A DNA stretch of 64,000 nucleotides, from positions 248,001 through 312,000 of the forward strand of contig CALVAP010000007.1 of the NCBI GenBank assembly GCA_944325625.1. Reading direction: 5' to 3'. The notes beneath the pieces are model-generated. The model ran no database searches. It saw only the letters and a list, made by a program, of their open reading frames with translations, and was not told where the DNA came from. A program made the translations under genes and the position numbers. Positions within the stretch are counted from its first letter, which is position 1; the number at the start of each line of letters is the position of its first letter. Source of the stretch: Candidatus Gastranaerophilales bacterium. GTDB lineage: Bacteria > Cyanobacteriota > Vampirovibrionia > Gastranaerophilales > Gastranaerophilaceae. Positions 1 through 64,000 of the stretch are shown piece by piece.

Positions 1-251
1 TGGGTAAAGAAGACTTGGCAAGCAAGCCTGAGCAAATTAGAGCTAAAATAGTTGAAGGTCGTGTTAATAAACTTATGGCACAAAGATGTCTTTTGGAGCA
101 ACCTTTTGTAAAAAATCCTGACCAAACTATTGAACAACTTATTTCAGGCAAAATGGAAATTAAAGAATTCACAAGATTTATGCTTGGTGAAGGTCTTGAA
201 AAAAGACAAGAAAACTTTGCAGAAGAAGTTATGGGGCAAATTAAAGGTTAG
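1..251 (+). CDS. tsf: Elongation factor Ts, C-terminal end (5' truncated)
   Basis: The window opens inside this gene; the first complete codon is at base 3. About 82 residues remain. They match the C-terminal part of EF-Ts, the nucleotide exchange factor that recycles EF-Tu-GDP to EF-Tu-GTP in the cytoplasm. Recognisable family stretches are DLASKPEQIRAKIVEGR, a CLLEQPFVK block, and a closing FTRFMLGEGLEKRQENFAEE segment. A strong intrinsic terminator follows 22 bases after the stop codon, so this is the last gene of its operon. In many bacteria the partner upstream is rpsB, but that region lies outside the window. Confidence 0.93.
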   Translation, partial: GKEDLASKPEQIRAKIVEGRVNKLMAQRCLLEQPFVKNPDQTIEQLISGKMEIKEFTRFMLGEGLEKRQENFAEEVMGQIKG

Positions 252-273
252 AATTTTATAATTCTTTCAAAAT

Positions 274-302
274 AAAAACCCGGAAGATTTTCCGGGTTTT
301 TA
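274..302 (+). terminator. Rho-independent terminator after tsf
   Basis: The stem AAAACCCGGAA / TTCCGGGTTTT with a short GATT loop runs directly into a T-rich tail. It lies 22 bases past the tsf stop and also separates tsf from the converging gene at 317-1030. Confidence 0.9.
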
Positions 303-316
303 TTCTATTAAAAGAT

Positions 317-1030
317 TTAATTTTCTTTTTTATTGGAATTAATTTTTATAAAACTTCCTATTATGGTTCCTGCAGCAAGACCAACTATAGAGTATAATCC
401 TACTCTACGTTTATTGAAAGCATTTACAAAGCTTATTACTTCTTCTTTTCCTGCTTTTATTTTTGCATTGTCTGTTATCATGGATTCAAAATAATTCTTT
501 ATTTTTGAAGCATTTATTTTATTTTCTTTGGAGTCTTTTATAAATTCTCTTATCGCAATTTTGTCATTCAAAGATTGAGAAGTTTTAGCTATTTGTTCTG
601 CTTTTTCGGGTTGATTTTTCATTCCTTCAAGGACCCCTCTGTCCCAATTAATTTCATCTTCAAGTTTTTTGTATGATTTAGACGGGTCAAAAACCACACC
701 TTTAAGTGCATCTTGGACACTAACTTCCTTTGTCTCTTTTGTTATATTCATTAAACCGTATTTTTCGTCGATGTATTGTCTTTTTTCTTTAATTCTTGAT
801 TTTAAGTTATCAAAAATATCTTTTTCGGTTTCTGACATTGGAAGTTTTTCTTGAATAACAGGAAAACTTTCTTCAATGTTCTCTTTGTTAATTTTTAGTT
901 TTGAAAAAGATGCATAAGCAGCGCCTCCGGCGGCACCGACAATGGCTCCGGGTAAAAGAAAAGATTTGTCTCTGTCTTTATTTTTTTTACCAAAAGAAAC
1001 ATTTGCAGAATTAATAGGGTCAACACGCAT
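317..1030 (-). CDS. Hypothetical protein with N-terminal VSFG motif and two membrane segments
   Basis: This 237-residue protein is not recognised. It starts MRVDPINSANVSFGKK, a polar N-terminus with a short V-S-F-G motif that recurs in other small proteins of this window (30405-30638, 10516-10704). A glycine/alanine-rich hydrophobic stretch at about residues 24-42 and a second one at about 210-228 look like membrane helices. The 165 residues between them are charged and probably helical, possibly coiled coil, giving a hairpin-like membrane topology. An SD-like GGGAGG lies upstream of the ATG. The gene stands alone between tsf and the FAD dehydrogenase. No function is proposed. Confidence 0.8.
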   Translation of the reverse strand: MRVDPINSANVSFGKKNKDRDKSFLLPGAIVGAAGGAAYASFSKLKINKENIEESFPVIQEKLPMSETEKDIFDNLKSRIKEKRQYIDEKYGLMNITKETKEVSVQDALKGVVFDPSKSYKKLEDEINWDRGVLEGMKNQPEKAEQIAKTSQSLNDKIAIREFIKDSKENKINASKIKNYFESMITDNAKIKAGKEEVISFVNAFNKRRVGLYSIVGLAAGTIIGSFIKINSNKKEN

Positions 1031-1126
1031 GGTTTTTCCTCCCTTTTTATTTATTATGTGTTCTATTTTAAAACATGTAAATTAGACATTTGTCAAATGT
1101 TAAAACTATATTTACAAAACTTTACA

Positions 1127-2506
1127 TTATCTTGAACAGATAGTTCTTGCGGCATAAACGCCTGAAGCTGATGCTTGAATAAGGCCTCTTGTTACTCCGG
1201 CACCATCTCCGATTGCGAAAAGATTTTTAACTCCCTCTGTTTCAAGTTCATTTGTAAGTTTAACTCTTGCTGAGTAGAATTTAACTTCTATGCCGTAAAG
1301 CAACGTATATCTTGATGCGGTTCCGGGTGCTATTTTATCGAGAGCATAAATCATTTCTATTATGCTAAGCATTTGTCTGTAGGGTATAACAAGACTTAAA
1401 TCTCCGGGAGTAGCACAAGAAAGAGTTGGAGTTATTATACTTGATTTAATTCTTTCAGGTGTTGAGCGTCTACCGTCTAGTAAGTCTCCAAATCTTTGAA
1501 CAAGAACCCCGCCGGCAAGCATATTTGCAAGACTTGCAACGTGTTGACCGTAGGCTATTGGTTCTTTAAACGGTTCTGTGAATTTTTTGCTTACAAGTAG
1601 AGCAAAATTTGTATTATTTGTTGTTTTTTCTGCATAACTATGGCCGTTTACAGTTGATATTCCGTTATAATTTTCTTGAACCACTTCTCCATTTGGATTC
1701 ATACAGAAAGTTCTTACTTCATCTCCAAATGTTGGTGAATAGTAAACAAGTTTGGACTCATAAAGTTTTGAGGTTAGAGGTTCAAAAACAGGAGCAGGAA
1801 GCTCAACTCTTACCCCTACATCAACGGCATTATTTACAAAGCCTATTTTGTTTTTATCAAATTCTTTTGTAAGCCAATCAGCACCTTCTCTTCCGGGTGC
1901 TATAATTGTATATTCTGCGTGAATAGTTTCTCCATTATCGAGTACAATTCCTTTAACCTGTTCACATTCAACAATCAAATTTTTTGCAGATACATTATTT
2001 AAAATTGTTATTTTTTCACTAAGATAATCTTGCATTCCTTTTAATACATCAAGACTTCTTTCAGTCCCAAGATGTCTCACAGGAGAATGAATAAGTTTAA
2101 GTTCGGCTAAGGCAGCTTGTCTTTCTATTTCTCTGAATACTTTTTTATCTGTTCCAAAAACTTCATCAGTCGCACCAAATTTAAGATAAAGACTGTCTGA
2201 GTATCCGATTAAATCTTCAACATTTTCTCTTGACATATAATCGATTAAGTGACCACCAACATCCGGTGTAAGAGTAAGTTTTCCGTCGGAGAATGCGCCT
2301 GCTCCGCCCCAACCGCATAAAAGACCGCATTTTTTACAATTTGGACATTTTTCATAACCCTCTCTTAATAGGCATTTTCTTTTTTCAATTTTTTGACCTT
2401 TTTCTATTAAAATTACTTTCCATTCTGGTTTTAATTTTGTTATTTCTAAAGCCGCGAAAATCCCTGCTGGGCCTGCACCTATAATGGCAACATTATACAT
2501 ATTCAC
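1127..2506 (-). CDS. FAD-dependent dehydrogenase (COG2509-type)
   Basis: This is a 459-residue flavoprotein. The N-terminal dinucleotide-binding motif (V-A-I-I-G-A-G-P-A-G, residues 6-15) and a C-terminal AIGDGAG-type motif bind FAD. A cysteine cluster follows at about residues 45-64 (Cys45, 54, 57, 60, 64), next to a GWGGAGAFSDGKL segment that is characteristic of the uncharacterised FAD-dependent dehydrogenase family COG2509. The cysteines could hold an iron-sulfur cluster or form disulfides; that is inference. The substrate is unknown. The start is supported by a GAGGAG Shine-Dalgarno just upstream. The neighbour upstream on the same strand is rubrerythrin, suggesting a redox or oxygen-stress setting, but a terminator separates the two. 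Confidence 0.88.
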   Translation of the reverse strand: MNMYNVAIIGAGPAGIFAALEITKLKPEWKVILIEKGQKIEKRKCLLREGYEKCPNCKKCGLLCGWGGAGAFSDGKLTLTPDVGGHLIDYMSRENVEDLIGYSDSLYLKFGATDEVFGTDKKVFREIERQAALAELKLIHSPVRHLGTERSLDVLKGMQDYLSEKITILNNVSAKNLIVECEQVKGIVLDNGETIHAEYTIIAPGREGADWLTKEFDKNKIGFVNNAVDVGVRVELPAPVFEPLTSKLYESKLVYYSPTFGDEVRTFCMNPNGEVVQENYNGISTVNGHSYAEKTTNNTNFALLVSKKFTEPFKEPIAYGQHVASLANMLAGGVLVQRFGDLLDGRRSTPERIKSSIITPTLSCATPGDLSLVIPYRQMLSIIEMIYALDKIAPGTASRYTLLYGIEVKFYSARVKLTNELETEGVKNLFAIGDGAGVTRGLIQASASGVYAARTICSR

Positions 2507-2578
2507 TCCTCATTTGTGGTCTACTTATGTATTTTACAGGTAATATAAATTTATGTCCAGATAAACATAACTTTTATT

Positions 2579-2602
2579 AAAAATCCGGCTTTTTTGCCGG
2601 AT
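2579..2602 (-). terminator. Rho-independent terminator after rubrerythrin
   Basis: On the minus strand the stem AATCCGGC / GCCGGATT closes over a short loop and is followed by a T-run. It touches the rubrerythrin stop codon and separates that gene from the FAD dehydrogenase. Confidence 0.85.
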
Positions 2603-3178
2603 TTAATAATTTTTGCACCAAACTTCAAAAAATTCTTGGGGATGTTTACAAGCGGGACACTTTAAAGGGGCTTCTTTGCCTTTATAATGGTATCCGCAAT
2701 TTGAGCAAATCCATTCAATTTCGTCATCTTTTTTAAATACCTTATCTTCTTCAAGATTTTTCAAAAGGTTTTCATATCTAATTTGATGCTGTTTTTCTAC
2801 TTTAGCAATTTGTCTGAAAGATTCTCCAATATCCGGAAATCCTTCACTATCCGCTACTTCTGCAAAATATGGATATAAATTAGAATTTTCTTCTTGTTCA
2901 CCTTGTATAGCGTATTTTAAGTTTTCTTTTGTGTTTCCCATTCCGGTTATAAATTTTGCTGTTATTACAACGGGTTCATTCTCTAAATATTTAAGAAAAA
3001 TTTTAGCGTGTTCTTTTTCGTTTTCTGCGGTTTCAATAAAAATCTTTGATATTTGAACAAAACCTTCTTTTTTTGCAATTGAGGAATAATATGTGTAACG
3101 ATTTCTTGCTTGAGATTCGCCTGCAAAAGCTGCCATTAGGTTTTTTTCTGTTTCACTTCCTTGTATTGAATTGTTCAT
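2603..3178 (-). CDS. rbr: Rubrerythrin
   Basis: The 191-residue protein is a two-domain rubrerythrin, a non-haem iron peroxidase that removes hydrogen peroxide in anaerobes. The N-terminal four-helix domain carries the diiron ligand motifs: E in AFAGESQARNRY, an E-x-x-H in ENEKEHAK, an E in GEQEEN, and a second E-x-x-H in KVEKQHQ. The C-terminal rubredoxin-like domain has the CxxC pair CSNCGY and CPACKH that binds one iron. The start at 3178 was chosen over an in-frame ATG at 3211 because AAGGAG lies just upstream of it. Expected in an obligate or aerotolerant anaerobe. Confidence 0.95.
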   Translation of the reverse strand: MNNSIQGSETEKNLMAAFAGESQARNRYTYYSSIAKKEGFVQISKIFIETAENEKEHAKIFLKYLENEPVVITAKFITGMGNTKENLKYAIQGEQEENSNLYPYFAEVADSEGFPDIGESFRQIAKVEKQHQIRYENLLKNLEEDKVFKKDDEIEWICSNCGYHYKGKEAPLKCPACKHPQEFFEVWCKNY

Positions 3179-3298
3179 TGTTTTCTCCTTTTCTTTTTTA
3201 AACTTTTTCATTTATTATCGAAAAAATCATTATGCTTTTGATTATTTATGAAGATTAACTTCTGGATTTATTTGAAAAAATTTGATATGCTTTTTTGT

Positions 3299-3652
3299 AT
3301 GAAAAAGATTTTTTTTATACTCGTAATTTTTATTTTTTCTCAAGCCTTTTGTTTGGCAGATGTCTTGTATAACTCAAGCGGGTCAATGATTAGTGGACGG
3401 ATTGAAGGAGTTACTGATGGTCTTATTCAGATAAAAAATAACGGCAATCTTGTTACATTAATAAGAAAGGAACCAAGCAAAGTTTATAAAGATTCTGTTG
3501 AGGCACGCAGACATTTGATATCAAGACAAATAATTAAATATACGGGAAATATTATTTATGCTGATAATTCGTCAGTAAAAATTATTTGTGAAGATGCTAA
3601 AGTTGTTATTCCCAGATATAGAGTAAAAAAAATTGAGATGTATGTTCCTTAA
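3299..3652 (+). CDS. Small secreted hypothetical protein
   Basis: From the ATG at 3299 the protein has 117 residues and begins with a typical signal peptide (MKKIFFILVIFIFSQAFCLA, cleavage probably after CLA). The mature part is short and beta-rich in appearance. It contains repeats of the pattern I-x-G-x-I with hydrophilic turns, such as SGRIEGVTDGLIQIKN and KYTGNIIYADNSSVKI, as in small secreted beta-domains. An in-frame ATG at 3248 gives 17 more residues but would bury the signal peptide. No Shine-Dalgarno is seen for either; a TATGCT box eight bases before 3299 suggests a leaderless transcript. Function unknown. Confidence 0.7.
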   Translation: MKKIFFILVIFIFSQAFCLADVLYNSSGSMISGRIEGVTDGLIQIKNNGNLVTLIRKEPSKVYKDSVEARRHLISRQIIKYTGNIIYADNSSVKIICEDAKVVIPRYRVKKIEMYVP

Positions 3653-3753
3653 TTAAACTTTAGTTTTAAAAAGTTTAAACTAAAAGTCAATTCCAAAAAA
3701 TACAAAACATTGTTAAAATTAATGTGTAAACTGAAAATATATTGGATTAGGAA

Positions 3754-4095
3754 ATGCTTCACATTAGGGAACATAATGAAAATATAGTTTTTAAATGCAA
3801 AAGCGAGGAGCTCAAAAGCGATGATGTCAAAGGGGTTTTGGAGCTTATGGAGAAGATGCCTGAAAAAACGGCGGTAGTTAATTTGTCCGGAGTTTCGAAA
3901 ATAAAAAAAACTACCCTTAATCTTTTAAAAACCGTTTCCCAACAAAATCAACTTTCTTTATGTAGTCTTGATGCAGATATTTTTGCGGTTATAAATTTGC
4001 TTAATTATGATAAATATTTTAATATTTATCCCGATGAAATAAGCAGTATAGAAAAAAAACCGGAACTGAAAAACAGAAGATTTAAAATAGTATAA
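3754..4095 (+). CDS. STAS-domain-like protein with degenerate phosphorylation site
   Basis: The 113-residue protein resembles the STAS fold of anti-anti-sigma factors (SpoIIAA/RsbV type). A beta strand TAVVNLSGVSKI is followed by helix KTTLNLLKTVSQQ, strand LSLCSL, and a D-I-F-A-V-I-N-L-L-N-Y-D-K-Y-F-N-I-Y stretch matching the helix and last strand of the family. The usual D-S-(S/T)-G phosphorylation motif after the second strand is replaced by K-I-K-K-T-T, so classical phospho-switching is doubtful. It lies 33 bases upstream of a SpoIID-like gene and may be cotranscribed with it. Family assignment is by pattern only. Confidence 0.6.
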   Translation: MLHIREHNENIVFKCKSEELKSDDVKGVLELMEKMPEKTAVVNLSGVSKIKKTTLNLLKTVSQQNQLSLCSLDADIFAVINLLNYDKYFNIYPDEISSIEKKPELKNRRFKIV

Positions 4096-4128
4096 CTTTT
4101 TGTTTGTTTGTTTTAATATGTATAAGTT

Positions 4129-5772
4129 ATGAAACAAAGATTTGTAATTTTTTTGTTATCTTTTTTTATGGGGGCTTTACAGGTTTTTGCCGCGCCTATT
4201 ACCACAAACCCTATAATTAGTGTTGGTATAAGTGATAATAGTTTTCAGCGTTATTATTACAGCGAAAATTCTTTTTATGCTACAAAAAAACTAACAATAA
4301 CAGAGAAACAAACAGGACGAATCGTTAAAGAAATTGAAGCACAAAAACCTGTGAAAGTTGTTATGAAAAATAATCTTTTTGATGTGTATGAAAATGGAAC
4401 GCTCATTCAGGCATCAGTTCTACCCCCTATTGTTTTAAGTACTGAAAAAGACGGACTTTTGGGTGTTTATAATCTTAAAAGAGCAGGAAAACCCGCGCTC
4501 TATAGAGGAAAAATTGAACTTGTTAAGCCAAAATGTAAAGAAAATATGTTCCTAACAAATAATGTTCTTAACCTGGAAACGTATCTTTTAGGAGTTGTGC
4601 CTAATGAAATGCCTGAAAGATTTGGTTTAGAGGCTCTAAAAGTTCAGGCAATTGCGGCTCGTAACTACACATTAAGACCACGAGAACAAAGGTATCATGA
4701 ATTTGACGTTTGTGATAGTGTGGCTTGTCAGGTTTATTTTGGAGCAAATACGGAAAAAGAGCTTACAAATCAGGCTGTAAAAGAAACAAGGGGTGTTGTC
4801 GGATTTTATGAGGATGAGTTAATTCTTGCTTTATATAGCTCCACTGCAGGCGGATATACAGAGAATTATGACAACGCTTTTCTTCCGAAAAAAACAGAAA
4901 AATACCCTTACTTAAAAGCAGTTCCTGATAACAAAAAAACTCCGTCATTAGAAAAAGAAAGTGAAGCTTCTAAGTTTTATAAGTCTACACCAAAAACTTA
5001 TGATAATGATTCTCCATATTTTAGATGGCAAAAAAACTGGACAAGGGAAGAACTTGAAGCGGTGCTTAAAGCGGGACTGCCTTTAGCCTATAAGAGCGGA
5101 TATTGTTCTTTGGAATTAAAAAAACCCGAGGATTTTGGAACTTTAAAAGAGATTAAAGTGACCAAAAGAGGCGAGTCAGGAAAAATAGTTTCCATGGAAA
5201 TTATTACAGATAAAGCAACTTATGTTGTCGAAAAAGAGTTAACAATAAGAAGGCTTTTTAAAGAAAAAGGTAAGGCTATGCCTAGCGCGAATGTAGTTTT
5301 TGAACAAGAGTTTGAAAATGGTGAGTTGACCAAAATAACAGCTTATGGTGGCGGATATGGGCATGGAGTTGGAATGAGCCAATTTGGTGCGGGAGCTATG
5401 GCTAAAGATGGAAAAATTTTTAGTGAAATTTTCCAACATTATTATCCGGATACCTCTCTTGTTCTTTTACCTGTTGAGCTTTCAAATGATGTTGATAGAA
5501 ACTCCGCATTATTCGATTTTTACCTTACGGAAAAAAATGCCAAAATTTTTGTAGAAAATCGTTTAGCCTATTCTGAATTAAAAGTTGTGATTAATGGAAG
5601 GGAGTTCAACCTTAAAACTCAACCGAGTTTAAACAAAAAATATTCTGTTGATATTTCGCAGTATGTTAATTTAGGTGACAATAAGGTGTATTTTTTCTAT
5701 CCTTTAGATAATAATAGAAACAAGCCGATAAAGGTTTATATTGAATTGTATGGAAGAGAGAATGAAAGATAA
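4129..5772 (+). CDS. SpoIID/LytB-domain peptidoglycan lytic protein
   Basis: This 547-residue exported protein has a signal peptide (residues 1-21, ending VFAAP). Its SpoIID domain spans about residues 145-440. Diagnostic stretches are LETYLLGVVPNEMP, ALKVQAIAARNY, STAGGYTENYDN and GGGYGHGVGMSQFGAGAMA. SpoIID-domain enzymes are lytic transglycosylases that cut glycan strands after removal of stem peptides; in cyanobacteria and other non-sporulating bacteria they act in cell-wall remodelling or division. The C-terminal 100 residues look like an additional beta domain. The gene overlaps murJ by 11 bases, tying it to peptidoglycan synthesis. No Shine-Dalgarno is visible at this ATG. Confidence 0.88.
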   Translation: MKQRFVIFLLSFFMGALQVFAAPITTNPIISVGISDNSFQRYYYSENSFYATKKLTITEKQTGRIVKEIEAQKPVKVVMKNNLFDVYENGTLIQASVLPPIVLSTEKDGLLGVYNLKRAGKPALYRGKIELVKPKCKENMFLTNNVLNLETYLLGVVPNEMPERFGLEALKVQAIAARNYTLRPREQRYHEFDVCDSVACQVYFGANTEKELTNQAVKETRGVVGFYEDELILALYSSTAGGYTENYDNAFLPKKTEKYPYLKAVPDNKKTPSLEKESEASKFYKSTPKTYDNDSPYFRWQKNWTREELEAVLKAGLPLAYKSGYCSLELKKPEDFGTLKEIKVTKRGESGKIVSMEIITDKATYVVEKELTIRRLFKEKGKAMPSANVVFEQEFENGELTKITAYGGGYGHGVGMSQFGAGAMAKDGKIFSEIFQHYYPDTSLVLLPVELSNDVDRNSALFDFYLTEKNAKIFVENRLAYSELKVVINGREFNLKTQPSLNKKYSVDISQYVNLGDNKVYFFYPLDNNRNKPIKVYIELYGRENER

Positions 5773-7333
5773 TTCTGTTGAAAAAACAGAAAGTATATTA
5801 AAATCAGCTTGGATGATTGCTGTTGTTATAGTCGTCAGCAAGTTTGTAGGATTTTTAAGAGATATTGTTATAGCCAATTTTTATGGGGCAGGATTGGTTT
5901 CAGATTCATATTTTTATGCGTATCAAATTCCGTCTTTGGCTCTTATTTTGCTTGGAGGCGTTGGGGGGCCATTTCATAGCGCGGTTGTTAGTGTTTTTTC
6001 AAAACTTATACCTAACGGGTCTTTTCGTGCTGATGAGAGATTAAATAAACTTTTTAATACTTTTTTAACTTCAACATTAATGGTTTTTACCATTCTTGGG
6101 ATTTTAATTTTTGCGTTTTCAGATGTAATAATGCAGGTTATTATTTCTAACGGGTCAAGTGAACTTGTAAACCTTGCTTCTTTGCATCTTAAAATAATGT
6201 CACCTGTATTTGTTATTGGCGGGGTTGTCGGGATTTATTACGGAATTTTGGTTTCATATAAAAAATTTATGATTCCCAATATTTCGCCTATTTTAATGAG
6301 TTTGGCAATTATCATAATAATTTCTCTTGTAAAACAAGATACAAATGGAATAATGTTAGCTTTTGCAACAACGGTTGGTGCGGTTTGTCAGTTTTTATTT
6401 CAACTTCCAAAGATAAAACAACTTGGCTTTAAATTTCGTCCCAATTTTGATTTTTTCAATAATCAACAGTTTAAAAATATTTTGGAGTTGCTTTTTCCTG
6501 CAATTTTAAGTTCTACAGTCGGGCAGATTCATATATATGTTGATATGTTTTTTGCCTCTTCTTTAAAAGAAGGTGCCTGGTCGGCTATTGGATATGCCAA
6601 TAGGATTTTTCAGTTCCCTGTAGGAATACTCGTTACGGCTTTTCTTGTTCCGTTATTTCCGCTTTTTTCCCGTCTTGTTGCTCAAAAAGATTATGAAGGG
6701 ATAAAATATTATTTTAACAAAGGCGTCGGTTTGTTAAATTTTGCAAGTTTTCCAATTTTAATTGCTATAATTCTCCTTGGTTATGACGGGGTAAAACTTG
6801 TTTTTGAAAGAGGAGCTTTTGGTGCGGATGCAACCTTTATGGTTTCTGAGGCTTTAATTTTTCTTTCGGTTTCGCTTCTTCCTTATGTGTTTAGGGATTC
6901 TATTACAAGAGTTTATTATGCGTTTAATGATTCAAAGACGCCTTTTTATGTCGCTTTTGGGTCGATTGTCTTGAAGTTTTTACTTAACTGGTTAATGGTA
7001 CCAAGTATGGGTATTGGCGGGATAACTCTTTCGACTTCACTTGTAACCTTGTGGAATGCTTGCGTACTTGGTTATTTTATTAGAAAAAAAATTAGTCTTG
7101 GGCTCAAAAAATATTTTGTTGATTTGCTAAAAATGTTTTTGATTGCCGTTTTAAGCTATATAATTTGTTTTGGTTTATACAATGCCCTTTCTGTTGTTGG
7201 GCTTCCCTTATTGATTAATTTAATTGTAATGTTATTGATTATATGTTTTGTTTATGGGGTTTTGGTTTTGCTGTTTAAAATCGAATATGCTTATGAACTT
7301 GTTAATAGGATTGTTGCAAAATGGAAAAAATAA
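5762..7333 (+). CDS. murJ: Lipid II flippase MurJ
   Basis: About 523 residues of a polytopic inner-membrane protein of the MVF/MOP superfamily with roughly 14 membrane segments. The N-terminal block SKFVGFLRDIVIANFYGAG, then SDSYFYAYQIPSL, is typical of MurJ, which flips lipid II across the membrane for peptidoglycan synthesis. The start at 5762 is preferred over an ATG at 5741 because GGAAGAGAG precedes it. The gene overlaps the SpoIID-like gene by 11 bases upstream and tsaC by 13 bases downstream, so the three are surely cotranscribed. Confidence 0.93.
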   Translation: MKDNSVEKTESILKSAWMIAVVIVVSKFVGFLRDIVIANFYGAGLVSDSYFYAYQIPSLALILLGGVGGPFHSAVVSVFSKLIPNGSFRADERLNKLFNTFLTSTLMVFTILGILIFAFSDVIMQVIISNGSSELVNLASLHLKIMSPVFVIGGVVGIYYGILVSYKKFMIPNISPILMSLAIIIIISLVKQDTNGIMLAFATTVGAVCQFLFQLPKIKQLGFKFRPNFDFFNNQQFKNILELLFPAILSSTVGQIHIYVDMFFASSLKEGAWSAIGYANRIFQFPVGILVTAFLVPLFPLFSRLVAQKDYEGIKYYFNKGVGLLNFASFPILIAIILLGYDGVKLVFERGAFGADATFMVSEALIFLSVSLLPYVFRDSITRVYYAFNDSKTPFYVAFGSIVLKFLLNWLMVPSMGIGGITLSTSLVTLWNACVLGYFIRKKISLGLKKYFVDLLKMFLIAVLSYIICFGLYNALSVVGLPLLINLIVMLLIICFVYGVLVLLFKIEYAYELVNRIVAKWKK

Positions 7334-7902
7334 ATGAAATATTAAAAAATGATGGAGTTATATCTTTTGTAACAGACACGGTTTGGGGAGTTGGGTGTCT
7401 TCCTGAAAATAAAAATGCGGTTGATAAAATATACGAGCTAAAAGGACGAGATAGATCTAAACCTCTTATTCTTATGTCAAATTCTTTGGATAATCTTCTG
7501 CCTTACGTAGAAGAGTTAACTGTTCAAGAAAAAAATCTTGCTAAAAGATATTTTCCAGGAGCAATTACTCTTGTAACTAGAAAATCTCAAAAAACTCCGC
7601 TTTTTATTACTTCAGGGATGAAAACGGTCGGTATAAGAGTTCCTAATAATAGTGTTTTTGCCAAAATTTGTGAGAATATTGAAGGACATGTGCTTGCAAC
7701 AACGAGTGCTAATCTTTCGGGGTTGCCCTCTGCAAAAAACTATCGTGAAGCTTTGAATTTTATAGGAAAATTTGTAGACTATGTTGTTCCTGAGGAAACG
7801 GACAGAGCTAAAGGATTAGAATCTACTGTGCTTATGTATGTTAATAACTCCTGGAAGATATTAAGACAAGGTGCAATCACGCCAGAATTTAACTCGGATT
7901 AA
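7321..7902 (+). CDS. tsaC: L-threonylcarbamoyladenylate synthase (Sua5/YrdC/TsaC)
   Basis: The 193-residue protein is a single YrdC domain without the C-terminal Sua5 extension, so it is TsaC-like. It makes threonylcarbamoyl-AMP from threonine, bicarbonate and ATP, the first step of the t6A37 tRNA modification. Seen motifs are SFVTDTVWGVGC near the N-terminus, the K-x-R-x-x-x-K-P loop (LKGRDRSKPLILM), FPGAITLV, VGIRVPN and TTSANLSG. It overlaps the 3' end of murJ by 13 bases and converges on typA with a 4-base overlap of stop regions. Confidence 0.92.
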   Translation: MEKINEILKNDGVISFVTDTVWGVGCLPENKNAVDKIYELKGRDRSKPLILMSNSLDNLLPYVEELTVQEKNLAKRYFPGAITLVTRKSQKTPLFITSGMKTVGIRVPNNSVFAKICENIEGHVLATTSANLSGLPSAKNYREALNFIGKFVDYVVPEETDRAKGLESTVLMYVNNSWKILRQGAITPEFNSD

Positions 7903-9698
7903 TTCAGTTTTGATGTGATTTTTACCAGATTTGCCTTTCTTATTCGCACGTTTTGAGGTGTGATTTCAACGAGTTCATCGTCTTCTATATATTCAAGGCA
8001 ATCTTCCAAAGACATAATGCGAGGAGCTTGAAGTGTAACCATAACATCTGCGGTTGCGCTTCGCATATTGGTGAGTTTTTTTGTCTTGCAGACGTTTATG
8101 GCAATGTCTTGTAAACGATTACATTCTCCAACAATCATTCCCCGATAAACCTTAGTTTTCGGAGTGATAAAAAATACTCCTCTATCTTCAAACTGAGCCA
8201 GTGCATATGGAATTGCTTCACCATCCTCAAAAGCAACAAGAGAACCGTTTCTTTGTCTTGGAATATCTCCGGCGTAGGGTTTATAATCATGATATGTATG
8301 GTACATAATTCCTTCACCACGAGTCATTCTTATAAATTCACTTCTAAATCCGATTAACCCCCTTGCCGGAATAATGAAAGTCATGTGTGAGCGATTTTTA
8401 ATTACTTGCATTGATTGCATTTCGGCTTTTCGTCCCGCAAGTTTTTCTATACATCCGCCAGCATATTCCTCGGGAACATCAACAATAAGATTTTCAAACG
8501 GTTCATAACAGGTATCATTTATTGTTTTATAAATTACTTGAGGTTTAGAAACTTGAAACTCAAAACCTTCTCTTCGCATTGTTTCAATTAAAATACTTAA
8601 ATGAAGTTCTCCGCGACCGCTTACCCTAAAGACATCAGTACTTTCTGTATCTTCAACTCTCAAGCTGACATTTTTTTCAAGTTCATGATAAAGTCTTTTT
8701 CTAATCTGACGACTGGTAACAAATTTTCCCTCTGTTCCTGCGAATGGGCTGTTGTTTACGGAAAAATTCATTTGAAGAGTAGGTTCATCAACCTTTATCA
8801 AAGGAAGGGCAATAGGTTCATTTAATGAGGAAATTGTTTCTCCAATCTGAATATCTGGGAATCCGGCTATCGCAACGATATCTCCGGCAGCAGCTTCTTG
8901 GATTTCAACCCGTCCTAAATCTTCAAATCCGTATAATTTAGCAATTTTCCCGCGTTCAATTGTTCCATCTGCTTTGATGAGCGAGACTTGTTCTTGCGAT
9001 TTAATTTTTCCGTTAACAAGTCTTCCCGTTACAATCCTTCCTACATAATCATTATAATCAAGGGTTGTTGCTTGAAATTGTAATGTTGCATTTTCATTAC
9101 CAACAGGGGGTTTAATATGCTTGATAATTGCATCTAAAAGAGGGGTAATATCTTTTGAGTCGTCTTCCAATTCTTTTTTAGCAAAGCCTTGCAAGCTGCT
9201 TGCGAAGATATATGGAAAATCAAGAAGATACTCATCAGTTGTAAGTTCCGTAAACAGGTCAAAAACTTTATCCAATGCTTTATGTGGTTCTGCTGCAGGT
9301 TTATCAATTTTGTTTACAACAACAAGAACCCTAATTCCCAGTTCTAAAGCTTTGGATAAAACAAATCTAGTTTGTGGCATTGGACCTTCTGCGGCATCAA
9401 CAATCAAAAGCGCTCCGTCTACCATTCCCAAAACACGTTCTACTTCGCCGCCAAAATCTGCGTGTCCGGGAGTATCTACAACATTTATTTTATATCCTTT
9501 ATAGTTGATTGCAATATTTTTTGACAAAATTGTTATTCCGCGTTCTTTTTCAAGGTCGTTACTGTCTAAAACCCGCTCTTGAACTACTTGGTTTTCGCGA
9601 AAAACACCACTTTGCTTTAACATGCAATCGACCATTGTTGTTTTTCCGTGATCTACGTGTGCAATAATCGCTATATTTCTTATTTTTTCGTTATTCAT
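7899..9698 (-). CDS. typA: Ribosome-associated GTPase TypA/BipA
   Basis: The 599-residue protein is a translational GTPase of the EF-G/BipA family. G motifs are visible in order: AHVDHGKTT (G1), RGITILSKN (G2), DTPGHADFGGEV (G3), VVNKIDKP (G4), and SSLQG (G5). An EF-Tu-like domain II follows, then EF-G-like domains III and V, and the BipA-specific C-terminal part (RSHMTFIIPARGLIGFRSEF to the end). TypA acts on the 70S ribosome and is linked to 50S assembly and stress or cold growth. Length is normal for the family. AGGA sits upstream of the ATG. It is transcribed alone, convergent with tsaC. Confidence 0.96.
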   Translation of the reverse strand: MNNEKIRNIAIIAHVDHGKTTMVDCMLKQSGVFRENQVVQERVLDSNDLEKERGITILSKNIAINYKGYKINVVDTPGHADFGGEVERVLGMVDGALLIVDAAEGPMPQTRFVLSKALELGIRVLVVVNKIDKPAAEPHKALDKVFDLFTELTTDEYLLDFPYIFASSLQGFAKKELEDDSKDITPLLDAIIKHIKPPVGNENATLQFQATTLDYNDYVGRIVTGRLVNGKIKSQEQVSLIKADGTIERGKIAKLYGFEDLGRVEIQEAAAGDIVAIAGFPDIQIGETISSLNEPIALPLIKVDEPTLQMNFSVNNSPFAGTEGKFVTSRQIRKRLYHELEKNVSLRVEDTESTDVFRVSGRGELHLSILIETMRREGFEFQVSKPQVIYKTINDTCYEPFENLIVDVPEEYAGGCIEKLAGRKAEMQSMQVIKNRSHMTFIIPARGLIGFRSEFIRMTRGEGIMYHTYHDYKPYAGDIPRQRNGSLVAFEDGEAIPYALAQFEDRGVFFITPKTKVYRGMIVGECNRLQDIAINVCKTKKLTNMRSATADVMVTLQAPRIMSLEDCLEYIEDDELVEITPQNVRIRKANLVKITSKLN

Positions 9699-9832
9699 TT
9701 TTTAGTCCTGTTCGGCTTGGAGTTACATTAATATAATATAACAAAAATATTAGATAAAAAATTTATTTAACATTTGATATATTGTATAAAATCTTATATA
9801 ATGTATTTCGTATTATATGAAATTGGATGGAT

Positions 9833-10504
9833 ATGAAAAAAAGGCAAGCATTTACTTTAGCAGAAGTTCTTTTGTCAATGTTAGTTTTGGGTATTGTTGC
9901 AGTGATGACAATTCCTGCACTTTTAAATGAAGTTAAAGATAGACAATATTGGGCTATATTTTATAAATCATATACAGTTGTTCAAGAAGCTATTTCTTAC
10001 GCTAGGGGAAATGGTGAAACTTTTTACGATACCAATAAAAAAGCTTGGGAGTCAGTAAAAGTTAATGACGATTTTGACCTTTATAGAAAATACTTAAAAA
10101 TTTTTGATGGACCAAGAACAGATTGTCTTTACTTTGACAAAAATCAATGTTTTCCTCTGCCTACATTTAGAGGGCTTAATAAACAGTTTATATCTTTAAA
10201 TGTCGAAAATGCTGTTTCATACGTAACACCTAATCAGGCAGTTATTGCTTTTGGAGAAATTCAAAATCTTGGTGCAGAAGGAAACATAGCCCCGGTTGTA
10301 TTTATTGATGCAAATGGAGTGAAAAACCCAAATATGTTGGGTAGGGATATTTTCCTTGCTTATATGGATGTTGAAAAAAATCAACTTCTCCCAATGGGTG
10401 CTATGGGAACTCCTTTTGAAAATCAGTCACTTTGTGATCTTGATAAAACAGGTTATACTTGTGCGTATGAGATTATTAAAAATAAATCATACGAGGTAAA
10501 ATAA
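9833..10504 (+). CDS. Prepilin-like protein (type IV pilin / pseudopilin N-terminus)
   Basis: The protein has about 223 residues and starts MKKRQA followed by FTLAEVLLSMLVLGIVAVMTIPAL. This is a class III prepilin signal: short basic leader, cleavage before Phe, Glu at mature position 5, then about 20 hydrophobic residues. After the helix comes a soluble domain with a few cysteines (CLYFDKNQC and CDLDKTGYTC) likely to form disulfides. It would be processed by a prepilin peptidase and inserted in a type IV pilus or pseudopilus; none of that machinery is in the window. A second in-frame ATG lies at 9827; the one at 9833 has the better upstream GGATGG. It stands alone. Confidence 0.85.
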   Translation: MKKRQAFTLAEVLLSMLVLGIVAVMTIPALLNEVKDRQYWAIFYKSYTVVQEAISYARGNGETFYDTNKKAWESVKVNDDFDLYRKYLKIFDGPRTDCLYFDKNQCFPLPTFRGLNKQFISLNVENAVSYVTPNQAVIAFGEIQNLGAEGNIAPVVFIDANGVKNPNMLGRDIFLAYMDVEKNQLLPMGAMGTPFENQSLCDLDKTGYTCAYEIIKNKSYEVK

Positions 10505-10535
10505 AAAAAAGGACCTCAATTTCTCTCGGCCCCTT
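10503..10535 (-). terminator. Probable terminator for the 10516-10704 small gene
   Basis: On the minus strand AAGGGGCC and GGTCCTT pair with one bulged base and one G-T pair around a 12-base loop, followed by eight T. The T-run is on the minus strand only, so it would end transcripts of the small ORF, overlapping its stop codon and the end of the prepilin gene. Confidence 0.5.
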
Positions 10536-10704
10536 GGAATGAAATCTTGTTTACATTCCTCGTCTTGTGTGAAGTGTGTGTGATGTAGTTTGTGAAATTT
10601 GTGTTCTCTAATTCCTCTTGTTTTATGTGGTATCTGTTTTCTCTTACATCTATATAAAAACCAGCATATATAAAAAATTGATTTTTTTTATATAAAAAAA
10701 CCAT
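10516..10704 (-). CDS. Possible small protein ending in a KISFQG motif
   Basis: This 62-residue reading frame is not recognised and may be a small gene or a decayed one. Its last residues, NVNKISFQGAERN, contain the I-S-F-Q-G motif that is normally found near the N-terminus of small proteins in this kind of genome (compare VSFG at 317-1030 and LRFG at 30405-30638). Here the motif is followed by a stop almost at once, as if the rest of a gene were lost. No Shine-Dalgarno is visible at the ATG. The terminator-like hairpin with a T-run at the end supports transcription on this strand. Confidence 0.35.
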   Translation of the reverse strand: MVFLYKKNQFFIYAGFYIDVRENRYHIKQEELENTNFTNYITHTSHKTRNVNKISFQGAERN

Positions 10705-10740
10705 AACCAGTTAATAATTTGTTACATAAAAATATTAGAA

Positions 10741-10766
10741 ATAAAAAAGCGGGAAAGTTCCCGCTT
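10741..10766 (-). terminator. Rho-independent terminator after aspS
   Basis: On the minus strand the perfect stem AAGCGGGAA / TTCCCGCTT closes on a tiny loop and is followed by a T-run. It lies 13 bases past the aspS stop. Confidence 0.9.
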
Positions 10767-10778
10767 TAAAAATTATAT

Positions 10779-12563
10779 TTACTTGTTGGACATTGGTCGC
10801 TCTCTAAGTTTAAGATGAAGTTCTCGGAGTTGTTCTTCTGAGGCATGTCCCGGTGCGTCTGTCATTAGACATTTAGCATTAGAATTTTTAGGAAATGCAA
10901 TAACATCACGTATACTATCAGTTCTTGCAAGTAAAGCAACTAATCGGTCTAATCCTATTGCAAGTCCGGCATGCGGAGGTGTTCCGTATTTGAACGCATT
11001 CACAAGGTATTCAAATTTTTCTTTGACATCTTGTTCACTTAATCCAAGAGCTTTGAACACTCGCTGTTGAAGTTCGCTGTCATGAATTCTGACGCTTCCG
11101 CCACCAAGTTCGTTTCCGTTATAAATTATGTCATAAGCAATTGAACGACAGTTTGCCGGATCAGATTCCATCTTGTCAACATCTTCAAGATTTGGTGAGG
11201 TGAATGGGTGGTGAACTGACATGTATCTTTGTTCTTCTTCAGAATATTCAAACATCGGAAAATCAACAACCCAAAGTAAATCGTGAGCATTTTTGTCAAT
11301 AAGTCCGAGTTTTTCTCCGAAATGAAGTCTTAATCTTCCTAATACATCAAAAACGAGTTTGGGTTTATCTGCAAGTAAGAAAACTATATCACCATTTTGG
11401 GCATTTGCCTTTGCTTTAAATTCAGCAATTTGTTCTTCACTAAGGAATTTTAAAATTGGTGATTTTACGGTGCCGTCTTCCATAAAGGTTACCCAAGCAA
11501 GACCCTTTGCTCCGAAAGAAATTGCTAAACTTCTTATGTCATCCATCTCTTTTCTTGAATAATTTGCAATTCCTTCAACTTTCAACGCTCTTGCAGTTCC
11601 GCCGTTTTGAAGTACTTCTTTAATAGCATCAAAACTTGAATTCATCAAGATATCACTGATATCAAAAAGCTCCATTCCAAACCGGGTGTCAGGTTTGTCT
11701 GAGCCATACTTTTCCATTGCTTCTTTATAAGTTATTCTTTTAAATGGTGGCTTAACATCGACGTCTGCTTCTTTAAAAGATTCTACAATAAGACCTTCAA
11801 CCATATTTATGATGTCATCTTGATTAACAAAGGACATCTCTAAATCTATTTGAGTAAACTCAGGTTGTCTGTCTGCTCTTAAGTCTTCGTCACGAAAACA
11901 CTTTGCAATTTGATAATATTTTTCAATTCCGCCTACCATTAAAAGTTGTTTAAATATTTGAGGCGATTGCGGAAGTGCATAAAATTTGCCTTCATGTACT
12001 CTTGAAGGAACAAGATAATCACGCGCGCCCTCAGGGCTTGTATTTATTAAAATCGGAGTTTCTACTTCCATAAAATCTTGATTGTTAAGATAATTTCTTA
12101 TAGCTGAAACTATTTTGTGTCTTAATTTCAACTTACTTAGCATTGATTCTCGTCTTATGTCTAAATAACGATACTTAAGTCTTATATCTTCAGAAACATT
12201 TTCATCATCCAAAACAAACGGAAGAGTTTCGGCTTTGGAAAGGATTGTAATTTTTTGAGGATACATTTCAACTTCACCTGTCGGATATTTTGGGTTAAAA
12301 GTTTCTTCCGGACGAGTTGAAACAATACCTTCAACAGTTATTACATATTCATTTTTTAAAGTTTCAAAAATTTTATGGACTTCCGGATTAATTTTGGGGT
12401 CTGCAACTATTTGAAAAAATCCCGAACGGTCGCGAAGTTCAACAAAAATTATTCCGCCTAAATCTCTAATAGTTGAAACCCAACCGGATAGTTTAATATG
12501 TTCATTAACGTTTTTTCCTCTTAATTCGCCGCATTTATGGCTTTTCATTGATGTAATTTGCAT
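10779..12563 (-). CDS. aspS: Aspartyl-tRNA synthetase
   Basis: The 594-residue class II synthetase charges tRNA with aspartate. The N-terminal OB-fold anticodon-binding domain (about 1-110) contains GWVSTIRDLGGIIFVELRDR. The catalytic domain has motif 1 and 2 regions (YRYLDIRR, then FRDEDLRADRQPEFTQ) and motif 3 near the C-terminus (GLAIGLDRLVALL). The large insertion between motifs 2 and 3 is the GAD domain of bacterial-type AspRS. Whether it is discriminating or also charges tRNA-Asn cannot be told here. GAGAG lies upstream of the ATG. It is a single-gene unit with its own terminator. Confidence 0.97.
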   Translation of the reverse strand: MQITSMKSHKCGELRGKNVNEHIKLSGWVSTIRDLGGIIFVELRDRSGFFQIVADPKINPEVHKIFETLKNEYVITVEGIVSTRPEETFNPKYPTGEVEMYPQKITILSKAETLPFVLDDENVSEDIRLKYRYLDIRRESMLSKLKLRHKIVSAIRNYLNNQDFMEVETPILINTSPEGARDYLVPSRVHEGKFYALPQSPQIFKQLLMVGGIEKYYQIAKCFRDEDLRADRQPEFTQIDLEMSFVNQDDIINMVEGLIVESFKEADVDVKPPFKRITYKEAMEKYGSDKPDTRFGMELFDISDILMNSSFDAIKEVLQNGGTARALKVEGIANYSRKEMDDIRSLAISFGAKGLAWVTFMEDGTVKSPILKFLSEEQIAEFKAKANAQNGDIVFLLADKPKLVFDVLGRLRLHFGEKLGLIDKNAHDLLWVVDFPMFEYSEEEQRYMSVHHPFTSPNLEDVDKMESDPANCRSIAYDIIYNGNELGGGSVRIHDSELQQRVFKALGLSEQDVKEKFEYLVNAFKYGTPPHAGLAIGLDRLVALLARTDSIRDVIAFPKNSNAKCLMTDAPGHASEEQLRELHLKLRERPMSNK

Positions 12564-12761
12564 AATATTTCTCTCTATTTATATCTTTACATCTAATTTA
12601 TAATAAAAATGGCTAATTGGCAAAAAAATTCTGAACAATTTTCTAATATTTGTTAAAAACATATTTCATAGAATGCTGTAAATTTTTTTAAAATAAAAAA
12701 TATAAAAAATCTAAGCAATTCTAAGGATATACAGAATTAAAATAGAGTATAAAATAATAAT

Positions 12762-14591
12762 ATGGAAAAATTGTTATCCAAAATCCTTTTATGTTTTTTC
12801 ATGCTGTTATTTTTATCAAAAGCAGCATATGCTCAGGCTGTGGTTTTGGATAATCAGCCCAAAATCGATTCGCATGAGGTTATTTATAAAGAAGCGACAA
12901 GAAAAATAAACAAAATTAATCCGACAATCGCCAATAATGCGTCAGGAGCATATTATCCCGGACAAAGAGGAGCCAACCAACTTATTATTTATACAAAAGA
13001 ATACGGTGATAGAACCGGAACAAATGAATTTGGTTCAGAAGCTATTGTAGTAAATGGTATAGTAACCCAGCTTTATGGTGCGGATTCAATTATTCCTCCA
13101 AACGGTTATGTAATAAGCGGACATGGTGCTGCAAAAAATTGGATTAATGAGAATATAACAATTGGAACCAGAGTTTTTGTTGATACAAAAAATATGACGC
13201 TCAAAACTTATATAACTCCGGATAGTTTTATTTTTGGTGCAGAAGAAAAAATTAAAGAAGTTTTAGCAATAATTCATTATTATGAGATAAATAATCCTTG
13301 TTATGACAGAAGAGAAGCGGAAAATTATCTCAAAAAGGCAAAAGCTAACTTGAAAAAAGCTGAAAAAGATAATAAGGACGTTCAAAAATATGCAGCAATA
13401 GCAAGTTCTATGGCAAACAAGGCAATTGAAACGGCGCTTCCGTATTATCCGAATGAATTCAAAGGAGTTTGGATTAGACCAACCGAAGTGAATGAGGAAC
13501 AAATTATTGCTACGCTGGAACGACTTCAAAAATCGGGAATAAATAACGTTTTTCTTGAAACATATTTTCATGGTAAAACAATTTATCCTTCAGAGGTATT
13601 AAAAAAATATGGGGTTACAAATCAAAAGGAAGAGTTTGTTGGTTTTGATCCGCTGGCTATTTGGATAAAAGAAGCTCATGCAAGAAATATTAAAATTCAT
13701 GTTTGGTTTGAATCATTTTATGTAGGAAATAAATATAATCCCAAAGATACGAAAAATATTATGAACATATATCCTCACTGGGTAAATAAAACACTGGCAA
13801 ATTATGATTCAAAAGACCCTGTTCCATCGGTTTCAGAGCACAACGGATACTTTATTGATCCGGCCAATCCGGAAGTTCAACAATATTTGTCAGAAATATT
13901 AAACGAAATAGTTTATAAATATAAGCCGGATGGAATAAATCTTGATTATATAAGATATCCCCAAAGCATACAGTCAAAGTTTAATGGCTATGAGAATACA
14001 AACTGGGGTTATACGGAATATGCTCGTGCGGATTTTCAAAAAATTTATAACATAGACCCAATTGACATAAAAAAGGAAACAACTCAATGGTATCAGTGGT
14101 CAAAATATCGTCAAGATAAAATTACGAAGTTTGTCAGAGAAACCAAAAATCTTACTAAAGCTAATAAAATCATGTTAACAGCCGTAATTTTTCCAGACAG
14201 ACAAAGATGTCTAGAAACAAAAATGCAAGACTGGCGCTCTTGGTCAATATATGGGTATGTTGATGGATTGACGCCATTGATTTTGACCTGTGATAAACAA
14301 ACAGCATCTTTGTTAATAAATGATATTAAAAAAAATTCATCACATTTAACCAATGTGTATCCCGGACTTTTTGTAACATTTATGGGCGGCGCTACGGATG
14401 ATTTGTTAAGACAAGTACATGAAACAAGAAAACTTTCTATGAGCGGTTTTATTTTATTCGATTACGCTCATTTTGAAGACAAATATGTTGATGCATTAAC
14501 AGCAAGAGCTTTTAATGTAAAAAACTATAGAGAAGAAACCCCTCAAACAGTTTCTTCAAAATCCAATACAGATAAAAAAAATAAACAATAA
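12762..14591 (+). CDS. Exported family-10-like glycosyl hydrolase (GHL10/DUF187)
   Basis: The 609-residue protein has a signal peptide (residues 1-24, ending AYAQA). An N-terminal domain of about 200 residues contains a G-x-N-E-F-G-x-E-A-I-V segment and a helical stretch. The catalytic-type domain (about 228-530) is a GHL10/YngK-like TIM barrel with the marks EFKGVWIRPTEVNEEQI, IKIHVWFESFYVG, NGYFIDPANPEVQQYL and PDGINLDYIRYPQ; the D-x-I-R-Y segment is where catalytic acidic residues sit in the family. It probably cuts an exopolysaccharide or wall glycan outside the cytoplasm; substrate unknown. A TATAAA box lies only eight bases before the ATG with no Shine-Dalgarno, suggesting a leaderless mRNA. 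Confidence 0.85.
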   Translation: MEKLLSKILLCFFMLLFLSKAAYAQAVVLDNQPKIDSHEVIYKEATRKINKINPTIANNASGAYYPGQRGANQLIIYTKEYGDRTGTNEFGSEAIVVNGIVTQLYGADSIIPPNGYVISGHGAAKNWINENITIGTRVFVDTKNMTLKTYITPDSFIFGAEEKIKEVLAIIHYYEINNPCYDRREAENYLKKAKANLKKAEKDNKDVQKYAAIASSMANKAIETALPYYPNEFKGVWIRPTEVNEEQIIATLERLQKSGINNVFLETYFHGKTIYPSEVLKKYGVTNQKEEFVGFDPLAIWIKEAHARNIKIHVWFESFYVGNKYNPKDTKNIMNIYPHWVNKTLANYDSKDPVPSVSEHNGYFIDPANPEVQQYLSEILNEIVYKYKPDGINLDYIRYPQSIQSKFNGYENTNWGYTEYARADFQKIYNIDPIDIKKETTQWYQWSKYRQDKITKFVRETKNLTKANKIMLTAVIFPDRQRCLETKMQDWRSWSIYGYVDGLTPLILTCDKQTASLLINDIKKNSSHLTNVYPGLFVTFMGGATDDLLRQVHETRKLSMSGFILFDYAHFEDKYVDALTARAFNVKNYREETPQTVSSKSNTDKKNKQ

Positions 14592-14618
14592 TAATAAAGG
14601 AAAGAAGAAAGAATATAT

Positions 14619-15191
14619 ATGGAAAATAAAACAAATATTGAAATAGACAAAGATTTTATTGAACAGCTTTATTCTTTGGCAAAAGAACCGCAAAAAGATT
14701 ATAATAAAGTTGATTTAGATGAGTTAAAAAGAGTTCTGAACAAGATAAGGGACATGATCCCTACAACACACATTAAAGAAGAACCTTTTGATACTTTTGG
14801 TATTGATGAAAGTGCCAAAAAAGTTCTTATTGTTGATGATTTAGGAACCATTACTTATCAACTAGGTACAATGCTAACAAAAAAAGGATTTAATACGGTT
14901 TGTTCCAACGAAATTTATGATGCAATTGCAAAATATAAAAAACAAAAATTTGATGTCGTTATACTAGATTTATTCATTCCAACAGAAAGAGAAGGATTTA
15001 TTATTCTGGAAGAAATTTTGAAGTTGAATGAACAAAAAAAAGAAAAAGCACTTGTAGGTATTATGTCTGCTTCAAGTAAAAGAGAACATAAACAGCTTTG
15101 TAAAGAGCGTGGTGCAGATTTTTATATTGAAAAAGCAGATGATTGGCAAAAAAATATTCTTGAAATATGCGAAAGTGTTCAAAATAGGTAA
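14619..15191 (+). CDS. Response-regulator receiver protein without output domain
   Basis: The 190-residue protein has a helical N-terminal extension of about 65 residues and then a CheY-like receiver domain (about 67-190). The acidic pocket is in KVLIVDDLG, the phospho-acceptor Asp is in VVILDLFIP, the conserved Ser/Thr position is in IMSASS, and the Lys is in YIEKADD. No DNA-binding or enzymatic domain follows, so signalling probably works through protein contact. It starts 27 bases after the glycosidase with AAAGGAAAG upstream and is likely cotranscribed with it. The partner kinase is not in the window. Confidence 0.85.
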   Translation: MENKTNIEIDKDFIEQLYSLAKEPQKDYNKVDLDELKRVLNKIRDMIPTTHIKEEPFDTFGIDESAKKVLIVDDLGTITYQLGTMLTKKGFNTVCSNEIYDAIAKYKKQKFDVVILDLFIPTEREGFIILEEILKLNEQKKEKALVGIMSASSKREHKQLCKERGADFYIEKADDWQKNILEICESVQNR

Positions 15192-15198
15192 TATTTTA

Positions 15199-16566
15199 CT
15201 AAAACTTATTTGTTATAAGCCCGATGATATCATTGAAAACAATTACAATCATCAATATAATTAGAAGATAGAACCCTGTGTTGCCTATTTTTTCGAGAGT
15301 AGCTTCGTTAATTGCCCGTCCGCGGATTTTTTCAATTAAAAGAAATAACAAATGTCCGCCATCAAGAGCAGGAATTGGCAGCAGGTTTACGATAGCAAGG
15401 TTTAAGCTAATCATAGCAGTAAGAAGTATTCCTTTAAACAAGCCCTGTTGCTCGATAACGTCTCCTCCAACTTTAGTTATTGCCACAATTCCGTGTAAAT
15501 CTTTTAATGGAATTTTGCCGGTAAAAATTTGACCCAAGCTCCATAACATTGTTTCAGTATTTGAATATAAATAATTGAAGGAATTTACAAAGCCTGACTT
15601 TATATTTGATGTTTGGTTGAAGATTTCTTTGTACGTTCTTTCAATTCCTATAATTCCATCATTATTAGGATAAATTTTATTTAATGTTATAATTTTACCT
15701 TCACGTTCAATTTCTATAATTAGAGGAATCTTTGTGTCTGCTGTTGCAATTGCAACATCTTTTAATGTTGTTTTTCCATCAGCAATATATGTTTTTTTGT
15801 TCAAAAGATTGTCCCTAAGGGTCTTTTGTTCTTGAGTTAGATTTATTATGGATGAGTCTTTTTCAGGAATGCCAAAAAGTTCAATTTTGGATAAGACAAT
15901 TTTAGGTTCATCGCTATATGCTGGAAGATTGATTTTTGTTGCAGGAGGAATTTTGTCTTCTATTGAGACTTGAGGATTTAATTTTTTTAGCTCATTAAAT
16001 TTTTGTTTATATGTTTCTTGTGTAATTTTATTGTCAAAAGGTTTGCTTGCTTGGGCAAAAAGATTTATTTGTATAGGATTGGTAATTTTTACCCCATTGA
16101 CTTTAACAATTTTATCTCCTGGTTTAAGACCGGAATTATAAACAGAGGCACCTTTTTCGGCAACAATTTTTGTTACATAAACATCATATTCACTGGAAGG
16201 AAGTTTTCCCCAAACAAAGGCTGTAAACAATACCAAGACTATGGCGCAAAAAACATTTGCAATAACGCCGGCAGAGGTTACAAAGGCTCTTTGACCTACT
16301 GTTTTGTTTTTAAATAACTCAGGAGAGTCATCACTAAGACCGGAGTCTTTCTCGTCATCAGGAAAGGAAACATATCCCCCAAGAAGAAAAGCGTGAATAT
16401 AAAATGTTGTATCTCCAATCTGTTTTTCATATAAGGTTGGTCCAAAAGGCAAGCCAAAACCGAATTTTGAAACTCTTATCCTACAAATTCTTGCAGCTGC
16501 ATAATGACCCAATTCATGGACTAAAATCAATATACTTATCAACAAAATCATTAAAATTATATTCAT
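15199..16566 (-). CDS. rseP: RseP-type site-2 zinc metalloprotease (M50)
   Basis: The 455-residue membrane protease begins with the first membrane helix and its zinc motif LVHELGHYAAARI, and ends with the second motif region NLLPIPALDGGHLLFLLIE, where Asp is the third zinc ligand. Between them lies a PDZ domain (GLKPGDKIVKVNG) and an unusually long periplasmic stretch of roughly 130 residues. The family cuts membrane-bound anti-sigma factors and leftover signal peptides inside the membrane. The start at 16566 is chosen because AAGGAAGGGG precedes it; the in-frame ATG at 16602 lacks this. It is divergent from comF with 47 bases between starts. Confidence 0.93.
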   Translation of the reverse strand: MNIILMILLISILILVHELGHYAAARICRIRVSKFGFGLPFGPTLYEKQIGDTTFYIHAFLLGGYVSFPDDEKDSGLSDDSPELFKNKTVGQRAFVTSAGVIANVFCAIVLVLFTAFVWGKLPSSEYDVYVTKIVAEKGASVYNSGLKPGDKIVKVNGVKITNPIQINLFAQASKPFDNKITQETYKQKFNELKKLNPQVSIEDKIPPATKINLPAYSDEPKIVLSKIELFGIPEKDSSIINLTQEQKTLRDNLLNKKTYIADGKTTLKDVAIATADTKIPLIIEIEREGKIITLNKIYPNNDGIIGIERTYKEIFNQTSNIKSGFVNSFNYLYSNTETMLWSLGQIFTGKIPLKDLHGIVAITKVGGDVIEQQGLFKGILLTAMISLNLAIVNLLPIPALDGGHLLFLLIEKIRGRAINEATLEKIGNTGFYLLIILMIVIVFNDIIGLITNKF

Positions 16567-16601
16567 TTTTCCCCTTCCTTTGTTTAACAAAGATTTTAAC
16601 A

Positions 16602-16607
16602 TATAAT
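16602..16607 (+). promoter_or_regulatory. -10 box placed for a leaderless comF transcript
   Basis: A perfect TATAAT ends six bases before the comF ATG at 16614, with no Shine-Dalgarno between. Transcription would start at or within one base of the start codon. The -35 region is weak. Confidence 0.5.
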
Positions 16608-16613
16608 AAACTT

Positions 16614-17279
16614 ATGTTAAATTATTTAATAAAAATATTGGATTTTGTCTATAAGAAAAAGTGTTATTTTTGTTCTTCAAGTTATGAAAACACAATTATG
16701 TGTCAGCGATGTTATGATGCAATTGAAGAATTGCCATTGTATCCTGTTTTGACGATAAATGGAATAAAAATATATTCTTGTTGTTATTATGCAAAAGAAA
16801 TGCAAAAGCTTATAAGAGGCATAAAATATCATAATCAAAAAGAATTGGCCTTTTATCAGGCTAAATTTATGTATGAGTATTTTATGAAGATTGTAGGTGA
16901 AAGCGCTAAATATACAATAGTTCCTGTTCCTTTGCATAAAACCAGATATAAACAAAGAAAATACAATCACATGGAACTTGTAGCTCAAGAATTATCTAAA
17001 CTGAGTGGCTGGAGAGTTAACACTTTATTAATAGAGCGCATAAAAGATACAAAACCTCAATATAAGTTAAAAAAAGTGGAAAGAGAAGAAAATCTTAAAA
17101 ATGCATTTAAAGTTTATACGGATAACTATAATTTAGATAATTTATTAATAATTGATGACATTTTAACGACCGGAAGCACTCTGAGAGAAATAATAACAAG
17201 CTTACAAAAAAGCGGGATAAGTAAAATCACATGTCTTACTACAACAACAGTATGTGGAGATGCGATAAATATACAATAG
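16614..17279 (+). CDS. comF: ComF-family phosphoribosyltransferase-like protein
   Basis: The 221-residue protein has the ComF layout. A zinc-finger-like cysteine group comes first (CYFCSS ... MCQRCYDAI), then a type I phosphoribosyltransferase fold with VPVPLHKTRYKQRKYNHMELVAQEL and the PRPP-binding loop LLIIDDILTTGST. In naturally competent bacteria ComF helps single-stranded DNA uptake, working with type-IV-pilus-like machinery; that link is suggestive given the many prepilins here but is only inference. The start at 16614 leaves 47 bases to the divergent protease gene; a reading frame extending upstream to 16404 overlaps that gene and is not used. Confidence 0.88.
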   Translation: MLNYLIKILDFVYKKKCYFCSSSYENTIMCQRCYDAIEELPLYPVLTINGIKIYSCCYYAKEMQKLIRGIKYHNQKELAFYQAKFMYEYFMKIVGESAKYTIVPVPLHKTRYKQRKYNHMELVAQELSKLSGWRVNTLLIERIKDTKPQYKLKKVEREENLKNAFKVYTDNYNLDNLLIIDDILTTGSTLREIITSLQKSGISKITCLTTTTVCGDAINIQ

Positions 17280-17354
17280 GGAAAAAAGTTGCTAAAATCT
17301 TGATATATAATGAAGTTTGGGCTAAAATTTCGTTAATGGGTTTAGGAGAACAAA

Positions 17355-20240
17355 ATGTCACAAAAAACTTTAATTTTGATAGATGGTCATGCACTGGCGT
17401 TTAGAAGTTATTTTGCTTTAGAAAGAAGTGGAATGAAAACTACATACAACCAGCCGACATGGGCAGTTTATGGTTTTTTTAAAGCGATGATTGATTTGTT
17501 AAAAAACCCGCAAATAAAACCCGATGCAATAGCGGTAGCTTTTGATGTAGGTAGAGAAACCTTTAGATTGAAGGAATATTCGGAATATAAAGCAAATAGA
17601 GAAAGCATGCCCGATGCGCTACGAAGTCAAATACAACTTATTGTTGAAGGGTTAGAGGCATTTAGTATTCCTATATATACCAAAGAAGGATTTGAAGCGG
17701 ATGATGTAATAGGAACAATAGCAAGAGAAGCAAAAGAGCTGGGGCATAAAACAATCATTCTAACAGGTGATCAAGACGCATTTCAATTAGTTGATAGGGG
17801 TGGATATGTTAAAGTATTGATTCCGTCTAAGGGAGAACTAAAAGAGTATGATTGGAATGCGGTCTATGAAAAACTAAAAGTTTATCCGTTTCAGGTTGTT
17901 GATTATAAGGCTCTTAGGGGTGATTCGTCGGATAATATTCCGGGTATCAGAGGTATTGGCGAGAAAACTGCAGTGAAACTTCTTGAACGCTTTGAAAATC
18001 TTGAGCAGATTTTTGCACATTCTGATGAAATTAAAGAAAATGCTGTGCGTACTAAAATTCAAGAAGGTGAAGAGATTGCAAGATTAAGTCAATTTTTGGC
18101 AAGAATTAAAACAGATGTTGATATAAATTTTGACTTTGAAAAAACAAAGCTAGAAATGCCCGATATAGAAAAAGTAGGCGCATATTTTCAACAGGTTCAA
18201 TTTTTCAATTTTTTGAGAAACATAAAAGATGTTCTGAAGCCTTTTACTTCTGAAGAAAATAATAAAACGATTTTAACTCTACCTACTGATGAAGATTTAA
18301 CAAATTTGCAATCAGGACAAATGCAGCTGGGTTTATTTACAACTCAGCAAAAGCCAAGCTGTAATACAAATTTTGATTTTGAAAAAAAGGTACTTACAGA
18401 AAAAGAGGATTATGAAAGATTTATAGCAGAGCTTAAAGAACAGACTTTGTTTGCAATAGATACGGAAACTACCAGTATAAATGCAATAGAAGCAGAACTT
18501 GTGGGAATATCGATAGCTTTTAACTCTCAAATTAAAGCAGAAGATGGTCGGGTAAAAATTGATTGTTCTGCTGAGAATAAAACGAAAACGTACTATATTC
18601 CTGTTTTTCATCAGATAGGAGATCAGCTTGAGCTTGATTATCTTTTTGAGCATCTTGCGCCTATTCTTGCTGATGAAAAAATTTGCAAAACCACACAAAA
18701 CGGTAAATATGATATAAATGTATTTCAAAATTACAATGTATTTTTAAACGGTGTAATTTTTGATACAATGCTTGCAAGTTACGTAAAGGATTCTTCGAGA
18801 AAACATGGGCTAAAAAATCAGGCCGGAGAACATTTAAATTATCTTATGAAGGATATTGAGGTTCTTATAGGAAGAGGCAAAGACGCCTGTACTATGGAGC
18901 GGGTTTTAATGGAAGAAGCAGCAGATTATGCCTGTGATGATGCCTTTGCAACTTTGGAACTTACAAGATTTTGGACAGAAAATCTTAGTGAAAAGGAACA
19001 AGATCTTCTATATCAAATCGAAATGCCTCTAGTTTATGTGCTTGCAGATATGGAGCGGGTTGGTGTATCTATAGATAAAGCATATCTGAAAGAGTTATCC
19101 GTTGAGTTGGATAACAAAATGAAAATATTAGAAGAAAAAGTTTATGAACTTGCGGGTATTCGGTTTAATATTAATTCTCCACGTCAGGTGGGTGAAATTT
19201 TGTTTGAAAAACTTCAATATAAAACCAAAACCAAACACAAAACCAGAACAGGATATTCAACCAATGCGAAGGTATTGGAAGAATTGGCAGAAAATTATGA
19301 GATAGTGAGATATATACTTGAGCATCGTCATTATCAAAAGCTAAAATCAACTTATATTGATACACTCCCACTTTTAGTAAGTTCTGTAGATAACAGGGTA
19401 CATACAAGTTTTAATCAGGCAGCAACAACAACAGGCAGGTTATCTTCCTCTAATCCTAATTTACAAAATATTCCCATCAGAACAGAGGTTGGAAGTAGGA
19501 TAAGAAAAGCCTTTGTTCCTGCAGATAAAAAGGAAAGTGTCATTCTTTCTGCGGATTATTCTCAAATAGAACTGAGATTTTTGGCACATTGTTCAAGAGA
19601 TGATGAATTAATTGAGGCATTTTGTGCGGATGAAGATGTTCACACAATGACAGCAGCTAAAGTTTTTGAAGTTCCTATTGAAGGCGTTGAAAAGGATATG
19701 CGCTACAAGGCAAAAGCGGTAAATTTTGGTATAATATACGGTCAATCGAGATATGGGCTTGCAAAATCTTTAAATATTACATCAACAGCAGCTCAGCTGT
19801 TTATAGATAAGTATTTTGCCACATATCCTAAAGTTAAGCAATTTATGGATAATTCTATACATTTTGCATATGAACATGGTTATGTAGAAACGATGTATGG
19901 TCGTAAGAGATATTTACAAGACGAACTTTCTTCATCCAATAAGCAAATTAAAGAATTTGGAGAAAGAGCTGCAATAAATGCACCATTACAAGGTGCTGCG
20001 GCAGATTTGGTTAAGCTTGCTATGATTGATGTCCATAAAGAATTAAAAGCAAGAAATTTAAAATCAAAAATGATAATTCAAGTTCACGACGAGCTTGTTT
20101 TAGAAGTTGCAAAAACGGAGCTGGAGCAGGTAAAAGAGATAGTAAAAACAGCAATGGAACAAGGTCAGCCACTACTTGTTCCACTCAAAATTGATATGGA
20201 GTTTGGGTCAAGCTGGATGGAGATGGGAAATGAAGAATAG
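17355..20240 (+). CDS. polA: DNA polymerase I with 5' nuclease and proofreading domains
   Basis: The 961-residue enzyme has all three domains. The 5'-3' exonuclease (about 1-300) shows GFEADDVIGT and ALRGDSSDNIPG. The 3'-5' exonuclease (about 345-560) keeps its catalytic acids (FAIDTETT, GKYDIN and YACDDAF), so proofreading should be active. The polymerase domain has motif A (LSADYSQIELR), motif B (YKAKAVNFGIIYG) and motif C (IQVHDELVLEV). It acts in repair and Okazaki fragment maturation. TAGGAG lies ahead of the ATG. The 3' end overlaps the next gene by 11 bases. Confidence 0.97.
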   Translation: MSQKTLILIDGHALAFRSYFALERSGMKTTYNQPTWAVYGFFKAMIDLLKNPQIKPDAIAVAFDVGRETFRLKEYSEYKANRESMPDALRSQIQLIVEGLEAFSIPIYTKEGFEADDVIGTIAREAKELGHKTIILTGDQDAFQLVDRGGYVKVLIPSKGELKEYDWNAVYEKLKVYPFQVVDYKALRGDSSDNIPGIRGIGEKTAVKLLERFENLEQIFAHSDEIKENAVRTKIQEGEEIARLSQFLARIKTDVDINFDFEKTKLEMPDIEKVGAYFQQVQFFNFLRNIKDVLKPFTSEENNKTILTLPTDEDLTNLQSGQMQLGLFTTQQKPSCNTNFDFEKKVLTEKEDYERFIAELKEQTLFAIDTETTSINAIEAELVGISIAFNSQIKAEDGRVKIDCSAENKTKTYYIPVFHQIGDQLELDYLFEHLAPILADEKICKTTQNGKYDINVFQNYNVFLNGVIFDTMLASYVKDSSRKHGLKNQAGEHLNYLMKDIEVLIGRGKDACTMERVLMEEAADYACDDAFATLELTRFWTENLSEKEQDLLYQIEMPLVYVLADMERVGVSIDKAYLKELSVELDNKMKILEEKVYELAGIRFNINSPRQVGEILFEKLQYKTKTKHKTRTGYSTNAKVLEELAENYEIVRYILEHRHYQKLKSTYIDTLPLLVSSVDNRVHTSFNQAATTTGRLSSSNPNLQNIPIRTEVGSRIRKAFVPADKKESVILSADYSQIELRFLAHCSRDDELIEAFCADEDVHTMTAAKVFEVPIEGVEKDMRYKAKAVNFGIIYGQSRYGLAKSLNITSTAAQLFIDKYFATYPKVKQFMDNSIHFAYEHGYVETMYGRKRYLQDELSSSNKQIKEFGERAAINAPLQGAAADLVKLAMIDVHKELKARNLKSKMIIQVHDELVLEVAKTELEQVKEIVKTAMEQGQPLLVPLKIDMEFGSSWMEMGNEE

Positions 20241-20670
20241 TTTTTTATTGATTACCGCTTTTTGTGTGACAATTCTGCCTGTTATGGCAGATGGTCCTGT
20301 TTTACAAAGCAATACATCCATACCAAAAATTCAAACAGCACAATCTGCGCCAAAAGTTACATCAGAGGTTAAGCCAGTAGCGGTTTCAACAAATTTTGAA
20401 AATTGTGTAAAGACTTATAAAACCAGCGTGGATAATCTATTTTTTCTTGCGCTTGCAGCTATCAATGCAAATAATTATAAAATTGATGAAATGCAATCCA
20501 GAACAGGATATATTTCATTTTTGGCAGGCAACAAACCTTTACTCATATCAATAACGGCAGTAGACAGCAAAACCTCCATGATTAAAGTAACGCCTGCGGA
20601 TAACAGCTATAACTTTTCACCAGTGATTGTTGAGAGGATTTTCAACTATCTGTCTAATAACGTCAAATAG
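20230..20670 (+). CDS. Small exported hypothetical protein
   Basis: The protein has 146 residues from the ATG at 20230, which overlaps the end of polA and is preceded by ATGGAGATGGGA. It starts with a signal peptide (MKNSFLLITAFCVTILPVMA). The mature region has a proline/alanine-rich linker, then a domain that begins CVKTYKTSVDNLFFLALAAIN and contains NNYKIDEMQSRTGYISF and NFSPVIVERIFNYL. It is not recognised, but the order helix, K-I-x-E-x-x-x-x-x-G-Y-I-x-F, strands, helix is that of small periplasmic alpha/beta proteins. Function unknown; cotranscription with polA looks incidental. Confidence 0.75.
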   Translation: MKNSFLLITAFCVTILPVMADGPVLQSNTSIPKIQTAQSAPKVTSEVKPVAVSTNFENCVKTYKTSVDNLFFLALAAINANNYKIDEMQSRTGYISFLAGNKPLLISITAVDSKTSMIKVTPADNSYNFSPVIVERIFNYLSNNVK

Positions 20671-20671
20671 T

Positions 20672-21517
20672 TTAAGCAAAGAACTTAAAACCCACAATCA
20701 TGGCTAAACCTACAACAAAACAGTAATAGGCGAAGATGTTCATTGAAAATTTTGATAAAAATTTTAAGAAATATTTTATACAAAAATATCCTACAATAGC
20801 AGAAACCGCAAACCCTATAGCGATTGATAACCAATCAAAATTAATAAACTCCTTATAATCTATTTCAATTAAAGGATAAAGCAAAGAAGCGGCAATAATA
20901 ATAGGTGTGCTGAGCAAAAACGAGTACTTAGCACAAGTTACACGGTCTAAACCGGTTGCTAATCCGGTAGCAATTGTCATGCCTGAGCGGGATAATCCTG
21001 GGAAAATAGCAAACCCCTGTGCTAAACCTATTAAAATTGAACGTTTTATGGTTATGTTTTCTTGTTTTTGTTGAAATCTTTTTGATAGTAATTCGCTTGT
21101 ATACAAAACAATGGAAGTAATAAGCAGAAAAAGACCGGTAAAAACAGGTGCAACCAAAAGTCTTTCTACAATATCTTTAAGCGGAAACACGACAATTAGA
21201 GTAAAAATAGTACTTAGAACAATAAAAAGTGGTAATTTTGCTTCGTTAGATGAAAAATCCTTGTCTTTGCAGGCTTGGAAAAACTTTGTAAGTATCTCAA
21301 TTATATCTTTTCTAAAATATATTAAAATAGCGGCAAGAGTTCCAAGATGTAAGATTATATCAAAAAAAGCTTCCTGCGGTCCTTCATGAATTAACTCTGC
21401 TCCGGTAAAAAGTTTGTACAAACTGGATGTTAAAACCAAATGGCCAGAAGAACTTACCGGCAAAAACTCTGTAAGACCTTGTATAAATCCCATTAAAACA
21501 GCTTGTAGAATTGGCAT
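20672..21517 (-). CDS. uppP: Undecaprenyl-diphosphatase UppP (BacA)
   Basis: The 281-residue integral membrane enzyme removes a phosphate from undecaprenyl diphosphate to recycle the lipid carrier for peptidoglycan and other envelope polymers. The two signature regions are clear: GFIQGLTEFLPVSSSGHLVL at the N-terminus and GLAQGFAIFPGLSRSGMTI in the middle. About seven to eight membrane segments are visible. GAGGAG precedes the ATG; it lies two bases after queD on the same strand, so the two are cotranscribed. Overexpression in this family gives bacitracin resistance. Confidence 0.95.
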   Translation of the reverse strand: MPILQAVLMGFIQGLTEFLPVSSSGHLVLTSSLYKLFTGAELIHEGPQEAFFDIILHLGTLAAILIYFRKDIIEILTKFFQACKDKDFSSNEAKLPLFIVLSTIFTLIVVFPLKDIVERLLVAPVFTGLFLLITSIVLYTSELLSKRFQQKQENITIKRSILIGLAQGFAIFPGLSRSGMTIATGLATGLDRVTCAKYSFLLSTPIIIAASLLYPLIEIDYKEFINFDWLSIAIGFAVSAIVGYFCIKYFLKFLSKFSMNIFAYYCFVVGLAMIVGFKFFA

Positions 21518-21519
21518 AA

Positions 21520-21879
21520 TTACTCCTCAAAATAGCTCGCACAAGAATTTGGAGTTTCCCAAACACTTACTTTAGAAACATTTGGAAAAACTTTTTTAAC
21601 TTCGTCAAAAATAAATTTAGAAATCATTTCACTGCTCGGACTAATGTTTTTAAATTGTTCGAGTTCATTAATATCCTTGTGGTCTAACATATCAATTATC
21701 GAATTTACTTCTTTTTTTAAAATCTTAAAATCTACAAGAATATTAGATTTATCAAGAGATGAACCTTTGACAAAAACTTCAACTTTCCAGTTGTGTCCGT
21801 GCTGATTTTCGCAGTTTCCCTTGTAATGTAAAAGGTGATGTGCGGCAGAAAAAAATGTTTCTATTTTAACTTCATACAT
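21520..21879 (-). CDS. queD: 6-carboxy-5,6,7,8-tetrahydropterin synthase QueD
   Basis: The 119-residue protein belongs to the 6-pyruvoyl-tetrahydropterin synthase fold. Zinc ligands are in SAAHHL and in the HGHNW motif; a Cys in the GNCENQHGH region is the usual catalytic position, and the late D-H-K-D and W-E-T-P segments complete the active site. QueD converts dihydroneopterin triphosphate to carboxy-tetrahydropterin in queuosine (tRNA) biosynthesis. The other queuosine genes are not in this window. It is directly upstream of uppP on the minus strand. Confidence 0.92.
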   Translation of the reverse strand: MYEVKIETFFSAAHHLLHYKGNCENQHGHNWKVEVFVKGSSLDKSNILVDFKILKKEVNSIIDMLDHKDINELEQFKNISPSSEMISKFIFDEVKKVFPNVSKVSVWETPNSCASYFEE

Positions 21880-21920
21880 ACTAAATTCCTCAAATCCTTA
21901 GTCTATGATACTACAAAAAT

Positions 21921-23420
21921 TTATGAATTAATGTTTTGAGCAATTACATTTGGTACACGATAATCCAAAGCCTCAGGAATAATATTGGACGTACTTAATT
22001 CATCATCACTTACAAGAGAAGCAATAGAAAAAGCGCACTCAAGTTTCATCTCATCTGTAATTTTGTTCAAATTTCCTTTCAAAACGCCCTTAAAAAGACC
22101 GGGGAAGGCAAGAGAATTGTTTACCTGATTATCAAAATCACTTCGACCGGTAGCAAGCACAAACACCCCTGCTTTTTTAGCAATCTCTGGGTCAATTTCA
22201 GGAACAGGATTGGCAAGCGCGAAAACAATAGGCTTTGACGCCATTGTTTTTATCATTTCTTCCGTTAAAATATTAGGCGCAGACAATCCTATGAAAACGT
22301 CTGCATTTTTAATGGTGTCTTTTATTGTTCCTTTAACCATCTCTTGATTTGTGAATTGTGAAATTTGTTCAAGAGATGAATCATTGCATTCCCGACCCTT
22401 ATAAACAGAACCGTTAATGTCATTGAGAATAATATTTTTAAATCCAGCTTTCAAAAATAATTTGCATACAGCTTGAGCCGCAGCTCCTGCTCCGGAAAAG
22501 ACAACTTTAACTTCTTCAATTTTTTTCTCAGCCAAATGTAGCGCATTTAATAATGCAGACAGAACAACTATTGCTGTTCCGTGCTGATCATCGTGAAAAA
22601 TAACAATTTTAGACTTTTCTTTTAACGTTTCTTCAATTTCAAAACATCTTGGAGCCGAAATATCTTCCAAATTAACTCCGGAAAAGGAATCCTCCAATAC
22701 AAGAACAAGTTTTATAATTTCTTTGGGGTCTTGAGTTCTAATACAAAGAGGCATGGCATCGACATCTCCAAGAGTTTTAAATAAAACAGCCTTTCCTTCC
22801 ATAACAGGAAGTCCGGCTTCTGACCCGATATTGCCGAAACCCAATACAGCGCTTCCGTCTGAAATTATTGCAACCGGTTTTTTGGTTTCTTGTTCATTTA
22901 ATTCGGTTTCTATTACTCCTCCGAAATATTCTCGCAGGGCAAGTGATTTTTCTTGTATTGTTCCTTCAAATTTTTTTATGTCCGGTAAAAAAGCAGTCCT
23001 TGAAATGCAACCGAAAAAGGATTTTAAGTCGTCTGTTGTTTTATTTAAAACCGGAATATTTACGTCAAAGATCAACTCGGATGTATCCATTTCAACACAA
23101 CTTAAATCAATTGCTTTAAAGTTTGGTTCTATATTATCAACGACAAATTTGAGATTTTCTTTTGTCATTGGATTGATACATAGGGGGTATGCATCAATAG
23201 ATAAAGAATTTTTTAAAAAAATGGCTCGGTTTAATGCTTTAGAATAAAATTCGGATATAACTGCAACAGAATTTAATCTGTTGGTATATACAAAAGATGC
23301 TTCGGGATTATTTTTGATAGCCAAGCAGCTGGAACCAACGCCCGGCGTGTAAATTAAAGAAAGAGTTTCTTTGTCCTTAATGTTGATTTTGGGTATTATA
23401 TTTAATCCTTTAAAGTGCAT
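21921..23420 (-). CDS. Malic enzyme with an internally duplicated N-terminal segment
   Basis: The 499-residue protein is a malic enzyme (oxidative decarboxylation of malate to pyruvate). The hallmark N-terminal YTPGVG motif is at residues 24-29, the catalytic stretch SDGSAVLGFGNIGSEAGLP at 188-206, then INLEDI-type NLEDISAPRCFEIE and FHDDQHGTAIV, and a Rossmann region VVFSGAGAAAQAV. It is about 100 residues longer than usual bacterial forms of about 390-410. The extra is a segment at 51-126 that aligns with 182-277: SVAVIS against PVAIIS, RAIFLK against KAVLFK, SIDAYPLCI against DVDAMPLCI. The first copy has lost the active-site loop. It starts directly after the mgtE stop codon, so it is cotranscribed with mgtE. 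Confidence 0.88.
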   Translation of the reverse strand: MHFKGLNIIPKINIKDKETLSLIYTPGVGSSCLAIKNNPEASFVYTNRLNSVAVISEFYSKALNRAIFLKNSLSIDAYPLCINPMTKENLKFVVDNIEPNFKAIDLSCVEMDTSELIFDVNIPVLNKTTDDLKSFFGCISRTAFLPDIKKFEGTIQEKSLALREYFGGVIETELNEQETKKPVAIISDGSAVLGFGNIGSEAGLPVMEGKAVLFKTLGDVDAMPLCIRTQDPKEIIKLVLVLEDSFSGVNLEDISAPRCFEIEETLKEKSKIVIFHDDQHGTAIVVLSALLNALHLAEKKIEEVKVVFSGAGAAAQAVCKLFLKAGFKNIILNDINGSVYKGRECNDSSLEQISQFTNQEMVKGTIKDTIKNADVFIGLSAPNILTEEMIKTMASKPIVFALANPVPEIDPEIAKKAGVFVLATGRSDFDNQVNNSLAFPGLFKGVLKGNLNKITDEMKLECAFSIASLVSDDELSTSNIIPEALDYRVPNVIAQNINS

Positions 23421-24791
23421 TTATTTTAAAACTCCAAGTAAGAAGATGCTAACCATACTAAAATAAATTGCAAGACCTACAACATCAATAGTAGTGGCAA
23501 TAACAGGACCGGAAGCTACTGCAGGGTCAATTTTTATAGCTTTAAGCATAAATGGTGCCACGGTTCCTATGATTGTTGCCAAGGTCATATTGACAACCAT
23601 CGCGAGTCCTACAACAACCCCGAGTTCAATATGATGTTGCCAGCCCCAGGTAGACAAAGTTACCAATAAACCAAAGACAAGTCCAATCATAAGTCCGACA
23701 AGCATTTCTCGTCCTATATGGTGGAGAGCCGAATTCATTGTTACTTGACCTGTAGATAGCCCTCTGACCATAAGAGTAATACTTTGCGTACCTATATTAC
23801 CGCCCAGACCTGCGAGTAATGGCATAAATATTGCTATAACAGGCAATGCGTGAATAGCAAATTCAAATCTATCAGCAACATTAACAGCAATAAATTCACC
23901 TATTAAAGTTATAAAAAGCCATGGAGCGCGTGCGCGAATAGCCCTAAAGATGTTTCCTGAGAGGATTTCATCTTCATCCACAACCGCTGTTGTAATACCT
24001 GAAGATTGAAGGATTTCTTCTGTTGTTTCTTCTTCTACAATGTCAGAAACATCGTCCCAAGTAATAATTCCCTTCAAACGGTTATATAAATCTACAACAG
24101 GCAAAGCATTATACTGATATTTCATAAAAATATCAGCAACATGGTCTTGTTTGTCATCTACATGCAATTTGACGATATCACTCATCATTATTTCTTCAAT
24201 TTTGACCTTGGCATGAGATGTTAGCAAATCACGTAAAGAAACAACGCCTAAAAGGTGGCTGTGCTTGTCTACAACATAAATATAATAAAGCTCCATATTA
24301 TCTTCTTCAGCTTCTTTACGAATATATGTAAGAACTTCTTCAACCGTCATTTCTTTTCTTACCGTAAGGACAATAGAGTTCATCAAACCGCCTGCGGTAT
24401 CCTCTTTGTAGGTCAAAAGTTCTCTAATTTCATCCGAGAACTTATGCGGCAGTTTATTGAGGTAACTTTCTGACTCATCTTCTTCCATATCTCCGAGAAT
24501 GTCAGCAGCAGAGTCATGGGGCATAAGTGTGATTATTCGAGAAGCTTTTTCAACATCAATCTCTCCCAAAAGTTCAACCTGATATTGAGGGCTAAGATAT
24601 TCAAGCAGCTCGGCAGCTTTATCCTCATCAACATTTTCAAATGCTATAAGCCTTTCATCAGCACTTAAAGTGGGGAATATTTCCGCTAAATCTGCAGAGT
24701 GAAAATTATTCAATTCTTCTTGGAGTTGAGAATAGTTTTCATCTTCAATAATTTCGCGAATTCTTTCTATCGTTGTTTCTATGTTTAACAT
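23421..24791 (-). CDS. mgtE: Magnesium transporter MgtE
   Basis: The 456-residue protein has the full MgtE plan. A helical N domain (about 1-130) carries superhelical repeats such as ADLAEIFPTLSADERLIAFE. A pair of CBS domains (about 135-260) contains YIYVVDKHSHLLGVVSLRDLL and NALPVVDLYNRLKGIITWDD. Five C-terminal membrane helices follow, with the pore signature GGNIGTQS and a late VASGPVIATTIDVVGL. The cytoplasmic domains sense magnesium and gate the channel. It is the first gene of a pair with malic enzyme, a magnesium/manganese-dependent enzyme. Confidence 0.95.
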   Translation of the reverse strand: MLNIETTIERIREIIEDENYSQLQEELNNFHSADLAEIFPTLSADERLIAFENVDEDKAAELLEYLSPQYQVELLGEIDVEKASRIITLMPHDSAADILGDMEEDESESYLNKLPHKFSDEIRELLTYKEDTAGGLMNSIVLTVRKEMTVEEVLTYIRKEAEEDNMELYYIYVVDKHSHLLGVVSLRDLLTSHAKVKIEEIMMSDIVKLHVDDKQDHVADIFMKYQYNALPVVDLYNRLKGIITWDDVSDIVEEETTEEILQSSGITTAVVDEDEILSGNIFRAIRARAPWLFITLIGEFIAVNVADRFEFAIHALPVIAIFMPLLAGLGGNIGTQSITLMVRGLSTGQVTMNSALHHIGREMLVGLMIGLVFGLLVTLSTWGWQHHIELGVVVGLAMVVNMTLATIIGTVAPFMLKAIKIDPAVASGPVIATTIDVVGLAIYFSMVSIFLLGVLK

Positions 24792-24942
24792 AAGAAAAAC
24801 TCTAACTCATTACCTTACGAACAGATTATATACCAAAAACGGTAATTTGTATATTAACCTCACAAATACTGTTAAACTATGGACATTTAAAAAAGAGGGT
24901 TGTAAAATGGACTAATCAAAGATAACTTGAAAGGGAAAATTA

Positions 24943-26790
24943 ATGAATAAAAGTCAAACCGCGGGAATTTGGATTGTAGTAGTTTTGTTGGTTCTTGCGC
25001 TTGCCGCAATGTTATATACCGGTCCGGCAACGAGTACTGAACAGGTTTCATATACTCAATTTGTTGAGCAGGTTAAAAACAAAGAAATTAAATCGGTTGA
25101 GATTGAAGGTCAAACAGTTATTGCATTGCCTGTAAAACAACCCGAGGTTAATGAAAAAAATTCACAAGTAGCACCGCCAAAAAGGCTTATAAAAACTCAA
25201 GTTCCTATGAATGACAGTTCTTTATATCCGATATTGGAGGCAAATAATGTTGATGTTACGGTCAAAAAACCGAGTGAAAACAGTGGACTATTCTTTAATA
25301 TACTTTTCCCGATAATAATTTTTGTTATTATCATAGCAGTAATGAGTAAAATAGTCCAAGCCGGCGGTTCTCAGGCTATGTCTTTTGGAAAAAGCAAAGC
25401 AAAGCTTATGCTTGATAACAAAGTAAAAGTTACATTTAAAGATGTTGCGGGTATCGATGAAGAAAGACAGGAACTTTCTGAAATTGTGGACTTTTTAAAG
25501 AATGGTGAAAAATACTTGAAATTAGGTGCTAAAATTCCCAAAGGAGTTTTGTTAGTAGGTCCTCCGGGAACAGGTAAAACCCTAATGGCAAAAGCAGTCG
25601 CGGGAGAAGCCGGGGTGCCTTTTTTCTCAATTTCCGGTTCTGATTTTGTTGAAATGTTTGTAGGTGTTGGGGCGAGCCGTGTTAGGGATTTATTTGAGCA
25701 GGCAAAAAAACATCAACCTTGCATGATGTTTATTGACGAAATTGACGCAGTTGGAAGACAAAGAGGCGCAGGCTGGGGCGGCGGTCATGATGAACGTGAG
25801 CAAACACTTAACCAGTTGCTTGTTGAAATGGATGGATTTGATGAAAATACAAACATTATAATTATTGCAGCAACAAACAGACCTGATATATTGGATAATG
25901 CGTTGCTTCGTCCGGGACGTTTTGATAGACAAATTTTTATCAATAAGCCTGATATTCTCGGACGTGAACAAATTCTTAACGTACATGCCAAAAATAAACC
26001 GCTTGGAAAGACGGTAGATTTAAAAGTTATTGCGAAACGTACTCCTGGCTTTACTGGGGCAGATTTGCAAAACTTGTTAAACGAAGCCGCTTTGCTCGCT
26101 GCTCGACATAATGAAGATACTATTGAAATGAATGATATGGAAGAAGCAATCGATAAAGTTATTGCCGGGCCAGAAAAGAAAAGTAAAATTATTACAGATG
26201 AGGAAAAGGAAAATACAGCATATCACGAGGTCGGGCATGCTTTGCTAGCAAAAGTTTTGAAATATTGTGACCCGCTCCATAAGGTTTCTATTATTCCTCG
26301 CGGAATGGCGTTGGGTGTCACGATGACGCTGCCGGAAAAAGACCACTTAACTTACACCAAAACACAGCTTCTGGATAGAATTACCATGATTTTAGGCGGT
26401 AGAGTTGCAGAAGAGATAATTTATGGTCCTGAGTTTATTACGACAGGAGCACAAAATGATTTGGAAAAAGTTTCTGACCTTGCGCGTAAAATGGTTATAA
26501 CTTGGGGTATGTCCGAAAAAATGGGAAATCTTGCCTATGGTAAATCTCAAGAGCATGTCTTTATGGGACGTGATTTTGGACACCAGAGAGATTATTCTGA
26601 AGAAGTTGCTGCAGAAATTGATAAGGAAGTTAAACGTATCGTTGATGAAAGATATAATCTTGCAAGACATCTTTTGAAAGAGAATAGAGATATGTTAGAA
26701 CGTATTTCACACGAACTCTTAGAGCGTGAAACTCTTGATGAGAAGGAATTTGAAGATTTGATGAATCAAATTCGCGCAGAAAGAGCGTAA
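24943..26790 (+). CDS. ftsH: ATP-dependent zinc metalloprotease FtsH
   Basis: The 615-residue membrane protease has an N-terminal helix (about 8-25), a periplasmic domain, a second helix (about 115-135), an AAA+ module and a zinc peptidase. Walker A is GPPGTGKT, Walker B is MMFIDEID, the pore loop is FVEMFVGVG, the second region of homology is [20 protein letters not shown], and the zinc site is [10 protein letters not shown]. It degrades membrane and regulatory proteins at the inner membrane. GAAAGGG precedes the ATG and a strong terminator follows, so it is a single-gene unit. Confidence 0.97.
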
Positions 26791-26817
26791 TACAAAGTTG
26801 ATAACTTAAATTAACGA

Positions 26818-26863
26818 AATAAGTTGGTACTGTTTGAATACAATAAGTACCGGCTTATTTTTT
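26818..26863 (+). terminator. Rho-independent terminator after ftsH
   Basis: A long stem, AATAAGTTGGTACT paired with AGTACCGGCTTATT including two G-T pairs, is followed by a T-run. It lies 27 bases after ftsH and just before the converging spmB gene. Confidence 0.85.
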
Positions 26864-26875
26864 AAAACGGGTTGA

Positions 26876-27412
26876 TTATCCAAAAAATAAATAAGTAACC
26901 AAAACGGCTGCGATAATTCCAGCAAAGTCTGCTAAAATGCCTGTAAGAAGGGCATATCTGTATTTTTTTATGCCAACGGCCCCAAAATAAACAGCGAGGA
27001 CATAAAAAGTTGTTTCTGAGCTTCCTGCCATTATTGCAGCAAGTCTTGTCGTGTATGAATTTACGTCATGTGTTGAAGCTATGTCGCCTACTATACCAAG
27101 TATTGCACTTCCTGAAAGTGAGCGGACAACCATAATTGGTAGAACATCTATCGGAATGTGAATTTTGTTAAATAAGTCTCCCAAAACACTGCCTAAAAAT
27201 TCAATAGTTCCCGAAGCTCTTAACATCGATATGGCGACAATTATCGCCAGTAAATACGGGAATATATTTATCCCTACTTTTGCTCCGTCTTTTGCCCCGT
27301 CAATAAACAATTCATATATGGGAAGTTTTTTGATAATTCCGCAAAAAAGAACTATTAAAATAATACAAGGAATTAGCCACAAAGAGATTGTATCAAAGAT
27401 ACTCTTAATCAT
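26876..27412 (-). CDS. spmB: SpmB-family membrane protein (nucleoside-recognition/gate domain)
   Basis: About 178 residues, mostly membrane. It has the family layout of spore maturation protein B: FIDGAKDGAKVGINIFPYLLAIIVAISMLRASG, then PIMVVRSLSGSAILGIVGDI and GSSETTFYVLAVYFGAVGI. The start at 27412 overlaps the end of spmA by eight bases and has AGGAGG about ten bases upstream; the ATG at 27448 is inside spmA and lacks this. SpmA/SpmB pairs also occur in non-sporulating bacteria, where their transport or sensing role is unknown. Confidence 0.88.
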   Translation of the reverse strand: MIKSIFDTISLWLIPCIILIVLFCGIIKKLPIYELFIDGAKDGAKVGINIFPYLLAIIVAISMLRASGTIEFLGSVLGDLFNKIHIPIDVLPIMVVRSLSGSAILGIVGDIASTHDVNSYTTRLAAIMAGSSETTFYVLAVYFGAVGIKKYRYALLTGILADFAGIIAAVLVTYLFFG

Positions 27413-28004
27413 TAGTGTTAACCTCCTGTGGTTTCCAAATTTTCTCAAATACTTTCGCGATTAAAATAGCGAAAGTAAAGGCAATTGTTGTAACTACTAA
27501 TGTAGGAAGTACTATAACAGTCGGGTTTTTATCTCCGCATGCGGCGAGAATTGCTATAATTGTTGCCGGAACAAGCTGAAAACCTGCTGTATTCATAGCA
27601 AGCAGCATGCACATTGCATTTGATGCGCTTTTTTTATCTATGTTGTGGTTTTGCATTTTTTCAATAGCTTTTATACCCATAGGAGTTGCCGCATTGGATA
27701 ACCCAAAAGCGTTTGCTGCAAAATTCATAGCAATATTGCCTATTGCTTTTTTATCTTCTTTAATTTCGGGAAACAGCCCCCCAGCTAGTGGAGTGATAAT
27801 TTTTGCTATAAAATCAATTAAACCTGATTTTTCTGCTATCTTCATAAATCCAAGCCAAAAAGCCATAATCCCTATAAGATATAATGAAATTTCAACAGCT
27901 TTTTGAGCACCCTCAAGCGCGGCATTTATAACTGCATTGAGCTGAGAGTTTATTGCACCAAAGATTATTGATACTACGATAAGTAAAAACCAGATATAGT
28001 TCAT
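27405..28004 (-). CDS. spmA: SpmA-family membrane protein (nucleoside-recognition/gate domain)
   Basis: The 199-residue membrane protein matches spore maturation protein A: NAALEGAQKAVEISLYLIGIMAFWLGFMKIAE near the N-terminus, and AIGNIAMNFAANAFGLSNAATPMGIKAIEKMQ in the centre. It lies directly upstream of and overlaps spmB, the usual arrangement; the two probably form a complex. No other sporulation gene cluster is in the window apart from the SpoIID-like wall enzyme, so the name should not be taken as evidence for spores. Confidence 0.88.
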   Translation of the reverse strand: MNYIWFLLIVVSIIFGAINSQLNAVINAALEGAQKAVEISLYLIGIMAFWLGFMKIAEKSGLIDFIAKIITPLAGGLFPEIKEDKKAIGNIAMNFAANAFGLSNAATPMGIKAIEKMQNHNIDKKSASNAMCMLLAMNTAGFQLVPATIIAILAACGDKNPTVIVLPTLVVTTIAFTFAILIAKVFEKIWKPQEVNTND

Positions 28005-28057
28005 GGCTTTATTTTGGCAGAATTATTATCTTATTGCAAGGTTTTAACAAAATTGGG

Positions 28058-28826
28058 TTAGAACCTAAGATTGTTAAAATAATCAGGGTCAATCGTTGCC
28101 CAATATGTGCAGCCAAGACCATTTTGAGAATTGGTAGAAGTGTCACTACAGAAGGTATTTTTTCCTTCTAAGTAAAAACCGGGACCCCCCGCTGGTTTAA
28201 AGGTTCCATAAAGATTATCTCCATATAGAGTTTCGGTACTCCAAAAGAATAAATCATAGCCAAATTGGTTTGGTCCATTTTTGTATCCATTAGTATCAAT
28301 TGCTAGACCAACAGGTCCACCTGCATTATTTTTATATACGGTCATTCCGTTATCCAGTTCAAAGTTCCCATCATCCATTTGATATATATTGGCACTTCTC
28401 TTAGTGAGTGTTTTGTATATATTTCCTAGCTGTGAAACGGCGTTGCCCCTAGTGTTAATATTTTTAACATTAAAATATGTTTGTATTGTTTGTAATCCGT
28501 TACTTCTGTCTTGCATAATAACATTTGCAGGGTTATCGCCATCTTTAAAGGTATTTTCTTGAAACTTGTATATGATTGCGCTTGCTTGTTTGAATCGTGC
28601 CTGAAGTTCGGCTTTTTTGTATTTACTAATCAAAGTAGGAATTGTTAACGCGGCGATGATACCTATAATCGTCAAGGTTATAAGTGTTTCTGCCAATGTG
28701 AAAGCTAAAAAACCGTTTAAACCTCCAAAACCCTTGCTATTATTGTTTTTTCGGGGGGGGGGGGCAAGCTTGTTTGGAAGAAATAGTCTTTTTGTTTGTT
28801 TTTTTGCAAAATTTAATAGAAATCAT
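28058..28826 (-). CDS. Prepilin-like protein, predicted phase-variable, out of frame as sequenced
   Basis: The body of the gene (28058 to about 28747) encodes a prepilin with the N-terminus FTLAETLITLTIIGIIAALTIPTL and a globular domain of about 190 residues with two C-terminal cysteines. That frame has no ATG of its own near the pilin signal. Upstream an ATG at 28824-28826, with GAGGA some ten bases before it, begins MISIKFCKKTNKKTISSKQAC and then enters a run of 12 C (28753-28764 as G on the plus strand). With 12 C the frame hits TAA soon after; with 11 or 14 C it would continue as PPPRKNNNSKGFGGLNGFLA into FTLAETL, giving a basic leader that ends in Ala before Phe. A TTG immediately at the pilin segment is a poor alternative start. 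Confidence 0.7.
28753..28764 (-). repeat. C12 homopolymer tract in the 5' end of the prepilin gene
   Basis: Twelve consecutive C on the coding strand (G on the plus strand) in a genome region of low GC. It lies between a good start codon and the prepilin coding frame and sets whether the two are in frame, as in slipped-strand contingency loci. Confidence 0.9.
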
Positions 28827-28892
28827 ACTCAACTATTCCTCATTATCCTGTACATCGAAAAGTTTATCAAATTTGTTAATTTATTACAAGAT

Positions 28893-30293
28893 TTAATTAT
28901 TTTTTATTTTTTCAATAATTTCATTAACACAATTTTTAAGTGCAGAATTTGTTTGCATATCTTCTTGTATTTTTTCACAGGAGTATATTATTGTCGGATG
29001 TTTACGGGCAAAAAAGTTTCCAATTTCGCCTAAACTAAAATCTGTAATTTCACGACAAATATAAATCGCTACCTGTCTTGCATTTGCCAGTTTTTGGGAA
29101 CGTGTTTGACCTTTTATATCTTTTACATTCAGTTTATAGTAGTCTGCTACGGTATTTAAAATATCATCCATTGTTATTTGTTTTTCGGTATCTGAAATAT
29201 TTAATATTTGTTTGACACTTTCGATGTTTAAATCTATATTACAAACTCCGACATATGCCGTGACACGGTTGTATGCGCCTTCGAGTTCTCTGACATTTTT
29301 AGAATATATTTTTGCCAAAAACTCGGTAACTTCAAGCGGAAGGCTAATTCCGTCATTTTTAGCAAGATTACATAGTATTGCCATTCTTGTTTCCAGATCA
29401 GGAGGTTGAACATCTGCCATTAGTCCCCATTCAAATCGGCTTCTTAGTCTGTCAGGCAGGTTTTGGATATATTTGGGTTCTCTGTCGGAAGTTATAACTA
29501 TTTGTTTTCCTGAATTATGTAGAGCTTCAAATGTGTTAAAAATCTCTGTTACCGTCCGTTCTTTTCCTTCAATAAACTGGATATCGTCAATGAGAAGAAC
29601 ATCAATATTGCGGTATTTTTGGCGGAAATTAGACATATTCGCAGACTTGTCCATGCCTTTGTGGATTGAAGAAATTAAATCATTTACAAATTCTTCGGTT
29701 TTGACAAATTTTACTTTTAATTCGGGGTGATTATACAAAACATAATGCCCTATGGCTTGCATCAGGTGAGTTTTTCCCAGTCCTGCTCCGCCATATATAA
29801 AGAGCGGATTGTATTTTTCCCCAGGAGTTTTTGCCACGGCGAGGCTTGCTGCGTATGCAAATTTGTTATTATCTCCGACTACAAAATTTTCAAACTTATA
29901 TTTAAGATTAAGTTTTGGGGCGGATTGCATTTTTTTGAGGTTATCATATTTCCCTTCAGTATTTTTTGTATTTTTTTCGATATTTTCTTCTCGGGCAAGA
30001 AGTTTTTGAAGTTTTTTATTATGTTTTTGGGCAAGTTTTTCATCATAAATTATACTGAATTCCGCAGGCTCATTAAGTTTTTGAGATAGAGTTTTTTCTA
30101 TAAGCGGAGTATATTTTTTTAAGATTTGTATAGCAAAAGATTGCCCTGTTAATACAGAGAATTTTCCCTTCTCGTAAGAATGAGGCAATAGAGGTAAAAC
30201 CCAAGGCTCATAGCTTGAGGTAGGAATTTCTGATTTTATTTCTTCTATGGTTGATGACCATATTTTTTGTATTTCAAGCATGTCCATAGACAT
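28893..30293 (-). CDS. dnaA: Chromosomal replication initiator DnaA
   Basis: About 466 residues with the four DnaA domains. Domain I (1-90) contains IWSSTIEEIKSEIPTSSYEPWV. A variable linker follows. The AAA+ domain III has Walker A (GGAGLGKTHLMQAIG), Walker B (VLLIDDIQFI) and the sensor/arginine-finger region LPDRLRSRFEWGLM. Domain IV binds DNA through the signature LANARQVAIYICREITDFSLGEIGNFFARKHPTIIY. The start is uncertain: 30293, 30287 and 30281 are all possible. 30293 is used because a TATAGT box ends six bases before it. dnaN and recF are not adjacent and no cluster of DnaA boxes was seen nearby. Confidence 0.95.
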   Translation of the reverse strand: MSMDMLEIQKIWSSTIEEIKSEIPTSSYEPWVLPLLPHSYEKGKFSVLTGQSFAIQILKKYTPLIEKTLSQKLNEPAEFSIIYDEKLAQKHNKKLQKLLAREENIEKNTKNTEGKYDNLKKMQSAPKLNLKYKFENFVVGDNNKFAYAASLAVAKTPGEKYNPLFIYGGAGLGKTHLMQAIGHYVLYNHPELKVKFVKTEEFVNDLISSIHKGMDKSANMSNFRQKYRNIDVLLIDDIQFIEGKERTVTEIFNTFEALHNSGKQIVITSDREPKYIQNLPDRLRSRFEWGLMADVQPPDLETRMAILCNLAKNDGISLPLEVTEFLAKIYSKNVRELEGAYNRVTAYVGVCNIDLNIESVKQILNISDTEKQITMDDILNTVADYYKLNVKDIKGQTRSQKLANARQVAIYICREITDFSLGEIGNFFARKHPTIIYSCEKIQEDMQTNSALKNCVNEIIEKIKNN

Positions 30294-30299
30294 GAGTTT

Positions 30300-30305
30300 A
30301 CTATA
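30300..30305 (-). promoter_or_regulatory. -10 box placed for a leaderless dnaA transcript
   Basis: TATAGT on the minus strand ends six bases before the ATG at 30293; no Shine-Dalgarno is present. The -35 region is poor, so this is tentative. Confidence 0.4.
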
Positions 30306-30404
30306 AAAAATTACCCGCATGAACTAATTTGTTAAATACTTGAAATAATTTGCTCAATGTGATACTATAAACCACATCGGGACATTTATGGAAAGGGTAG
30401 TTAT

Positions 30405-30638
30405 ATGCGTGTAAGCTTGAACTTGTCATCACTAAATAATTCTCAACCATTACGTTTTGGCGGATGTTGTGACAAAAAACCGAGCTTTCAGCAGAAAAAC
30501 TTAGATCAAAATAACAATTCCGTGGATTATAAAAGCGAATATGAAAAATCACGCGCGCAGCTTGAACATATGAGTAGAAAATACGAAGTTCTTTGTAATG
30601 TTTTTGCGCTTGGTTTGAACCCTAATTTTAAAGGTTAA
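30405..30638 (+). CDS. Small hypothetical protein with N-terminal LRFG motif
   Basis: The 77-residue protein begins MRVSLNLSSLNNSQPLRFGG, a serine/asparagine-rich N-terminus ending in a hydrophobic-x-F-G motif like that of the 317-1030 protein. Two cysteines follow directly (GGCCDKK). The rest is charged and helical (YKSEYEKSRAQLEHMSRKYEVL), possibly a short coiled coil, and it ends LGLNPNFKG. No signal peptide or membrane segment. GGAAAGGG lies about ten bases ahead of the ATG. It is 13 bases upstream of the SIMPL-domain gene and likely cotranscribed. Function unknown. Confidence 0.75.
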   Translation: MRVSLNLSSLNNSQPLRFGGCCDKKPSFQQKNLDQNNNSVDYKSEYEKSRAQLEHMSRKYEVLCNVFALGLNPNFKG

Positions 30639-30651
30639 GTAGAGGATTTTT

Positions 30652-31377
30652 ATGTATCAAAAATTAAAAGATTTCCAGCTGTTGTTGGTTGGTATAGTTG
30701 TTATGGCTGGTATTTTGCTATCTGCTAAGATTGTAACTAATAATATAGCTCAATCGGGAATTGCGGTAACAGGTTCTGCCTATGAAATTGTTACCTCTGA
30801 TAGTGCGACTTTGAGATTAAATATCAATACCAGAGAAGCAACAAAAGCAGGTGCTTATCAGCTGTTAAAAAATCAAATTCCGATGGTTAAAGCATATTTA
30901 CTCGAAAACGGAGTAAGTGAAAATGAAATTTCGCTTGAGGCTCCAACAAATTATACTACCAACAAATATACTCCGTCAGGAAACATTACCAATGAAATAG
31001 CATATTACAATTTTAGTCAAACAATTTTGATAAAGTCTGATGATATTCAAAAGATTAAAAATCTTTCTATTGACGCGCAGTCGCTTGTTGACAAAGGAAT
31101 TAATATCAATACTAATACTCCGGAGTACAACTATTCTAAGCTTGCTGATTTGAAGATAAAACTCTTAGGTGAAGCGACAAAAGATGCCAAAGTTAGAGCT
31201 ACTCAAATGTTGAAAGCGACAAATAATCGTCCCGGTAAAATTAAGTCGGTTAAAATGGGTGTTTTCCAGATAACATCACCTACTTCGAATGACGTAAGTG
31301 ATTGGGGAATTAATGACACGTCAACGGTTGACAAAAAAGTTACTGCTGTTGCAAATGTAGTTTTTTCGGTTAAATAG
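30652..31377 (+). CDS. SIMPL-domain (DUF541) periplasmic protein
   Basis: The 241-residue protein has an N-terminal membrane anchor (about 9-28) and a SIMPL/DUF541 domain. Family features are GIAVTGSAYEIVTSDSATLRLNI, NYTTNKYTP, YNFSQTILIKSDDIQKIKNL and ATKDAKVRATQML near the C-terminus, ending KKVTAVANVVFSV. Members occur in the periplasm or cell surface of many bacteria; one animal homologue binds a signalling kinase, but bacterial roles are poorly known and include oxidative-stress phenotypes. Start supported by AGAGGA upstream. Confidence 0.85.
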   Translation: MYQKLKDFQLLLVGIVVMAGILLSAKIVTNNIAQSGIAVTGSAYEIVTSDSATLRLNINTREATKAGAYQLLKNQIPMVKAYLLENGVSENEISLEAPTNYTTNKYTPSGNITNEIAYYNFSQTILIKSDDIQKIKNLSIDAQSLVDKGININTNTPEYNYSKLADLKIKLLGEATKDAKVRATQMLKATNNRPGKIKSVKMGVFQITSPTSNDVSDWGINDTSTVDKKVTAVANVVFSVK

Positions 31378-31381
31378 TTAT

Positions 31382-31597
31382 TTATTCGTAGTCCCAAACG
31401 TAAATATTACCGCAATATCTGCATACGGCATGGCTGTTCATAAAAGCTAAATCCGGTTTGAAGGTGTATCCGTCAACGTGAAAAATCAAGTCTCCGTTTT
31501 TATCCACTTCTTGACTAAATTCTCTTTTCCCTTCGTAATCAGGGTTGAAAATTAATTCATATTTATCTACTGATTTACAGCTTCTACATCTGAACAT
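31382..31597 (-). CDS. Small zinc-ribbon-like protein
   Basis: The 71-residue protein has two CxxC pairs, CRSCK at residues 4-8 and CRYCG near the C-terminus, spaced to bind a single zinc as in a ribbon. Between them is a short beta-type segment (DKYELIFNPDYEG, GDLIFHVDGYTF). No catalytic motif is visible. It begins one base after the stop of the upstream membrane-protein gene on the same strand, so the two are coupled. Function unknown; nucleic-acid or protein contact is a guess. Confidence 0.7.
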   Translation of the reverse strand: MFRCRSCKSVDKYELIFNPDYEGKREFSQEVDKNGDLIFHVDGYTFKPDLAFMNSHAVCRYCGNIYVWDYE

Positions 31598-31598
31598 A

Positions 31599-32558
31599 TT
31601 ACAACTCTTTTATTTTCTTTTCTTTAAGTTTTTTTGTTTCCAAGTTTTTATAAAGGATTGTACAGCAAATACTTCTTAGCGGTAGCGTATAGCCTATTAT
31701 CACAATAGCAAGGAGATTCATTACTATGGATTTTGACAACTCTTTTACATCAAGAGTAAAGGTTATTTGGCTATTGATTGCCGAAATGATTGTTTGCATG
31801 GAGTTTTGAATATCCTCAAGCGGCAAATCTTTTGCAAAAGCTTCAACAGGGATGCAAAGATAAGAATATAGATTCAATTTTTCAAAAGCAAAGTTGAATA
31901 ATTCAGGCAAAAGATTATAAGTAAATAACCAGAGTAAAAATAAAACTATTGTTGTTTTCAAAAAATTTCCTTTAATAATTTGAACGCTTTTTTTGATAAT
32001 ATCTAAAGAATTAAGATTTTCTTCCAAGGCAAAAATTTGGAAAACCAAACTGAGATAAATCATAACAACAAGTAAAACCGCCCATAATATAGGAATTAGA
32101 CCTATTAAAGAAATAATCGACAAAATCAAAATCAAAAAAAGGTAAGTTGACATTCTTCTTGTAATAATATCGTTATGGATGTTTAAATCTTCAAGTTTGG
32201 CACCTGATATAAGGTTATTTGCCATAGAATTTAGTGCCCCCATTGCTACAAGATATTTCCAAAATGAGGCAAAAAATATCATAAAAGAAGGAACACTAAG
32301 AAGTATCAAAATTGTAAACATAATCGAAACATTGTTTAATGCCGGATTTATCAAAACTATTTTTTCAACATTATTTCCGAATAAATGAACTGTTGTAAAA
32401 ATTAATACAACACCCAAAACTTGACCCAAAACGGGGAAGGTCATATAACCTATGAACTTATCAATATTTTTGAAATATAGTTTTATTCCTTCAAAGAATA
32501 TTTTTAATGAACTAATTATTGCGGGTTCTTTTTTCTTTGCCATTTTTTTCTTCTCCAT
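31599..32558 (-). CDS. Multi-pass membrane protein of unknown function
   Basis: The 319-residue protein begins with a lysine-rich cytoplasmic stretch and has about six membrane segments: GYMTFPVLGQVLGVVLIFTT, a pair around MFTILILLSV and MIFFASFWKYLVAM, two in LFLILILSIISLIGLIPILWAVLLV, one in IVLFLLWLFTYNLLPEL, and one in LLAIVIIGYTLPL. A long soluble loop lies before the last helix. The alternating hairpin pattern and internal L-N-S-L-D-I-I-K-K-S segment are like those of uncharacterised families annotated only as membrane proteins. An in-frame ATG at 32543 has GGAG upstream and may be the real start. Operon with the zinc-ribbon gene. Confidence 0.72.
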   Translation of the reverse strand: MEKKKMAKKKEPAIISSLKIFFEGIKLYFKNIDKFIGYMTFPVLGQVLGVVLIFTTVHLFGNNVEKIVLINPALNNVSIMFTILILLSVPSFMIFFASFWKYLVAMGALNSMANNLISGAKLEDLNIHNDIITRRMSTYLFLILILSIISLIGLIPILWAVLLVVMIYLSLVFQIFALEENLNSLDIIKKSVQIIKGNFLKTTIVLFLLWLFTYNLLPELFNFAFEKLNLYSYLCIPVEAFAKDLPLEDIQNSMQTIISAINSQITFTLDVKELSKSIVMNLLAIVIIGYTLPLRSICCTILYKNLETKKLKEKKIKEL

Positions 32559-32603
32559 TTATAATCTTATATTATAATAAAATCGGGATTTTTAAAAACA
32601 ATT

Positions 32604-33236
32604 ATGGAGAATATCAAAGAAGTTTTATCAAGTTTTAAAGAAAAAGACTTTAAAAAAGATGTAAATTTACATATTCATACTGTTTTTTCAGATGGAAAAT
32701 GTACCCCCGAGGAAATTTTAAGTCAGGCGAAAAAGCTCAAAATGAAAAAAATAGCAATAAGCGATCATAACACGCTTAGAGCATATTTGGTAAATGATAC
32801 GTTAAAAAATGAGCTAGTAATTCCGGCTATAGAGTTTGATTGTTGGCTTATGGGGTGCTTAGTTCATATTTTGGGATATGGAATAGACATTAATAATCGC
32901 GAGTTACAATCATTATGTGCAAAGACAAAAGCAGGAACACAGGCTGATATTGTGCGTCTGTTTTCATATAGAAATCCAGAAAGTGTGATAAAAGCAATTC
33001 ACAATGCAGGTGGAATAGCGGTACTCGCTCATCCTGCGTGTTGTTGGGTTTTTAGTCTGAATAAACTTGTTAAGAAACTTATGAGTTTTGGTCTTGATGG
33101 GCTTGAGGTTTTTTATCAATACAGAAGGCACAGAAGTATAATAAAATTTCATTCGACAAAAAAAGTTGCAAGGCTTGCAAGAAAATATAATTTGATAGCA
33201 ACCGGCGGAACCGATGAGCATGGAGCTTTAAAGTAA
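32604..33236 (+). CDS. PHP-domain metal-dependent phosphoesterase
   Basis: The 210-residue protein is a PHP-superfamily hydrolase. Metal-binding motifs are in order: NLHIHTVFSDGK (H-x-H and D), ISDHNTL (D-H), IEFDCW, VLAHPACCW (H-P) and the terminal GGTDEHGA (D-x-H). Trinuclear-metal PHP enzymes remove phosphate from small substrates such as nucleoside 3',5'-bisphosphates or histidinol phosphate. The protein is shorter than RNase AM-type enzymes. It is the first gene of a tight operon: its stop overlaps the UbiA start by one base, hinting at a substrate linked to prenyl or radical chemistry. Confidence 0.85.
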   Translation: MENIKEVLSSFKEKDFKKDVNLHIHTVFSDGKCTPEEILSQAKKLKMKKIAISDHNTLRAYLVNDTLKNELVIPAIEFDCWLMGCLVHILGYGIDINNRELQSLCAKTKAGTQADIVRLFSYRNPESVIKAIHNAGGIAVLAHPACCWVFSLNKLVKKLMSFGLDGLEVFYQYRRHRSIIKFHSTKKVARLARKYNLIATGGTDEHGALK

Positions 33237-34234
33237 TGAGATTATTGAAAAAAATTAAATTTTGGTTGGAAAATGCCAGATACCATGCTTTGGGTCAAAG
33301 TTTGTGGGCAGGGCTTGTTGCTATAGTTATGGGCATAGGTTATCCGCAATTTAACTTGAAATATGCGATTGTTGCTCTTGTTGGAGTGTTGATGGCTCAT
33401 TTGAGTGTTAATCTGCTTGATGATTATTTCGATTTTAAATCCGGCAGTGTAGAAAAGAGAAATCAGGCTAATGAAGGAATTCGAAGCGGAAAATGCCAAT
33501 ATATAATAGAAGGTAAATCTACGTTAAAGCAACTTTTTGCTGTTGCTGTCATTTTTGGACTTTTAGCCTGTCTATTAGGATTTTATTTGTTTTATTATCG
33601 GGGTGAGGGTATTTTAATCTTTGCTATCTTAGGTGCAATTTTAGGTTTTTTTTACTCAGCACCGCCAATAAATCTTAGTTATAAAGGGTTTGGTGAACTT
33701 GTTGTCGGAGCGATGTTTGGACCTTTGCTTATGAATGGAGTTTTTTATTGTGCTACAGGTACGCTAAGCTTGCAGTTGTTGCTTCTTTCTCTTGCAATCG
33801 GGTCTTTAGTAACAAATATATTATATGTCCATTCTCTATTGGATATGAAAGCTGATATAGCAAGTAATAAAAAAACGCTCGCTATTCTTTTGCCAAATAA
33901 TGTTCTTCGATTAATTGCACTTGTTTTTTTCGCTTTTTACCCTTACTGGATAATTTCTGTTGGAGTAATCAGGTATAAAATGCCAGAGTTTTTGTTTTTG
34001 ACCTTTGTTACTATTCCGCTATCTGTTTTTTTGATTAAGTTGATGATTGAGTATTTGCATGAGGAAAAGAAAAACTATCAACCTAAATTTTGGATGGGAA
34101 AAATGGAGCATTGGGAAAAAATAAAGGCAATTGGAATAGATTGGTTTATGATTCGCTGGTTTTTGTCAAGAAATATTATGATACATTTTAGTGCATTAGT
34201 TTGTGTTGGTTATATTTTAAAAGTAGTTATGTAA
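33236..34234 (+). CDS. UbiA-family prenyltransferase
   Basis: The 332-residue membrane enzyme has about eight to nine helices and the two acidic motifs of UbiA enzymes: N-L-L-D-D-Y-F-D in the first half (with VNLLDDYFDFKSGS) and a second D-x-x-x-D site in HSLLDMKADIASNKKT. These bind magnesium and prenyl diphosphate. The first motif looks most like MenA-type enzymes, which prenylate dihydroxynaphthoate, but the acceptor cannot be told from sequence and no menaquinone genes are nearby. It overlaps the PHP gene by one base and lies one base before the radical SAM gene. Confidence 0.85.
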   Translation: MRLLKKIKFWLENARYHALGQSLWAGLVAIVMGIGYPQFNLKYAIVALVGVLMAHLSVNLLDDYFDFKSGSVEKRNQANEGIRSGKCQYIIEGKSTLKQLFAVAVIFGLLACLLGFYLFYYRGEGILIFAILGAILGFFYSAPPINLSYKGFGELVVGAMFGPLLMNGVFYCATGTLSLQLLLLSLAIGSLVTNILYVHSLLDMKADIASNKKTLAILLPNNVLRLIALVFFAFYPYWIISVGVIRYKMPEFLFLTFVTIPLSVFLIKLMIEYLHEEKKNYQPKFWMGKMEHWEKIKAIGIDWFMIRWFLSRNIMIHFSALVCVGYILKVVM

Positions 34235-34235
34235 T

Positions 34236-35144
34236 ATGAAAAAATTTGTTTATCTGCTTTGGTGGTATTTTCAAGTGAGGATTTTGCGCAGACAGAAACC
34301 TTTGCAGACTGTTCTGTTTATCAATAATGAATGTAATTTGCGCTGTAAGCATTGTTGTATTGATAAAGATACTGTCAAAATAGTGAAAAGTTATGAACAG
34401 ATTAAAGAAGAGCTCATTTATTCCCATAGTCTTGGTTCAAGGTTTGTTGATTTTGAAGGTGGAGAACCGACATTATGGATGGATGGAGAAAAGAATTTTA
34501 ATGATTTAATCATTTTAGCCAAAAAAATCGGATTTTTCTCAACAACACTTACAACTAATGCGCAAAAATCTTTTGAATGGGTTGAGGCCGATTCAATTTG
34601 GGTGAGTCTAGACGGGATAGAACAATACCATGATACAATTCGTGGCGCGGGAACATTCGACAAAGCTATTAAGAACATTGAAAAATATGCACTCAAAGGT
34701 AAAAATAATTTGTCTGTAAATATGGTAATAAATGAAATTAACAAAAATTGTGTTGAGGATATGATTAAATTTGTTGCCGAAAATCCTTATATAAATTCAA
34801 TTTCTTTAAGTTTTCACATGCCTTATAACAAAACAGCAGCTCTTTTTGTTAAAGATAGAGAAAAAATTATTGATAAAATTATTGAAATGAAAAAAAATAA
34901 CTATCCGATAATGAATACATTAAGCGGGTTAAAAGCACTCAAAAGTCCTCAAAACGGCAAATACTGTTGGATTACAAATTTTATTATGCCTGATGGATTG
35001 AGATTGAGTAAATGTCAGGGGAATGAGCATGGGCTCTGTACGGTTTGCGGGCTTGGCATGGCGTCTGAGATGAAGAATCTTTATAATTTCAGTTTAGAAA
35101 CAATTTTGGCTGGGATTAGGCTAAGATTGTTCCAAAATCGATAA
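34236..35144 (+). CDS. Radical SAM enzyme with C-terminal cysteine cluster
   Basis: The 302-residue protein has the radical SAM cluster motif CNLRCKHCC (C-x3-C-x2-C, residues about 33-40) and the glycine-rich SAM site DFEGGEPTLW. Later family marks are TTNAQK and VSLDGIEQYHDTIRGAGTFDKAI, typical of the SPASM/twitch-related group. The C-terminus holds further cysteines (YCWITNF, SKCQGNEHGLCTVCG), likely an auxiliary iron-sulfur cluster. It therefore probably modifies a peptide or lipid. One base separates it from the UbiA gene; the ATG has no Shine-Dalgarno, so translation is likely coupled. Confidence 0.87.
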   Translation: MKKFVYLLWWYFQVRILRRQKPLQTVLFINNECNLRCKHCCIDKDTVKIVKSYEQIKEELIYSHSLGSRFVDFEGGEPTLWMDGEKNFNDLIILAKKIGFFSTTLTTNAQKSFEWVEADSIWVSLDGIEQYHDTIRGAGTFDKAIKNIEKYALKGKNNLSVNMVINEINKNCVEDMIKFVAENPYINSISLSFHMPYNKTAALFVKDREKIIDKIIEMKKNNYPIMNTLSGLKALKSPQNGKYCWITNFIMPDGLRLSKCQGNEHGLCTVCGLGMASEMKNLYNFSLETILAGIRLRLFQNR

Positions 35145-35240
35145 AATTGTTCAAGTCTTTGTATAAATACATCATACGTTTGGCTGAGTATAAAAAGTTA
35201 TATTCATAACATTGAATGATTTATATTTCTTAACAATGGA

Positions 35241-35324
35241 TATAATAACACTATACTCCTTAGAGAACGATACACATATCCCTAATCTGAACAGCTATGA
35301 ACCCCTAATTCATAGCTTTTTTTT
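35241..35324 (+). ncRNA. Candidate small RNA with its own terminator
   Basis: In the gene-free stretch 35145-35541 a perfect TATAAT (35241-35246) is followed about 50 bases later by a strong hairpin with a T-run. A transcript of about 70 bases would start near 35253. No open reading frame of note lies between. The -35 region is not convincing, so part of the transcript could instead be read-through from the radical SAM gene. Confidence 0.4.
35293..35324 (+). terminator. Rho-independent terminator in the 35.1-35.5 kb gap
   Basis: Perfect 9-bp stem AGCTATGAA / TTCATAGCT with a 7-base loop, followed by seven T. It is 150 bases after the radical SAM gene and ends either that operon or a small RNA. 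Confidence 0.85.
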
Positions 35325-35352
35325 ATAGTTTTTTTCTTATAAACGATTATAC

Positions 35353-35396
35353 TAGCAAATTTTGCTATTGACGGGTTTTCATGTTGGGGGTAAAGT
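35353..35396 (+). promoter_or_regulatory. Promoter with an abutting 15-bp palindrome
   Basis: TAGCAAATTTTGCTA (35353-35367) is a perfect inverted repeat with a single central base. It directly abuts a -35 TTGACG (35368-35373), followed after 17 bases by TAAAGT (35391-35396). The layout is that of an operator next to a sigma-70-type promoter for the gene at 35542. The regulator is unknown. Confidence 0.55.
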
Positions 35397-35456
35397 CTAA
35401 TTATGATGAAATCTACGAATATAAATCTCAATAATTTTTGGTGGCGCCTATAGTAT

Positions 35457-35522
35457 TGTGCAGGTGATTTGAGGTTTAAAATTTATAATTAACGCCTGTA
35501 CACATTGTTGTTACAGGTTTTT
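35457..35522 (+). promoter_or_regulatory. Attenuator-like leader with two exclusive hairpins
   Basis: CCTGTA at 35495-35500 can pair with TACAGG at 35512-35517, giving a short stem followed by five T, or its extended form CCTGTACA can pair with TGTGCAGG at 35457-35464 (one G-T pair). The two pairings exclude each other. They lie between the promoter above and the start codon at 35542. The stems are short, so this is a suggestion. Confidence 0.35.
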
Positions 35523-35541
35523 AGTTATAAAGGTTTAAAAA

Positions 35542-36813
35542 ATGTCAGTAAATTTCATAAATACACTCTCTCAGCCACTTAAATCAACAATTCAATTTAT
35601 AGCGCATCAGGAAAAAGCAACAGGGCTTTCGACTTCACGGTTTATACAAGATACAGCTACATGTCTTGTCCCCAAAGCAACATTTTCAAGAAGTAAAGCT
35701 GATTTTGCAGAAAATGCGTTTCTTGAGCTTACACAGGGTGCTGTTATTTATTTTCTACCGGCAATATTAGGAGATAAACTTTTAAAAAAATTATTCTCAA
35801 AAAATCTTTCAAAAGAAGCAAAAAACCTAATCAGTGTGTCTGCTCAAAAGCTTTTAGAACAAAAAAATCAGTTTAACTCAAAAGTTATTCCTCAAAAAGC
35901 AGCAGTCGCTCTTTGTGCAATGATAATCCCAATAGCAACTTTCGCATTAAATTATATAAAAAATCTTTTTACTTTAAATGTCTTTAAAACCGGTGATTTT
36001 AATAATATTGCCAATCTTGAAAATGTTAAAGAAGATAAAAAAATTCATGATAAGGTAAGAAAAGGAGCTTATGTAGGAATAGGCGCCTCCTGTCTTGCAT
36101 ATGCGGGTTGTTTGGGGGCTTCTCTATTAATTGCCAAAAAAGGCAGCAGTTCAAAGTTATTAAATAATGTTAGTGAACTTATTCTTGCTCCGGGCACAAA
36201 ACTCTTTAAAAATAATGAAAAAAGAAAAGATTTTTTTAACAAATATTTTAGTCTTGATTTTGCGTCAGAAAATGGAAAACTTGCACTAAGCCATGGACAA
36301 CTTACCTCCTGTGCGATGATAGGAATGCTTGGATATTTTGGCGCGGCAGCAGATAGAGGGAAACAGAATTTCCTTGAAGTGTTATTTAGAGTTCCACTTG
36401 TTTGCTTTTATGTTATTACGGGAGGAGAGATGTTTGAAAACGGATTTAAAAAGCTTCTTAAGAAAATGGGAAAATGTAAAGAAATGATTGATGAAAAACT
36501 CCACACCCCAAGAGTGGATGAAATTGAGCAACATGCAAAAAATCTTCTCAAGAAAACAGGGCAAGATTTGAATGAGGATAAGGTAAAACAATTATGCAAA
36601 AAGCTTTCGCTGCAAAAGGCAATTATATCAGGTGTACCTTATATCTTTGGTATTGGTGTAATGGGCTTTTTTGTCGCTGGCATTTCAAATTTATTCACGC
36701 GTTATAGACATAACGAAGAAACTAAAAATTTTAAAATGAAAAGCCAGTTTAACTGTGCCTTTAATTCTTCAAATAAAACATTTAAAGATTTCCAATGTGA
36801 GATAAAGAATTAA
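35542..36813 (+). CDS. Hypothetical membrane-associated protein
   Basis: This 423-residue protein is not recognised. Hydrophobic segments occur at about residues 60-78 (GAVIYFLPAILGD), 115-135 (AAVALCAMIIPIATFALNYI), 176-195 (GAYVGIGASCLAYAGCLGASLLIA), 255-272 (CAMIGMLGYFGAAA), 280-297 and 365-388 (GVPYIFGIGVMGFFVAGIS). Between them are lysine-rich soluble parts, including a charged helical stretch at about 305-350. There is no signal peptide. AAAGG lies ahead of the ATG. It is a single-gene unit with a long leader that may be regulated. The style is like other lineage-restricted envelope proteins here; function unknown. Confidence 0.7.
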   Translation: MSVNFINTLSQPLKSTIQFIAHQEKATGLSTSRFIQDTATCLVPKATFSRSKADFAENAFLELTQGAVIYFLPAILGDKLLKKLFSKNLSKEAKNLISVSAQKLLEQKNQFNSKVIPQKAAVALCAMIIPIATFALNYIKNLFTLNVFKTGDFNNIANLENVKEDKKIHDKVRKGAYVGIGASCLAYAGCLGASLLIAKKGSSSKLLNNVSELILAPGTKLFKNNEKRKDFFNKYFSLDFASENGKLALSHGQLTSCAMIGMLGYFGAAADRGKQNFLEVLFRVPLVCFYVITGGEMFENGFKKLLKKMGKCKEMIDEKLHTPRVDEIEQHAKNLLKKTGQDLNEDKVKQLCKKLSLQKAIISGVPYIFGIGVMGFFVAGISNLFTRYRHNEETKNFKMKSQFNCAFNSSNKTFKDFQCEIKN

Positions 36814-36834
36814 TAAAGATTGTACTTATTACAC

Positions 36835-36884
36835 TTGCAAAAAATTATTTATGTTTTATACTATAATTGTGAAATAAATCACGA
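36835..36884 (+). promoter_or_regulatory. adhE promoter with overlapping Rex-type operator
   Basis: TTGCAA (36835-36840) is followed by TATACT at 36857-36862 (16-base spacing), with a perfect TATAAT at 36862-36867. The last T of that box begins TTGTGAAATAAATCACGA (36867-36884), which matches the known Rex pattern TTGTGAnnnnnnTCACAA except for one base. A Rex gene lies at 46238-46858. Rex bound here would block transcription start, released when NADH is high. Confidence 0.65.
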
Positions 36885-36944
36885 ATAATAAACCCGCAAA
36901 AAAATATAATCAGAGATATGTTAGCCAACCAAAAGGAGAAAAAA

Positions 36945-39596
36945 ATGGTGGTAAAAAACAAAAAGAATGTGGAAAGTTTGGAAAAAGCATTGAAGCAATC
37001 TTGCGAAGTTTCTACGGTAGAACAATTGGAAAGTTTGATTTCCAGAGTAAAAAAAGCACAAAAAATTTATGCTACATTTTCACAAGAAAAAGTGGACAAA
37101 ATCTTTAAAGCAGCGGCAACAGCGGCAGATAAGGCTCGTATTCCTCTTGCAAAAATGGCTGTTGAAGAAACAGGCATGGGTGTTTTAGAAGATAAAATTA
37201 TCAAAAACCACTTTGCATCAGAATATATTTATAACAAACATAAGAATGCAAAAACTTGTGGAGTGATAAGAGAAGACAAAGAAAACGGAATAAAAATAGT
37301 AGCAGAACCTTTGGGAGTTATAGCCGGGGTTATTCCGACAACAAACCCGACATCTACTGCGATTTTTAAATCATTGATTGCGTTGAAAACTAGAAACGGA
37401 ATCATCTTCTCACCGCACCCGAGAGCAAAAAAATGTACAATAGAAGCTGCAAAACTGGTATTGAATGCAGCGATCGAAGCAGGAGCACCCGAAGATATAA
37501 TCGGATGGATAGATGTACCATCAATAGAATTGACAAACGTATTAATGACGCATGCATCAGTTGATTGTATATTGGCAACAGGTGGTCCTGGAATGGTAAA
37601 AGCAGCTTATTCTTCAGGAAACCCTGCATTAGGTGTTGGACCTGGTAACACATCTGCAGTTATCGATGAAACAGCAGATATAAAAATGGCAGTATCTTCA
37701 ATATTGATGTCAAAAACGTTTGATAACGGTATGATTTGTGCTTCTGAGCAGGCTGTAATCGTGGTAGACAGTGTATATGAAGAAGTTAAAAAAGAATTCC
37801 AATACAGAGGTGCATATCTGGTAAATAAAGCTGAAGAAAAGAAAATGATAGATTTACCGTTTATAGACCCGAAAAGAGGAACAGCACATCCTGATATAGT
37901 TGGACAAAGTGCACATAGAATTGCAGAACTTTCCGGATTTGAAGTTCCTGAAAATACCAAAATTCTTTTGGCAGAAAGACCCCATGTAGACTGGGAAGAC
38001 CCATTCTCCAGAGAAAAATTATCACCGATTTTAACAATGTATAAAGCCAAAAACTTCGAAGATGCTGCAGAAATGGCATATGAGTTGGTTTCAAGAGGTG
38101 GAGCAGGTCACACGTCAGTTCTTTATACCGATGCAAGATCACAAGAAAGAATTAACCATTATGCAGAAAAAATGCCGACTTGCAGAGTATTAATCAACTC
38201 ACCATCTTCACAAGGCGGTATCGGAGATTTATACAACTTTAAATTAGAACCATCATTGACTTTAGGTTGCGGTTCTTGGGGTAAAAACGCAGTTTCCGGC
38301 AACGTTGGAGTTGAGCACTTGTTAAACTACAAAACCGTAGCTGAAAGGAGAGAAAACATGCTTTGGTTCAAAGTTCCATCAAAAGTTTACTTCAAAAGAG
38401 GTGCTATTGACTTAGCATTGAGAGAACTTGAAGGCAAAAAACGTGCTTTCATCGTAACAGACAGTTTCTTGTTTAACTCTGGTGCAGTAAACAAAATTAT
38501 AAATGTTTTGGATGAAATTGGTATTGAATATCAAATCTTCTTTGATGTTAAGCCGGATCCGACATTATCAACAATTAATCAAGCAATGGCAGTGTTAAGA
38601 CCATTTGAGCCTGATGTAATAATCTCATTGGGTGGTGGTTCTCCGATGGATGCTGCAAAAATTATGTGGTTAATGTATGAACAGCCGGATACTGTTTTTG
38701 AAGATATATCAATGAGATTTATGGATATAAGAAAACGTATCTGTAGAATTCCGGAACTTGGTAAAAAAGCTACAATGGTTGCTATTCCAACAACATCAGG
38801 TACAGGTTCTGAAGTTACTCCATTTGCAATCATTACTGATGATGAATCAGGTGTAAAATATGCAATAGCAGATTATGCATTGACACCTAATATGGCAATT
38901 GTTGACCCGAACTTTGTAGATGGAATGCCAAAAGGTCTGACATCAGCATCAGGTATAGACGCTCTTGTTCACGCTATCGAAGCATATGTTTCGGCTTTAG
39001 CTACAAACTTCACCAATTCAAATGCTTTGGAAGCTACGAAGTTAATCTTCAGATATCTTGAACGTTCATACAAAGAAGGTGCAAAGGACCCGATAGCAAG
39101 AGAAAAAATGCATTATGCAGCTACAATAGCAGGTATGGCATTTGCAAACTCATTCCTCGGATTATGTCACTCAATGGCGCACAAACTTGGTGCAATGTTC
39201 CACATTCCGCATGGTGTTGCTAACGCATTGTTAATCAGTCAGGTTATCAAATATAACGCAACTGATTGTCCGAAAAAACAATGTATATTCCCGCAATATA
39301 AATTCCCGAATGCTAAAGCAAAATATGGTCAAATTGCTGATGAATTGGGATTGGGCGGAAAAACTGATGATGAAAAAGTTGAGTTGTTGATTAAGGCAAT
39401 AGAAGATTTGAAAGACAAAATTGAGTTGCCAAAATCAATGAAAGCTTGGGGCATTGACGAAAAAGAATTCTACGCAAAACTTGATGAAATGGTAGAACTC
39501 GCATTCGACGATCAATGTACAGGTGCAAACCCTGCATATCCGCTTATGAGCGATATTAAACAAATCTACATTGATGCTTACAACGGCAAAATTTAG
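36945..39596 (+). CDS. adhE: Bifunctional acetaldehyde-CoA/alcohol dehydrogenase AdhE
   Basis: The 883-residue protein fuses an N-terminal CoA-acylating aldehyde dehydrogenase (about 1-450, catalytic Cys in GMICASEQAV) to an iron-dependent alcohol dehydrogenase (about 465-883, metal-binding His region in ALVHAIEAYVS and CHSMAHKLGAMFHIPHGVANALL). It reduces acetyl-CoA to ethanol in two steps and regenerates two NAD+, a key fermentative route; such proteins form spirosomes. The start at 36945 has AAAGGAG upstream; an ATG at 36918 does not. Its codons use more AAC and TTC than neighbouring genes, in line with high expression. A strong terminator follows. Confidence 0.96.
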   Translation: MVVKNKKNVESLEKALKQSCEVSTVEQLESLISRVKKAQKIYATFSQEKVDKIFKAAATAADKARIPLAKMAVEETGMGVLEDKIIKNHFASEYIYNKHKNAKTCGVIREDKENGIKIVAEPLGVIAGVIPTTNPTSTAIFKSLIALKTRNGIIFSPHPRAKKCTIEAAKLVLNAAIEAGAPEDIIGWIDVPSIELTNVLMTHASVDCILATGGPGMVKAAYSSGNPALGVGPGNTSAVIDETADIKMAVSSILMSKTFDNGMICASEQAVIVVDSVYEEVKKEFQYRGAYLVNKAEEKKMIDLPFIDPKRGTAHPDIVGQSAHRIAELSGFEVPENTKILLAERPHVDWEDPFSREKLSPILTMYKAKNFEDAAEMAYELVSRGGAGHTSVLYTDARSQERINHYAEKMPTCRVLINSPSSQGGIGDLYNFKLEPSLTLGCGSWGKNAVSGNVGVEHLLNYKTVAERRENMLWFKVPSKVYFKRGAIDLALRELEGKKRAFIVTDSFLFNSGAVNKIINVLDEIGIEYQIFFDVKPDPTLSTINQAMAVLRPFEPDVIISLGGGSPMDAAKIMWLMYEQPDTVFEDISMRFMDIRKRICRIPELGKKATMVAIPTTSGTGSEVTPFAIITDDESGVKYAIADYALTPNMAIVDPNFVDGMPKGLTSASGIDALVHAIEAYVSALATNFTNSNALEATKLIFRYLERSYKEGAKDPIAREKMHYAATIAGMAFANSFLGLCHSMAHKLGAMFHIPHGVANALLISQVIKYNATDCPKKQCIFPQYKFPNAKAKYGQIADELGLGGKTDDEKVELLIKAIEDLKDKIELPKSMKAWGIDEKEFYAKLDEMVELAFDDQCTGANPAYPLMSDIKQIYIDAYNGKI

Positions 39597-39611
39597 TTTG
39601 TTGAGAATATG

Positions 39612-39643
39612 AAAGCGGAGCCTTCCAAGGCTCCGCTTTTTGT
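39612..39643 (+). terminator. Rho-independent terminator after adhE
   Basis: AAAGCGGAGCC pairs with GGCTCCGCTTT around a TTCCAA loop, followed by a T-run. GC-rich 10-11 bp stem, about 16 bases past the stop. Confidence 0.93.
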
Positions 39644-39657
39644 TTAACAAATGTTAA

Positions 39658-39870
39658 TTATTTAAATAATCTCTCTAAAGGTACATTAAAAGCGTTTGCT
39701 ATGTCATTTAGTGTTTCTATAGTTGGGTTACTTGTTTCTTTTTCAATAGAAACAATAGTTTTTTCAGAGACGCCTGTGAGAATTGATAATTTAAGTTGGG
39801 TTATTTTATTTTCTGCTCTAAGTACCCTAACATTTTTAGCAAGAATTCTTTTTAGTTCTTTAATTTCCAT
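39658..39870 (-). CDS. XRE-family helix-turn-helix regulator
   Basis: The 70-residue protein is a single Cro/CI-type helix-turn-helix domain: NVRVLRAENKITQLKLSILTGVSEKTIVSIEKETSNPTIETLNDIANAFNVPLERLF. It has no extra domain. Small proteins of this type repress nearby promoters or act as antitoxins, but no toxin partner is adjacent. It is divergent from the prepilin at 39964 with 93 bases between, so it could act on that promoter; this is inference. Confidence 0.85.
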   Translation of the reverse strand: MEIKELKRILAKNVRVLRAENKITQLKLSILTGVSEKTIVSIEKETSNPTIETLNDIANAFNVPLERLFK

Positions 39871-39963
39871 AAAATAATTTTAAACGCAAGATAGGTAAAT
39901 AATCATATACTTTATTACAGAAATATGGTAATATATTACAGTAGAATAAAATGAGGTGAGAAT

Positions 39964-40677
39964 ATGAGAAAAATAGTTGGCTTTACTTTGGCAGAAACGT
40001 TGATTACATTGACCATAATTGGTGTTATAGCTGCATTGACAGTTCCGATATTATTGACAAGATATACAGAACATGTAAATATAGTGAATCTGAAAAAACA
40101 CTATAGTCTTTTACAAGACGCATTTAAAAGGACCATTGCAAAAAATGGTCAGCCGGATGAATGGATTTCTACGGATAGGGGTTGGCAATCTGACGGAACT
40201 TTTAACTCCCAAGCAGTTCATGATTTTGCTGATGTTTACGGTAATAATTTACCTGTTGAAATAAATTGTTATGATGGAAATTCTAGAAAATGTATGTATG
40301 GGCACTATGGTCAAGCGAGAACAAAATATCTTAATGGAGAATATGCTGATTCTCTTGTTTATGGCGAGAGTAGAGCTAGAATTCTACTAAAGACAGGTGC
40401 CATAATTGTTATTCATGACGTAAATAAGTCGTGTAACATCAACAAAGGGAGTGCAAAGAATATATGTGCAGTGGTTAGGGTTTATTTGGATGGGAATAGC
40501 AAGGATATAACTTTTGGCAAAAATGCTTTCTGGTTTTATGTAACATTAAAAGGTGTTATTCCTGCTGGATTAGAGGGTGATACTTGGTTCCCATCGGATA
40601 CTTGTAAGTTAAGTTCAACTGGATGCGGTTGTGCCGCACATGTAATCTACGAAGGCAACATGGATTATTTGCATTAA
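39964..40677 (+). CDS. Prepilin-like protein (type IV pilin / pseudopilin N-terminus)
   Basis: The 237-residue protein starts MRKIVG followed by FTLAETLITLTIIGVIAALTVPIL: a short basic leader, Gly before Phe, Glu at mature position 5, and a hydrophobic helix. The globular part has several cysteines (NCYDGNSRKCMYGHYG, KSCNINKGSAKNICAV, and CKLSSTGCGCAAH near the end) that are likely paired. GAGGTGAG lies just upstream of the ATG. It is a single gene, divergent from a small helix-turn-helix regulator. The pilus type cannot be assigned. Confidence 0.87.
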   Translation: MRKIVGFTLAETLITLTIIGVIAALTVPILLTRYTEHVNIVNLKKHYSLLQDAFKRTIAKNGQPDEWISTDRGWQSDGTFNSQAVHDFADVYGNNLPVEINCYDGNSRKCMYGHYGQARTKYLNGEYADSLVYGESRARILLKTGAIIVIHDVNKSCNINKGSAKNICAVVRVYLDGNSKDITFGKNAFWFYVTLKGVIPAGLEGDTWFPSDTCKLSSTGCGCAAHVIYEGNMDYLH

Positions 40678-40712
40678 ATTTTAAAACTGTACTTTAAAAA
40701 TCTTACAGATGA

Positions 40713-40740
40713 TTGTCTACAATCAATTTATCATTATAAA
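40713..40740 (+). promoter_or_regulatory. Promoter giving a near-leaderless transcript for the 40748 gene
   Basis: TTGTCT (40713-40718), 16 bases, then TATAAA (40735-40740). The box ends seven bases before the ATG at 40748 and no Shine-Dalgarno is present. Confidence 0.55.
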
Positions 40741-40747
40741 TTGAAGT

Positions 40748-41278
40748 ATGAAAATATTTTTAATAATTTTAGTTTTTATGTGTTCAATACTTTGTGCAAG
40801 AGCAGATATGTTGTTGCAGGGTGGTGCAGAATATAATGTCCAAAGTGCGCTATCAGAAGTGAAACAAAATGTGCAATATCGAATTAATCCTAAGCAGTTT
40901 GCTTCATATTTTGTAGATATTAATCGAGATGAAAATTTGTCCATGCTTCTTAAAGGGCAAGTTGATTTAAAAGATAGGACACTTGCTTTTTTTTCGGTTG
41001 GAACATATGGAATAGTTTACAAAAATGATCCTTTACATGCTTATTATTATTCCTGTGAAGGGATTTTAAAATATGTCGATGTTCGAACAGGGAGAAATTA
41101 TCCTTACAAATCTTATCAATATGATATGAGTGGTAATCTTGTAAATATGGGATTACGGATTTCCAAGGGGGAGACTTACATTTACGATGCTAACGGAAAA
41201 CTTATGGCGCACTGGGTTGGAGCAAATGGATATGATGATATGGGTAAGCTTGTTATGACAAGAAGGTTTGTTGAGTGA
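40748..41278 (+). CDS. Small exported hypothetical protein
   Basis: The 176-residue protein has a signal peptide (MKIFLIILVFMCSILCARA, cleavage probably before DML). The mature region contains QGGAEYNVQSALSEVKQNV, a DINRDENLSMLLKGQVDLKDRTLAFFSVGTYGIVY segment, and YDMSGNLVNMGLRISKGETYIYDANGKLMAHWVG, where repeated Y-D-x-x-G-(N/K)-L units resemble the toxin-type YD/MORN-like repeats. It is not assigned to a family. It is transcribed alone and converges with the TPR gene. Confidence 0.72.
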   Translation: MKIFLIILVFMCSILCARADMLLQGGAEYNVQSALSEVKQNVQYRINPKQFASYFVDINRDENLSMLLKGQVDLKDRTLAFFSVGTYGIVYKNDPLHAYYYSCEGILKYVDVRTGRNYPYKSYQYDMSGNLVNMGLRISKGETYIYDANGKLMAHWVGANGYDDMGKLVMTRRFVE

Positions 41279-41281
41279 TTG

Positions 41282-42220
41282 TTAGTTTTTTTCGTGCCCT
41301 TGAGCTTTTTTGAGTTCTGCTTGAATTATTTTCATTGGAATACTTAGGGTTTCGTGATTTTTTATAGCTTCTTTCAGCTGTATGACATAGGTTTGGTTGT
41401 CACCTTTTTTCTGTGAAAGTTTTGCCAGATAATAATACAAATCACCGCAATAGGGGTTGTATTGAAGCGCGGTCATTATAACACTTTCAGCTTCGGAAAT
41501 TTTGTTTATAAGGCTTAGAATTCTTGCGTATATTTTGCTTGCTTCAATGTCTTTCGGATTCAATTCAAGAGTTTTTTTGAGGTAGTCAATTGCTTTGTCA
41601 TAATTCTTTTCTTTAAAGGCAATAGAGGCAAGATTAAAATAAGCCCAGCTGTAATCCGGACAATTTTGAATGACTTGTTTATATTGTTCTTGTGCTTTTT
41701 CTTCTTCGCCTGTTTTTTGAAGTTCACAGGCAAGATAGAAGTTTGCAAGAATATCTTTTTCATTCAGTTCTAAAGCTTTTTCAAAACAGGATATAGCTTT
41801 TTGTGAATTTTCAATGTTGCGATAGCAAACGCCCAGATTAAAATAGGTATTTGCATCATTTTTATCATGTTCGAGTACCTTTTCGAAATAATGTATTGCC
41901 ATGTTGGTTTCATTATTTTCAAGACAGACATACCCCATGTTATAAAGAAAATCAGGTTCTTCGGGTTCGTATGAGAGTGCGGTTTCGTATGCTTTTTTTG
42001 CTTGTTTAAAGTTTTTAAGTTTATCCCAAGCTATTCCCAAGTTGTAGTGTAATCGGCTATCTTCGGGAAAAACGCTTATTAGGTATGTGAGTTGTTTTAT
42101 AGCTTCTTCATTAAAACCTTTATCCATAAGCGCGACGGTGAGTTCTCTTCGTGCTTGAAAATTGGTAGGGTCTTCTTTGATTAAGTTTGTAAGGTTTTCA
42201 ATTTCTTGTAGGTAGCTCAT
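41282..42220 (-). CDS. Tetratricopeptide-repeat protein
   Basis: The 312-residue protein is built almost wholly of TPR units, about eight of them, each near 34 residues. Examples are DSRLHYNLGIAWDKLKNFKQAKKAYETAL, PDFLYNMGYVCLENNETNMAIHYFEKVL, ANTYFNLGVCYRNIENSQKAISCFEKAL and SWAYFNLASIAFKEKNYDKAIDYLKKTL. There is no signal peptide or membrane segment, so it is probably a cytoplasmic scaffold for protein contacts. Partner unknown. It lies 44 bases downstream of the phospholipase D gene on the same strand and may be in its operon. Confidence 0.85.
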   Translation of the reverse strand: MSYLQEIENLTNLIKEDPTNFQARRELTVALMDKGFNEEAIKQLTYLISVFPEDSRLHYNLGIAWDKLKNFKQAKKAYETALSYEPEEPDFLYNMGYVCLENNETNMAIHYFEKVLEHDKNDANTYFNLGVCYRNIENSQKAISCFEKALELNEKDILANFYLACELQKTGEEEKAQEQYKQVIQNCPDYSWAYFNLASIAFKEKNYDKAIDYLKKTLELNPKDIEASKIYARILSLINKISEAESVIMTALQYNPYCGDLYYYLAKLSQKKGDNQTYVIQLKEAIKNHETLSIPMKIIQAELKKAQGHEKN

Positions 42221-42264
42221 GATTTTATTTTAGCAAAGTAACCGGAATATGACAATTTGAAACA

Positions 42265-44100
42265 CTATTTTTTAAGAAATTTACAACCCGAATCATCTTT
42301 GTCGATAAGTCCGTCAAAATCATTATCAATACCATCCGAGCAAGAACCGTAAGAATCAAATCCTTCGGCATGCGGGTTGGCGTGTAGCCATTTTTCGGGG
42401 ATTGAATTCCATAAGTATAAAAAGTGTTGTTTAAAGATTTTTGCGGCTTTGGTATTTTTTATTAACAATACATTCTCATCATTTTTGTTCTCTGCACTTT
42501 TGGTGAGGTTTAAAGAGCCGATGAAAATTATTCTATCGTCGATAACAAGTGATTTTGCATGCATTTTACCTGCTTTGTTTTCTACTTTTACAGAAATATT
42601 ATTGTTTCTGAGTTCGTTGTGAATAGAGTATTTTCCGCTGGCACTTGTTGCATCGGTAATGATTTTTATTTCAACTCCTCGCTTTTTGGCGCTTATTAAG
42701 GCATCTTTAATTCCGTAGTGGGTTATTATGAATGATGAAATGTATATATAATTTTTGGCGCTGTTAATTTCAGGAATAATTTTTGTTTCTATGATTTTAT
42801 CCACCGGAGAAAAATATATGCTGAGAGTGTTTTCATTATCAATTTTTATATTTTCTTTGTTTGATATAGGTTTTTTAAGGTAGTGGAATTTTTCGTTATA
42901 CATTTGTTCGAATTCTTGAGAGTATATATTTGCAATAGTGGGAGAATTGGCAAGAACGATGATATTTGCGTTAAAATCAGCTAAATCTGTGTGAGAAATA
43001 TTCGCTGAACCAAGCCATACCTTTTTGTTGTCAAAAATAAAAAACTTGTTGTGCATAATAGAATTAGAATATTGTGCGTTTTTTTTCATTGTTGGAGGAA
43101 CAATATGGTTATCTGTTTTATAGTTTGGCAAAAGTTTTTGTGCAGATATAACATCGGGATATATGTTGTTTCCCTTAGAGTCTGAATCTGTAACCCAACG
43201 AATTTTAACTCCTCTTTTTTGTGCTGCTACAAGCGCATTGATTATATGGGGTTGATTTGCAATCCCATATATTGCAAAATCAATGGTATTTTTTGAGTTG
43301 TTGATTTCCCTCAAAAGGGTTTGGCATGCCTCTGAGAGGCAACTATTATCTGGTTTTTGGCGTTTATTAAAATCGGTGAAATAGAAATTTAGGTTTCCTG
43401 ATTTAAAATTGTAATTTTTTTCTGCTTGTTTTTTTATTCCGTTGTTGTGTGAAAAACAGTAATTACAACGGTTTTGGGATTGTGTAATTTCGGTTAATCG
43501 AATAGCCTTTGCTTTTTTTAATTTTTGAGCGAGTTCGCAATCTAAATGGTGTACGGTATTGCTTGAGGTATTCAGTATAAAAATGTGTTCATTTTTAAGT
43601 TGCTTTTTATGTTCATCAATTTTTATATAGTTTAAATATTTTTTATAGTCATTTTCTTTTCTTCCATTTATTGCAAAACCCTCATTCAAAAGGATTTGCG
43701 AGAGTTCTTTGTCATTGAGAAAAATTTTTGCCAGAGGAATTTTATTTGATTGAGTATCTATAAATTTTACCTGAACAAGTTTGCCGCTGAAGGTTTTTTG
43801 GGAAAATTCATCAGCAAGAAGACCAATTGCAAGAGTTTCTGGCATGGATAAACCGGTGGATATCATTTGGTATTTTGTTGTGTAATCCTTGTTGGGACGA
43901 AAAGCGCTGACATCGTACAGTTTTACAAGTTCCTTGTTATCAATTTTGCCATTATTATTAAAGTCTATATAAAACTCGTCTGTGTTTTGCACTTTGAGGA
44001 TTTTATATAAAGGCTTGGGCATGTTCCTGTACAGGTTAAAGATAACCAGTATCAAAAGAGTTAACAGAACTGTAAAAATTTCATATGAGTACTTTTTCAT
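42265..44100 (-). CDS. Membrane-anchored phospholipase D-family protein with nuclease-like N-terminus
   Basis: About 611 residues, starting with a membrane anchor (YEIFTVLLTLLILVIFNLY). Next is an EF-hand-like loop (DFNNNGKIDNKEL) and a staphylococcal-nuclease-like region (KLYDVSAFRPNK through LAKIFLNDKELSQILLNEGFA). A short cysteine/histidine module follows (HHLDCELAQKLKKAKAIRL then CNYC), like the Ada-type modules of exported nucleases. Two phospholipase D catalytic motifs come next: HNKFFIFDNKKVWLGSANIS and HAKSLVIDDRIIFIGSLNL. The tail CSDGIDNDFDGLIDKDDSGC is a metal-binding repeat. Likely an extracytoplasmic nuclease or phospholipase. The start at 44100 is preferred over 44136 because a strong promoter places the mRNA end there. 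Confidence 0.8.
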   Translation of the reverse strand: MKKYSYEIFTVLLTLLILVIFNLYRNMPKPLYKILKVQNTDEFYIDFNNNGKIDNKELVKLYDVSAFRPNKDYTTKYQMISTGLSMPETLAIGLLADEFSQKTFSGKLVQVKFIDTQSNKIPLAKIFLNDKELSQILLNEGFAINGRKENDYKKYLNYIKIDEHKKQLKNEHIFILNTSSNTVHHLDCELAQKLKKAKAIRLTEITQSQNRCNYCFSHNNGIKKQAEKNYNFKSGNLNFYFTDFNKRQKPDNSCLSEACQTLLREINNSKNTIDFAIYGIANQPHIINALVAAQKRGVKIRWVTDSDSKGNNIYPDVISAQKLLPNYKTDNHIVPPTMKKNAQYSNSIMHNKFFIFDNKKVWLGSANISHTDLADFNANIIVLANSPTIANIYSQEFEQMYNEKFHYLKKPISNKENIKIDNENTLSIYFSPVDKIIETKIIPEINSAKNYIYISSFIITHYGIKDALISAKKRGVEIKIITDATSASGKYSIHNELRNNNISVKVENKAGKMHAKSLVIDDRIIFIGSLNLTKSAENKNDENVLLIKNTKAAKIFKQHFLYLWNSIPEKWLHANPHAEGFDSYGSCSDGIDNDFDGLIDKDDSGCKFLKK

Positions 44101-44106
44101 TACAGA

Positions 44107-44135
44107 ATTATACTTTGGGAGTGATTTGTTGTCCA
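44107..44135 (-). promoter_or_regulatory. Promoter giving a leaderless transcript for the phospholipase D gene
   Basis: On the minus strand TGGACA (44130-44135), exactly 17 bases, then a perfect TATAAT (44107-44112). The box ends six bases before the ATG at 44100. The upstream ATG at 44136 lies outside this transcript. Confidence 0.65.
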
Positions 44136-44229
44136 TTTTGGGTTGAAGTTCTTTATATAAATTTAATTTGCTTTAAGACAATTATCGTGTAAAATTTACT
44201 AATAGACTAAAAATAAAGAGGAAGTTAAT

Positions 44230-46074
44230 ATGTGCGGAATAGTCGGGTATATAGGGAATAGGGACGTTGTAGAGGTTCTTGTTAAAGGGCTTACAAATCT
44301 TGAGTATCGCGGATATGATTCTTCGGGAATTGCATTGAATGACGAAGGAGATATTAAAATATTCAAAGCTTTGGGAAAGCTTGGAAATCTTAAGGAACTA
44401 CTAAAACACCAAGAAAAAGAGATTATAGATCCGGTAGCAGGAATAGGTCATATTCGTTGGGCAACGCATGGTTCTCCGACAGAAAGTAACGCACATCCGC
44501 ATACTTGTAATTGTGGAAAACTTGTTCTTGTTCATAATGGAATTATAGAAAATTTCAAAGAATTAAGAGAAGACCTTGTAAAAAAAGGTTGTATTTTTAA
44601 ATCTCAAACGGATACGGAAACTATAGCGCACTTAATTGCGCAAGAGTATGACAAGGTGAAGGATTTGCAAACGGCGGTTAGCAATTCCATTAAACAACTT
44701 AATGGTGCTTATGCAATTTGTGTAATGTATAAAGATGAGCCCGACAAAATAGTTGTAGCAAGAAAGAATGCCCCACTTCTTATCGGTATTGGAGAAGGTG
44801 AGCATTTTATAGCCTCTGATATTCCTGCAGTAATTGAATATACGTCCAAAGTTATATATCTTGATGATATGGAAGTTGGGGTAGTTCAAAAAAATAATCT
44901 CAAAATAGTTGATTTAGAAGGAAATGAGATTATAAAAAAAGTTGAAGTCCTTCCTTTTGAACCGGTAGCGCTATCAAAACGCGGCTACAAACATTTTATG
45001 TTAAAAGAAATTCACGAACAGCCTGATGTTATTCGAAATGTACTAAACGGAAAACTTTATGACATAGATGAAAAAATTGTTTTAAATGAAGTTAAGATTG
45101 ATAAAGAAACGCTCAAAAATCTTCAAAGGATAGAGATTATAGCCTGCGGAACATCGTTGCATGCAGCAATGGTCGGAAAATATCTTATAGAAGATTTTTG
45201 TTCGATAGCTGTGGATGTTGAACCCTCAAGTGAATATATTTACAGGAAAACAGTTACAAATGAGAAAACGCTGGTAATAGGTGTTTCGCAGTCAGGAGAA
45301 ACGGCTGATACAATAACTGCAATAAAGCAAGCCAAGAAAAAAGGCGCACATGTATTGATTATTACAAACAGACCTGACTCTGCGATGGCAAGGGAAGCAG
45401 ATAGTTTGATTCCTATTAATGCAGGTATAGAGGTTTCAGTGGCCGCAACAAAATCTTTTACAGCACAGTTGATGTCATTCTATATGTTGGCAATGTACCT
45501 TGCAGAAACCAAAGATTCTGTTCCAAAAGAGATTTTGCGTCAGTTAAAACATGATATTATTCAACTTCCAACTTTGGTGGATAATGTTTTGATGAATAAA
45601 GAACCAATTCAAAAATGTGCAAGAATGTTTGCTAATACAAAAGATTTTATTTATATCGCAAGAGGAATAAATCTGGCAACGGCTTTTGAAGGTGCGTTAA
45701 AATTAAAGGAAATAAGCTATATCAATGCAACAGGTTATGCAGCAGGTGAGCTGAAACACGGACCGATTGCGATGTTGGATGAAAGTATGCCGGTGTTATC
45801 AATCCTGATGGAAGGAAAGGTATATGAAAAGATACTTTCTAATTCTGAAGAAGCAAAAGCAAGAAATGCCAGATTGATAGCTTTAACTACCTCAGAAGAT
45901 AAGGCAATAGATGATTTATTTGAAGTTGTGCTGAGAGTACCAAAGGTTAATGAGCTTTTGTCTCCTGTTCTTGCAAGTGTTCCTTTACAGCTTTTGGCTT
46001 ATTACATAGCAGAATTTTTGGGTAAAGATGTTGATCAGCCTCGTAATCTTGCAAAGTCTGTTACGGTAGAGTAA
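44230..46074 (+). CDS. glmS: Glutamine-fructose-6-phosphate aminotransferase
   Basis: The 614-residue enzyme makes glucosamine-6-phosphate from fructose-6-phosphate and glutamine, the entry to peptidoglycan and outer-membrane amino sugars. The N-terminal glutaminase has the catalytic Cys2 (MCGIVGYIG), YRGYDSSGIA, and HIRWATHG. The two sugar isomerase domains show ACGTSLHAAMVG, VSQSGETADT, the AATKSFTAQL loop and the C-terminal DQPRNLAKSVTVE. Length is typical. AAAGAGGAAG precedes the ATG. No glmS ribozyme was recognised in the short leader. The stop codon overlaps a small ORF. Confidence 0.97.
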   Translation: MCGIVGYIGNRDVVEVLVKGLTNLEYRGYDSSGIALNDEGDIKIFKALGKLGNLKELLKHQEKEIIDPVAGIGHIRWATHGSPTESNAHPHTCNCGKLVLVHNGIIENFKELREDLVKKGCIFKSQTDTETIAHLIAQEYDKVKDLQTAVSNSIKQLNGAYAICVMYKDEPDKIVVARKNAPLLIGIGEGEHFIASDIPAVIEYTSKVIYLDDMEVGVVQKNNLKIVDLEGNEIIKKVEVLPFEPVALSKRGYKHFMLKEIHEQPDVIRNVLNGKLYDIDEKIVLNEVKIDKETLKNLQRIEIIACGTSLHAAMVGKYLIEDFCSIAVDVEPSSEYIYRKTVTNEKTLVIGVSQSGETADTITAIKQAKKKGAHVLIITNRPDSAMAREADSLIPINAGIEVSVAATKSFTAQLMSFYMLAMYLAETKDSVPKEILRQLKHDIIQLPTLVDNVLMNKEPIQKCARMFANTKDFIYIARGINLATAFEGALKLKEISYINATGYAAGELKHGPIAMLDESMPVLSILMEGKVYEKILSNSEEAKARNARLIALTTSEDKAIDDLFEVVLRVPKVNELLSPVLASVPLQLLAYYIAEFLGKDVDQPRNLAKSVTVE

Positions 46075-46241
46075 TGCGAATAGTTAACTCAGAAATAATT
46101 TTACCCAAAAGTGCCGAGCTTAGTAGTGATTATATAGAAGCCTTACTAAGAAATCTTGGTGTAAACTTTTTGCGTTGGGCAATTGTGCGTGTTAATGAAA
46201 ATGAATTTACACTAAATGTTTCACACAAAACAGATGATTAG
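46074..46241 (+). CDS. Small 55-residue protein coupled to glmS
   Basis: The ATG at 46074 overlaps the glmS stop by one base (TAATG). The product begins MRIVNSEIILPKSAELSSDY, has the middle IEALLRNLGVNFLRWAIVRV, and ends NENEFTLNVSHKTDD. It reads as a compact alpha/beta peptide with a clean stop right at the converging rex gene, overlapping that stop by four bases. No family is recognised. Gene-like use of the gap between glmS and rex and the stop-start overlap are the evidence for a real gene. Confidence 0.6.
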   Translation: MRIVNSEIILPKSAELSSDYIEALLRNLGVNFLRWAIVRVNENEFTLNVSHKTDD

Positions 46242-46858
46242 TCACGCATTTTGTATGCAAATTGTAAAAAATTACCCATTAAGTTTTCATTCCAAACCAG
46301 AACATCATCAGGAACCTTTAAAACAGTAGGAGAAAAATTCCAAATATACTTTATTCCTTCTCCAACAAGTATATCTGCAGTTTTTTGTGCTTCATCTCTT
46401 GGGACCGTTAATATCGCCATATCAACGGTAATTTTCTGAGCAAGTTGTTTTAGATTTGAAATATCTTCAATCCTTTTACCGTTAACGGTAGTGCCTATTT
46501 TATTTTTATCATTATCAAAAAGAGCAAGGACGTTGAGTCCGTAGTTTGTAAAATTATCATATTTAGCAAGCGCCATACCCAGGTTTCCTGCGCCGATGAC
46601 AACCGCATGTTTGGGTTTGGAAAATCCAAGAGTTTTTTCAATAGAAGCGCGAAGGTCTTTAACAATGTATCCAACACGACATTTTCCGGAGTTATTGAGG
46701 GATATTATGTCTTTGCGTACTTGTGAATCATCAATGTCTAACAAAGCAGCAATTTGAGGACTTGAAATTGTCTCAATTCCTTTCAAAAGATATTCTGTTA
46801 GAATACAATGATATAAAGTTAAACGGTTAAGAGATTTTTCAGAAATTTTTTTGTTCAT
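46238..46858 (-). CDS. rex: Redox-sensing transcriptional repressor Rex
   Basis: The 206-residue protein has the Rex layout: a winged-helix DNA-binding domain (about 1-75, with SSPQIAALLDIDDSQVRKDI and a glycine-rich wing), then a Rossmann domain with the NADH-binding motif VVIGAGNLGMAL, ALFDNDKNKIG and VDMAILTVP, and a C-terminal swap helix (NLMGNFLQFAYKM). Rex binds target operators when NAD+ dominates and lets go when NADH rises. AGAGG lies ahead of the ATG. A Rex-type site overlaps its own promoter and another lies at the adhE promoter. Confidence 0.95.
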   Translation of the reverse strand: MNKKISEKSLNRLTLYHCILTEYLLKGIETISSPQIAALLDIDDSQVRKDIISLNNSGKCRVGYIVKDLRASIEKTLGFSKPKHAVVIGAGNLGMALAKYDNFTNYGLNVLALFDNDKNKIGTTVNGKRIEDISNLKQLAQKITVDMAILTVPRDEAQKTADILVGEGIKYIWNFSPTVLKVPDDVLVWNENLMGNFLQFAYKMRD

Positions 46859-46875
46859 AATATGCCTCTGAAGTG

Positions 46876-46906
46876 ATTATATTACAAACAGTGAAAAAAA
46901 TCACAA
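46876..46906 (-). promoter_or_regulatory. rex promoter with Rex-type operator
   Basis: On the minus strand a perfect TATAAT (46876-46881) lies 17 bases before the rex ATG at 46858. Upstream, CAGTGAAAAAAATCACAA on the plus strand (46889-46906) reads TTGTGATTTTTTTCACTG on the rex strand, a near match to TTGTGAnnnnnnTCACAA. It covers the -35 and spacer region, a position for autorepression. Confidence 0.6.
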
Positions 46907-46921
46907 TTAAAACCGGTAAAT

Positions 46922-46972
46922 AATTGTAAATATTACAATTAATTTGTCTAATAAAAAAAAATGTGGTATTAT
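46922..46972 (+). promoter_or_regulatory. gdhA promoter with adjacent inverted repeat
   Basis: TTGTCT (46944-46949), 17 bases, then TATTAT (46967-46972). Just upstream is AATTGTAAATATTACAATT (46922-46940), with 8-bp arms and a 3-base centre, a likely operator. It does not fit the cyanobacterial NtcA spacing (GTA-N8-TAC). Confidence 0.55.
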
Positions 46973-46990
46973 TAAAGACGCTAAAAATGA

Positions 46991-48355
<1,365 letters not shown>

Positions 48356-48358
48356 TAC

Positions 48359-48387
48359 TGGACAAGTGATAATTTTTATATTATAAA
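48359..48387 (+). promoter_or_regulatory. Promoter of the tRNA-Leu gene
   Basis: TGGACA (48359-48364), 17 bases, then TATAAA (48382-48387), about 28 bases before the mature tRNA 5' end. The -35 hexamer is the same as that of the phospholipase D gene promoter. Confidence 0.5.
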
Positions 48388-48415
48388 GTTAATACGCGTT
48401 TACGCGATTCTATCT

Positions 48416-48501
48416 GCCCTGGTGGTGGAATCGGTAGACACGTTGGACTTAAAATCCAATGAGACTAACCTCTCGTGCCGGTTCAAGTCCGGCCCAGGGC
48501 A
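48416..48501 (+). tRNA. tRNA-Leu (anticodon TAA)
   Basis: An 86-base class II tRNA. The acceptor stem is GCCCTGG / CCAGGGC, the discriminator is A, and CCA is not encoded. The anticodon arm is TTGGA-CTTAAAA-TCCAA with anticodon TAA, the long variable arm is GAGACTAACCTCTC, and the T arm is GCCGGTTCAAGTCCGGC. The anticodon loop is continuous: the group I intron carried by this tRNA gene in many photosynthetic cyanobacteria is absent. Confidence 0.96.
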
Positions 48502-48505
48502 AATA

Positions 48506-48529
48506 AACCTCCTTAACAGGAGGTTTTTT
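48506..48529 (+). terminator. Rho-independent terminator after tRNA-Leu
   Basis: AACCTCC / GGAGGTT stem with a 6-base loop and a T-run, five bases after the tRNA. Confidence 0.88.
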
Positions 48530-48570
48530 AATGCGGAATTTTAAATTTGGTGCAAAACTTCATAAAATTC

Positions 48571-48619
48571 CATAGAAGCTATGTTTTTTCGGGGGGCGGG
48601 GAGGGGTAATCCAACATAG
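48571..48619 (+). repeat. G-rich tract framed by nested inverted repeats
   Basis: A G6-C-G4-A-G4 run (48591-48606) stands out in otherwise AT-rich DNA upstream of the pilin island. CTATGTT (48579-48585) and AACATAG (48613-48619) flank it as inverted repeats; CTATG can also pair with CATAG at 48571-48575. The 15 bases T-G-T6-C-G6 at its left end recur exactly at the poly-C prepilin locus near 28744-28758. Confidence 0.6.
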
Positions 48620-48707
48620 ATTTTAATAGTGTTGGTATAAAGTGGTTAAGGTTATTGGTAGGTTTGCTAAAAAATCGTTTTAAGGTTTATTAAAATATTA
48701 AGTTTCG

Positions 48708-48736
48708 TTGACACAAATTAGAATAAATGTTAACAT
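48708..48736 (+). promoter_or_regulatory. Promoter of the pilin operon
   Basis: A perfect -35 TTGACA (48708-48713), 17 bases, then TAACAT (48731-48736). It lies about 50 bases before the GTG start of the first prepilin and is the best promoter match before the six-gene run. Confidence 0.65.
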
Positions 48737-48789
48737 TAACTTGGCATAAACGTTTGTAAATAAAGATTTTCGGATATTGAGGGTGTTTT

Positions 48790-50046
48790 GTGAAAACAAA
48801 AGTTAGAGCATTTTCATATGTAGAATTATTGTTTGGGATGATGATTGTTTGTATTATCTTTATATCCGCAATACCCTTTTTGACGAGAAAAGCGTCAACA
48901 GTCAATGCTTCATCAGGTGAATTTCAGTGTTATACAGCGTTTAATGGAACAGAATTTCGTCTTTTTGAGCGAATGAAAAGAGGCGAGGGCGAGTTTTCTG
49001 CGCCTGTTGATGTTACGAATACCGGATGTAAATTTTTCAAACAAAAAAATGTTAATACATATAATCTTCAAATTATAGGTGGTGGCGGCGGTGGAAGCCG
49101 TTCCAGAGTTAGTGGAACAGGTGCATATTCAAATGTTTCTGTAGAAAGAGCACAAAAAGGTCAAAATGGCAAAAGCATTTCAGTACAGACAACACTAGGC
49201 GGAGTTTGGGATGAAAATGGAGTTTTGACTATTTATAAATGTCAAAATGCTGATGAGAATGTTCCACAAACTGATCCGTATAGGGAAGAATATTTGTATT
49301 GTGTGGGTGATGGCGGATTTGCGAAAAATAGTGTTTCCGGTATAGGTAAGGTTGGCGGTCGTGGTGTCAAAGAAATGGATTATTGGTCGCTTCTGGGTGT
49401 TTACCATGATATTCTTTTCAATTCCAAAACGAATGTTAATTCTATTCAATACGCAGGAAGAGGTAACGGTACAGTTACTTCGGATGATGACTTAACAAAA
49501 GTAAGGCGCATATTAGGTGAATCTCATTCTGTTTATATCAATTTGAATAATTACCTGAAATCAGGGTCGACAGATATACAATCTTTAAGAAATGCGGCAG
49601 GCCAGCTGCTGACGGTTATAAAATCATGGTCGTTTAAAACTACGGATAGTGAGGGTGGTGCAGGGGGATATTCAAGATTTGTGTTAAAAGATTATTCTGA
49701 TATCGACTGCATAAATGGAAATTGTCTTGCAAAAGGTGGCGACGGTGCAACAGGCAATACCTTAGTAAATTGTTCTTCAGCGATGGTGACTTATACAACC
49801 GCTTTTTGTAATGTAAATTCTTTGGATAACAAGTGTTCTTGTAGTTTATCATCTAATAATAAAGATTTGTATTCGTGCTTATACAATAAATCGGCAAGTT
49901 CTTCGGTATTTAATTGCAATGCGTCATCAACCAATGTTTTGGGAGCCGGAGGTGGTGCAGGATCTGGGGCATATCTTTCCAACGGCTATTCAATGCAAGG
50001 TTATGGCGGTATAGGTGGCGGCGGAGCTATAATAATCAAATGGTAG
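48790..50046 (+). CDS. Prepilin with glycine-rich, tail-fibre-like C-terminal domain (copy 1)
   Basis: The 418-residue protein starts at GTG, with GAGGGTG upstream. The N-terminus KVRA followed by FSYVELLFGMMIVCIIFISAIPFL is a prepilin signal with Glu at mature position 5. Then comes a region shared with the next two genes: SGEFQCYTAFNGTEF ... GCKFFKQKNVNTYNLQIIGGGGGG. The rest is glycine-rich with scattered cysteines and ends GGIGGGGAIIIKW. Such G-rich repeats closing on a short hydrophobic strand and Trp are known from phage tail-fibre adhesins with polyglycine helices. Likely a minor pilin or pilus-tip adhesin. First of six same-strand genes. Confidence 0.82.
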   Translation: MKTKVRAFSYVELLFGMMIVCIIFISAIPFLTRKASTVNASSGEFQCYTAFNGTEFRLFERMKRGEGEFSAPVDVTNTGCKFFKQKNVNTYNLQIIGGGGGGSRSRVSGTGAYSNVSVERAQKGQNGKSISVQTTLGGVWDENGVLTIYKCQNADENVPQTDPYREEYLYCVGDGGFAKNSVSGIGKVGGRGVKEMDYWSLLGVYHDILFNSKTNVNSIQYAGRGNGTVTSDDDLTKVRRILGESHSVYINLNNYLKSGSTDIQSLRNAAGQLLTVIKSWSFKTTDSEGGAGGYSRFVLKDYSDIDCINGNCLAKGGDGATGNTLVNCSSAMVTYTTAFCNVNSLDNKCSCSLSSNNKDLYSCLYNKSASSSVFNCNASSTNVLGAGGGAGSGAYLSNGYSMQGYGGIGGGGAIIIKW

Positions 50047-50062
50047 AAATTAAGAGGGTTTG

Positions 50063-51655
50063 ATGAAAAAATATAGTGCTTTTACAATGGTGGAATTAAT
50101 ATTTTCGATAGCTGTTATGAGTTTTTTTATGATAGCGCTTATTTTTTCTGTTGGAAAGAAAGCACAACAAAGAGCAGGAGAAGCAACTTCAGGTCGAGTT
50201 ATTTGTTATAAAAATGCTTCTGGGAAGTTAGATAAAGTTGTTGAACTTGATTATGGCAAAAGCATAAAGGTTGATAAGCAAGAAAATCTGGATGTTTGTG
50301 AATGTGAACTTCCGCAGAATATCCAATATTATACGGTTGATATAATAGGTGCAGGCGGAGGAGCTTCAGGAGCAGCTGTAGCACCGGTTGCAAATTATAA
50401 AGAAATTAATGGTTCTATTTCCGAACCTTTTAGTTGTACTTCAAATGCTACGTCATCAATGCCTACTTATTATACAAAGTCATCAGCAGGCGCAGCATCT
50501 TGTAAAACTCTTTTATCTTCGTATCCTTATTTTAATCCTGTGCTTGCGCAAACCGATGCTTCGAGAGTGCCTACATATGTTGTAAATCCTACAGTAACAA
50601 TTTCTAACCAATTTTCATCAATAATGGACAACACAACGTATAACGCTAATGTATTAAAGAATTTAACAGTATCGGTTGCAGGTGGGGCAGGTAAAGACGG
50701 TGAAACGCCTGCGATGTGCAAAATAACTAAGGATTTTGAGGTAGGAAATACGGTTTCTTGTTACTCCGGATATTCGGCGATTGAAAATTACAGATGGAAC
50801 AATGATGAAACTTGGATTTCTCCGACAGCCGGGCGGGTTATTCTAAATGGCGAAGTTCTTGTAAATGCCCCTGGGGGAAACTTTAGTGAGTGTGGAAATA
50901 CGAGTATGTTTTCATCTTCACCGGCCTGTAGTGGTGGACAAGCGTCAAATAGCTTGAATGCCGGAGTAGTTTCAGGCTCATATACATATAATGCTACGGT
51001 AATAGATAGTATGGAACTTGCAAGTGGAAGTGCCGGAAGTGCAGGAAGCTACGTTAGAAAAGAAAAGGTAAAAATAACAGATGATTTAAAAATAAAGGCT
51101 CAAGATGTTGGAAGCGGGGGCATAGCTGGTAACGTTGGAACAAATGGTGCCAATGGCGGGAATACCTGTTTTGTTTTGAGTTCAAGCACAAAATTTTGTG
51201 CAAATGGTGGTGCCGGTGGGGTAAAAAAGGCTGTTCAGACAGTATTCCCAACGAAGGATATAATTACCAATAACAATATAACTGGACGTCCTCATCCAAA
51301 TAGGGTTTTCAAGTCATATGAAGATGGACTGGTTGGGTCTGTATCAGATTATTTTACACAAGTATTCTTTTTAATGATTAGTGCAGAACAGCAAAAGAAA
51401 TATAATGGAGTTGCAGGTAAGTGTACGTTCAGTGCAAATAAGTTGACTTGTGAAGATGCAAAAACATCTGAAGAAATGAGCTATGGTCTTGGAGGAAGTG
51501 CAGCGCAAAGTGCTGTCAGATATGATTACATAAAGAGTTTTAAACTTTGTAATTCGACAACAGGTCAGTGTATCAACACGCCGGAGCATGATGCGGAATT
51601 TGTTTCCGGGCGAGGTGCAAATGGTAGTGGTGGAGCGATTATAATATCATGGTAA
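50063..51655 (+). CDS. Prepilin with glycine-rich, tail-fibre-like C-terminal domain (copy 2)
   Basis: About 530 residues. The start is the ATG at 50063 with AGAGGG four bases upstream. MKKYSA precedes FTMVELIFSIAVMSFFMIALIF, a prepilin signal with Glu5. The shared region is SGRVICYKNASGKL ... CECELPQNIQYYTVDIIGAGGGASG, and the C-terminus is GANGSGGAIIISW. Between lie many Gly-Gly and Asn-Gly turns and paired cysteines (for example CGNTSMFSSSPAC). It is a paralogue of the genes on both sides and overlaps the next by seven bases. Confidence 0.83.
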   Translation: MKKYSAFTMVELIFSIAVMSFFMIALIFSVGKKAQQRAGEATSGRVICYKNASGKLDKVVELDYGKSIKVDKQENLDVCECELPQNIQYYTVDIIGAGGGASGAAVAPVANYKEINGSISEPFSCTSNATSSMPTYYTKSSAGAASCKTLLSSYPYFNPVLAQTDASRVPTYVVNPTVTISNQFSSIMDNTTYNANVLKNLTVSVAGGAGKDGETPAMCKITKDFEVGNTVSCYSGYSAIENYRWNNDETWISPTAGRVILNGEVLVNAPGGNFSECGNTSMFSSSPACSGGQASNSLNAGVVSGSYTYNATVIDSMELASGSAGSAGSYVRKEKVKITDDLKIKAQDVGSGGIAGNVGTNGANGGNTCFVLSSSTKFCANGGAGGVKKAVQTVFPTKDIITNNNITGRPHPNRVFKSYEDGLVGSVSDYFTQVFFLMISAEQQKKYNGVAGKCTFSANKLTCEDAKTSEEMSYGLGGSAAQSAVRYDYIKSFKLCNSTTGQCINTPEHDAEFVSGRGANGSGGAIIISW

Positions 51656-53361
51656 AAAATAAAATCGGAAAACTAAATAAAAAAAAGGCAATGTCATTAG
51701 TTGCTTTATTATTTTCTTTGGCACTTTTGTCAATAATAGTTGGGATGTTTATTCCAGTACTTACGAAAGGCTATATACAGATAACGACTGGAAAAGGTGG
51801 GCTGGGAAAAATTAACCTTACAACTTCCAGCGGATATTTTATGTGCTACTACGAAGCAAATGGAGTTTTAACACAGGCTAGAGCAGATATTTCGCATACC
51901 GGTGAAATTAAACTTGTTAAAGAAGCTGCACCGTCTGGTGTGTGTAAGTTTGTAATTCCAAATAGAGCAGATAGTTTTAAGATAACATTAATTGGTGGTG
52001 GCGGTGGAGGTGCCGCGTCTCAAATAAAGACTTTGGATCAGACACTTGCTACAGCTAGTTTGGGTGGTTCAAGCACAAAATTTTCCATTCCTTCATTTTC
52101 TGATTGGACAAGTTATATATCAGAATCGAGGATTAATTCAGCTTTAGCTGCGCTTTTTTCTAACAACACTAATTCCTCAAATACATATTTGTGCATTAAA
52201 GGAAATAAAGGAAGCAATCTTGGAGCTGCAAATGGTGCCAATGGCGCTAATTGTATGGTTAGGTTTAACTTAATGCCTAAAATAAACAGCAGTTTTACAT
52301 TTGGGACAGAAGCCTCGACCAATTCTACTGTATACGCAAACAGTTATTATGTTTTGTATGAAGGCTCAAAAGCCATGGCAAGAGGTGGTGCAAATGCAGT
52401 TGCAATAAATGGAACAAATTCCTCACCCGAACAATATATTACAAGTTGTTGTGTCGGCTCTGCATTAGGTTGTCCAAGTGCGTTTAATGTATTGTGCAAT
52501 AAGATAAACAATGATTCAACGGGTGTTGGTGAATGTCAATATTCCGGTTCAAATTTGTCTGTGACAAAAGGTGGATATTGTACGTCAGGGACGCAGAGCA
52601 TAAATTTTGCAAACGGGACAAAAGTCTATTCCACAGCTCTTAGCGGGACTGTAAAGTTGTATTTGAAACGACGCGAAATAGTTAAATATACGGCAGGGAA
52701 AGGGGAATCTGGAGCAGTAGAAACAAGATCCGTTTCATTTATCTCACCAAATAGCGGCACAGATACATTTAATATTCCAGCCCGATGGCTTGGTATGGGT
52801 GGAATAGGAGGAAAACAAACAGGTAATACAAGTTATTCGGGAACGGCAGGTGGTGTAACAAAAATGGAACTATCTACGGCAGGGGATGAGTCTTTGTTGG
52901 TTCTGACGGCAGAAGGAGGTGCAGGTGGTGTAAGCCAGGAAGACGCGCAACATATTTCTGTTGGTACCTTTGCTAATCCTGATACTACAATAGATTCTAT
53001 TCCCGCAGGTACAATTTCCGGTGCTGACGGGGGATATACGGCTGATATTATTCCTCAACCACTTAGGATAACAATGCTTTCTACAGGTTTTGGCGTTGTA
53101 GATTGTAAGAATACAACTTGTGATGTAACGGCAGCAGCGACATACCCCGGAGCTGGCGGTGGTGCTGCAGGAGCGTACTACAGCGGATACAATAACGGTG
53201 CGTCGCCAAGAATAACTTTCAATTATGGTACCTCTTTAACAAATTATGTACTTGCGTCTGCAAACAATTCTTCTTCGGGAGTATCTGCTCCTGCCAGTCC
53301 AACGTTAAAATCTGGTAAAGGCGGTAATGGCGCCAGAGGAGCGATATTAATTTCATGGTAG
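51649..53361 (+). CDS. Prepilin with glycine-rich, tail-fibre-like C-terminal domain, lacking Glu5 (copy 3)
   Basis: The 570-residue protein has a longer basic leader (MVKNKIGKLNKKKA) and then MSLVALLFSLALLSIIVGMFIPVL. Position 5 of the predicted mature protein is Ala, not Glu. In type II secretion the one pseudopilin without Glu5, GspK, caps the tip. The shared region follows (SGYFMCYYEANGVL ... VCKFVIPNRADSFKITLIGGGGGG) and the protein ends GNGARGAILISW. It is the longest of the trio. Its ATG overlaps the previous stop, with no good Shine-Dalgarno, so translation is probably coupled. Confidence 0.82.
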   Translation: MVKNKIGKLNKKKAMSLVALLFSLALLSIIVGMFIPVLTKGYIQITTGKGGLGKINLTTSSGYFMCYYEANGVLTQARADISHTGEIKLVKEAAPSGVCKFVIPNRADSFKITLIGGGGGGAASQIKTLDQTLATASLGGSSTKFSIPSFSDWTSYISESRINSALAALFSNNTNSSNTYLCIKGNKGSNLGAANGANGANCMVRFNLMPKINSSFTFGTEASTNSTVYANSYYVLYEGSKAMARGGANAVAINGTNSSPEQYITSCCVGSALGCPSAFNVLCNKINNDSTGVGECQYSGSNLSVTKGGYCTSGTQSINFANGTKVYSTALSGTVKLYLKRREIVKYTAGKGESGAVETRSVSFISPNSGTDTFNIPARWLGMGGIGGKQTGNTSYSGTAGGVTKMELSTAGDESLLVLTAEGGAGGVSQEDAQHISVGTFANPDTTIDSIPAGTISGADGGYTADIIPQPLRITMLSTGFGVVDCKNTTCDVTAAATYPGAGGGAAGAYYSGYNNGASPRITFNYGTSLTNYVLASANNSSSGVSAPASPTLKSGKGGNGARGAILISW

Positions 53362-53369
53362 GATTTTTT

Positions 53370-54080
53370 ATGCAACAAAAACATCTATTTAAAAAAAATG
53401 CGTTCACACTTGCGGAAATTTTGATTACACTTGTAATTTTAGGAACACTAATTACATTAACTTCCTCAAGACTTTTAAGACAAACACCGGATATAGATAA
53501 AACAAGGTTTAAAAAAGCTTACGCAGTAACGGAACAAACTGTTCAAAAACTTGTTAACAACGATGTTTTATACCCGGGATACAAAATACTGAAAAATACA
53601 GAGCCTGTGATAACAACAGCAGGTGATCAGTTTGGTACACAGGATGAAAATGCAAAATTTAGAGAGGCTTTCAAATATTATTTGAGTATCGTAAAAGATA
53701 ATCTTGAGTGTGATATTTATCAAAACGGTCACTCTAACAAGTGTTTTATGACGAATGACGGTGTTGTATATGGTATTGCGGATACTGACTTTGAAAATAT
53801 AGGGGTGGTTGAATTTAATCTTCCTTCATCAACTGTAAGCGGGGCATCAACTGGGGCATTACCTGTGCAAAGTAATATAAAAGAAGCTTATACTCCAATA
53901 ACTGTTTATACAAGTTGGCAAAAACAAAAAGATATTTCAAAAGATGCATTTGTGATTGGGGTTCGTTATGATGGCAAAATAAAAATAATGAATAACGAGA
54001 ATTGTGCAAGTCCTAAGGACTTGAGGTGTAAAGCAGAAGAATATCTTGAATCTGAAGACATAAAAGCAAATAGTGATTAA
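53370..54080 (+). CDS. Prepilin-like protein, pilin operon gene 4
   Basis: About 236 residues: MQQKHLFKKNA followed by FTLAEILITLVILGTLITLTSSRLL. The globular part contains ECDIYQNGHSNKCFMTNDGVVYGIADTDF and ends ENCASPKDLRCKAEEYLES. The C-terminal pattern C-x7-9-C-K-A-x-x-Y is shared with the next two genes, so these three form a second paralogous set. The start at 53370 has TAGGA upstream; an ATG at 53355 lies inside the previous gene. Same operon. Confidence 0.85.
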   Translation: MQQKHLFKKNAFTLAEILITLVILGTLITLTSSRLLRQTPDIDKTRFKKAYAVTEQTVQKLVNNDVLYPGYKILKNTEPVITTAGDQFGTQDENAKFREAFKYYLSIVKDNLECDIYQNGHSNKCFMTNDGVVYGIADTDFENIGVVEFNLPSSTVSGASTGALPVQSNIKEAYTPITVYTSWQKQKDISKDAFVIGVRYDGKIKIMNNENCASPKDLRCKAEEYLESEDIKANSD

Positions 54081-54090
54081 GGCAGATAAA

Positions 54091-54807
54091 ATGGGAAAAA
54101 AATTTCAAATAAAAAGCAAAGCATTTACACTGCAGGAGGTTTTACTTTCTATAGTTGTATTTGCTGTTATAGCGACAATAGTAACGCCTGTTGTTAAATC
54201 AATAGGGGTTAATCGGGAAAAACTTGGTATAAAAAAAGCTAACCAAACTTTACATGAAACTGTACAAAATATGCTAAATGATGGGGAGGCTTACTCTGCA
54301 GATAATGATTTTTCGGATACATCATTGGTCGTTTGGTATGATGGAAATGGCAATCCAATAAATGCTGAAGGAATAAACAAATTTTCCTCAGTCTTTTTTA
54401 GTAAATTAAAACTGGCACAATATAGTAGTAAGTATACGCAGGGACTAGATTATGAACCTTGTGAGATGTTATTATCTGACGGTGTGAGTACCAAGGATGG
54501 TAGATGTTATAGAACTGAAGATGATATTGTATGGGGTGTTCCCGCAACAGATTTTAAGAATTATAATGTCGTAAAAATAGATAATAATGGCTATCAGGTA
54601 GCATATGTGCCCATAACGGTATATCCGGTGTTCGATTCGAAAAAGATGGAAGAGGATAAAAATTATTTTGAAGACAAGGCTGTTTTCTTTGCAGTAAAAC
54701 AAGACGGTGATATAAGAGTAATTACTCAAGTAGATTGTGAAGCAGAGAGAAACAAAAAGAAGCTTCAATGTAAGGCCGTAGATTATATAGCGGAAACATC
54801 TATTTAA
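54091..54807 (+). CDS. Prepilin-like protein, pilin operon gene 5
   Basis: About 238 residues: MGKKFQIKSKA followed by FTLQEVLLSIVVFAVIATIVTPVV. Glu5 is present and Gln replaces the usual Ala at position 4. The globular part has CEMLLSDGVSTKDGRCYRTEDDIVWGVPATDF, alike to gene 4, and ends VDCEAERNKKKLQCKAVDYIAE. The ATG at 54091 has AAGG upstream; a GTG at 54073 is less likely. It lies 10 bases after gene 4. Confidence 0.85.
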   Translation: MGKKFQIKSKAFTLQEVLLSIVVFAVIATIVTPVVKSIGVNREKLGIKKANQTLHETVQNMLNDGEAYSADNDFSDTSLVVWYDGNGNPINAEGINKFSSVFFSKLKLAQYSSKYTQGLDYEPCEMLLSDGVSTKDGRCYRTEDDIVWGVPATDFKNYNVVKIDNNGYQVAYVPITVYPVFDSKKMEEDKNYFEDKAVFFAVKQDGDIRVITQVDCEAERNKKKLQCKAVDYIAETSI

Positions 54808-54821
54808 GTGAGGTATCTGAA

Positions 54822-55508
54822 ATGCGAGATAAGAAATCAGGATTTACATTGGCAGAAGTATTCTTGTGTATGGTTGTTCTGATAACAATAACGGCAATGA
54901 TGTTGCCGGTTTTAAAGAAAATTATGCCGGATAGTGATGCCGCTAAATTTAAACAGGCATATTTTGCAACTCTTTCTGTAGTTGATAACATGCTCTCCGA
55001 TAGCGTTTTTTATCCTGATGCAAGAGGTTTTGCTGATACTTCCGTGATAAGGGATAATTTTGGTGTATTGCATGGCGGAGATAGTAAATTTGCAGAAGCG
55101 TTTAAGATGAATCTGAACATTATAAAAGAAGGTATAACGGCAGGTTCAGGTCAATATCCATACGGAATGGATGATGAAGATAAAGTTAAATCCTCAACAA
55201 ACAACGAGTGTGTAAAGGCAAATACAGGTATAATTTATTGTTTGCCTCAAAAAGTAGACACCTTGGATGCGAACAATCCTAGCGGTAATGGAGCTGTATT
55301 TGTAAGATTGTATATTAATGATAAAGACGGTTATGATATAAAACAAGCCTTTTTTGTTGGAATTAAGGCGAATGGTAAAATATTTTTGCCTTTGAATGTT
55401 CCTAATTACTTTGACTGCACAATATCTGAAGATGGAAGACAAAGAGATAGAGATTATAACCAGTGTAAGGCGAATGGTTATCTTTCAAGTGCCGTATTTG
55501 CAAAATAG
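54822..55508 (+). CDS. Prepilin-like protein, pilin operon gene 6
   Basis: The 228-residue protein starts MRDKKSG followed by FTLAEVFLCMVVLITITAMMLPVL, a classical prepilin signal. The globular part has NECVKANTGIIYCLPQKVD and ends FDCTISEDGRQRDRDYNQCKANGYL, sharing the C-terminal C-...-C-K-A pattern with the two preceding genes. GTGAGG lies upstream. It is the last gene of the plus-strand run and is six bases from the converging prepilin at 55514. Confidence 0.86.
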   Translation: MRDKKSGFTLAEVFLCMVVLITITAMMLPVLKKIMPDSDAAKFKQAYFATLSVVDNMLSDSVFYPDARGFADTSVIRDNFGVLHGGDSKFAEAFKMNLNIIKEGITAGSGQYPYGMDDEDKVKSSTNNECVKANTGIIYCLPQKVDTLDANNPSGNGAVFVRLYINDKDGYDIKQAFFVGIKANGKIFLPLNVPNYFDCTISEDGRQRDRDYNQCKANGYLSSAVFAK

Positions 55509-55513
55509 GTCAT

Positions 55514-56863
55514 TTATCTTGGAAGTACTTCTATTCGACAACGAGAGTTCTTGTAAGAGCAACCGTGCTCTTTGTCTGCAATTCCTGATGAGGTTAAAGG
55601 AAGGATAGAAGAGCTACTGCCTTCAGAATCAAAGGTAAACTGTTTTATAAGTCTTGATAAGAATAAATCGGTGTAGTCGCCTGCGCTTGATATTCCGTTT
55701 GGATTAGCCCAAGCACGGTTATATAAAAGAGTTGAATAAGTGAAGGGCTCAGAAACATTAAAAGCTTGGTTATAGGCAAGGGTTGAAATATCTGCACCTT
55801 CTGAATCACTTGGACCCCAGGCATACATTTTAGCTTGGAAGAGAGTTTCAGCTTCTGAGTTGGTTTTTTCATTTTTTTGAAGTCTACCGTTAATATCCGT
55901 AGAATTGAGATATTCTGGGTAGTAAACAACTGCATTAAGATAATTTTTACTAAATTCCGGTCGTCCGAGTGGAACAACAGTTCCGTCAGATTTAATAGCA
56001 AAAAGAACGATATCAGGCAGAACCCCTGTATTAATATTTTTTGTGTTTCCACCGCGTCTTAGCTGGGTGTTCGGGCTATTGTCACCATTTAGGTCAACTG
56101 CTATGAATCTGAACATTTCACGGTCTTTTTGTAAATCAAAAGCTGCAATATTAGCATTTGTACTTAGAATTCTTGAAATATAGAATTTTTGTCCATTTGC
56201 AGTTACAAAAGAAGGTTGAAGTTCTTCTACACATTCACCATTAGTAACGCTATTAGCAGAACCATCTGCATTTTGGGAGTTTATAATTCTTGCAACTTGA
56301 TTATCATAATCATTTTTACTTAACATCGAAGTGTTGCAGAATGCATCAAAAAAGTTTATTCCTTTTGTATAATCAAGATTTTTACCATCTTTTTTTGTAG
56401 CATAAGTATTGATGAATGACTGGCACTCAACATTTTGATTAATCGTGTTAAGTTGAGCGGTTAGCATTTTGCAAAAGTGTTCATCTGTTCTGTATCCGTT
56501 GAATTCTCCATTGGTATAACTTCCCATTAAAAATCCCGGATAATTCCTTGATACGCCATTATGACCTTCCGCTTGTGGTTCAAATTCTTCCCAACAGGAT
56601 TTTGACCAGCAAACGTGTTTTTGTGAATCGATATTTGTGAGCATGGTTGATGTAGAGCAACTACAGTTAGGTTTCCAGTTAAGAAACGAATTTCCTACAG
56701 CTTGAAGCAAAGTGTTATATGCGGTATAATACATTTTTTGATAGTCATTGTTAGCTTTTCTTACAACGTTTATGCTAAGAGTGGAAATTACACCAATAAT
56801 TGCAAGCGCAATAAGCATTTCTAAAATAGTAAACCCGTGTTTTTTAATTTTATTTCGATTCAT
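55514..56863 (-). CDS. Large prepilin-like protein on the opposite strand
   Basis: The 449-residue protein has the textbook prepilin N-terminus MNRNKIKKHG followed by FTILEMLIALAIIGVISTLSI, with Gly before the cleavage site and Glu5. The mature domain is large and cysteine-bearing (NCSCSTSTM, HVCWSKSCWEE, ECQSF, CNTSM, and a late GCSYKNSRCRIEV). Stretches such as RFIAVDLNGDNSPNTQL show a D-x-N-x-D calcium-loop-like pattern. It converges on the six-gene operon and is divergent from the thioredoxin gene, so it has its own promoter. Function within the pilus is unknown. Confidence 0.84.
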   Translation of the reverse strand: MNRNKIKKHGFTILEMLIALAIIGVISTLSINVVRKANNDYQKMYYTAYNTLLQAVGNSFLNWKPNCSCSTSTMLTNIDSQKHVCWSKSCWEEFEPQAEGHNGVSRNYPGFLMGSYTNGEFNGYRTDEHFCKMLTAQLNTINQNVECQSFINTYATKKDGKNLDYTKGINFFDAFCNTSMLSKNDYDNQVARIINSQNADGSANSVTNGECVEELQPSFVTANGQKFYISRILSTNANIAAFDLQKDREMFRFIAVDLNGDNSPNTQLRRGGNTKNINTGVLPDIVLFAIKSDGTVVPLGRPEFSKNYLNAVVYYPEYLNSTDINGRLQKNEKTNSEAETLFQAKMYAWGPSDSEGADISTLAYNQAFNVSEPFTYSTLLYNRAWANPNGISSAGDYTDLFLSRLIKQFTFDSEGSSSSILPLTSSGIADKEHGCSYKNSRCRIEVLPR

Positions 56864-56962
56864 AAAAATCTTTCTACTTTATTTGTATTAAATTATTATA
56901 ACATGTTTTCTTTTTAATACAAAGTAGTGTAAAATGAGTGTGAATTAATAATGGAGGGTAGT

Positions 56963-57526
56963 ATGTCACAAAAAAAGGATGACGCTAAAAAAGGCAAATG
57001 CAAATGTTCTAAAATTAGAGTGTTTAATGGAGTAGTTCTAATAGCGGTGTTAGCGAGTTCAATAACATCGGCATATTATAGCTATAGTGTAAATAAAACA
57101 CTGGATGCTATTATAAAAGGGATACAGCCCTCAGCGGCACAAGCAGCACCTGCTACGGATTCTAACGATTCCATTACCAAAAAGTATGCAAAGAATAGAA
57201 CATTAGAGAAGGCTCAAAAAACCGAAAAGCCAATCATAGCATTTTTCTATGCAGATTGGTGCGGTTATTGTAAAAGATTTGCACCAACGTTTGATAAGAT
57301 TACCAAAAATGGTGATATTAAGTCTAATTTAGCTGTTGCATATATCAATTGTGAAGCTCCTGAAAATGCACACCTTATCAGCGAATACCAGATTCAAGGC
57401 TTTCCCACGGTATATTTGATTAATCCAAAGACAGGAACAAAAGAACAAGTTAATAATAGTGAACTTTTTACTGCCACAGCAGAAAGAGATCTTACACAAA
57501 AGTTTGTAAGTTTTGCAAAAAAATAA
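56963..57526 (+). CDS. Membrane-anchored thioredoxin-like protein
   Basis: The 187-residue protein has a cytoplasmic tail with CKCSK, one membrane helix (about 19-40), an Ala/Pro linker, and an extracytoplasmic thioredoxin domain. The active site is FYADWCGYCKRF (Cys100 and Cys103), and the cis-Pro loop is QGFPTVYLI. It would act on disulfides outside the membrane. It lies 120 bases upstream of the cysteine-rich 897-residue prepilin, which makes a role in folding that protein and other cysteine-bearing pilins plausible. The start at 56963 has GGAGG just upstream. Confidence 0.88.
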   Translation: MSQKKDDAKKGKCKCSKIRVFNGVVLIAVLASSITSAYYSYSVNKTLDAIIKGIQPSAAQAAPATDSNDSITKKYAKNRTLEKAQKTEKPIIAFFYADWCGYCKRFAPTFDKITKNGDIKSNLAVAYINCEAPENAHLISEYQIQGFPTVYLINPKTGTKEQVNNSELFTATAERDLTQKFVSFAKK

Positions 57527-57646
57527 AAAATTTTTAAAAAAGGTAACAATTACAGCAAACTCGGCTTTAAAAATATATATTGTATGATATACTATTATAT
57601 ATAAGTGTGTTATAGTGGTGTAAATATTTAATAAGGAAACTATGAA

Positions 57647-60340
57647 ATGAAGAAAAAACTATGTTCTTGGAAATCGGCGGCTCCTAGTTTTTTTAACGCT
57701 ACAAAAAAAGCGGTAACTTTATCAGAGGTATTGCTTACAGTAGCGATTATTGGTGTAGTTGCAGCAGTAACAATAGGTGTTTTAAGAATTAACGCCTCAA
57801 CACTGGAAAACAAGGTGGGTCGTGCAAAATTTATGAATGACCTTTCGATTGCATTGGCAAACATGCAATTGGAGGGTAAGCTTGCTGGATATTCAAATAC
57901 TCAGGAGTTTGTAAAAGAATTTAAGAAGTATTATGATGTAGAAACAGAATGTTCCGGCGGCGCAAATTGTCTTGCGGACGTATATAAGGACCCAAATGGT
58001 GAGGATATTTCTAATCCGTCTGATTCTTATGATTATGTGTTCAAGGATAAAAGCGGAGCAACTGTTGGATTGTCATATAATCCGTCGTGTTCTGCATCTA
58101 CCCCGTTTGCAAAAGATTCTTCTACTGCAAACAGAGCGGAGCATGATATAACAATGCGTAATTCTGCGCTAAAATGCGTTGATGGGGTGTATGATATCAA
58201 TGGTGGAGACAAGGGTCCGAATAAAATAGGTGATGATGCAGGACTTATTAATCCTTATCCTGCAAATACGCCAAATTGTACCGGTAATTTTATTCCGGAT
58301 GATGAAGGTAATTGTATCTCTCCGGTGACGAAGAGTGAATGTGCTAGTATGGGCAGAACATTGGATGAGAAGCTTGGTGCTTGTGTTTGTAATGTCAAAT
58401 GCCCAATAGGTCAAAAAATAAATCAAGATACATGTAAATGTGAATGTACGTTGAATGCGAATAGTTGTGATTCTACATATTCAACGTTTGACCCGGATAC
58501 TTGTACTTGTAAGACAACGTTGAATATACCGATTCAGTGTGCCGCAAATGGAGGTACTTGGAATGCAGAAAAAGGAACTTGTGAATGTATTCCTGAAGGT
58601 GCAGAAGGCTCTTGTTCGGTAAGATACAACGGATATGCATCTGCAGACAAAAAAGATTTTTGTAAGTGCAAATGTAATTCTACAAGTGCTATTAGCGCTC
58701 AGATTGCAATAAACGGAAAAAATGTTTCAGGGGCAACAAAGTATACAAAACCAAGTAATGACTTGAGTAATGGCTGTTATATATGTGAATCTTCTGATTC
58801 AACAGCATTTACGATAGAAAATAACAAAGATAAGGGTATATGTTCACCGAAAAGCAACATAGATCCTGCATCTTGTCCGAATGACGGTACATTCTTTGTA
58901 TGGCAGGATTATAATCCGAATAATGAGAATGATAGTTTCTATTGTAAATGTGTATTAAAACAGGAGTATTGCACAGGTAAATTTGAAGCTGCATATGCTC
59001 AACAAATTGGTGGAAAGCCGAAGGATAATACTTGTAAAGGCGCAAATTCCAGCACATATCACTACAGCTGTGCGGCCTATGAAAAAGGAAAAAGTTGGAG
59101 AACTTGCAATGGTTGCTTCTATGCGGTTGATCATCCCGAAAAACTTGCAATAAACGGTACTCTGAAAACAACTGCAAATGATACGGGGGTCAAAGGGCAA
59201 AATTCGAATGCCAATACTTGCTATTGCAAACCATCAGGCGGGCAACTTCCTAGCAATACCAAGCCGACAATATACTTCCATGGTAATCCATTTTTATTGG
59301 CGATAGCATTTACATTTGATACAAAAGATGTAAATAATATTCCTGGTGCATATTACGGATCTGGAAATAAGGTAAACGTCAAAAATGCGCTTATACAGGA
59401 AAGCACTCGTTCTTGGTATGATCCAATTATTTTAAATGTTTCATCTTCAAATGGTTTAGAAGAACCTAAGACAACCGCAGATATTGCTACAAAATTCAAA
59501 GGTCAAATCGAAAATGGTGTAGCCAAAGAGATAGTTACTGCTTGGCTTGCACCACAAAGTACACCTGCTTTTTATTTCCTTGTTAATGACAGAAATAAAA
59601 ACGGAGTAGTAGATGATATTACAGAACTATATAGTGAGCAAGGTGGTGAAGTGACAGGGCTGCACCAACTTGAAAGAGAATTTAAGGGTTCTGTTACTAA
59701 CAATGCAGTAATCTCATACAACGATTTTAGAACTTCAGGTCTAAAATTGTGGGCAGATATGAATGCAGATGCCAAAGTAAATGGAACAGAAAAACTAAAA
59801 GACTTATTAAAGTTATATGCGGCATCTAAACAAGTTGTAGTTTCGCCTGCAGTATATGATGGAGATGGTAACATGGTAAGTCCAGAAGTTACGAAGGATG
59901 AGCTCTACTTTACTAAGCTTGGCGGTTTAGGTGTATCCGCAATACATACAAAATATGTAGCAAAAGCTGTGGATGAAACCGGTTCTCCGATGAGAACAGA
60001 TACGGCGGTAATTGCTATCCAAGGTCGATTTAAAAAACTTGTACCAGTAAGTAGTATAGATGAAAACAACTATAGGGTGGAAATTGTGCCAAAGCAATCT
60101 GGTTTAAATCCCGAAGTTAAATACGTTGACACTAAAACTGGTCAAGAAGTTACAGTGGTAACCTATATGAATGATTTAAATTGGACAGATAAGTACTACT
60201 TAGGTCAAGCGGCTGACGCATCTAAAGAGCTAAATGGAGCAAAAGCCTTCCTAAAAGTAATAAATCCAAATGGAAGCGTAAGCTACTATGTCGAAGAAGT
60301 AAGAGGATTAACTGACGTAATATTTGACTTTAGTCCTTAG
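57647..60340 (+). CDS. Giant cysteine-rich prepilin-like protein
   Basis: The 897-residue protein has a 24-residue basic leader (MKKKLCSWKSAAPSFFNATKKA), then VTLSEVLLTVAIIGVVAAVTIGVL with Glu5, a prepilin signal. After about 190 residues comes a cysteine-rich zone (about 205-530) of EGF-like spacing, for example CVCNVKCPIGQ, CKCECTLNANSC, CTCKTTL and GTCECIPEG. The C-terminal third has calcium-loop-like segments (DRNKNGVVDDITELY and DMNADAKVNGTEKL) and beta-type sequence to the end. It may be a pilus-tip adhesin. AAGGAAAC lies upstream of the ATG. A terminator follows directly. Confidence 0.83.
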   Translation: MKKKLCSWKSAAPSFFNATKKAVTLSEVLLTVAIIGVVAAVTIGVLRINASTLENKVGRAKFMNDLSIALANMQLEGKLAGYSNTQEFVKEFKKYYDVETECSGGANCLADVYKDPNGEDISNPSDSYDYVFKDKSGATVGLSYNPSCSASTPFAKDSSTANRAEHDITMRNSALKCVDGVYDINGGDKGPNKIGDDAGLINPYPANTPNCTGNFIPDDEGNCISPVTKSECASMGRTLDEKLGACVCNVKCPIGQKINQDTCKCECTLNANSCDSTYSTFDPDTCTCKTTLNIPIQCAANGGTWNAEKGTCECIPEGAEGSCSVRYNGYASADKKDFCKCKCNSTSAISAQIAINGKNVSGATKYTKPSNDLSNGCYICESSDSTAFTIENNKDKGICSPKSNIDPASCPNDGTFFVWQDYNPNNENDSFYCKCVLKQEYCTGKFEAAYAQQIGGKPKDNTCKGANSSTYHYSCAAYEKGKSWRTCNGCFYAVDHPEKLAINGTLKTTANDTGVKGQNSNANTCYCKPSGGQLPSNTKPTIYFHGNPFLLAIAFTFDTKDVNNIPGAYYGSGNKVNVKNALIQESTRSWYDPIILNVSSSNGLEEPKTTADIATKFKGQIENGVAKEIVTAWLAPQSTPAFYFLVNDRNKNGVVDDITELYSEQGGEVTGLHQLEREFKGSVTNNAVISYNDFRTSGLKLWADMNADAKVNGTEKLKDLLKLYAASKQVVVSPAVYDGDGNMVSPEVTKDELYFTKLGGLGVSAIHTKYVAKAVDETGSPMRTDTAVIAIQGRFKKLVPVSSIDENNYRVEIVPKQSGLNPEVKYVDTKTGQEVTVVTYMNDLNWTDKYYLGQAADASKELNGAKAFLKVINPNGSVSYYVEEVRGLTDVIFDFSP

Positions 60341-60363
60341 TTGTATCTTATATCCTATCACAT

Positions 60364-60398
60364 AAAATACCGTTCTTTGGATAAAGAACGGTATTTTT
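60364..60398 (+). terminator. Rho-independent terminator after the giant prepilin
   Basis: AAAATACCGTTCTTT pairs with AAAGAACGGTATTTT around a 5-base loop and the 3' arm ends in a T-run. It marks the right border of the pilin island. Confidence 0.93.
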
Positions 60399-60469
60399 AT
60401 GCTTAAAAAACTTTATTATAAATTAATCTTATAGTACAATAGAAATTGTACTGAAAAAAGGGAACATTT

Positions 60470-61780
60470 ATGACAGAAAATCGCATATATTTTGTAGATG
60501 TAACAAACAGAGATGGAGTACAGACATCAAGGTTGGGTCTAGCAAAACTGCAAAAGACCATAATTAATCTTATGTTGGATGATTTAGGTGTAACGCAATC
60601 TGAGTTTGGGTTTCCGACAACGAAGCACGAAATAAATTATCTTAACGCGAATTTGGAGCTTGTTGATAGGGGAGTAATTAGCAGAACAAAGCTTTCCGGT
60701 TGGATGAGAGGGATAGCCGGCGATGTTGTTACATCTTTCCAGAGTGTACCGAGGTTGCAGTATGTTAATCTTTCGGTTTCTACCTCTGATCAAATGATTC
60801 AGGGTAAATACGGAGGAAAGAAAACAAAGAAAGATATTATACAACTTACTAACGATGCGGTTGAAGTAGCCTCTACTTACGGTGCGCAGGTTATTGGTGT
60901 AAATGCGGAAGATGCTTCCAGAACGGATCTTGATTATTTGATAGAGTTTGCTAATGAGGCAAAATCTCATGGAGCAAAACGTTTCAGATACTGTGATACT
61001 TTGGGTTATGATGATCCTCAGACTGCGTATCAGCGGATTTTGAGAATAGCTAAAGAAACCAAGATGGATATTGAACTTCATTTTCACAATGATTTAGGTA
61101 TGGCGGTAGGCAATTCTGTATTGGGTGCAAAAGCAGCTATTGATGCGGGTGTTAATGCATATATTAACACGGCAATAAATGGCATGGGTGAACGTGCGGG
61201 AAATGCTGATTTGATTTCTTGTTTGCTGGCGATTCTTAAGTCAAGCGGGTTTAGTGGAAAGTATCAAGTAGATCCGCAAATTGACCTTTCAAAGTCATGG
61301 AAGCTTGCAAAATATACCGCATATGCATTTAATTTACCAATACCGATTAATCAGCCGGCTGTTGGAAGTAACGCTTTTGCACATGAGTCAGGTATTCATG
61401 CTGATGGTGCCTTAAAAGACAGAAGAAATTATGAGTTATATGATTTTGAGGAACTTGGTAGAGGTGAGCCTGAAATTGTTGAAACAGGGCGTATGATTAC
61501 TACTGGTGAATACGGTGGTATTAAAGGGTTTAGAGATGTTTATGAGAAAATGGAACTTGAATTTAAGGATGAAGATGAGGCAAGAAACATTCTTGAACTT
61601 GCAAGATATGCCAACGTTCACACTCAAAAACCACTTACTCAAAGCGAGTTAAAATTTATATATTATTATCCGGATATAGCAGCCAAGATAATGACTGTTA
61701 CGCCATACTATATTCCGACAGGTGCATTAAAACATCGTGTTGATAATAGTGAAGCGACAATGCCTCATGTAATAGTTTAA
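60470..61780 (+). CDS. Citrate (Re)-synthase / homocitrate synthase-family enzyme
   Basis: The 436-residue protein belongs to the DRE-TIM acyltransferase family of isopropylmalate, homocitrate and Re-citrate synthases. Metal and substrate sites are FVDVTNRDGVQTSR, ELHFHNDLGMAVGN and NTAINGMGERAGNADL, with a late HESGIHADG. It lacks the C-terminal leucine-regulatory domain of LeuA. The N-terminal DVTNRDGVQT, then QSEFGFPTTKHE, is as I recall from Re-citrate synthases. The downstream genes are aconitase-like and a true isocitrate dehydrogenase, so citrate formation from acetyl-CoA and oxaloacetate is favoured over leucine synthesis. AAGGGA lies before the ATG. Confidence 0.82.
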   Translation: MTENRIYFVDVTNRDGVQTSRLGLAKLQKTIINLMLDDLGVTQSEFGFPTTKHEINYLNANLELVDRGVISRTKLSGWMRGIAGDVVTSFQSVPRLQYVNLSVSTSDQMIQGKYGGKKTKKDIIQLTNDAVEVASTYGAQVIGVNAEDASRTDLDYLIEFANEAKSHGAKRFRYCDTLGYDDPQTAYQRILRIAKETKMDIELHFHNDLGMAVGNSVLGAKAAIDAGVNAYINTAINGMGERAGNADLISCLLAILKSSGFSGKYQVDPQIDLSKSWKLAKYTAYAFNLPIPINQPAVGSNAFAHESGIHADGALKDRRNYELYDFEELGRGEPEIVETGRMITTGEYGGIKGFRDVYEKMELEFKDEDEARNILELARYANVHTQKPLTQSELKFIYYYPDIAAKIMTVTPYYIPTGALKHRVDNSEATMPHVIV

Positions 61781-61789
61781 GGAGAGAAT

Positions 61790-63043
61790 ATGGGACAAAC
61801 AATAGCAGAAAAAATAATCTCCGCACACGCAGGGCGTGATGTAAAGGCAGGAGAATTGGTTATAGCTAAGGTTGATGTAGCAGCGGTACAAGATGGTACT
61901 GGACCTTTAACAGTGCAGGAATTTAAAAAACTTGGCAAGGATAAACTGGCAAATCCCGAAAGGACAATACTTTTTATTGATCATGCGGCTCCAAGCCCGA
62001 GAAAAGAGCTTTCTAATTCGCATATGGTTTTAAGAGAGTTCTCAAAAGATTATGGTGCGGTTCTATCAGACGTAGGTGAAGGAGTTTGTCATCAAAGGTT
62101 GATAGAGACTCATGTAAATCCTGGAGAAATTCTTGTCGGAGCAGATTCTCATACCTGTACGTCAGGTGCTTTGGGTGCGTTTGCTACAGGCATGGGCTCA
62201 ACTGATATAGCTGTTGCAATGGCGTTGGGCAAAACTTGGTTGAAGGTCCCTTCTACTTTCAAGGTTGAAGTTGAAGGTGAATTCCAAAAAGGTGTATGTG
62301 CCAAGGATTTGATTTTGCATCTTATAGGAACTATTGGGGCGGATGGTGCAACTTATCGTGCACTTGAGTTTTCGGGTTCGACAATTGAAAAAATGTCTAT
62401 GGCGGATAGATTTACTATTGCAAATATGGCTGTTGAAGCCGGTGCAAAGGCAGGGTTGTTTGTTACAGATGATAAAACTAAGGCTTATTTGAGAGAGAGA
62501 GGTCGCGAAGATAAATTTGTAAAAATTCAACCCGATGAAGATGCTCAATACGAAAGAGTTATAAAAATTAATGCCTCAGAGCTGAAACCGACCGTCTCAT
62601 GTCCTCATACAGTTGATAATACAAAAACGGTAGATGAACTTAAGGATGTTAAAGTTAATCAGGTATTTATCGGAACTTGCACCAATGGAAGGATAGAAGA
62701 TTTAAGAGTTGCAGCAGAAATTCTTAAGGGTCGCCAAGTAAATAAGGATACAAGATTACTAATTTCACCTGCATCGAGAGATGTATTTTCAATGGCATTA
62801 GATGAAGGTTTGATTAAAATATTTGTGGATGCAAAAGCGGCAATTGTGACGTCTGGATGCGGACCTTGTGTTGGAGTTCATGGTGGTATTTTGGGTGACG
62901 GTGAAGTTTGTCTTGCTACTCAAAATAGAAATTTCCAAGGCAGAATGGGTAATACAAAAGGTTTTATTTATCTCTCATCACCGGCAGTTGCGGCATACAG
63001 CGCAGTGAAGGGATATATTGCAGACCCTAGGGAGGTTTTATAA
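61790..63043 (+). CDS. Aconitase/isopropylmalate isomerase family, large subunit
   Basis: The 417-residue protein is the iron-sulfur subunit of a two-part hydro-lyase. Cluster cysteines are in FIGTCTNGRIEDL and TSGCGPCVGVHGG; substrate-site marks are GADSHTCTSGALGAFATGMGSTD and SPASRDV. This short, two-subunit form (homoaconitase/LeuC type) can act as isopropylmalate isomerase, homoaconitase or aconitase; context here favours citrate to isocitrate. The gene starts nine bases after the synthase with GGAGAG upstream and overlaps the small subunit by one base. Confidence 0.88.
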   Translation: MGQTIAEKIISAHAGRDVKAGELVIAKVDVAAVQDGTGPLTVQEFKKLGKDKLANPERTILFIDHAAPSPRKELSNSHMVLREFSKDYGAVLSDVGEGVCHQRLIETHVNPGEILVGADSHTCTSGALGAFATGMGSTDIAVAMALGKTWLKVPSTFKVEVEGEFQKGVCAKDLILHLIGTIGADGATYRALEFSGSTIEKMSMADRFTIANMAVEAGAKAGLFVTDDKTKAYLRERGREDKFVKIQPDEDAQYERVIKINASELKPTVSCPHTVDNTKTVDELKDVKVNQVFIGTCTNGRIEDLRVAAEILKGRQVNKDTRLLISPASRDVFSMALDEGLIKIFVDAKAAIVTSGCGPCVGVHGGILGDGEVCLATQNRNFQGRMGNTKGFIYLSSPAVAAYSAVKGYIADPREVL

Positions 63044-63540
63044 TGAAAAAAGGAAAAGCATTTAAGTTTGGTGATAATATTTCTACAGACCATATCGCGC
63101 CAGGAAGATTGTTTCACTTGCGTTCTAACTTACCGGAATTTGCAAAACATGTTTTAGAGGATGCGGATCCGGAGTTTGCTTCAAAAATGAGCGAAGGGGA
63201 CTTTGTTGTTGCGGGGAACAATTTTGGGTTGGGGTCTTCAAGAGAACATGCTCCGCAAATTATCAAAATTGCGGGGGTTGGAGCTGTATTAGCCAAAAGT
63301 TTTGCACGCATTTTTTATCGTAACGCAATAAATATTGGATTACTTTTGATTGAATGTGATACGGACGGAATTGATGCAGGGGACGAACTTGAGCTTGATA
63401 TTAAAGAGGGCATTGTTAAAAACCTGACTAAGAATACACAGATTAAAATTACTCCGCTTCCCGATGTTATGATTAAGCTTTTAAATGAAGGCGGGCTTAT
63501 CGAACATATTAAAAAACATGGTGATTTTGATTTGGTATAG
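63043..63540 (+). CDS. Aconitase/isopropylmalate isomerase family, small subunit
   Basis: The 165-residue swivel-domain subunit has FGDNISTDHIAPGR near the start and the active-site GNNFGLGSSREHAPQ loop, followed by AKSFARIFYRNAINIGL. The substrate-recognition loop reads H-L-R-S, with an Arg like the Y-L-R-T of homoaconitase rather than the Y-L-V of isopropylmalate isomerase; this supports a substrate with an extra carboxylate. The ATG overlaps the large-subunit stop, with GGGAGG upstream. Confidence 0.88.
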   Translation: MKKGKAFKFGDNISTDHIAPGRLFHLRSNLPEFAKHVLEDADPEFASKMSEGDFVVAGNNFGLGSSREHAPQIIKIAGVGAVLAKSFARIFYRNAINIGLLLIECDTDGIDAGDELELDIKEGIVKNLTKNTQIKITPLPDVMIKLLNEGGLIEHIKKHGDFDLV

Positions 63541-63555
63541 AAACTGGAGGAGAGA

Positions 63556-64000
63556 ATGCATAATATAACTTTAATCCCTGGTGATGGAATAGGGCCTGAG
63601 ATTGCGGATGCGGTTGTGAAAATAATTTCTAAAGCAGGCGTTGATATAAATTGGGATATACAAAACGCAGGCGCAGATGTTGCTCAGACTGAGGGAGTTC
63701 CTTTACCTCAGAGAGTGATTGACTCTATCAAAAAAAATAAGGTTGCGCTGAAGGCTCCTGTCACGACCCCTATTGGTAAGGGATTTAGAAGTGTCAACGT
63801 TCAACTTAGAAAAGAGTTGGATTTATATGCAAATGTTCGACCTTGTAAAAATATTGAAGGAATAAAAACGCCGTTTGAGAATGTTGATATTGTTATGTTC
63901 CGTGAAAATACAGAAGATTTGTATGCCGGAATTGAACGTCAGATTGATGATGAGACGGCTGAATCTATAAAAATTATTACAAAAAAAGCATCAATTCGTA
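63556..64000 (+). CDS. icd: NAD-type isocitrate dehydrogenase, N-terminal part (3' truncated)
   Basis: 148 codons are present before the window ends. The protein begins [20 protein letters not shown], the nucleotide-site motif of beta-decarboxylating dehydrogenases. The stretch [20 protein letters not shown] has the Ser and Asn that contact isocitrate, then [12 protein letters not shown] and [14 protein letters not shown]. These mark isocitrate rather than isopropylmalate dehydrogenase. It makes 2-oxoglutarate from isocitrate. GGAGGAGAG precedes the ATG; it lies 15 bases after the small subunit in the same operon. NAD preference is inferred from family resemblance, as the coenzyme-site residues are outside the window. 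Confidence 0.88.

Follow-up and report, generated by a model that had tools for sequence, protein, structure and literature searches.

The window analysed here is the whole 64 kb stretch of DNA, and all coordinates are positions within it; related loci carry the prefix L and genomes the prefix G. The genes and sites under study, all on the forward strand, are the following.

32604..33236, +, short-form PHP-family metal-dependent phosphoesterase, 210 aa (ORF and Pfam); genus-level neighbour outside the core
33236..34234, +, UbiA-superfamily membrane prenyltransferase, MenA-like, 332 aa (ORF and Pfam); core gene 1
34236..35144, +, radical SAM enzyme (rSAM) whose family keeps a four-Cys motif near the C-terminus and a helix at the N-terminus, 302 aa (ORF and Pfam); core gene 2
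33410..33433, +, UbiA first Asp-rich motif N59-L-L-D62-D63-Y-F-D66 (alignment)
33830..33877, +, UbiA second Asp-rich motif with the module-specific His (H199, D203, D207, K212, T214; alignment)
34332..34355, +, rSAM C33-x3-C37-x2-C40, motif for the SAM-binding [4Fe-4S] cluster (alignment)
34965..35048, +, rSAM C244, C260, C268 and C271, putative site of an auxiliary [4Fe-4S] cluster (present in all 59 aligned members of the family)
32537..32565, +, sigma-70-like promoter match TTGCCA-17-TATAAT (11 of 12 consensus positions; called from the consensus alone)
35293..35317, +, terminator-like hairpin with a T run behind it, where the transcription unit probably ends

The PHP, UbiA and rSAM genes are present and placed as an earlier note on this DNA had claimed, with PHP and UbiA overlapping by one base (TAATG) and a single base separating UbiA from rSAM. 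The hairpin at 35293-35317 likely ends their transcription unit, as judged from its sequence. On the upstream side, the first hexamer of the promoter-like site falls within the divergent gene 31599-32558, and the promoter call is weak because 29 such sites are observed against 20.6 expected in shuffled sequence.

The PHP protein matches PF02811 with 39.5 bits (cut-off 26.4), and its motif residues H23/H25, D30, H55, E77, H88, H143, D204 and H206, which bind metal in the PHP family, are invariant in all three copies of the genus. These metal-ligand motifs are common to RNase AM / 3',5'-nucleoside bisphosphate phosphatase (61.5 bits to PDB 3e0f); however, the protein stays below the equivalog cut-offs of that group (74.7 against 375 and 72 against 400 bits) and, between its two matched halves, is shorter than the RNase AM-type phosphatase by about 70 residues. 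The earlier note had taken all three genes as one unit, and here the PHP gene drops out: it adjoins UbiA-rSAM in the window, L035 and L062, all of the window's genus, and at no other locus, while six more flanking gene families are also syntenic in this genus. Judged by its neighbourhoods, PHP lies outside the conserved core, as an accessory particular to the window's genus.

The UbiA protein is recognized by Pfam with 92.2 bits, above the cut-off, and has both Asp-rich motifs for Mg-diphosphate (N59/D62/D63/D66 and D203/D207). Its best NCBIfam matches are MenA models, yet it lies below every MenA cut-off (best 100 bits against 277; TIGR00751 52.1 against 102.15). Compared with E. coli MenA, the module UbiAs have, near the two motifs, H55 for Q, D62 for N and H199 for N, kept in 48 of 50 of them, together with a longer loop past motif 1 and a conserved R307-W308-x3-R312 end that the E. 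coli enzyme lacks. The window genome, which is 99.7% complete and holds this one UbiA, has neither MqnA/D nor any MenB match. The earlier note had left room for the UbiA being MenA of a full menaquinone pathway, which is not so, and its remark that menaquinone genes are missing nearby holds more strongly genome-wide.

The rSAM is matched by Radical_SAM (PF04055) with 59.1 bits, above the cut-off, and C33, C37 and C40 of the CxxxCxxC motif are present in 58 of 59 aligned family members. The auxiliary cysteines pointed out from the single sequence are borne out, C244, C260, C268 and C271 being conserved in 59/59, with no Pfam match to SPASM in the window protein. The best NCBIfam match is the PTO1314 family (TIGR03961), with 67 bits against a cut-off of 306; tetraether synthase is matched with 44.7 bits, and also through PDB 7tol/7tom. 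Among fold matches of the model, where we do not count the absence of a protein from the lists as evidence, the decarboxylase BlsE is at the top (Z 21.8, 261 residues, 3.4 A, 16% identity), in an alignment that covers the C-terminal part of the rSAM, and the next match, at Z 20.3, is only 1.5 Z lower. The rSAM has the same core domain and CxxxCxxC as the PTO1314 family, tetraether synthase, HpnH, viperin and BlsE, but is far under all family cut-offs, and differs by the four further C-terminal cysteines of its own family. A sister clade in Bacteroidales and Lachnospirales has nearly full-length homology to the rSAM (E about 1e-53 to 1e-73) but forms its own branch in the tree, and its partner is a HemN-like radical SAM gene, not UbiA. 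In Lachnospirales, 20 of 392 genomes are found at E <= 1e-40, of which 19 belong to the sister clade, with the HemN-like gene adjoining in all neighbourhoods read, and the only true carrier is G217.

We then present the neighbourhoods of the rSAM family in 57 related loci, mostly from Bacteroidales and also from Gastranaerophilales, Adiutrix-like bacteria, Lachnospiraceae and Coriobacteriia. UbiA lies directly upstream of rSAM on the same strand in 30 of the 57, with a gap of -124 to +66 nt when longest-ORF starts are used, so that the neighbourhood analysis proposed in the earlier note upholds the UbiA link and does not extend PHP beyond the window's genus. Another 25 loci have rSAM without an intact UbiA ORF alongside, many Bacteroidales having the two genes apart. 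For 19 genomes in which the genes are not adjacent, with their UbiAs kept out of the query alignment, a search for an orthologous UbiA elsewhere finds a complete gene in 15 (E <= 6.5e-115), part of one in two and none in two. Among 247 Bacteroidales genomes, nine have an rSAM of this family (E <= 2.7e-146); eight of these nine have the UbiA orthologue (E <= 1.1e-116) and the ninth has a fragment at a contig end, while the orthologue is absent from the other 238, the next-best UbiA giving 1.8e-57. Phylogenetic independence does not hold for these co-occurrence counts. In addition, UbiA and rSAM tree distances correlate with r = 0.94 for 31 linked pairs and 0.89 for 44 pairs, with none of 2000 permutations as high. 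Adjacency, shared carriers and correlated distances all agree with the idea, already in the earlier note, that UbiA and rSAM act in one pathway, and from these comparisons the conserved unit is the UbiA-rSAM pair.

A third conserved gene was sought by clustering the neighbours (ORFs >= 70 aa, 57 + 3 loci, and also around unlinked UbiAs), which gave lineage synteny only, in genus g16, for instance, ffh together with genes of the flagellum, and in rumen Bacteroidales lipoate ligase with a HAD phosphatase; no neighbour gene family is common across lineages. Directly upstream of UbiA or rSAM, several lineages have phosphatases, of four different folds. Spread of the pair by phages or plasmids was considered and set aside, with just two partial matches in viral contigs (28% identity) and just two partial plasmid matches (below 33% identity). 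Raw identities had suggested a separate gain by two Gastranaerophilales genera, but all nine rows form one clade in a quick tree (SH-aLRT 99). A second prenyl synthase was likewise rejected as partner, because almost every member of the window's family has two PF00348 genes, whether it carries the module or not.

On the whole, the carriers are missing both known menaquinone routes: MenB is above cut-off in none of 34 carriers and MqnA/D in none of 41 (34 + 7), whereas in 14 control genomes MenB is over cut-off in seven and MqnA/D in four. Within the Bacteroidales sample, MenB is over cut-off in 0/9 carriers against 81/247 sampled genomes. In 15 of the 34 carriers, crotonases reach 110-147 bits against the MenB model, under its cut-off. 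A different source of quinone may exist in some carriers, since a second MenA-like UbiA is found in six of them (G195, G201, G214, G290, G342 and G415), in two beside UbiE (L184, L185).

The locus L064/L210 is the only one of the 57 with a quinone-type operon, and comes from a Lachnospiraceae bin whose taxonomy may be wrong. Its UbiA-rSAM pair is preceded by genes for the alpha and beta subunits of a BisC-family S/N-oxide reductase, a 145-aa protein, a HepT-type prenyl synthase, UbiE/MenG, FixC and FixX. Like menaquinone HepT-MenG genes with FixCX, it has a prenyl synthase and a UbiE/MenG-type methyltransferase beside UbiA; unlike them, it includes an rSAM gene and no head-group genes. By its gene content, the run is predicted to be a quinone operon that lacks any known pathway for the head group. 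The HepT-MenG-FixCX arrangement is missing at the window locus, and HepT, UbiE, FixC, FixX and the two reductase subunits of this operon have no match within the 64 kb window.

We propose, at an even balance of probability, that UbiA and rSAM work as a module of two enzymes within an undescribed pathway, one that leads to a prenylated redox lipid of quinone type in anaerobes having neither of the known menaquinone routes. An electron carrier of the membrane, similar to a quinone, would probably be made or completed by the pair via a route not yet described. The quinone link is drawn mainly because of the L064 operon and the gene absences; from these, the families, the motifs and the co-occurrence, we infer a substrate, a product, an order of steps and a radical reaction as follows. 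The tail would be made by a trans-polyprenyl diphosphate synthase encoded elsewhere, and UbiA would put it on an aromatic acceptor other than the usual acceptor of MenA. The rSAM, presumably sitting on the membrane through its conserved N-terminal helix, would employ the radical from SAM together with one additional Fe-S cluster to alter the head group, for example by decarboxylation or dehydrogenation, and in some hosts a UbiE-type enzyme might then methylate it. As for the prenylated, radical-modified lipid, quinone or peptide suggested in the earlier note, the quinone is the best supported of these products, and no evidence was seen for a peptide.

The nearest competitor is quinone salvage or remodelling, which we judge unlikely. 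The carriers would make no head group of their own; UbiA would re-prenylate a naphthoquinone or naphthoate scavenged from diet or neighbours, after rSAM has removed its earlier side chain or some other group, much like human UBIAD1 with a radical helper. The lack of MenB above cut-off (0/34) and of MqnA/D (0/41) fits this, as do the many carriers recorded as gut or rumen derived, and UBIAD1 is the nearest solved structure to the UbiA profile (92.9 bits), a rank that may however reflect the scarcity of solved MenA-type structures. In the portions of PMC7928036 drawn on here, mice remodel labelled dietary vitamin K with complete side-chain replacement and a side-chain-cleaving gut species is proposed, but human stool cultures leave side chains uncleaved. 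Moreover, the UbiE-type methyltransferase of the L064 operon would be superfluous for an already methylated ring. A prenylated non-quinone lipid (ether or phospho-lipid), whose chains rSAM would join or alter like tetraether lipid synthase while a neighbouring phosphatase removes phosphate, is less probable still. It would account for the resemblance to tetraether synthase and for the variety of upstream phosphatases, but the UbiA scores 100 bits to MenA models against 36 to PRK12884, a model of the archaeal lipid type, and the operon at L064 is a quinone-type one.

We consider it very improbable that the product is a specialised metabolite carrying a prenyl group or a peptide modified by radical chemistry (RiPP). 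SkfB, SuiB and other peptide maturases among the rSAM fold neighbours would speak for it, as would the patchy distribution of the module (4 of 194 genomes of the class); the neighbourhoods, having no third common gene, offer no shared gene of at least 70 aa for a precursor, and no transporter or protease recurs across lineages. That the two genes are functionally unrelated, and adjacent by chance or hitch-hiking, has hardly any probability left. Their separation in many Bacteroidales and the 25 loci without an intact UbiA alongside would suit it, but both genes occur in the same genome even if apart, their carriers match in 247 genomes and their tree distances correlate.

Returning to the quinone-type pathway, a bolder form of it is possible, but we hold it as tentative: the pair would be the signature of a further respiratory quinone route beside Men, Mqn and Ubi, with rSAM acting on a prenylated intermediate in the membrane to finish or create its head group, would have moved between phyla of gut anaerobes, and would give even a gut Melainabacterium, supposedly quinone-free, a lipid electron carrier. 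Gut Melainabacteria are described in passages of PMC3787301 as being without quinones and respiration, a description that counts against the quinone reading. No description of a UbiA-radical SAM pair was found in the open-licence literature searched. A survey of human gut genomes, as far as the sections cited here go, reports bacteria that have quinone-dependent reductases but not the Ubi, Men or Mqn pathways and suggests alternative routes (PMC4746308); the term 'radical SAM' is absent from the main text of that survey. For such a route the UbiA-rSAM pair would be a concrete two-gene candidate. The pair could also bear on the identity of the gut vitamin K remodellers considered in PMC7928036, and, if the proposal is true, the view of gut Melainabacteria as quinone-free, as worded in those passages of PMC3787301, would need revision.

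Three plus-strand ORFs of the families proposed in the earlier note are confirmed with exact coordinates, each scoring above its Pfam family cut-off.

Features of the locus (positions in window coordinates)
31599-32558, divergent from the PHP gene: membrane protein, 319 aa, without Pfam family
32604-33236, plus strand: PHP, metal-dependent phosphoesterase (ORF call; Pfam above family cut-off)
33236-34234, plus strand: UbiA, membrane prenyltransferase (ORF call; Pfam above family cut-off)
34236-35144, plus strand: radical SAM enzyme (ORF call; Pfam above family cut-off)
35293-35317: terminator-like hairpin with a T run (sequence scan)

The three genes have a G+C content of 33-34% against 35% for the window, and therefore bear no mark of recent import. 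The divergent gene for the membrane protein begins 45 nt before PHP and is syntenic next to it within the genus. The host genome (1.70 Mb, 99.7% complete) is that of a gut-type Melainabacterium. Elsewhere in the window, at 48790-60340, we annotated by eye a run of prepilin-like genes, several of them in tandem, with N-termini such as AFTLAEILITLVILGTL.

The conserved unit is the pair of UbiA and radical SAM genes. Among 194 genomes of the class, the radical SAM orthologue is present in four: the window genome, one congener retaining all three genes, and two of a second genus (g16), where the pair adjoins ffh without PHP. A wide scan of 84,980 species genomes by two short peptide patterns, which under-counts, gives at least 57 loci, mostly in Bacteroidales; the record titles of many of these mention rumen, colon or faeces, and several, judging from isolate codes, are presumably of termite origin. 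The other hosts are Gastranaerophilales, Adiutrix-like Deltaproteobacteria, one Lachnospiraceae bin and one Coriobacteriia bin. UbiA lies directly upstream on the same strand, with both ORFs intact, in 30 of the 57 loci, at gaps of -124 to +66 nt (longest-ORF starts); besides these, one locus (L082) has UbiA with an adjoining radical SAM match whose ORF was not called, and another (L086) a broken UbiA adjoining the radical SAM gene. PHP is next to the pair only in the window, L035 and L062, and this adjacency adds little because six more flanking gene families are also syntenic there. The proposed three-gene operon is borne out only in part: the recurring unit is the pair, and the adjacency of PHP is limited to the window's genus.

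The two genes also occur together when apart. We searched 34 carriers, genomes with this radical SAM family, with a UbiA profile to which the 19 having the genes not side by side contributed no sequence. Full-length UbiA orthologues are found in 15 of these 19 (E <= 6.5e-115) and partial ones in two, G198, where the contig ends, and G207, where the gene is in two pieces; G205 and G209 have none. A separately drawn set of 247 Bacteroidales genomes contains nine with the radical SAM gene (E <= 2.7e-146), two of them (G203 and G198) already known as carriers. Eight of the nine have the module UbiA (E <= 1.1e-116), and the ninth, G198, has the contig-end fragment; the module UbiA is found in none of the remaining 238, where the next UbiA scores 1.8e-57. 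Two Bacteroidales loci (L170, L171) carry two UbiA-family genes in tandem, one of each being the nearest outsider to the module UbiA (1.8e-57, 1.7e-55). Distances in the UbiA tree track those in the radical SAM tree (r = 0.94 over the 31 linked pairs and 0.89 over 44 pairs), which is supportive only, since shared host ancestry adds to it. The Coriobacteriia genome has two pairs, the second (L088/L143) with both proteins divergent and a UbiA without the module-specific residues.

The radical SAM model is confident (mean pLDDT 93). The protein has the SAM-cluster motif and, as the earlier note had seen, additional cysteines: four C-terminal ones in 59/59 family members. Residues 2-16 form an N-terminal helix, which includes W10 in 59/59 and shows no transmembrane segment by hydropathy; we therefore read it as a probable membrane-surface anchor. 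The best structural match, covering residues 20-297, is BlsE (Z 21.8, 261 residues, 3.4 A), described as a radical SAM decarboxylase (PMC3715490). Next come SkfB, viperins and tetraether synthase, all with Z about 20.

The window UbiA is nearest to MenA models, yet at 100 bits falls far under their 277-bit cut-off, with lower scores still for ChlG and the remaining models. Set beside E. coli MenA and 20 further UbiA proteins, four of which (Bacteroidales, L180-L183) adjoin a 272-282-aa ORF at those genomes' MenB positions, module UbiAs retain both Asp-rich motifs, with H55, D62 and H199 in 48 of 50 (the two exceptions being one Coriobacteriia gene counted twice) and a C-terminal R-W-x3-R. From these sequences we infer that the acceptor has probably changed relative to MenA.

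The carriers have neither of the known menaquinone routes. MqnA/D is found in 0 of 34, nor in seven further carriers, and MenB above cut-off in 0 of 34, 15 of which hold crotonases at 110-147 bits against the MenB model, under its cut-off. The window genome has a single UbiA, no MqnA/D and no MenB match; this UbiA is not the MenA of a full menaquinone pathway. MenB exceeds its cut-off in 81 of the 247 drawn genomes and in 0 of the nine carriers among them, for which the chance by MenB alone, estimated from the counts, is a few in a hundred. Counting against the quinone reading, six carriers have a second MenA-like UbiA, which in G342 and G415 adjoins UbiE (L184, L185).

The strongest positive evidence for a quinone link is an uncultured Lachnospiraceae bin (G217), where the pair ends a co-directional run (L064/L210): BisC-family S/N-oxide reductase alpha (partial) and beta, a 145-aa protein, HepT-type prenyl synthase, UbiE/MenG-type methyltransferase (PF01209, 166 bits; TIGR01934, 157.4 bits against a 158.35 cut-off), FixC, FixX, a 72-aa protein, UbiA and radical SAM. 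By the established roles of these proteins, prenyl synthase, methyltransferase, UbiA, FixCX and a terminal reductase together have the look of a quinone operon. The run has no head-group genes, and its genome no MqnA/D and no MenB above cut-off. We rejected a second prenyl synthase as an independent partner; nearly every window-family genome has two.

Several loci have a phosphatase gene ahead of UbiA or of the radical SAM gene, and four unrelated folds are represented.

Upstream phosphatases
Window's genus: PHP, directly upstream of the pair
L070: PAP2, directly upstream, 4-nt overlap
L039: alkaline phosphatase, directly upstream, 9 nt
L049 and L051: HAD, directly upstream, 10 nt and 31 nt
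L041: HAD, 170 nt upstream

The directly upstream ones occur in five of 19 lineages with a co-directional upstream neighbour within 100 nt (our own post hoc grouping, two spurious-looking ORFs, L054 and L129, dropped). A phosphatase step may be part of the pathway, a lead only because the background rate is roughly estimated, from single-sequence searches.

A quick tree of 66 radical SAM rows places the nine Gastranaerophilales-related ones in one clade (support 99) inside a Bacteroidota-dominated family, with the Adiutrix-like, Lachnospiraceae and Coriobacteriia rows scattered; this would fit transfer among gut anaerobes, in a direction beyond the tree's proof. In Bacteroidales and Lachnospirales, members of a sister clade adjoin a HemN-like radical SAM gene of about 417-431 aa, a pair recurring in two phyla (L155-L162, L191-L209). 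At L154 (G272), a diverged sister-clade radical SAM gene is convergent to a diverged UbiA whose second motif is odd.

The earlier note left the product as a prenylated, radical-modified lipid, quinone or peptide. Against a quinone, quinone-type neighbours are seen in only one of the 57 loci, six queries from the Lachnospiraceae run find no quinone-type protein in the 64 kb window, and the Melainabacteria sampled are described as without quinones or respiration (PMC3787301). Rival readings are that the pair makes a non-quinone lipid or a specialised metabolite, or serves salvage of exogenous quinones. A quinone-type lipid is the most likely product, and we see about an even chance that the pair makes or finishes such a lipid, prenylated and redox-active, by a route so far undescribed. 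One Bacteroidales genome of 1.2 Mb (G313) retains both genes, unlinked, and such retention in a small genome suggests that the pair matters to its host.

Follow-up and report, generated by a model that had tools for sequence, protein, structure and literature searches.

Three adjacent genes of a gut Gastranaerophilales bacterium, here called P1, P2 and P3, each encode a prepilin N-terminus fused to a large head that appears to be of the kind found on phage tail fibres. The products are most likely modular minor pilins, probably located at the pilus tip, that present phage-fibre-type adhesin heads. The genes lie in the window, a 64,000-nucleotide stretch of a Candidatus Gastranaerophilales contig, where they stand first in a cluster that comprises eight prepilin genes (Table 1). 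The initial annotation had described three adjacent prepilins joined to a shared block and a glycine-rich domain, and the corresponding ORFs are present. Its span of 48790-53361 covers these three genes but leaves out the remaining five prepilins, which reach to 60340.

Table 1 Features of the prepilin cluster, in window coordinates.
Feature	Position	Strand	Remarks
P1, modular prepilin, 418 aa	48790..50046	+	prepilin helix and TNF-like/glycine-rich head; ORF, AlphaFold2 model, Pam3 match
P1 class III signal and N-terminal helix	48790..48894	+	VRA^FSYVE, Glu at +5; model helix 10-35
P1 head, residues 43-418	48916..50043	+	TNF-like strands, glycine-rich segments, variable loops (predicted)
P1 GGGGGG motif in shared block, residues 97-102	49078..49095	+
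P1 C-terminal end strand GIGGGGAIIIKW, residues 407-418	50008..50043	+	sequence, model
P2, modular prepilin, 531 aa counted from TTG	50060..51655	+	likelier ATG start 50063
P2 head	50183..51652	+	SGRVICY...CECELP...IIGAGGG block, GGAIIISW end
P3, modular prepilin, 570 aa	51649..53361	+	class III-like signal without Glu+5 (A^MSLVA)
P3 head	51823..53358	+	SGYFMCYY...CKFVIP...LIGGGGGG block, GAILISW end
s1, small prepilin, 241 aa	53355..54080	+	overlaps P3 end; position kept in L088, L090, L091
s2, small prepilin, 244 aa	54073..54807	+
s3, small prepilin, 228 aa	54822..55508	+
Convergent prepilin, 449 aa	55514..56863	-	conserved neighbour
Large prepilin, 897 aa	57647..60340	+	conserved neighbour in L088 and L091

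P1, P2 and P3 are single uninterrupted ORFs that overlap their neighbours or stand 13 nt apart. The N-termini are of the class III (prepilin) type, reading VRAFSYVELLFG in P1, YSAFTMVELIFS in P2 and KKAMSLVALLFS in P3. For P2, the ATG one codon after the listed TTG appears the likelier start from the sequence. The glutamate at +5 is missing in P3 as well as in its four orthologues (L088, L089, L090, L091). P2 contains an N_methyl match above the cut-off (G000:C7:298063, found in a search of its own genome), while a direct family search gives no N_methyl match in P1 and only E 0.067 in P3. As 21 of 33 homologues match N_methyl at E≤0.1, the prepilin assignment of P1 and P3 leans on the family. 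The N-terminal helix is present in the AlphaFold models of both proteins. P1-P3 combine a class III signal and prepilin helix with an extra, non-pilus-specific domain within one protein, as expected of modular type IV pilins (PMC8179133), which would also be assembled into a filament and exposed.

The heads share the consensus G-x-(F/V)-x-C-Y ... C-x-(F/E) ... I-G-(G/A)-G-G, followed by glycine-rich segments and a G-A-I-(I/L)-I-x-W end. The two-cysteine block reads SGEFQCY...GCKFF...IIGGGGGG in P1, SGRVICY...VCECE...IIGAGGG in P2 and SGYFMCY...VCKFV...LIGGGGGG in P3, and the C-termini are GGGGAIIIKW, GSGGAIIISW and GARGAILISW, respectively. This short conserved block eases the recognition of a family that is otherwise named by its prepilin N-terminus alone.

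The anticipated link to the glycine-rich family of tail fibres is borne out by other prepilins of the family. P3 scores 12.4 bits (E 0.15) against Pfam Gly_rich_2 (PF21722), below the curated cut-off of 24.3 bits, and P1 and P2 have no match. The model is matched by 15 of the 33 homologues at E≤0.1, with a best value of 9.7e-18, and several prepilins from other genomes of the family exceed the cut-off. Eight match phrog_863, 'tail fiber assembly', and matches to PHROG tail-fibre and minor-tail families occur among the homologues. As a composition control, a profile was derived solely from eight Gly_rich_2-type ORFs that are not prepilins. Against it, five prepilin heads score 16-28 bits, whereas none of the 1,977 scored shuffled heads reaches 10, which rules out a composition artefact as the source of the likeness. 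P1, P2 and P3 themselves score below 0 against this profile; their link to Gly_rich_2 is therefore one of homology to the positive members and of predicted fold. A PHROG search with P1-P3 and a PDB sequence search with P1 gave no match, and a profile search of the PDB returned pilin N-termini and chance matches, with no fibre among them.

The head also occurs outside of prepilins. Four homologues of P3 have a transmembrane segment and no prepilin motif (L056:7083-8630 (-), L057:1097-2554 (-), L093:9800-11347 and L092:10004-11461). They are single genes beside proline-biosynthesis-like genes, and their head is membrane-anchored rather than carried on a pilin. L110, L114 and L116 contain membrane-anchored proteins of about 230-270 aa that are not prepilins and represent a minimal version of the head, with the block GRFVC...NSCIFSRP...AIGGGGG and the end VIIQW. 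Gly_rich_2 ORFs that lack prepilin starts and are prophage-tail-fibre-like are found in L073, L104 and L105.

AlphaFold2 models were obtained for P1 and P3 from shallow alignments (16 homologues for P1, mean pLDDT 69.7; 7 rows for P3, mean pLDDT 57.7). In the P1 model, the shared block and most of the glycine segments lie at approximately 80-95 pLDDT, with core blocks above 90, and the inserted loops are low. Compared with known structures (VIA-align 2), both models find the tail fibre of cyanophage Pam3 as the best match: 7ypx_A aligns with P1 at Z 11.5 and rmsd 3.1 over 160 residues (model 41-418; the Pam3 fibre Z values are 11.5/10.9), and with P3 at Z 13.8 and rmsd 4.0 over 179 residues (model 50-570). 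Second for P1 and P3 alike is the tail tip of mycobacteriophage Bxb1 (9d93_Qb, Z 9.6), and third for P3 is the TNF-like/glycine domain of the LTK receptor (7nx1, Z 6.2). The rows that follow the phage proteins for P1 (Z of about 4-6.5) cover no more than residues 190-282, a helical insert of low confidence, and the remaining beta-rich rows reach at most Z 3.7; for P3, the other rows are below 5. The strong scores come from this second aligner, as Foldseek E-values against the PDB are not significant (best 0.66). Among the named viral-structure matches of Foldseek, 'glycine-rich domain-containing' and minor tail proteins predominate.

The Pam3 fibre, the Bxb1 tail tip and LTK have in common a TNF-like plus glycine-rich fold, and the predicted heads of P1 and P3 span both the sandwich and the glycine-rich part. 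Many glycine motifs of the P1 model are of high confidence and lie outside DSSP strands; a polyglycine-II lattice in the strict sense is a putative feature of the heads. Hence, the proposed likeness to phage fibres holds for both fold prediction and fold comparison, in which tail-fibre and tail-tip proteins are the top matches. The comparison with polyglycine-II adhesins is refined in that the nearest structure is the head of Pam3 gp24 rather than S16 gp38. The latter is not among the listed fold matches of P1 and P3, which carries no weight against a relation.

In the Pam3 fibre, a helical shaft leads to a TNF-like sandwich, and at the distal end lies a glycine-rich lattice in which a conserved stem carries a hypervariable receptor-binding tip (PMC9608196). 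Pam3 gp24 (PDB 7ypx, 7yfw) resembles P1 and P3 in its N-terminal helix, the TNF-like sandwich and the distal glycine-rich segments with variable loops. It differs in that it is a phage homotrimer, docked to the baseplate and provided with a chaperone, and the helix it has is not of the prepilin type. The authors of that study compare the lattice with S16 gp38 and with the ALK extracellular domain (PMC9608196). The gp38 adhesins of S16 and PP01, of the polyglycine-II type, have a glycine-rich lattice with protruding variable receptor-binding loops (PMC12892980; PMC9608196), to which the predicted heads may be likened; S16 gp38 has a beta-helix in the place of their TNF-like part. The ligand-binding domain of LTK and ALK (7nx1) has the same TNF-like plus glycine-rich arrangement, but these are animal receptor kinases with a protein ligand.

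On phages, the lattice is made of glycine-rich strands, and the receptor is bound by hypervariable loops at its far end. gp38 of phage PP01 binds OmpC via such loops (PMC12892980), and host recognition by a Klebsiella phage is altered when this domain of its fibre is mutated (PMC12671077). The heads of P1-P3 resemble these receptor-binding tips in their conserved core and variable loops. Among orthologues, identity is 40% in the predicted core and 23% in the loops of P1, and 39% and 20% in P3, with core and loop ranges that we picked from the AlphaFold models. Insertions of up to 61 columns sit between the glycine segments. P1-P3 share 31-35% identity with their same-genus orthologues, compared to 87% for the pilus ATPase PilB. 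Other prepilins of the cluster are diverged as well (30-48% identity to the same-genus genome). Fast change is therefore a property of the whole cluster, and loop variation by itself is no proof of selection for binding.

We assessed the distribution with a helix-plus-block profile of 16 rows and 97 positions, P1, P2 and P3 being among the rows. At 1e-7, it matches 61 of 292 genomes sampled from the phylum. All 61 belong to a single family of gut Gastranaerophilales, and exactly three matches are found in 32 of them. Within the family, 117 of 191 sampled genomes are matched at E 1e-6, although the score of the weakest may be driven by the prepilin helix alone. Near-full-length matches at E <4e-16 are found in at least 62 genomes of this sample, counted among the matches listed. 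Genomes that did not contribute to the profile still match (G152 at 3e-33, G132 at 2e-32). Because full-length matches reach genomes outside the profile's own rows, the shared helix and block exceed chance. The Gly_rich_2 ORFs inspected outside the family (L104, L105, L123, L124, L125, L127, L130) have no prepilin start. A large expansion is seen in some genomes of the family (among G105, G106, G133, G038 and G445), which have as many as 16 Gly_rich_2 matches or eight matches to the helix-plus-block profile.

The cluster runs P1-P2-P3, three small prepilins, the convergent 449-aa prepilin and the 897-aa prepilin. Conservation of the operon in other gut relatives had been put forward as a check, and this whole order is kept in the same-genus genome G001 (L088) and in L091 from goat caecum. 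It is found in part in L090 (SIG30 genome), up to the convergent gene, where the available stretch ends, and in the rabbit contig L089, which ends after P1-P2-P3. In other genera of the family, three such large genes recur in a row, followed by at least one small prepilin. A membrane-anchored thioredoxin-like protein (PF00085, E 1e-15) is encoded at 56951-57526 between the 449-aa and 897-aa prepilins and may serve in the handling of cysteine-rich pilins; the gene is missing from the matching place in L088 and L091. Directly upstream of P1 lies a tRNA-Leu(taa) gene (48415-48502). A tRNA-Gln gene is located upstream of the cluster in L088 and a tRNA-Leu gene in L042, and no tRNA gene is present upstream in L043, L053, L090 and L091 within the stretches examined. 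Promoter and terminator scans gave no more matches than in shuffled sequences.

The genome encodes a secretin, a T2SSE-MshEN ATPase and a T2SSF protein, a set characteristic of either type IV pili or type II secretion. A Tad-like set is present separately, as are two PilT-like ATPases; the labels Tad and PilT are taken from gene order and sequence reading. The N-terminal helix of P1-P3 would direct processing by a prepilin peptidase and packing into a type IV filament, in which the TNF-like plus glycine-rich head would replace the normal pilin globe, as the fold and family evidence indicates. The filament would be the one whose secretin, PilB-like, PilC-like and two PilT-like ATPase genes are in the genome. 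The large heads, the linkage of the three genes, the lack of Glu+5 in P3, as in the capping subunit of the GspK type, and the three small prepilins downstream lead us to infer a tip complex on this pilus. Since the core of the pilin heads is conserved and their loops vary, as in phage heads, binding of a receptor, glycan or surface through the variable loops is their most likely job.

Precedents for this arrangement come from two kinds of minor pilins. Streptococcus sanguinis PilB and PilC are prepilins that, like P1-P3, carry an added module, here an adhesive one (vWA or lectin), and they are modelled at the pilus tip together with PilA, which lacks Glu5 (PMC8179133, PMC9934059). They differ in their modules and in being two unlike pilins, whereas P1-P3 are three paralogues with one fold. 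GspH-I-J-K and their type IV pilus counterparts are an operon of several minor prepilins in which K, like P3, lacks Glu+5; as far as the sequences indicate, P1-P3 likewise include one Glu+5-less subunit encoded with other minor pilins. The sequence relation is seen only in the prepilin helix, and the extra domain of GspK is alpha-helical.

It is conceivable, if improbable, that P1-P3 act as pseudopilins in a type II secretion-like system, where their heads at the pseudopilus tip recognise or push secreted substrates instead of outside surfaces. The secretin gene, with its STN and Secretin_N domains and a GspD N0 match below the cut-off, is compatible with type II secretion, as is the ATPase with its MshEN domain, P3 lacks Glu+5 like GspK, and the order of modular and then small prepilins resembles the H-I-J-K set. 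However, two PilT-like ATPases suggest a retractile pilus, and hypervariable heads of about 400-600 aa (with relatives of more than 1,000 aa) are better suited to a partner that varies outside the cell than to a constant internal substrate.

We give very little credence to the heads being phage decoys or docking sites, or a captured phage tail-fibre gene without a role of its own. Phage fibres carry the same fold, and the tail-fibre-like Gly_rich_2 ORF without a prepilin start in L073 belongs to a genome of the same bacterial family; yet the three-gene set is kept across many genera as a maintained trait of this one family, and no close relative of P3 was found in 2.9 million viral contigs. 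Heads for DNA uptake on a competence pilus are equally implausible: ComGC and ComGE models are matched at E ~1e-5 in some members, but the ComG matches of the window proteins reflect only the pilin-wide N-terminal helix, far under the cut-offs, and the head is a known phage receptor-binding fold for which we found no link to DNA.

Returning to adhesin-bearing minor pilins, a more speculative arrangement, which we consider doubtful, is that P1, P2 and P3 join via their TNF-like parts into a hetero-trimeric, phage-fibre-like pilus tip whose loops are rapidly diversified to change the binding target. If true, this tip would be a bacterial counterpart of the phage tail-fibre tip, with the three-gene set kept across the family.

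Modular pilins are already known in great variety; 264 architectures have been described, in a text that does not name a glycine-rich module (PMC8179133). In the open-access literature, we found no paper on a pilin fused to this head. The idea of a new use of the adhesin fold on a pilus thus needs narrowing: a pilin with an adhesin module was already known, and what appears new here is the unusual module and the unusual three-paralogue arrangement. The literature searched yielded no account of how gut Gastranaerophilales attach, and P1-P3 are a concrete candidate adhesin set for them. Our results suggest that these gut bacteria hold on to their surroundings by a pilus that ends in a phage-style tip. 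One fold would then serve as a binding head on phage fibres, on animal receptors and now probably on pili, which raises the question of whether receptor-binding heads are swapped between bacteria and phages.

The prepilin complement of the genome (G000) looks large for its size, with 37 N_methyl matches in 1.7 Mb. A pilT-like gene (G000:C2) is flanked by a prepilin-like ORF (L120:1238-1972) and by L120:8344-8832. These ORFs have no Pfam match and contain GAVMFFD...CP..W motifs reminiscent of phage tail-collar domains, which we note as a lead only.
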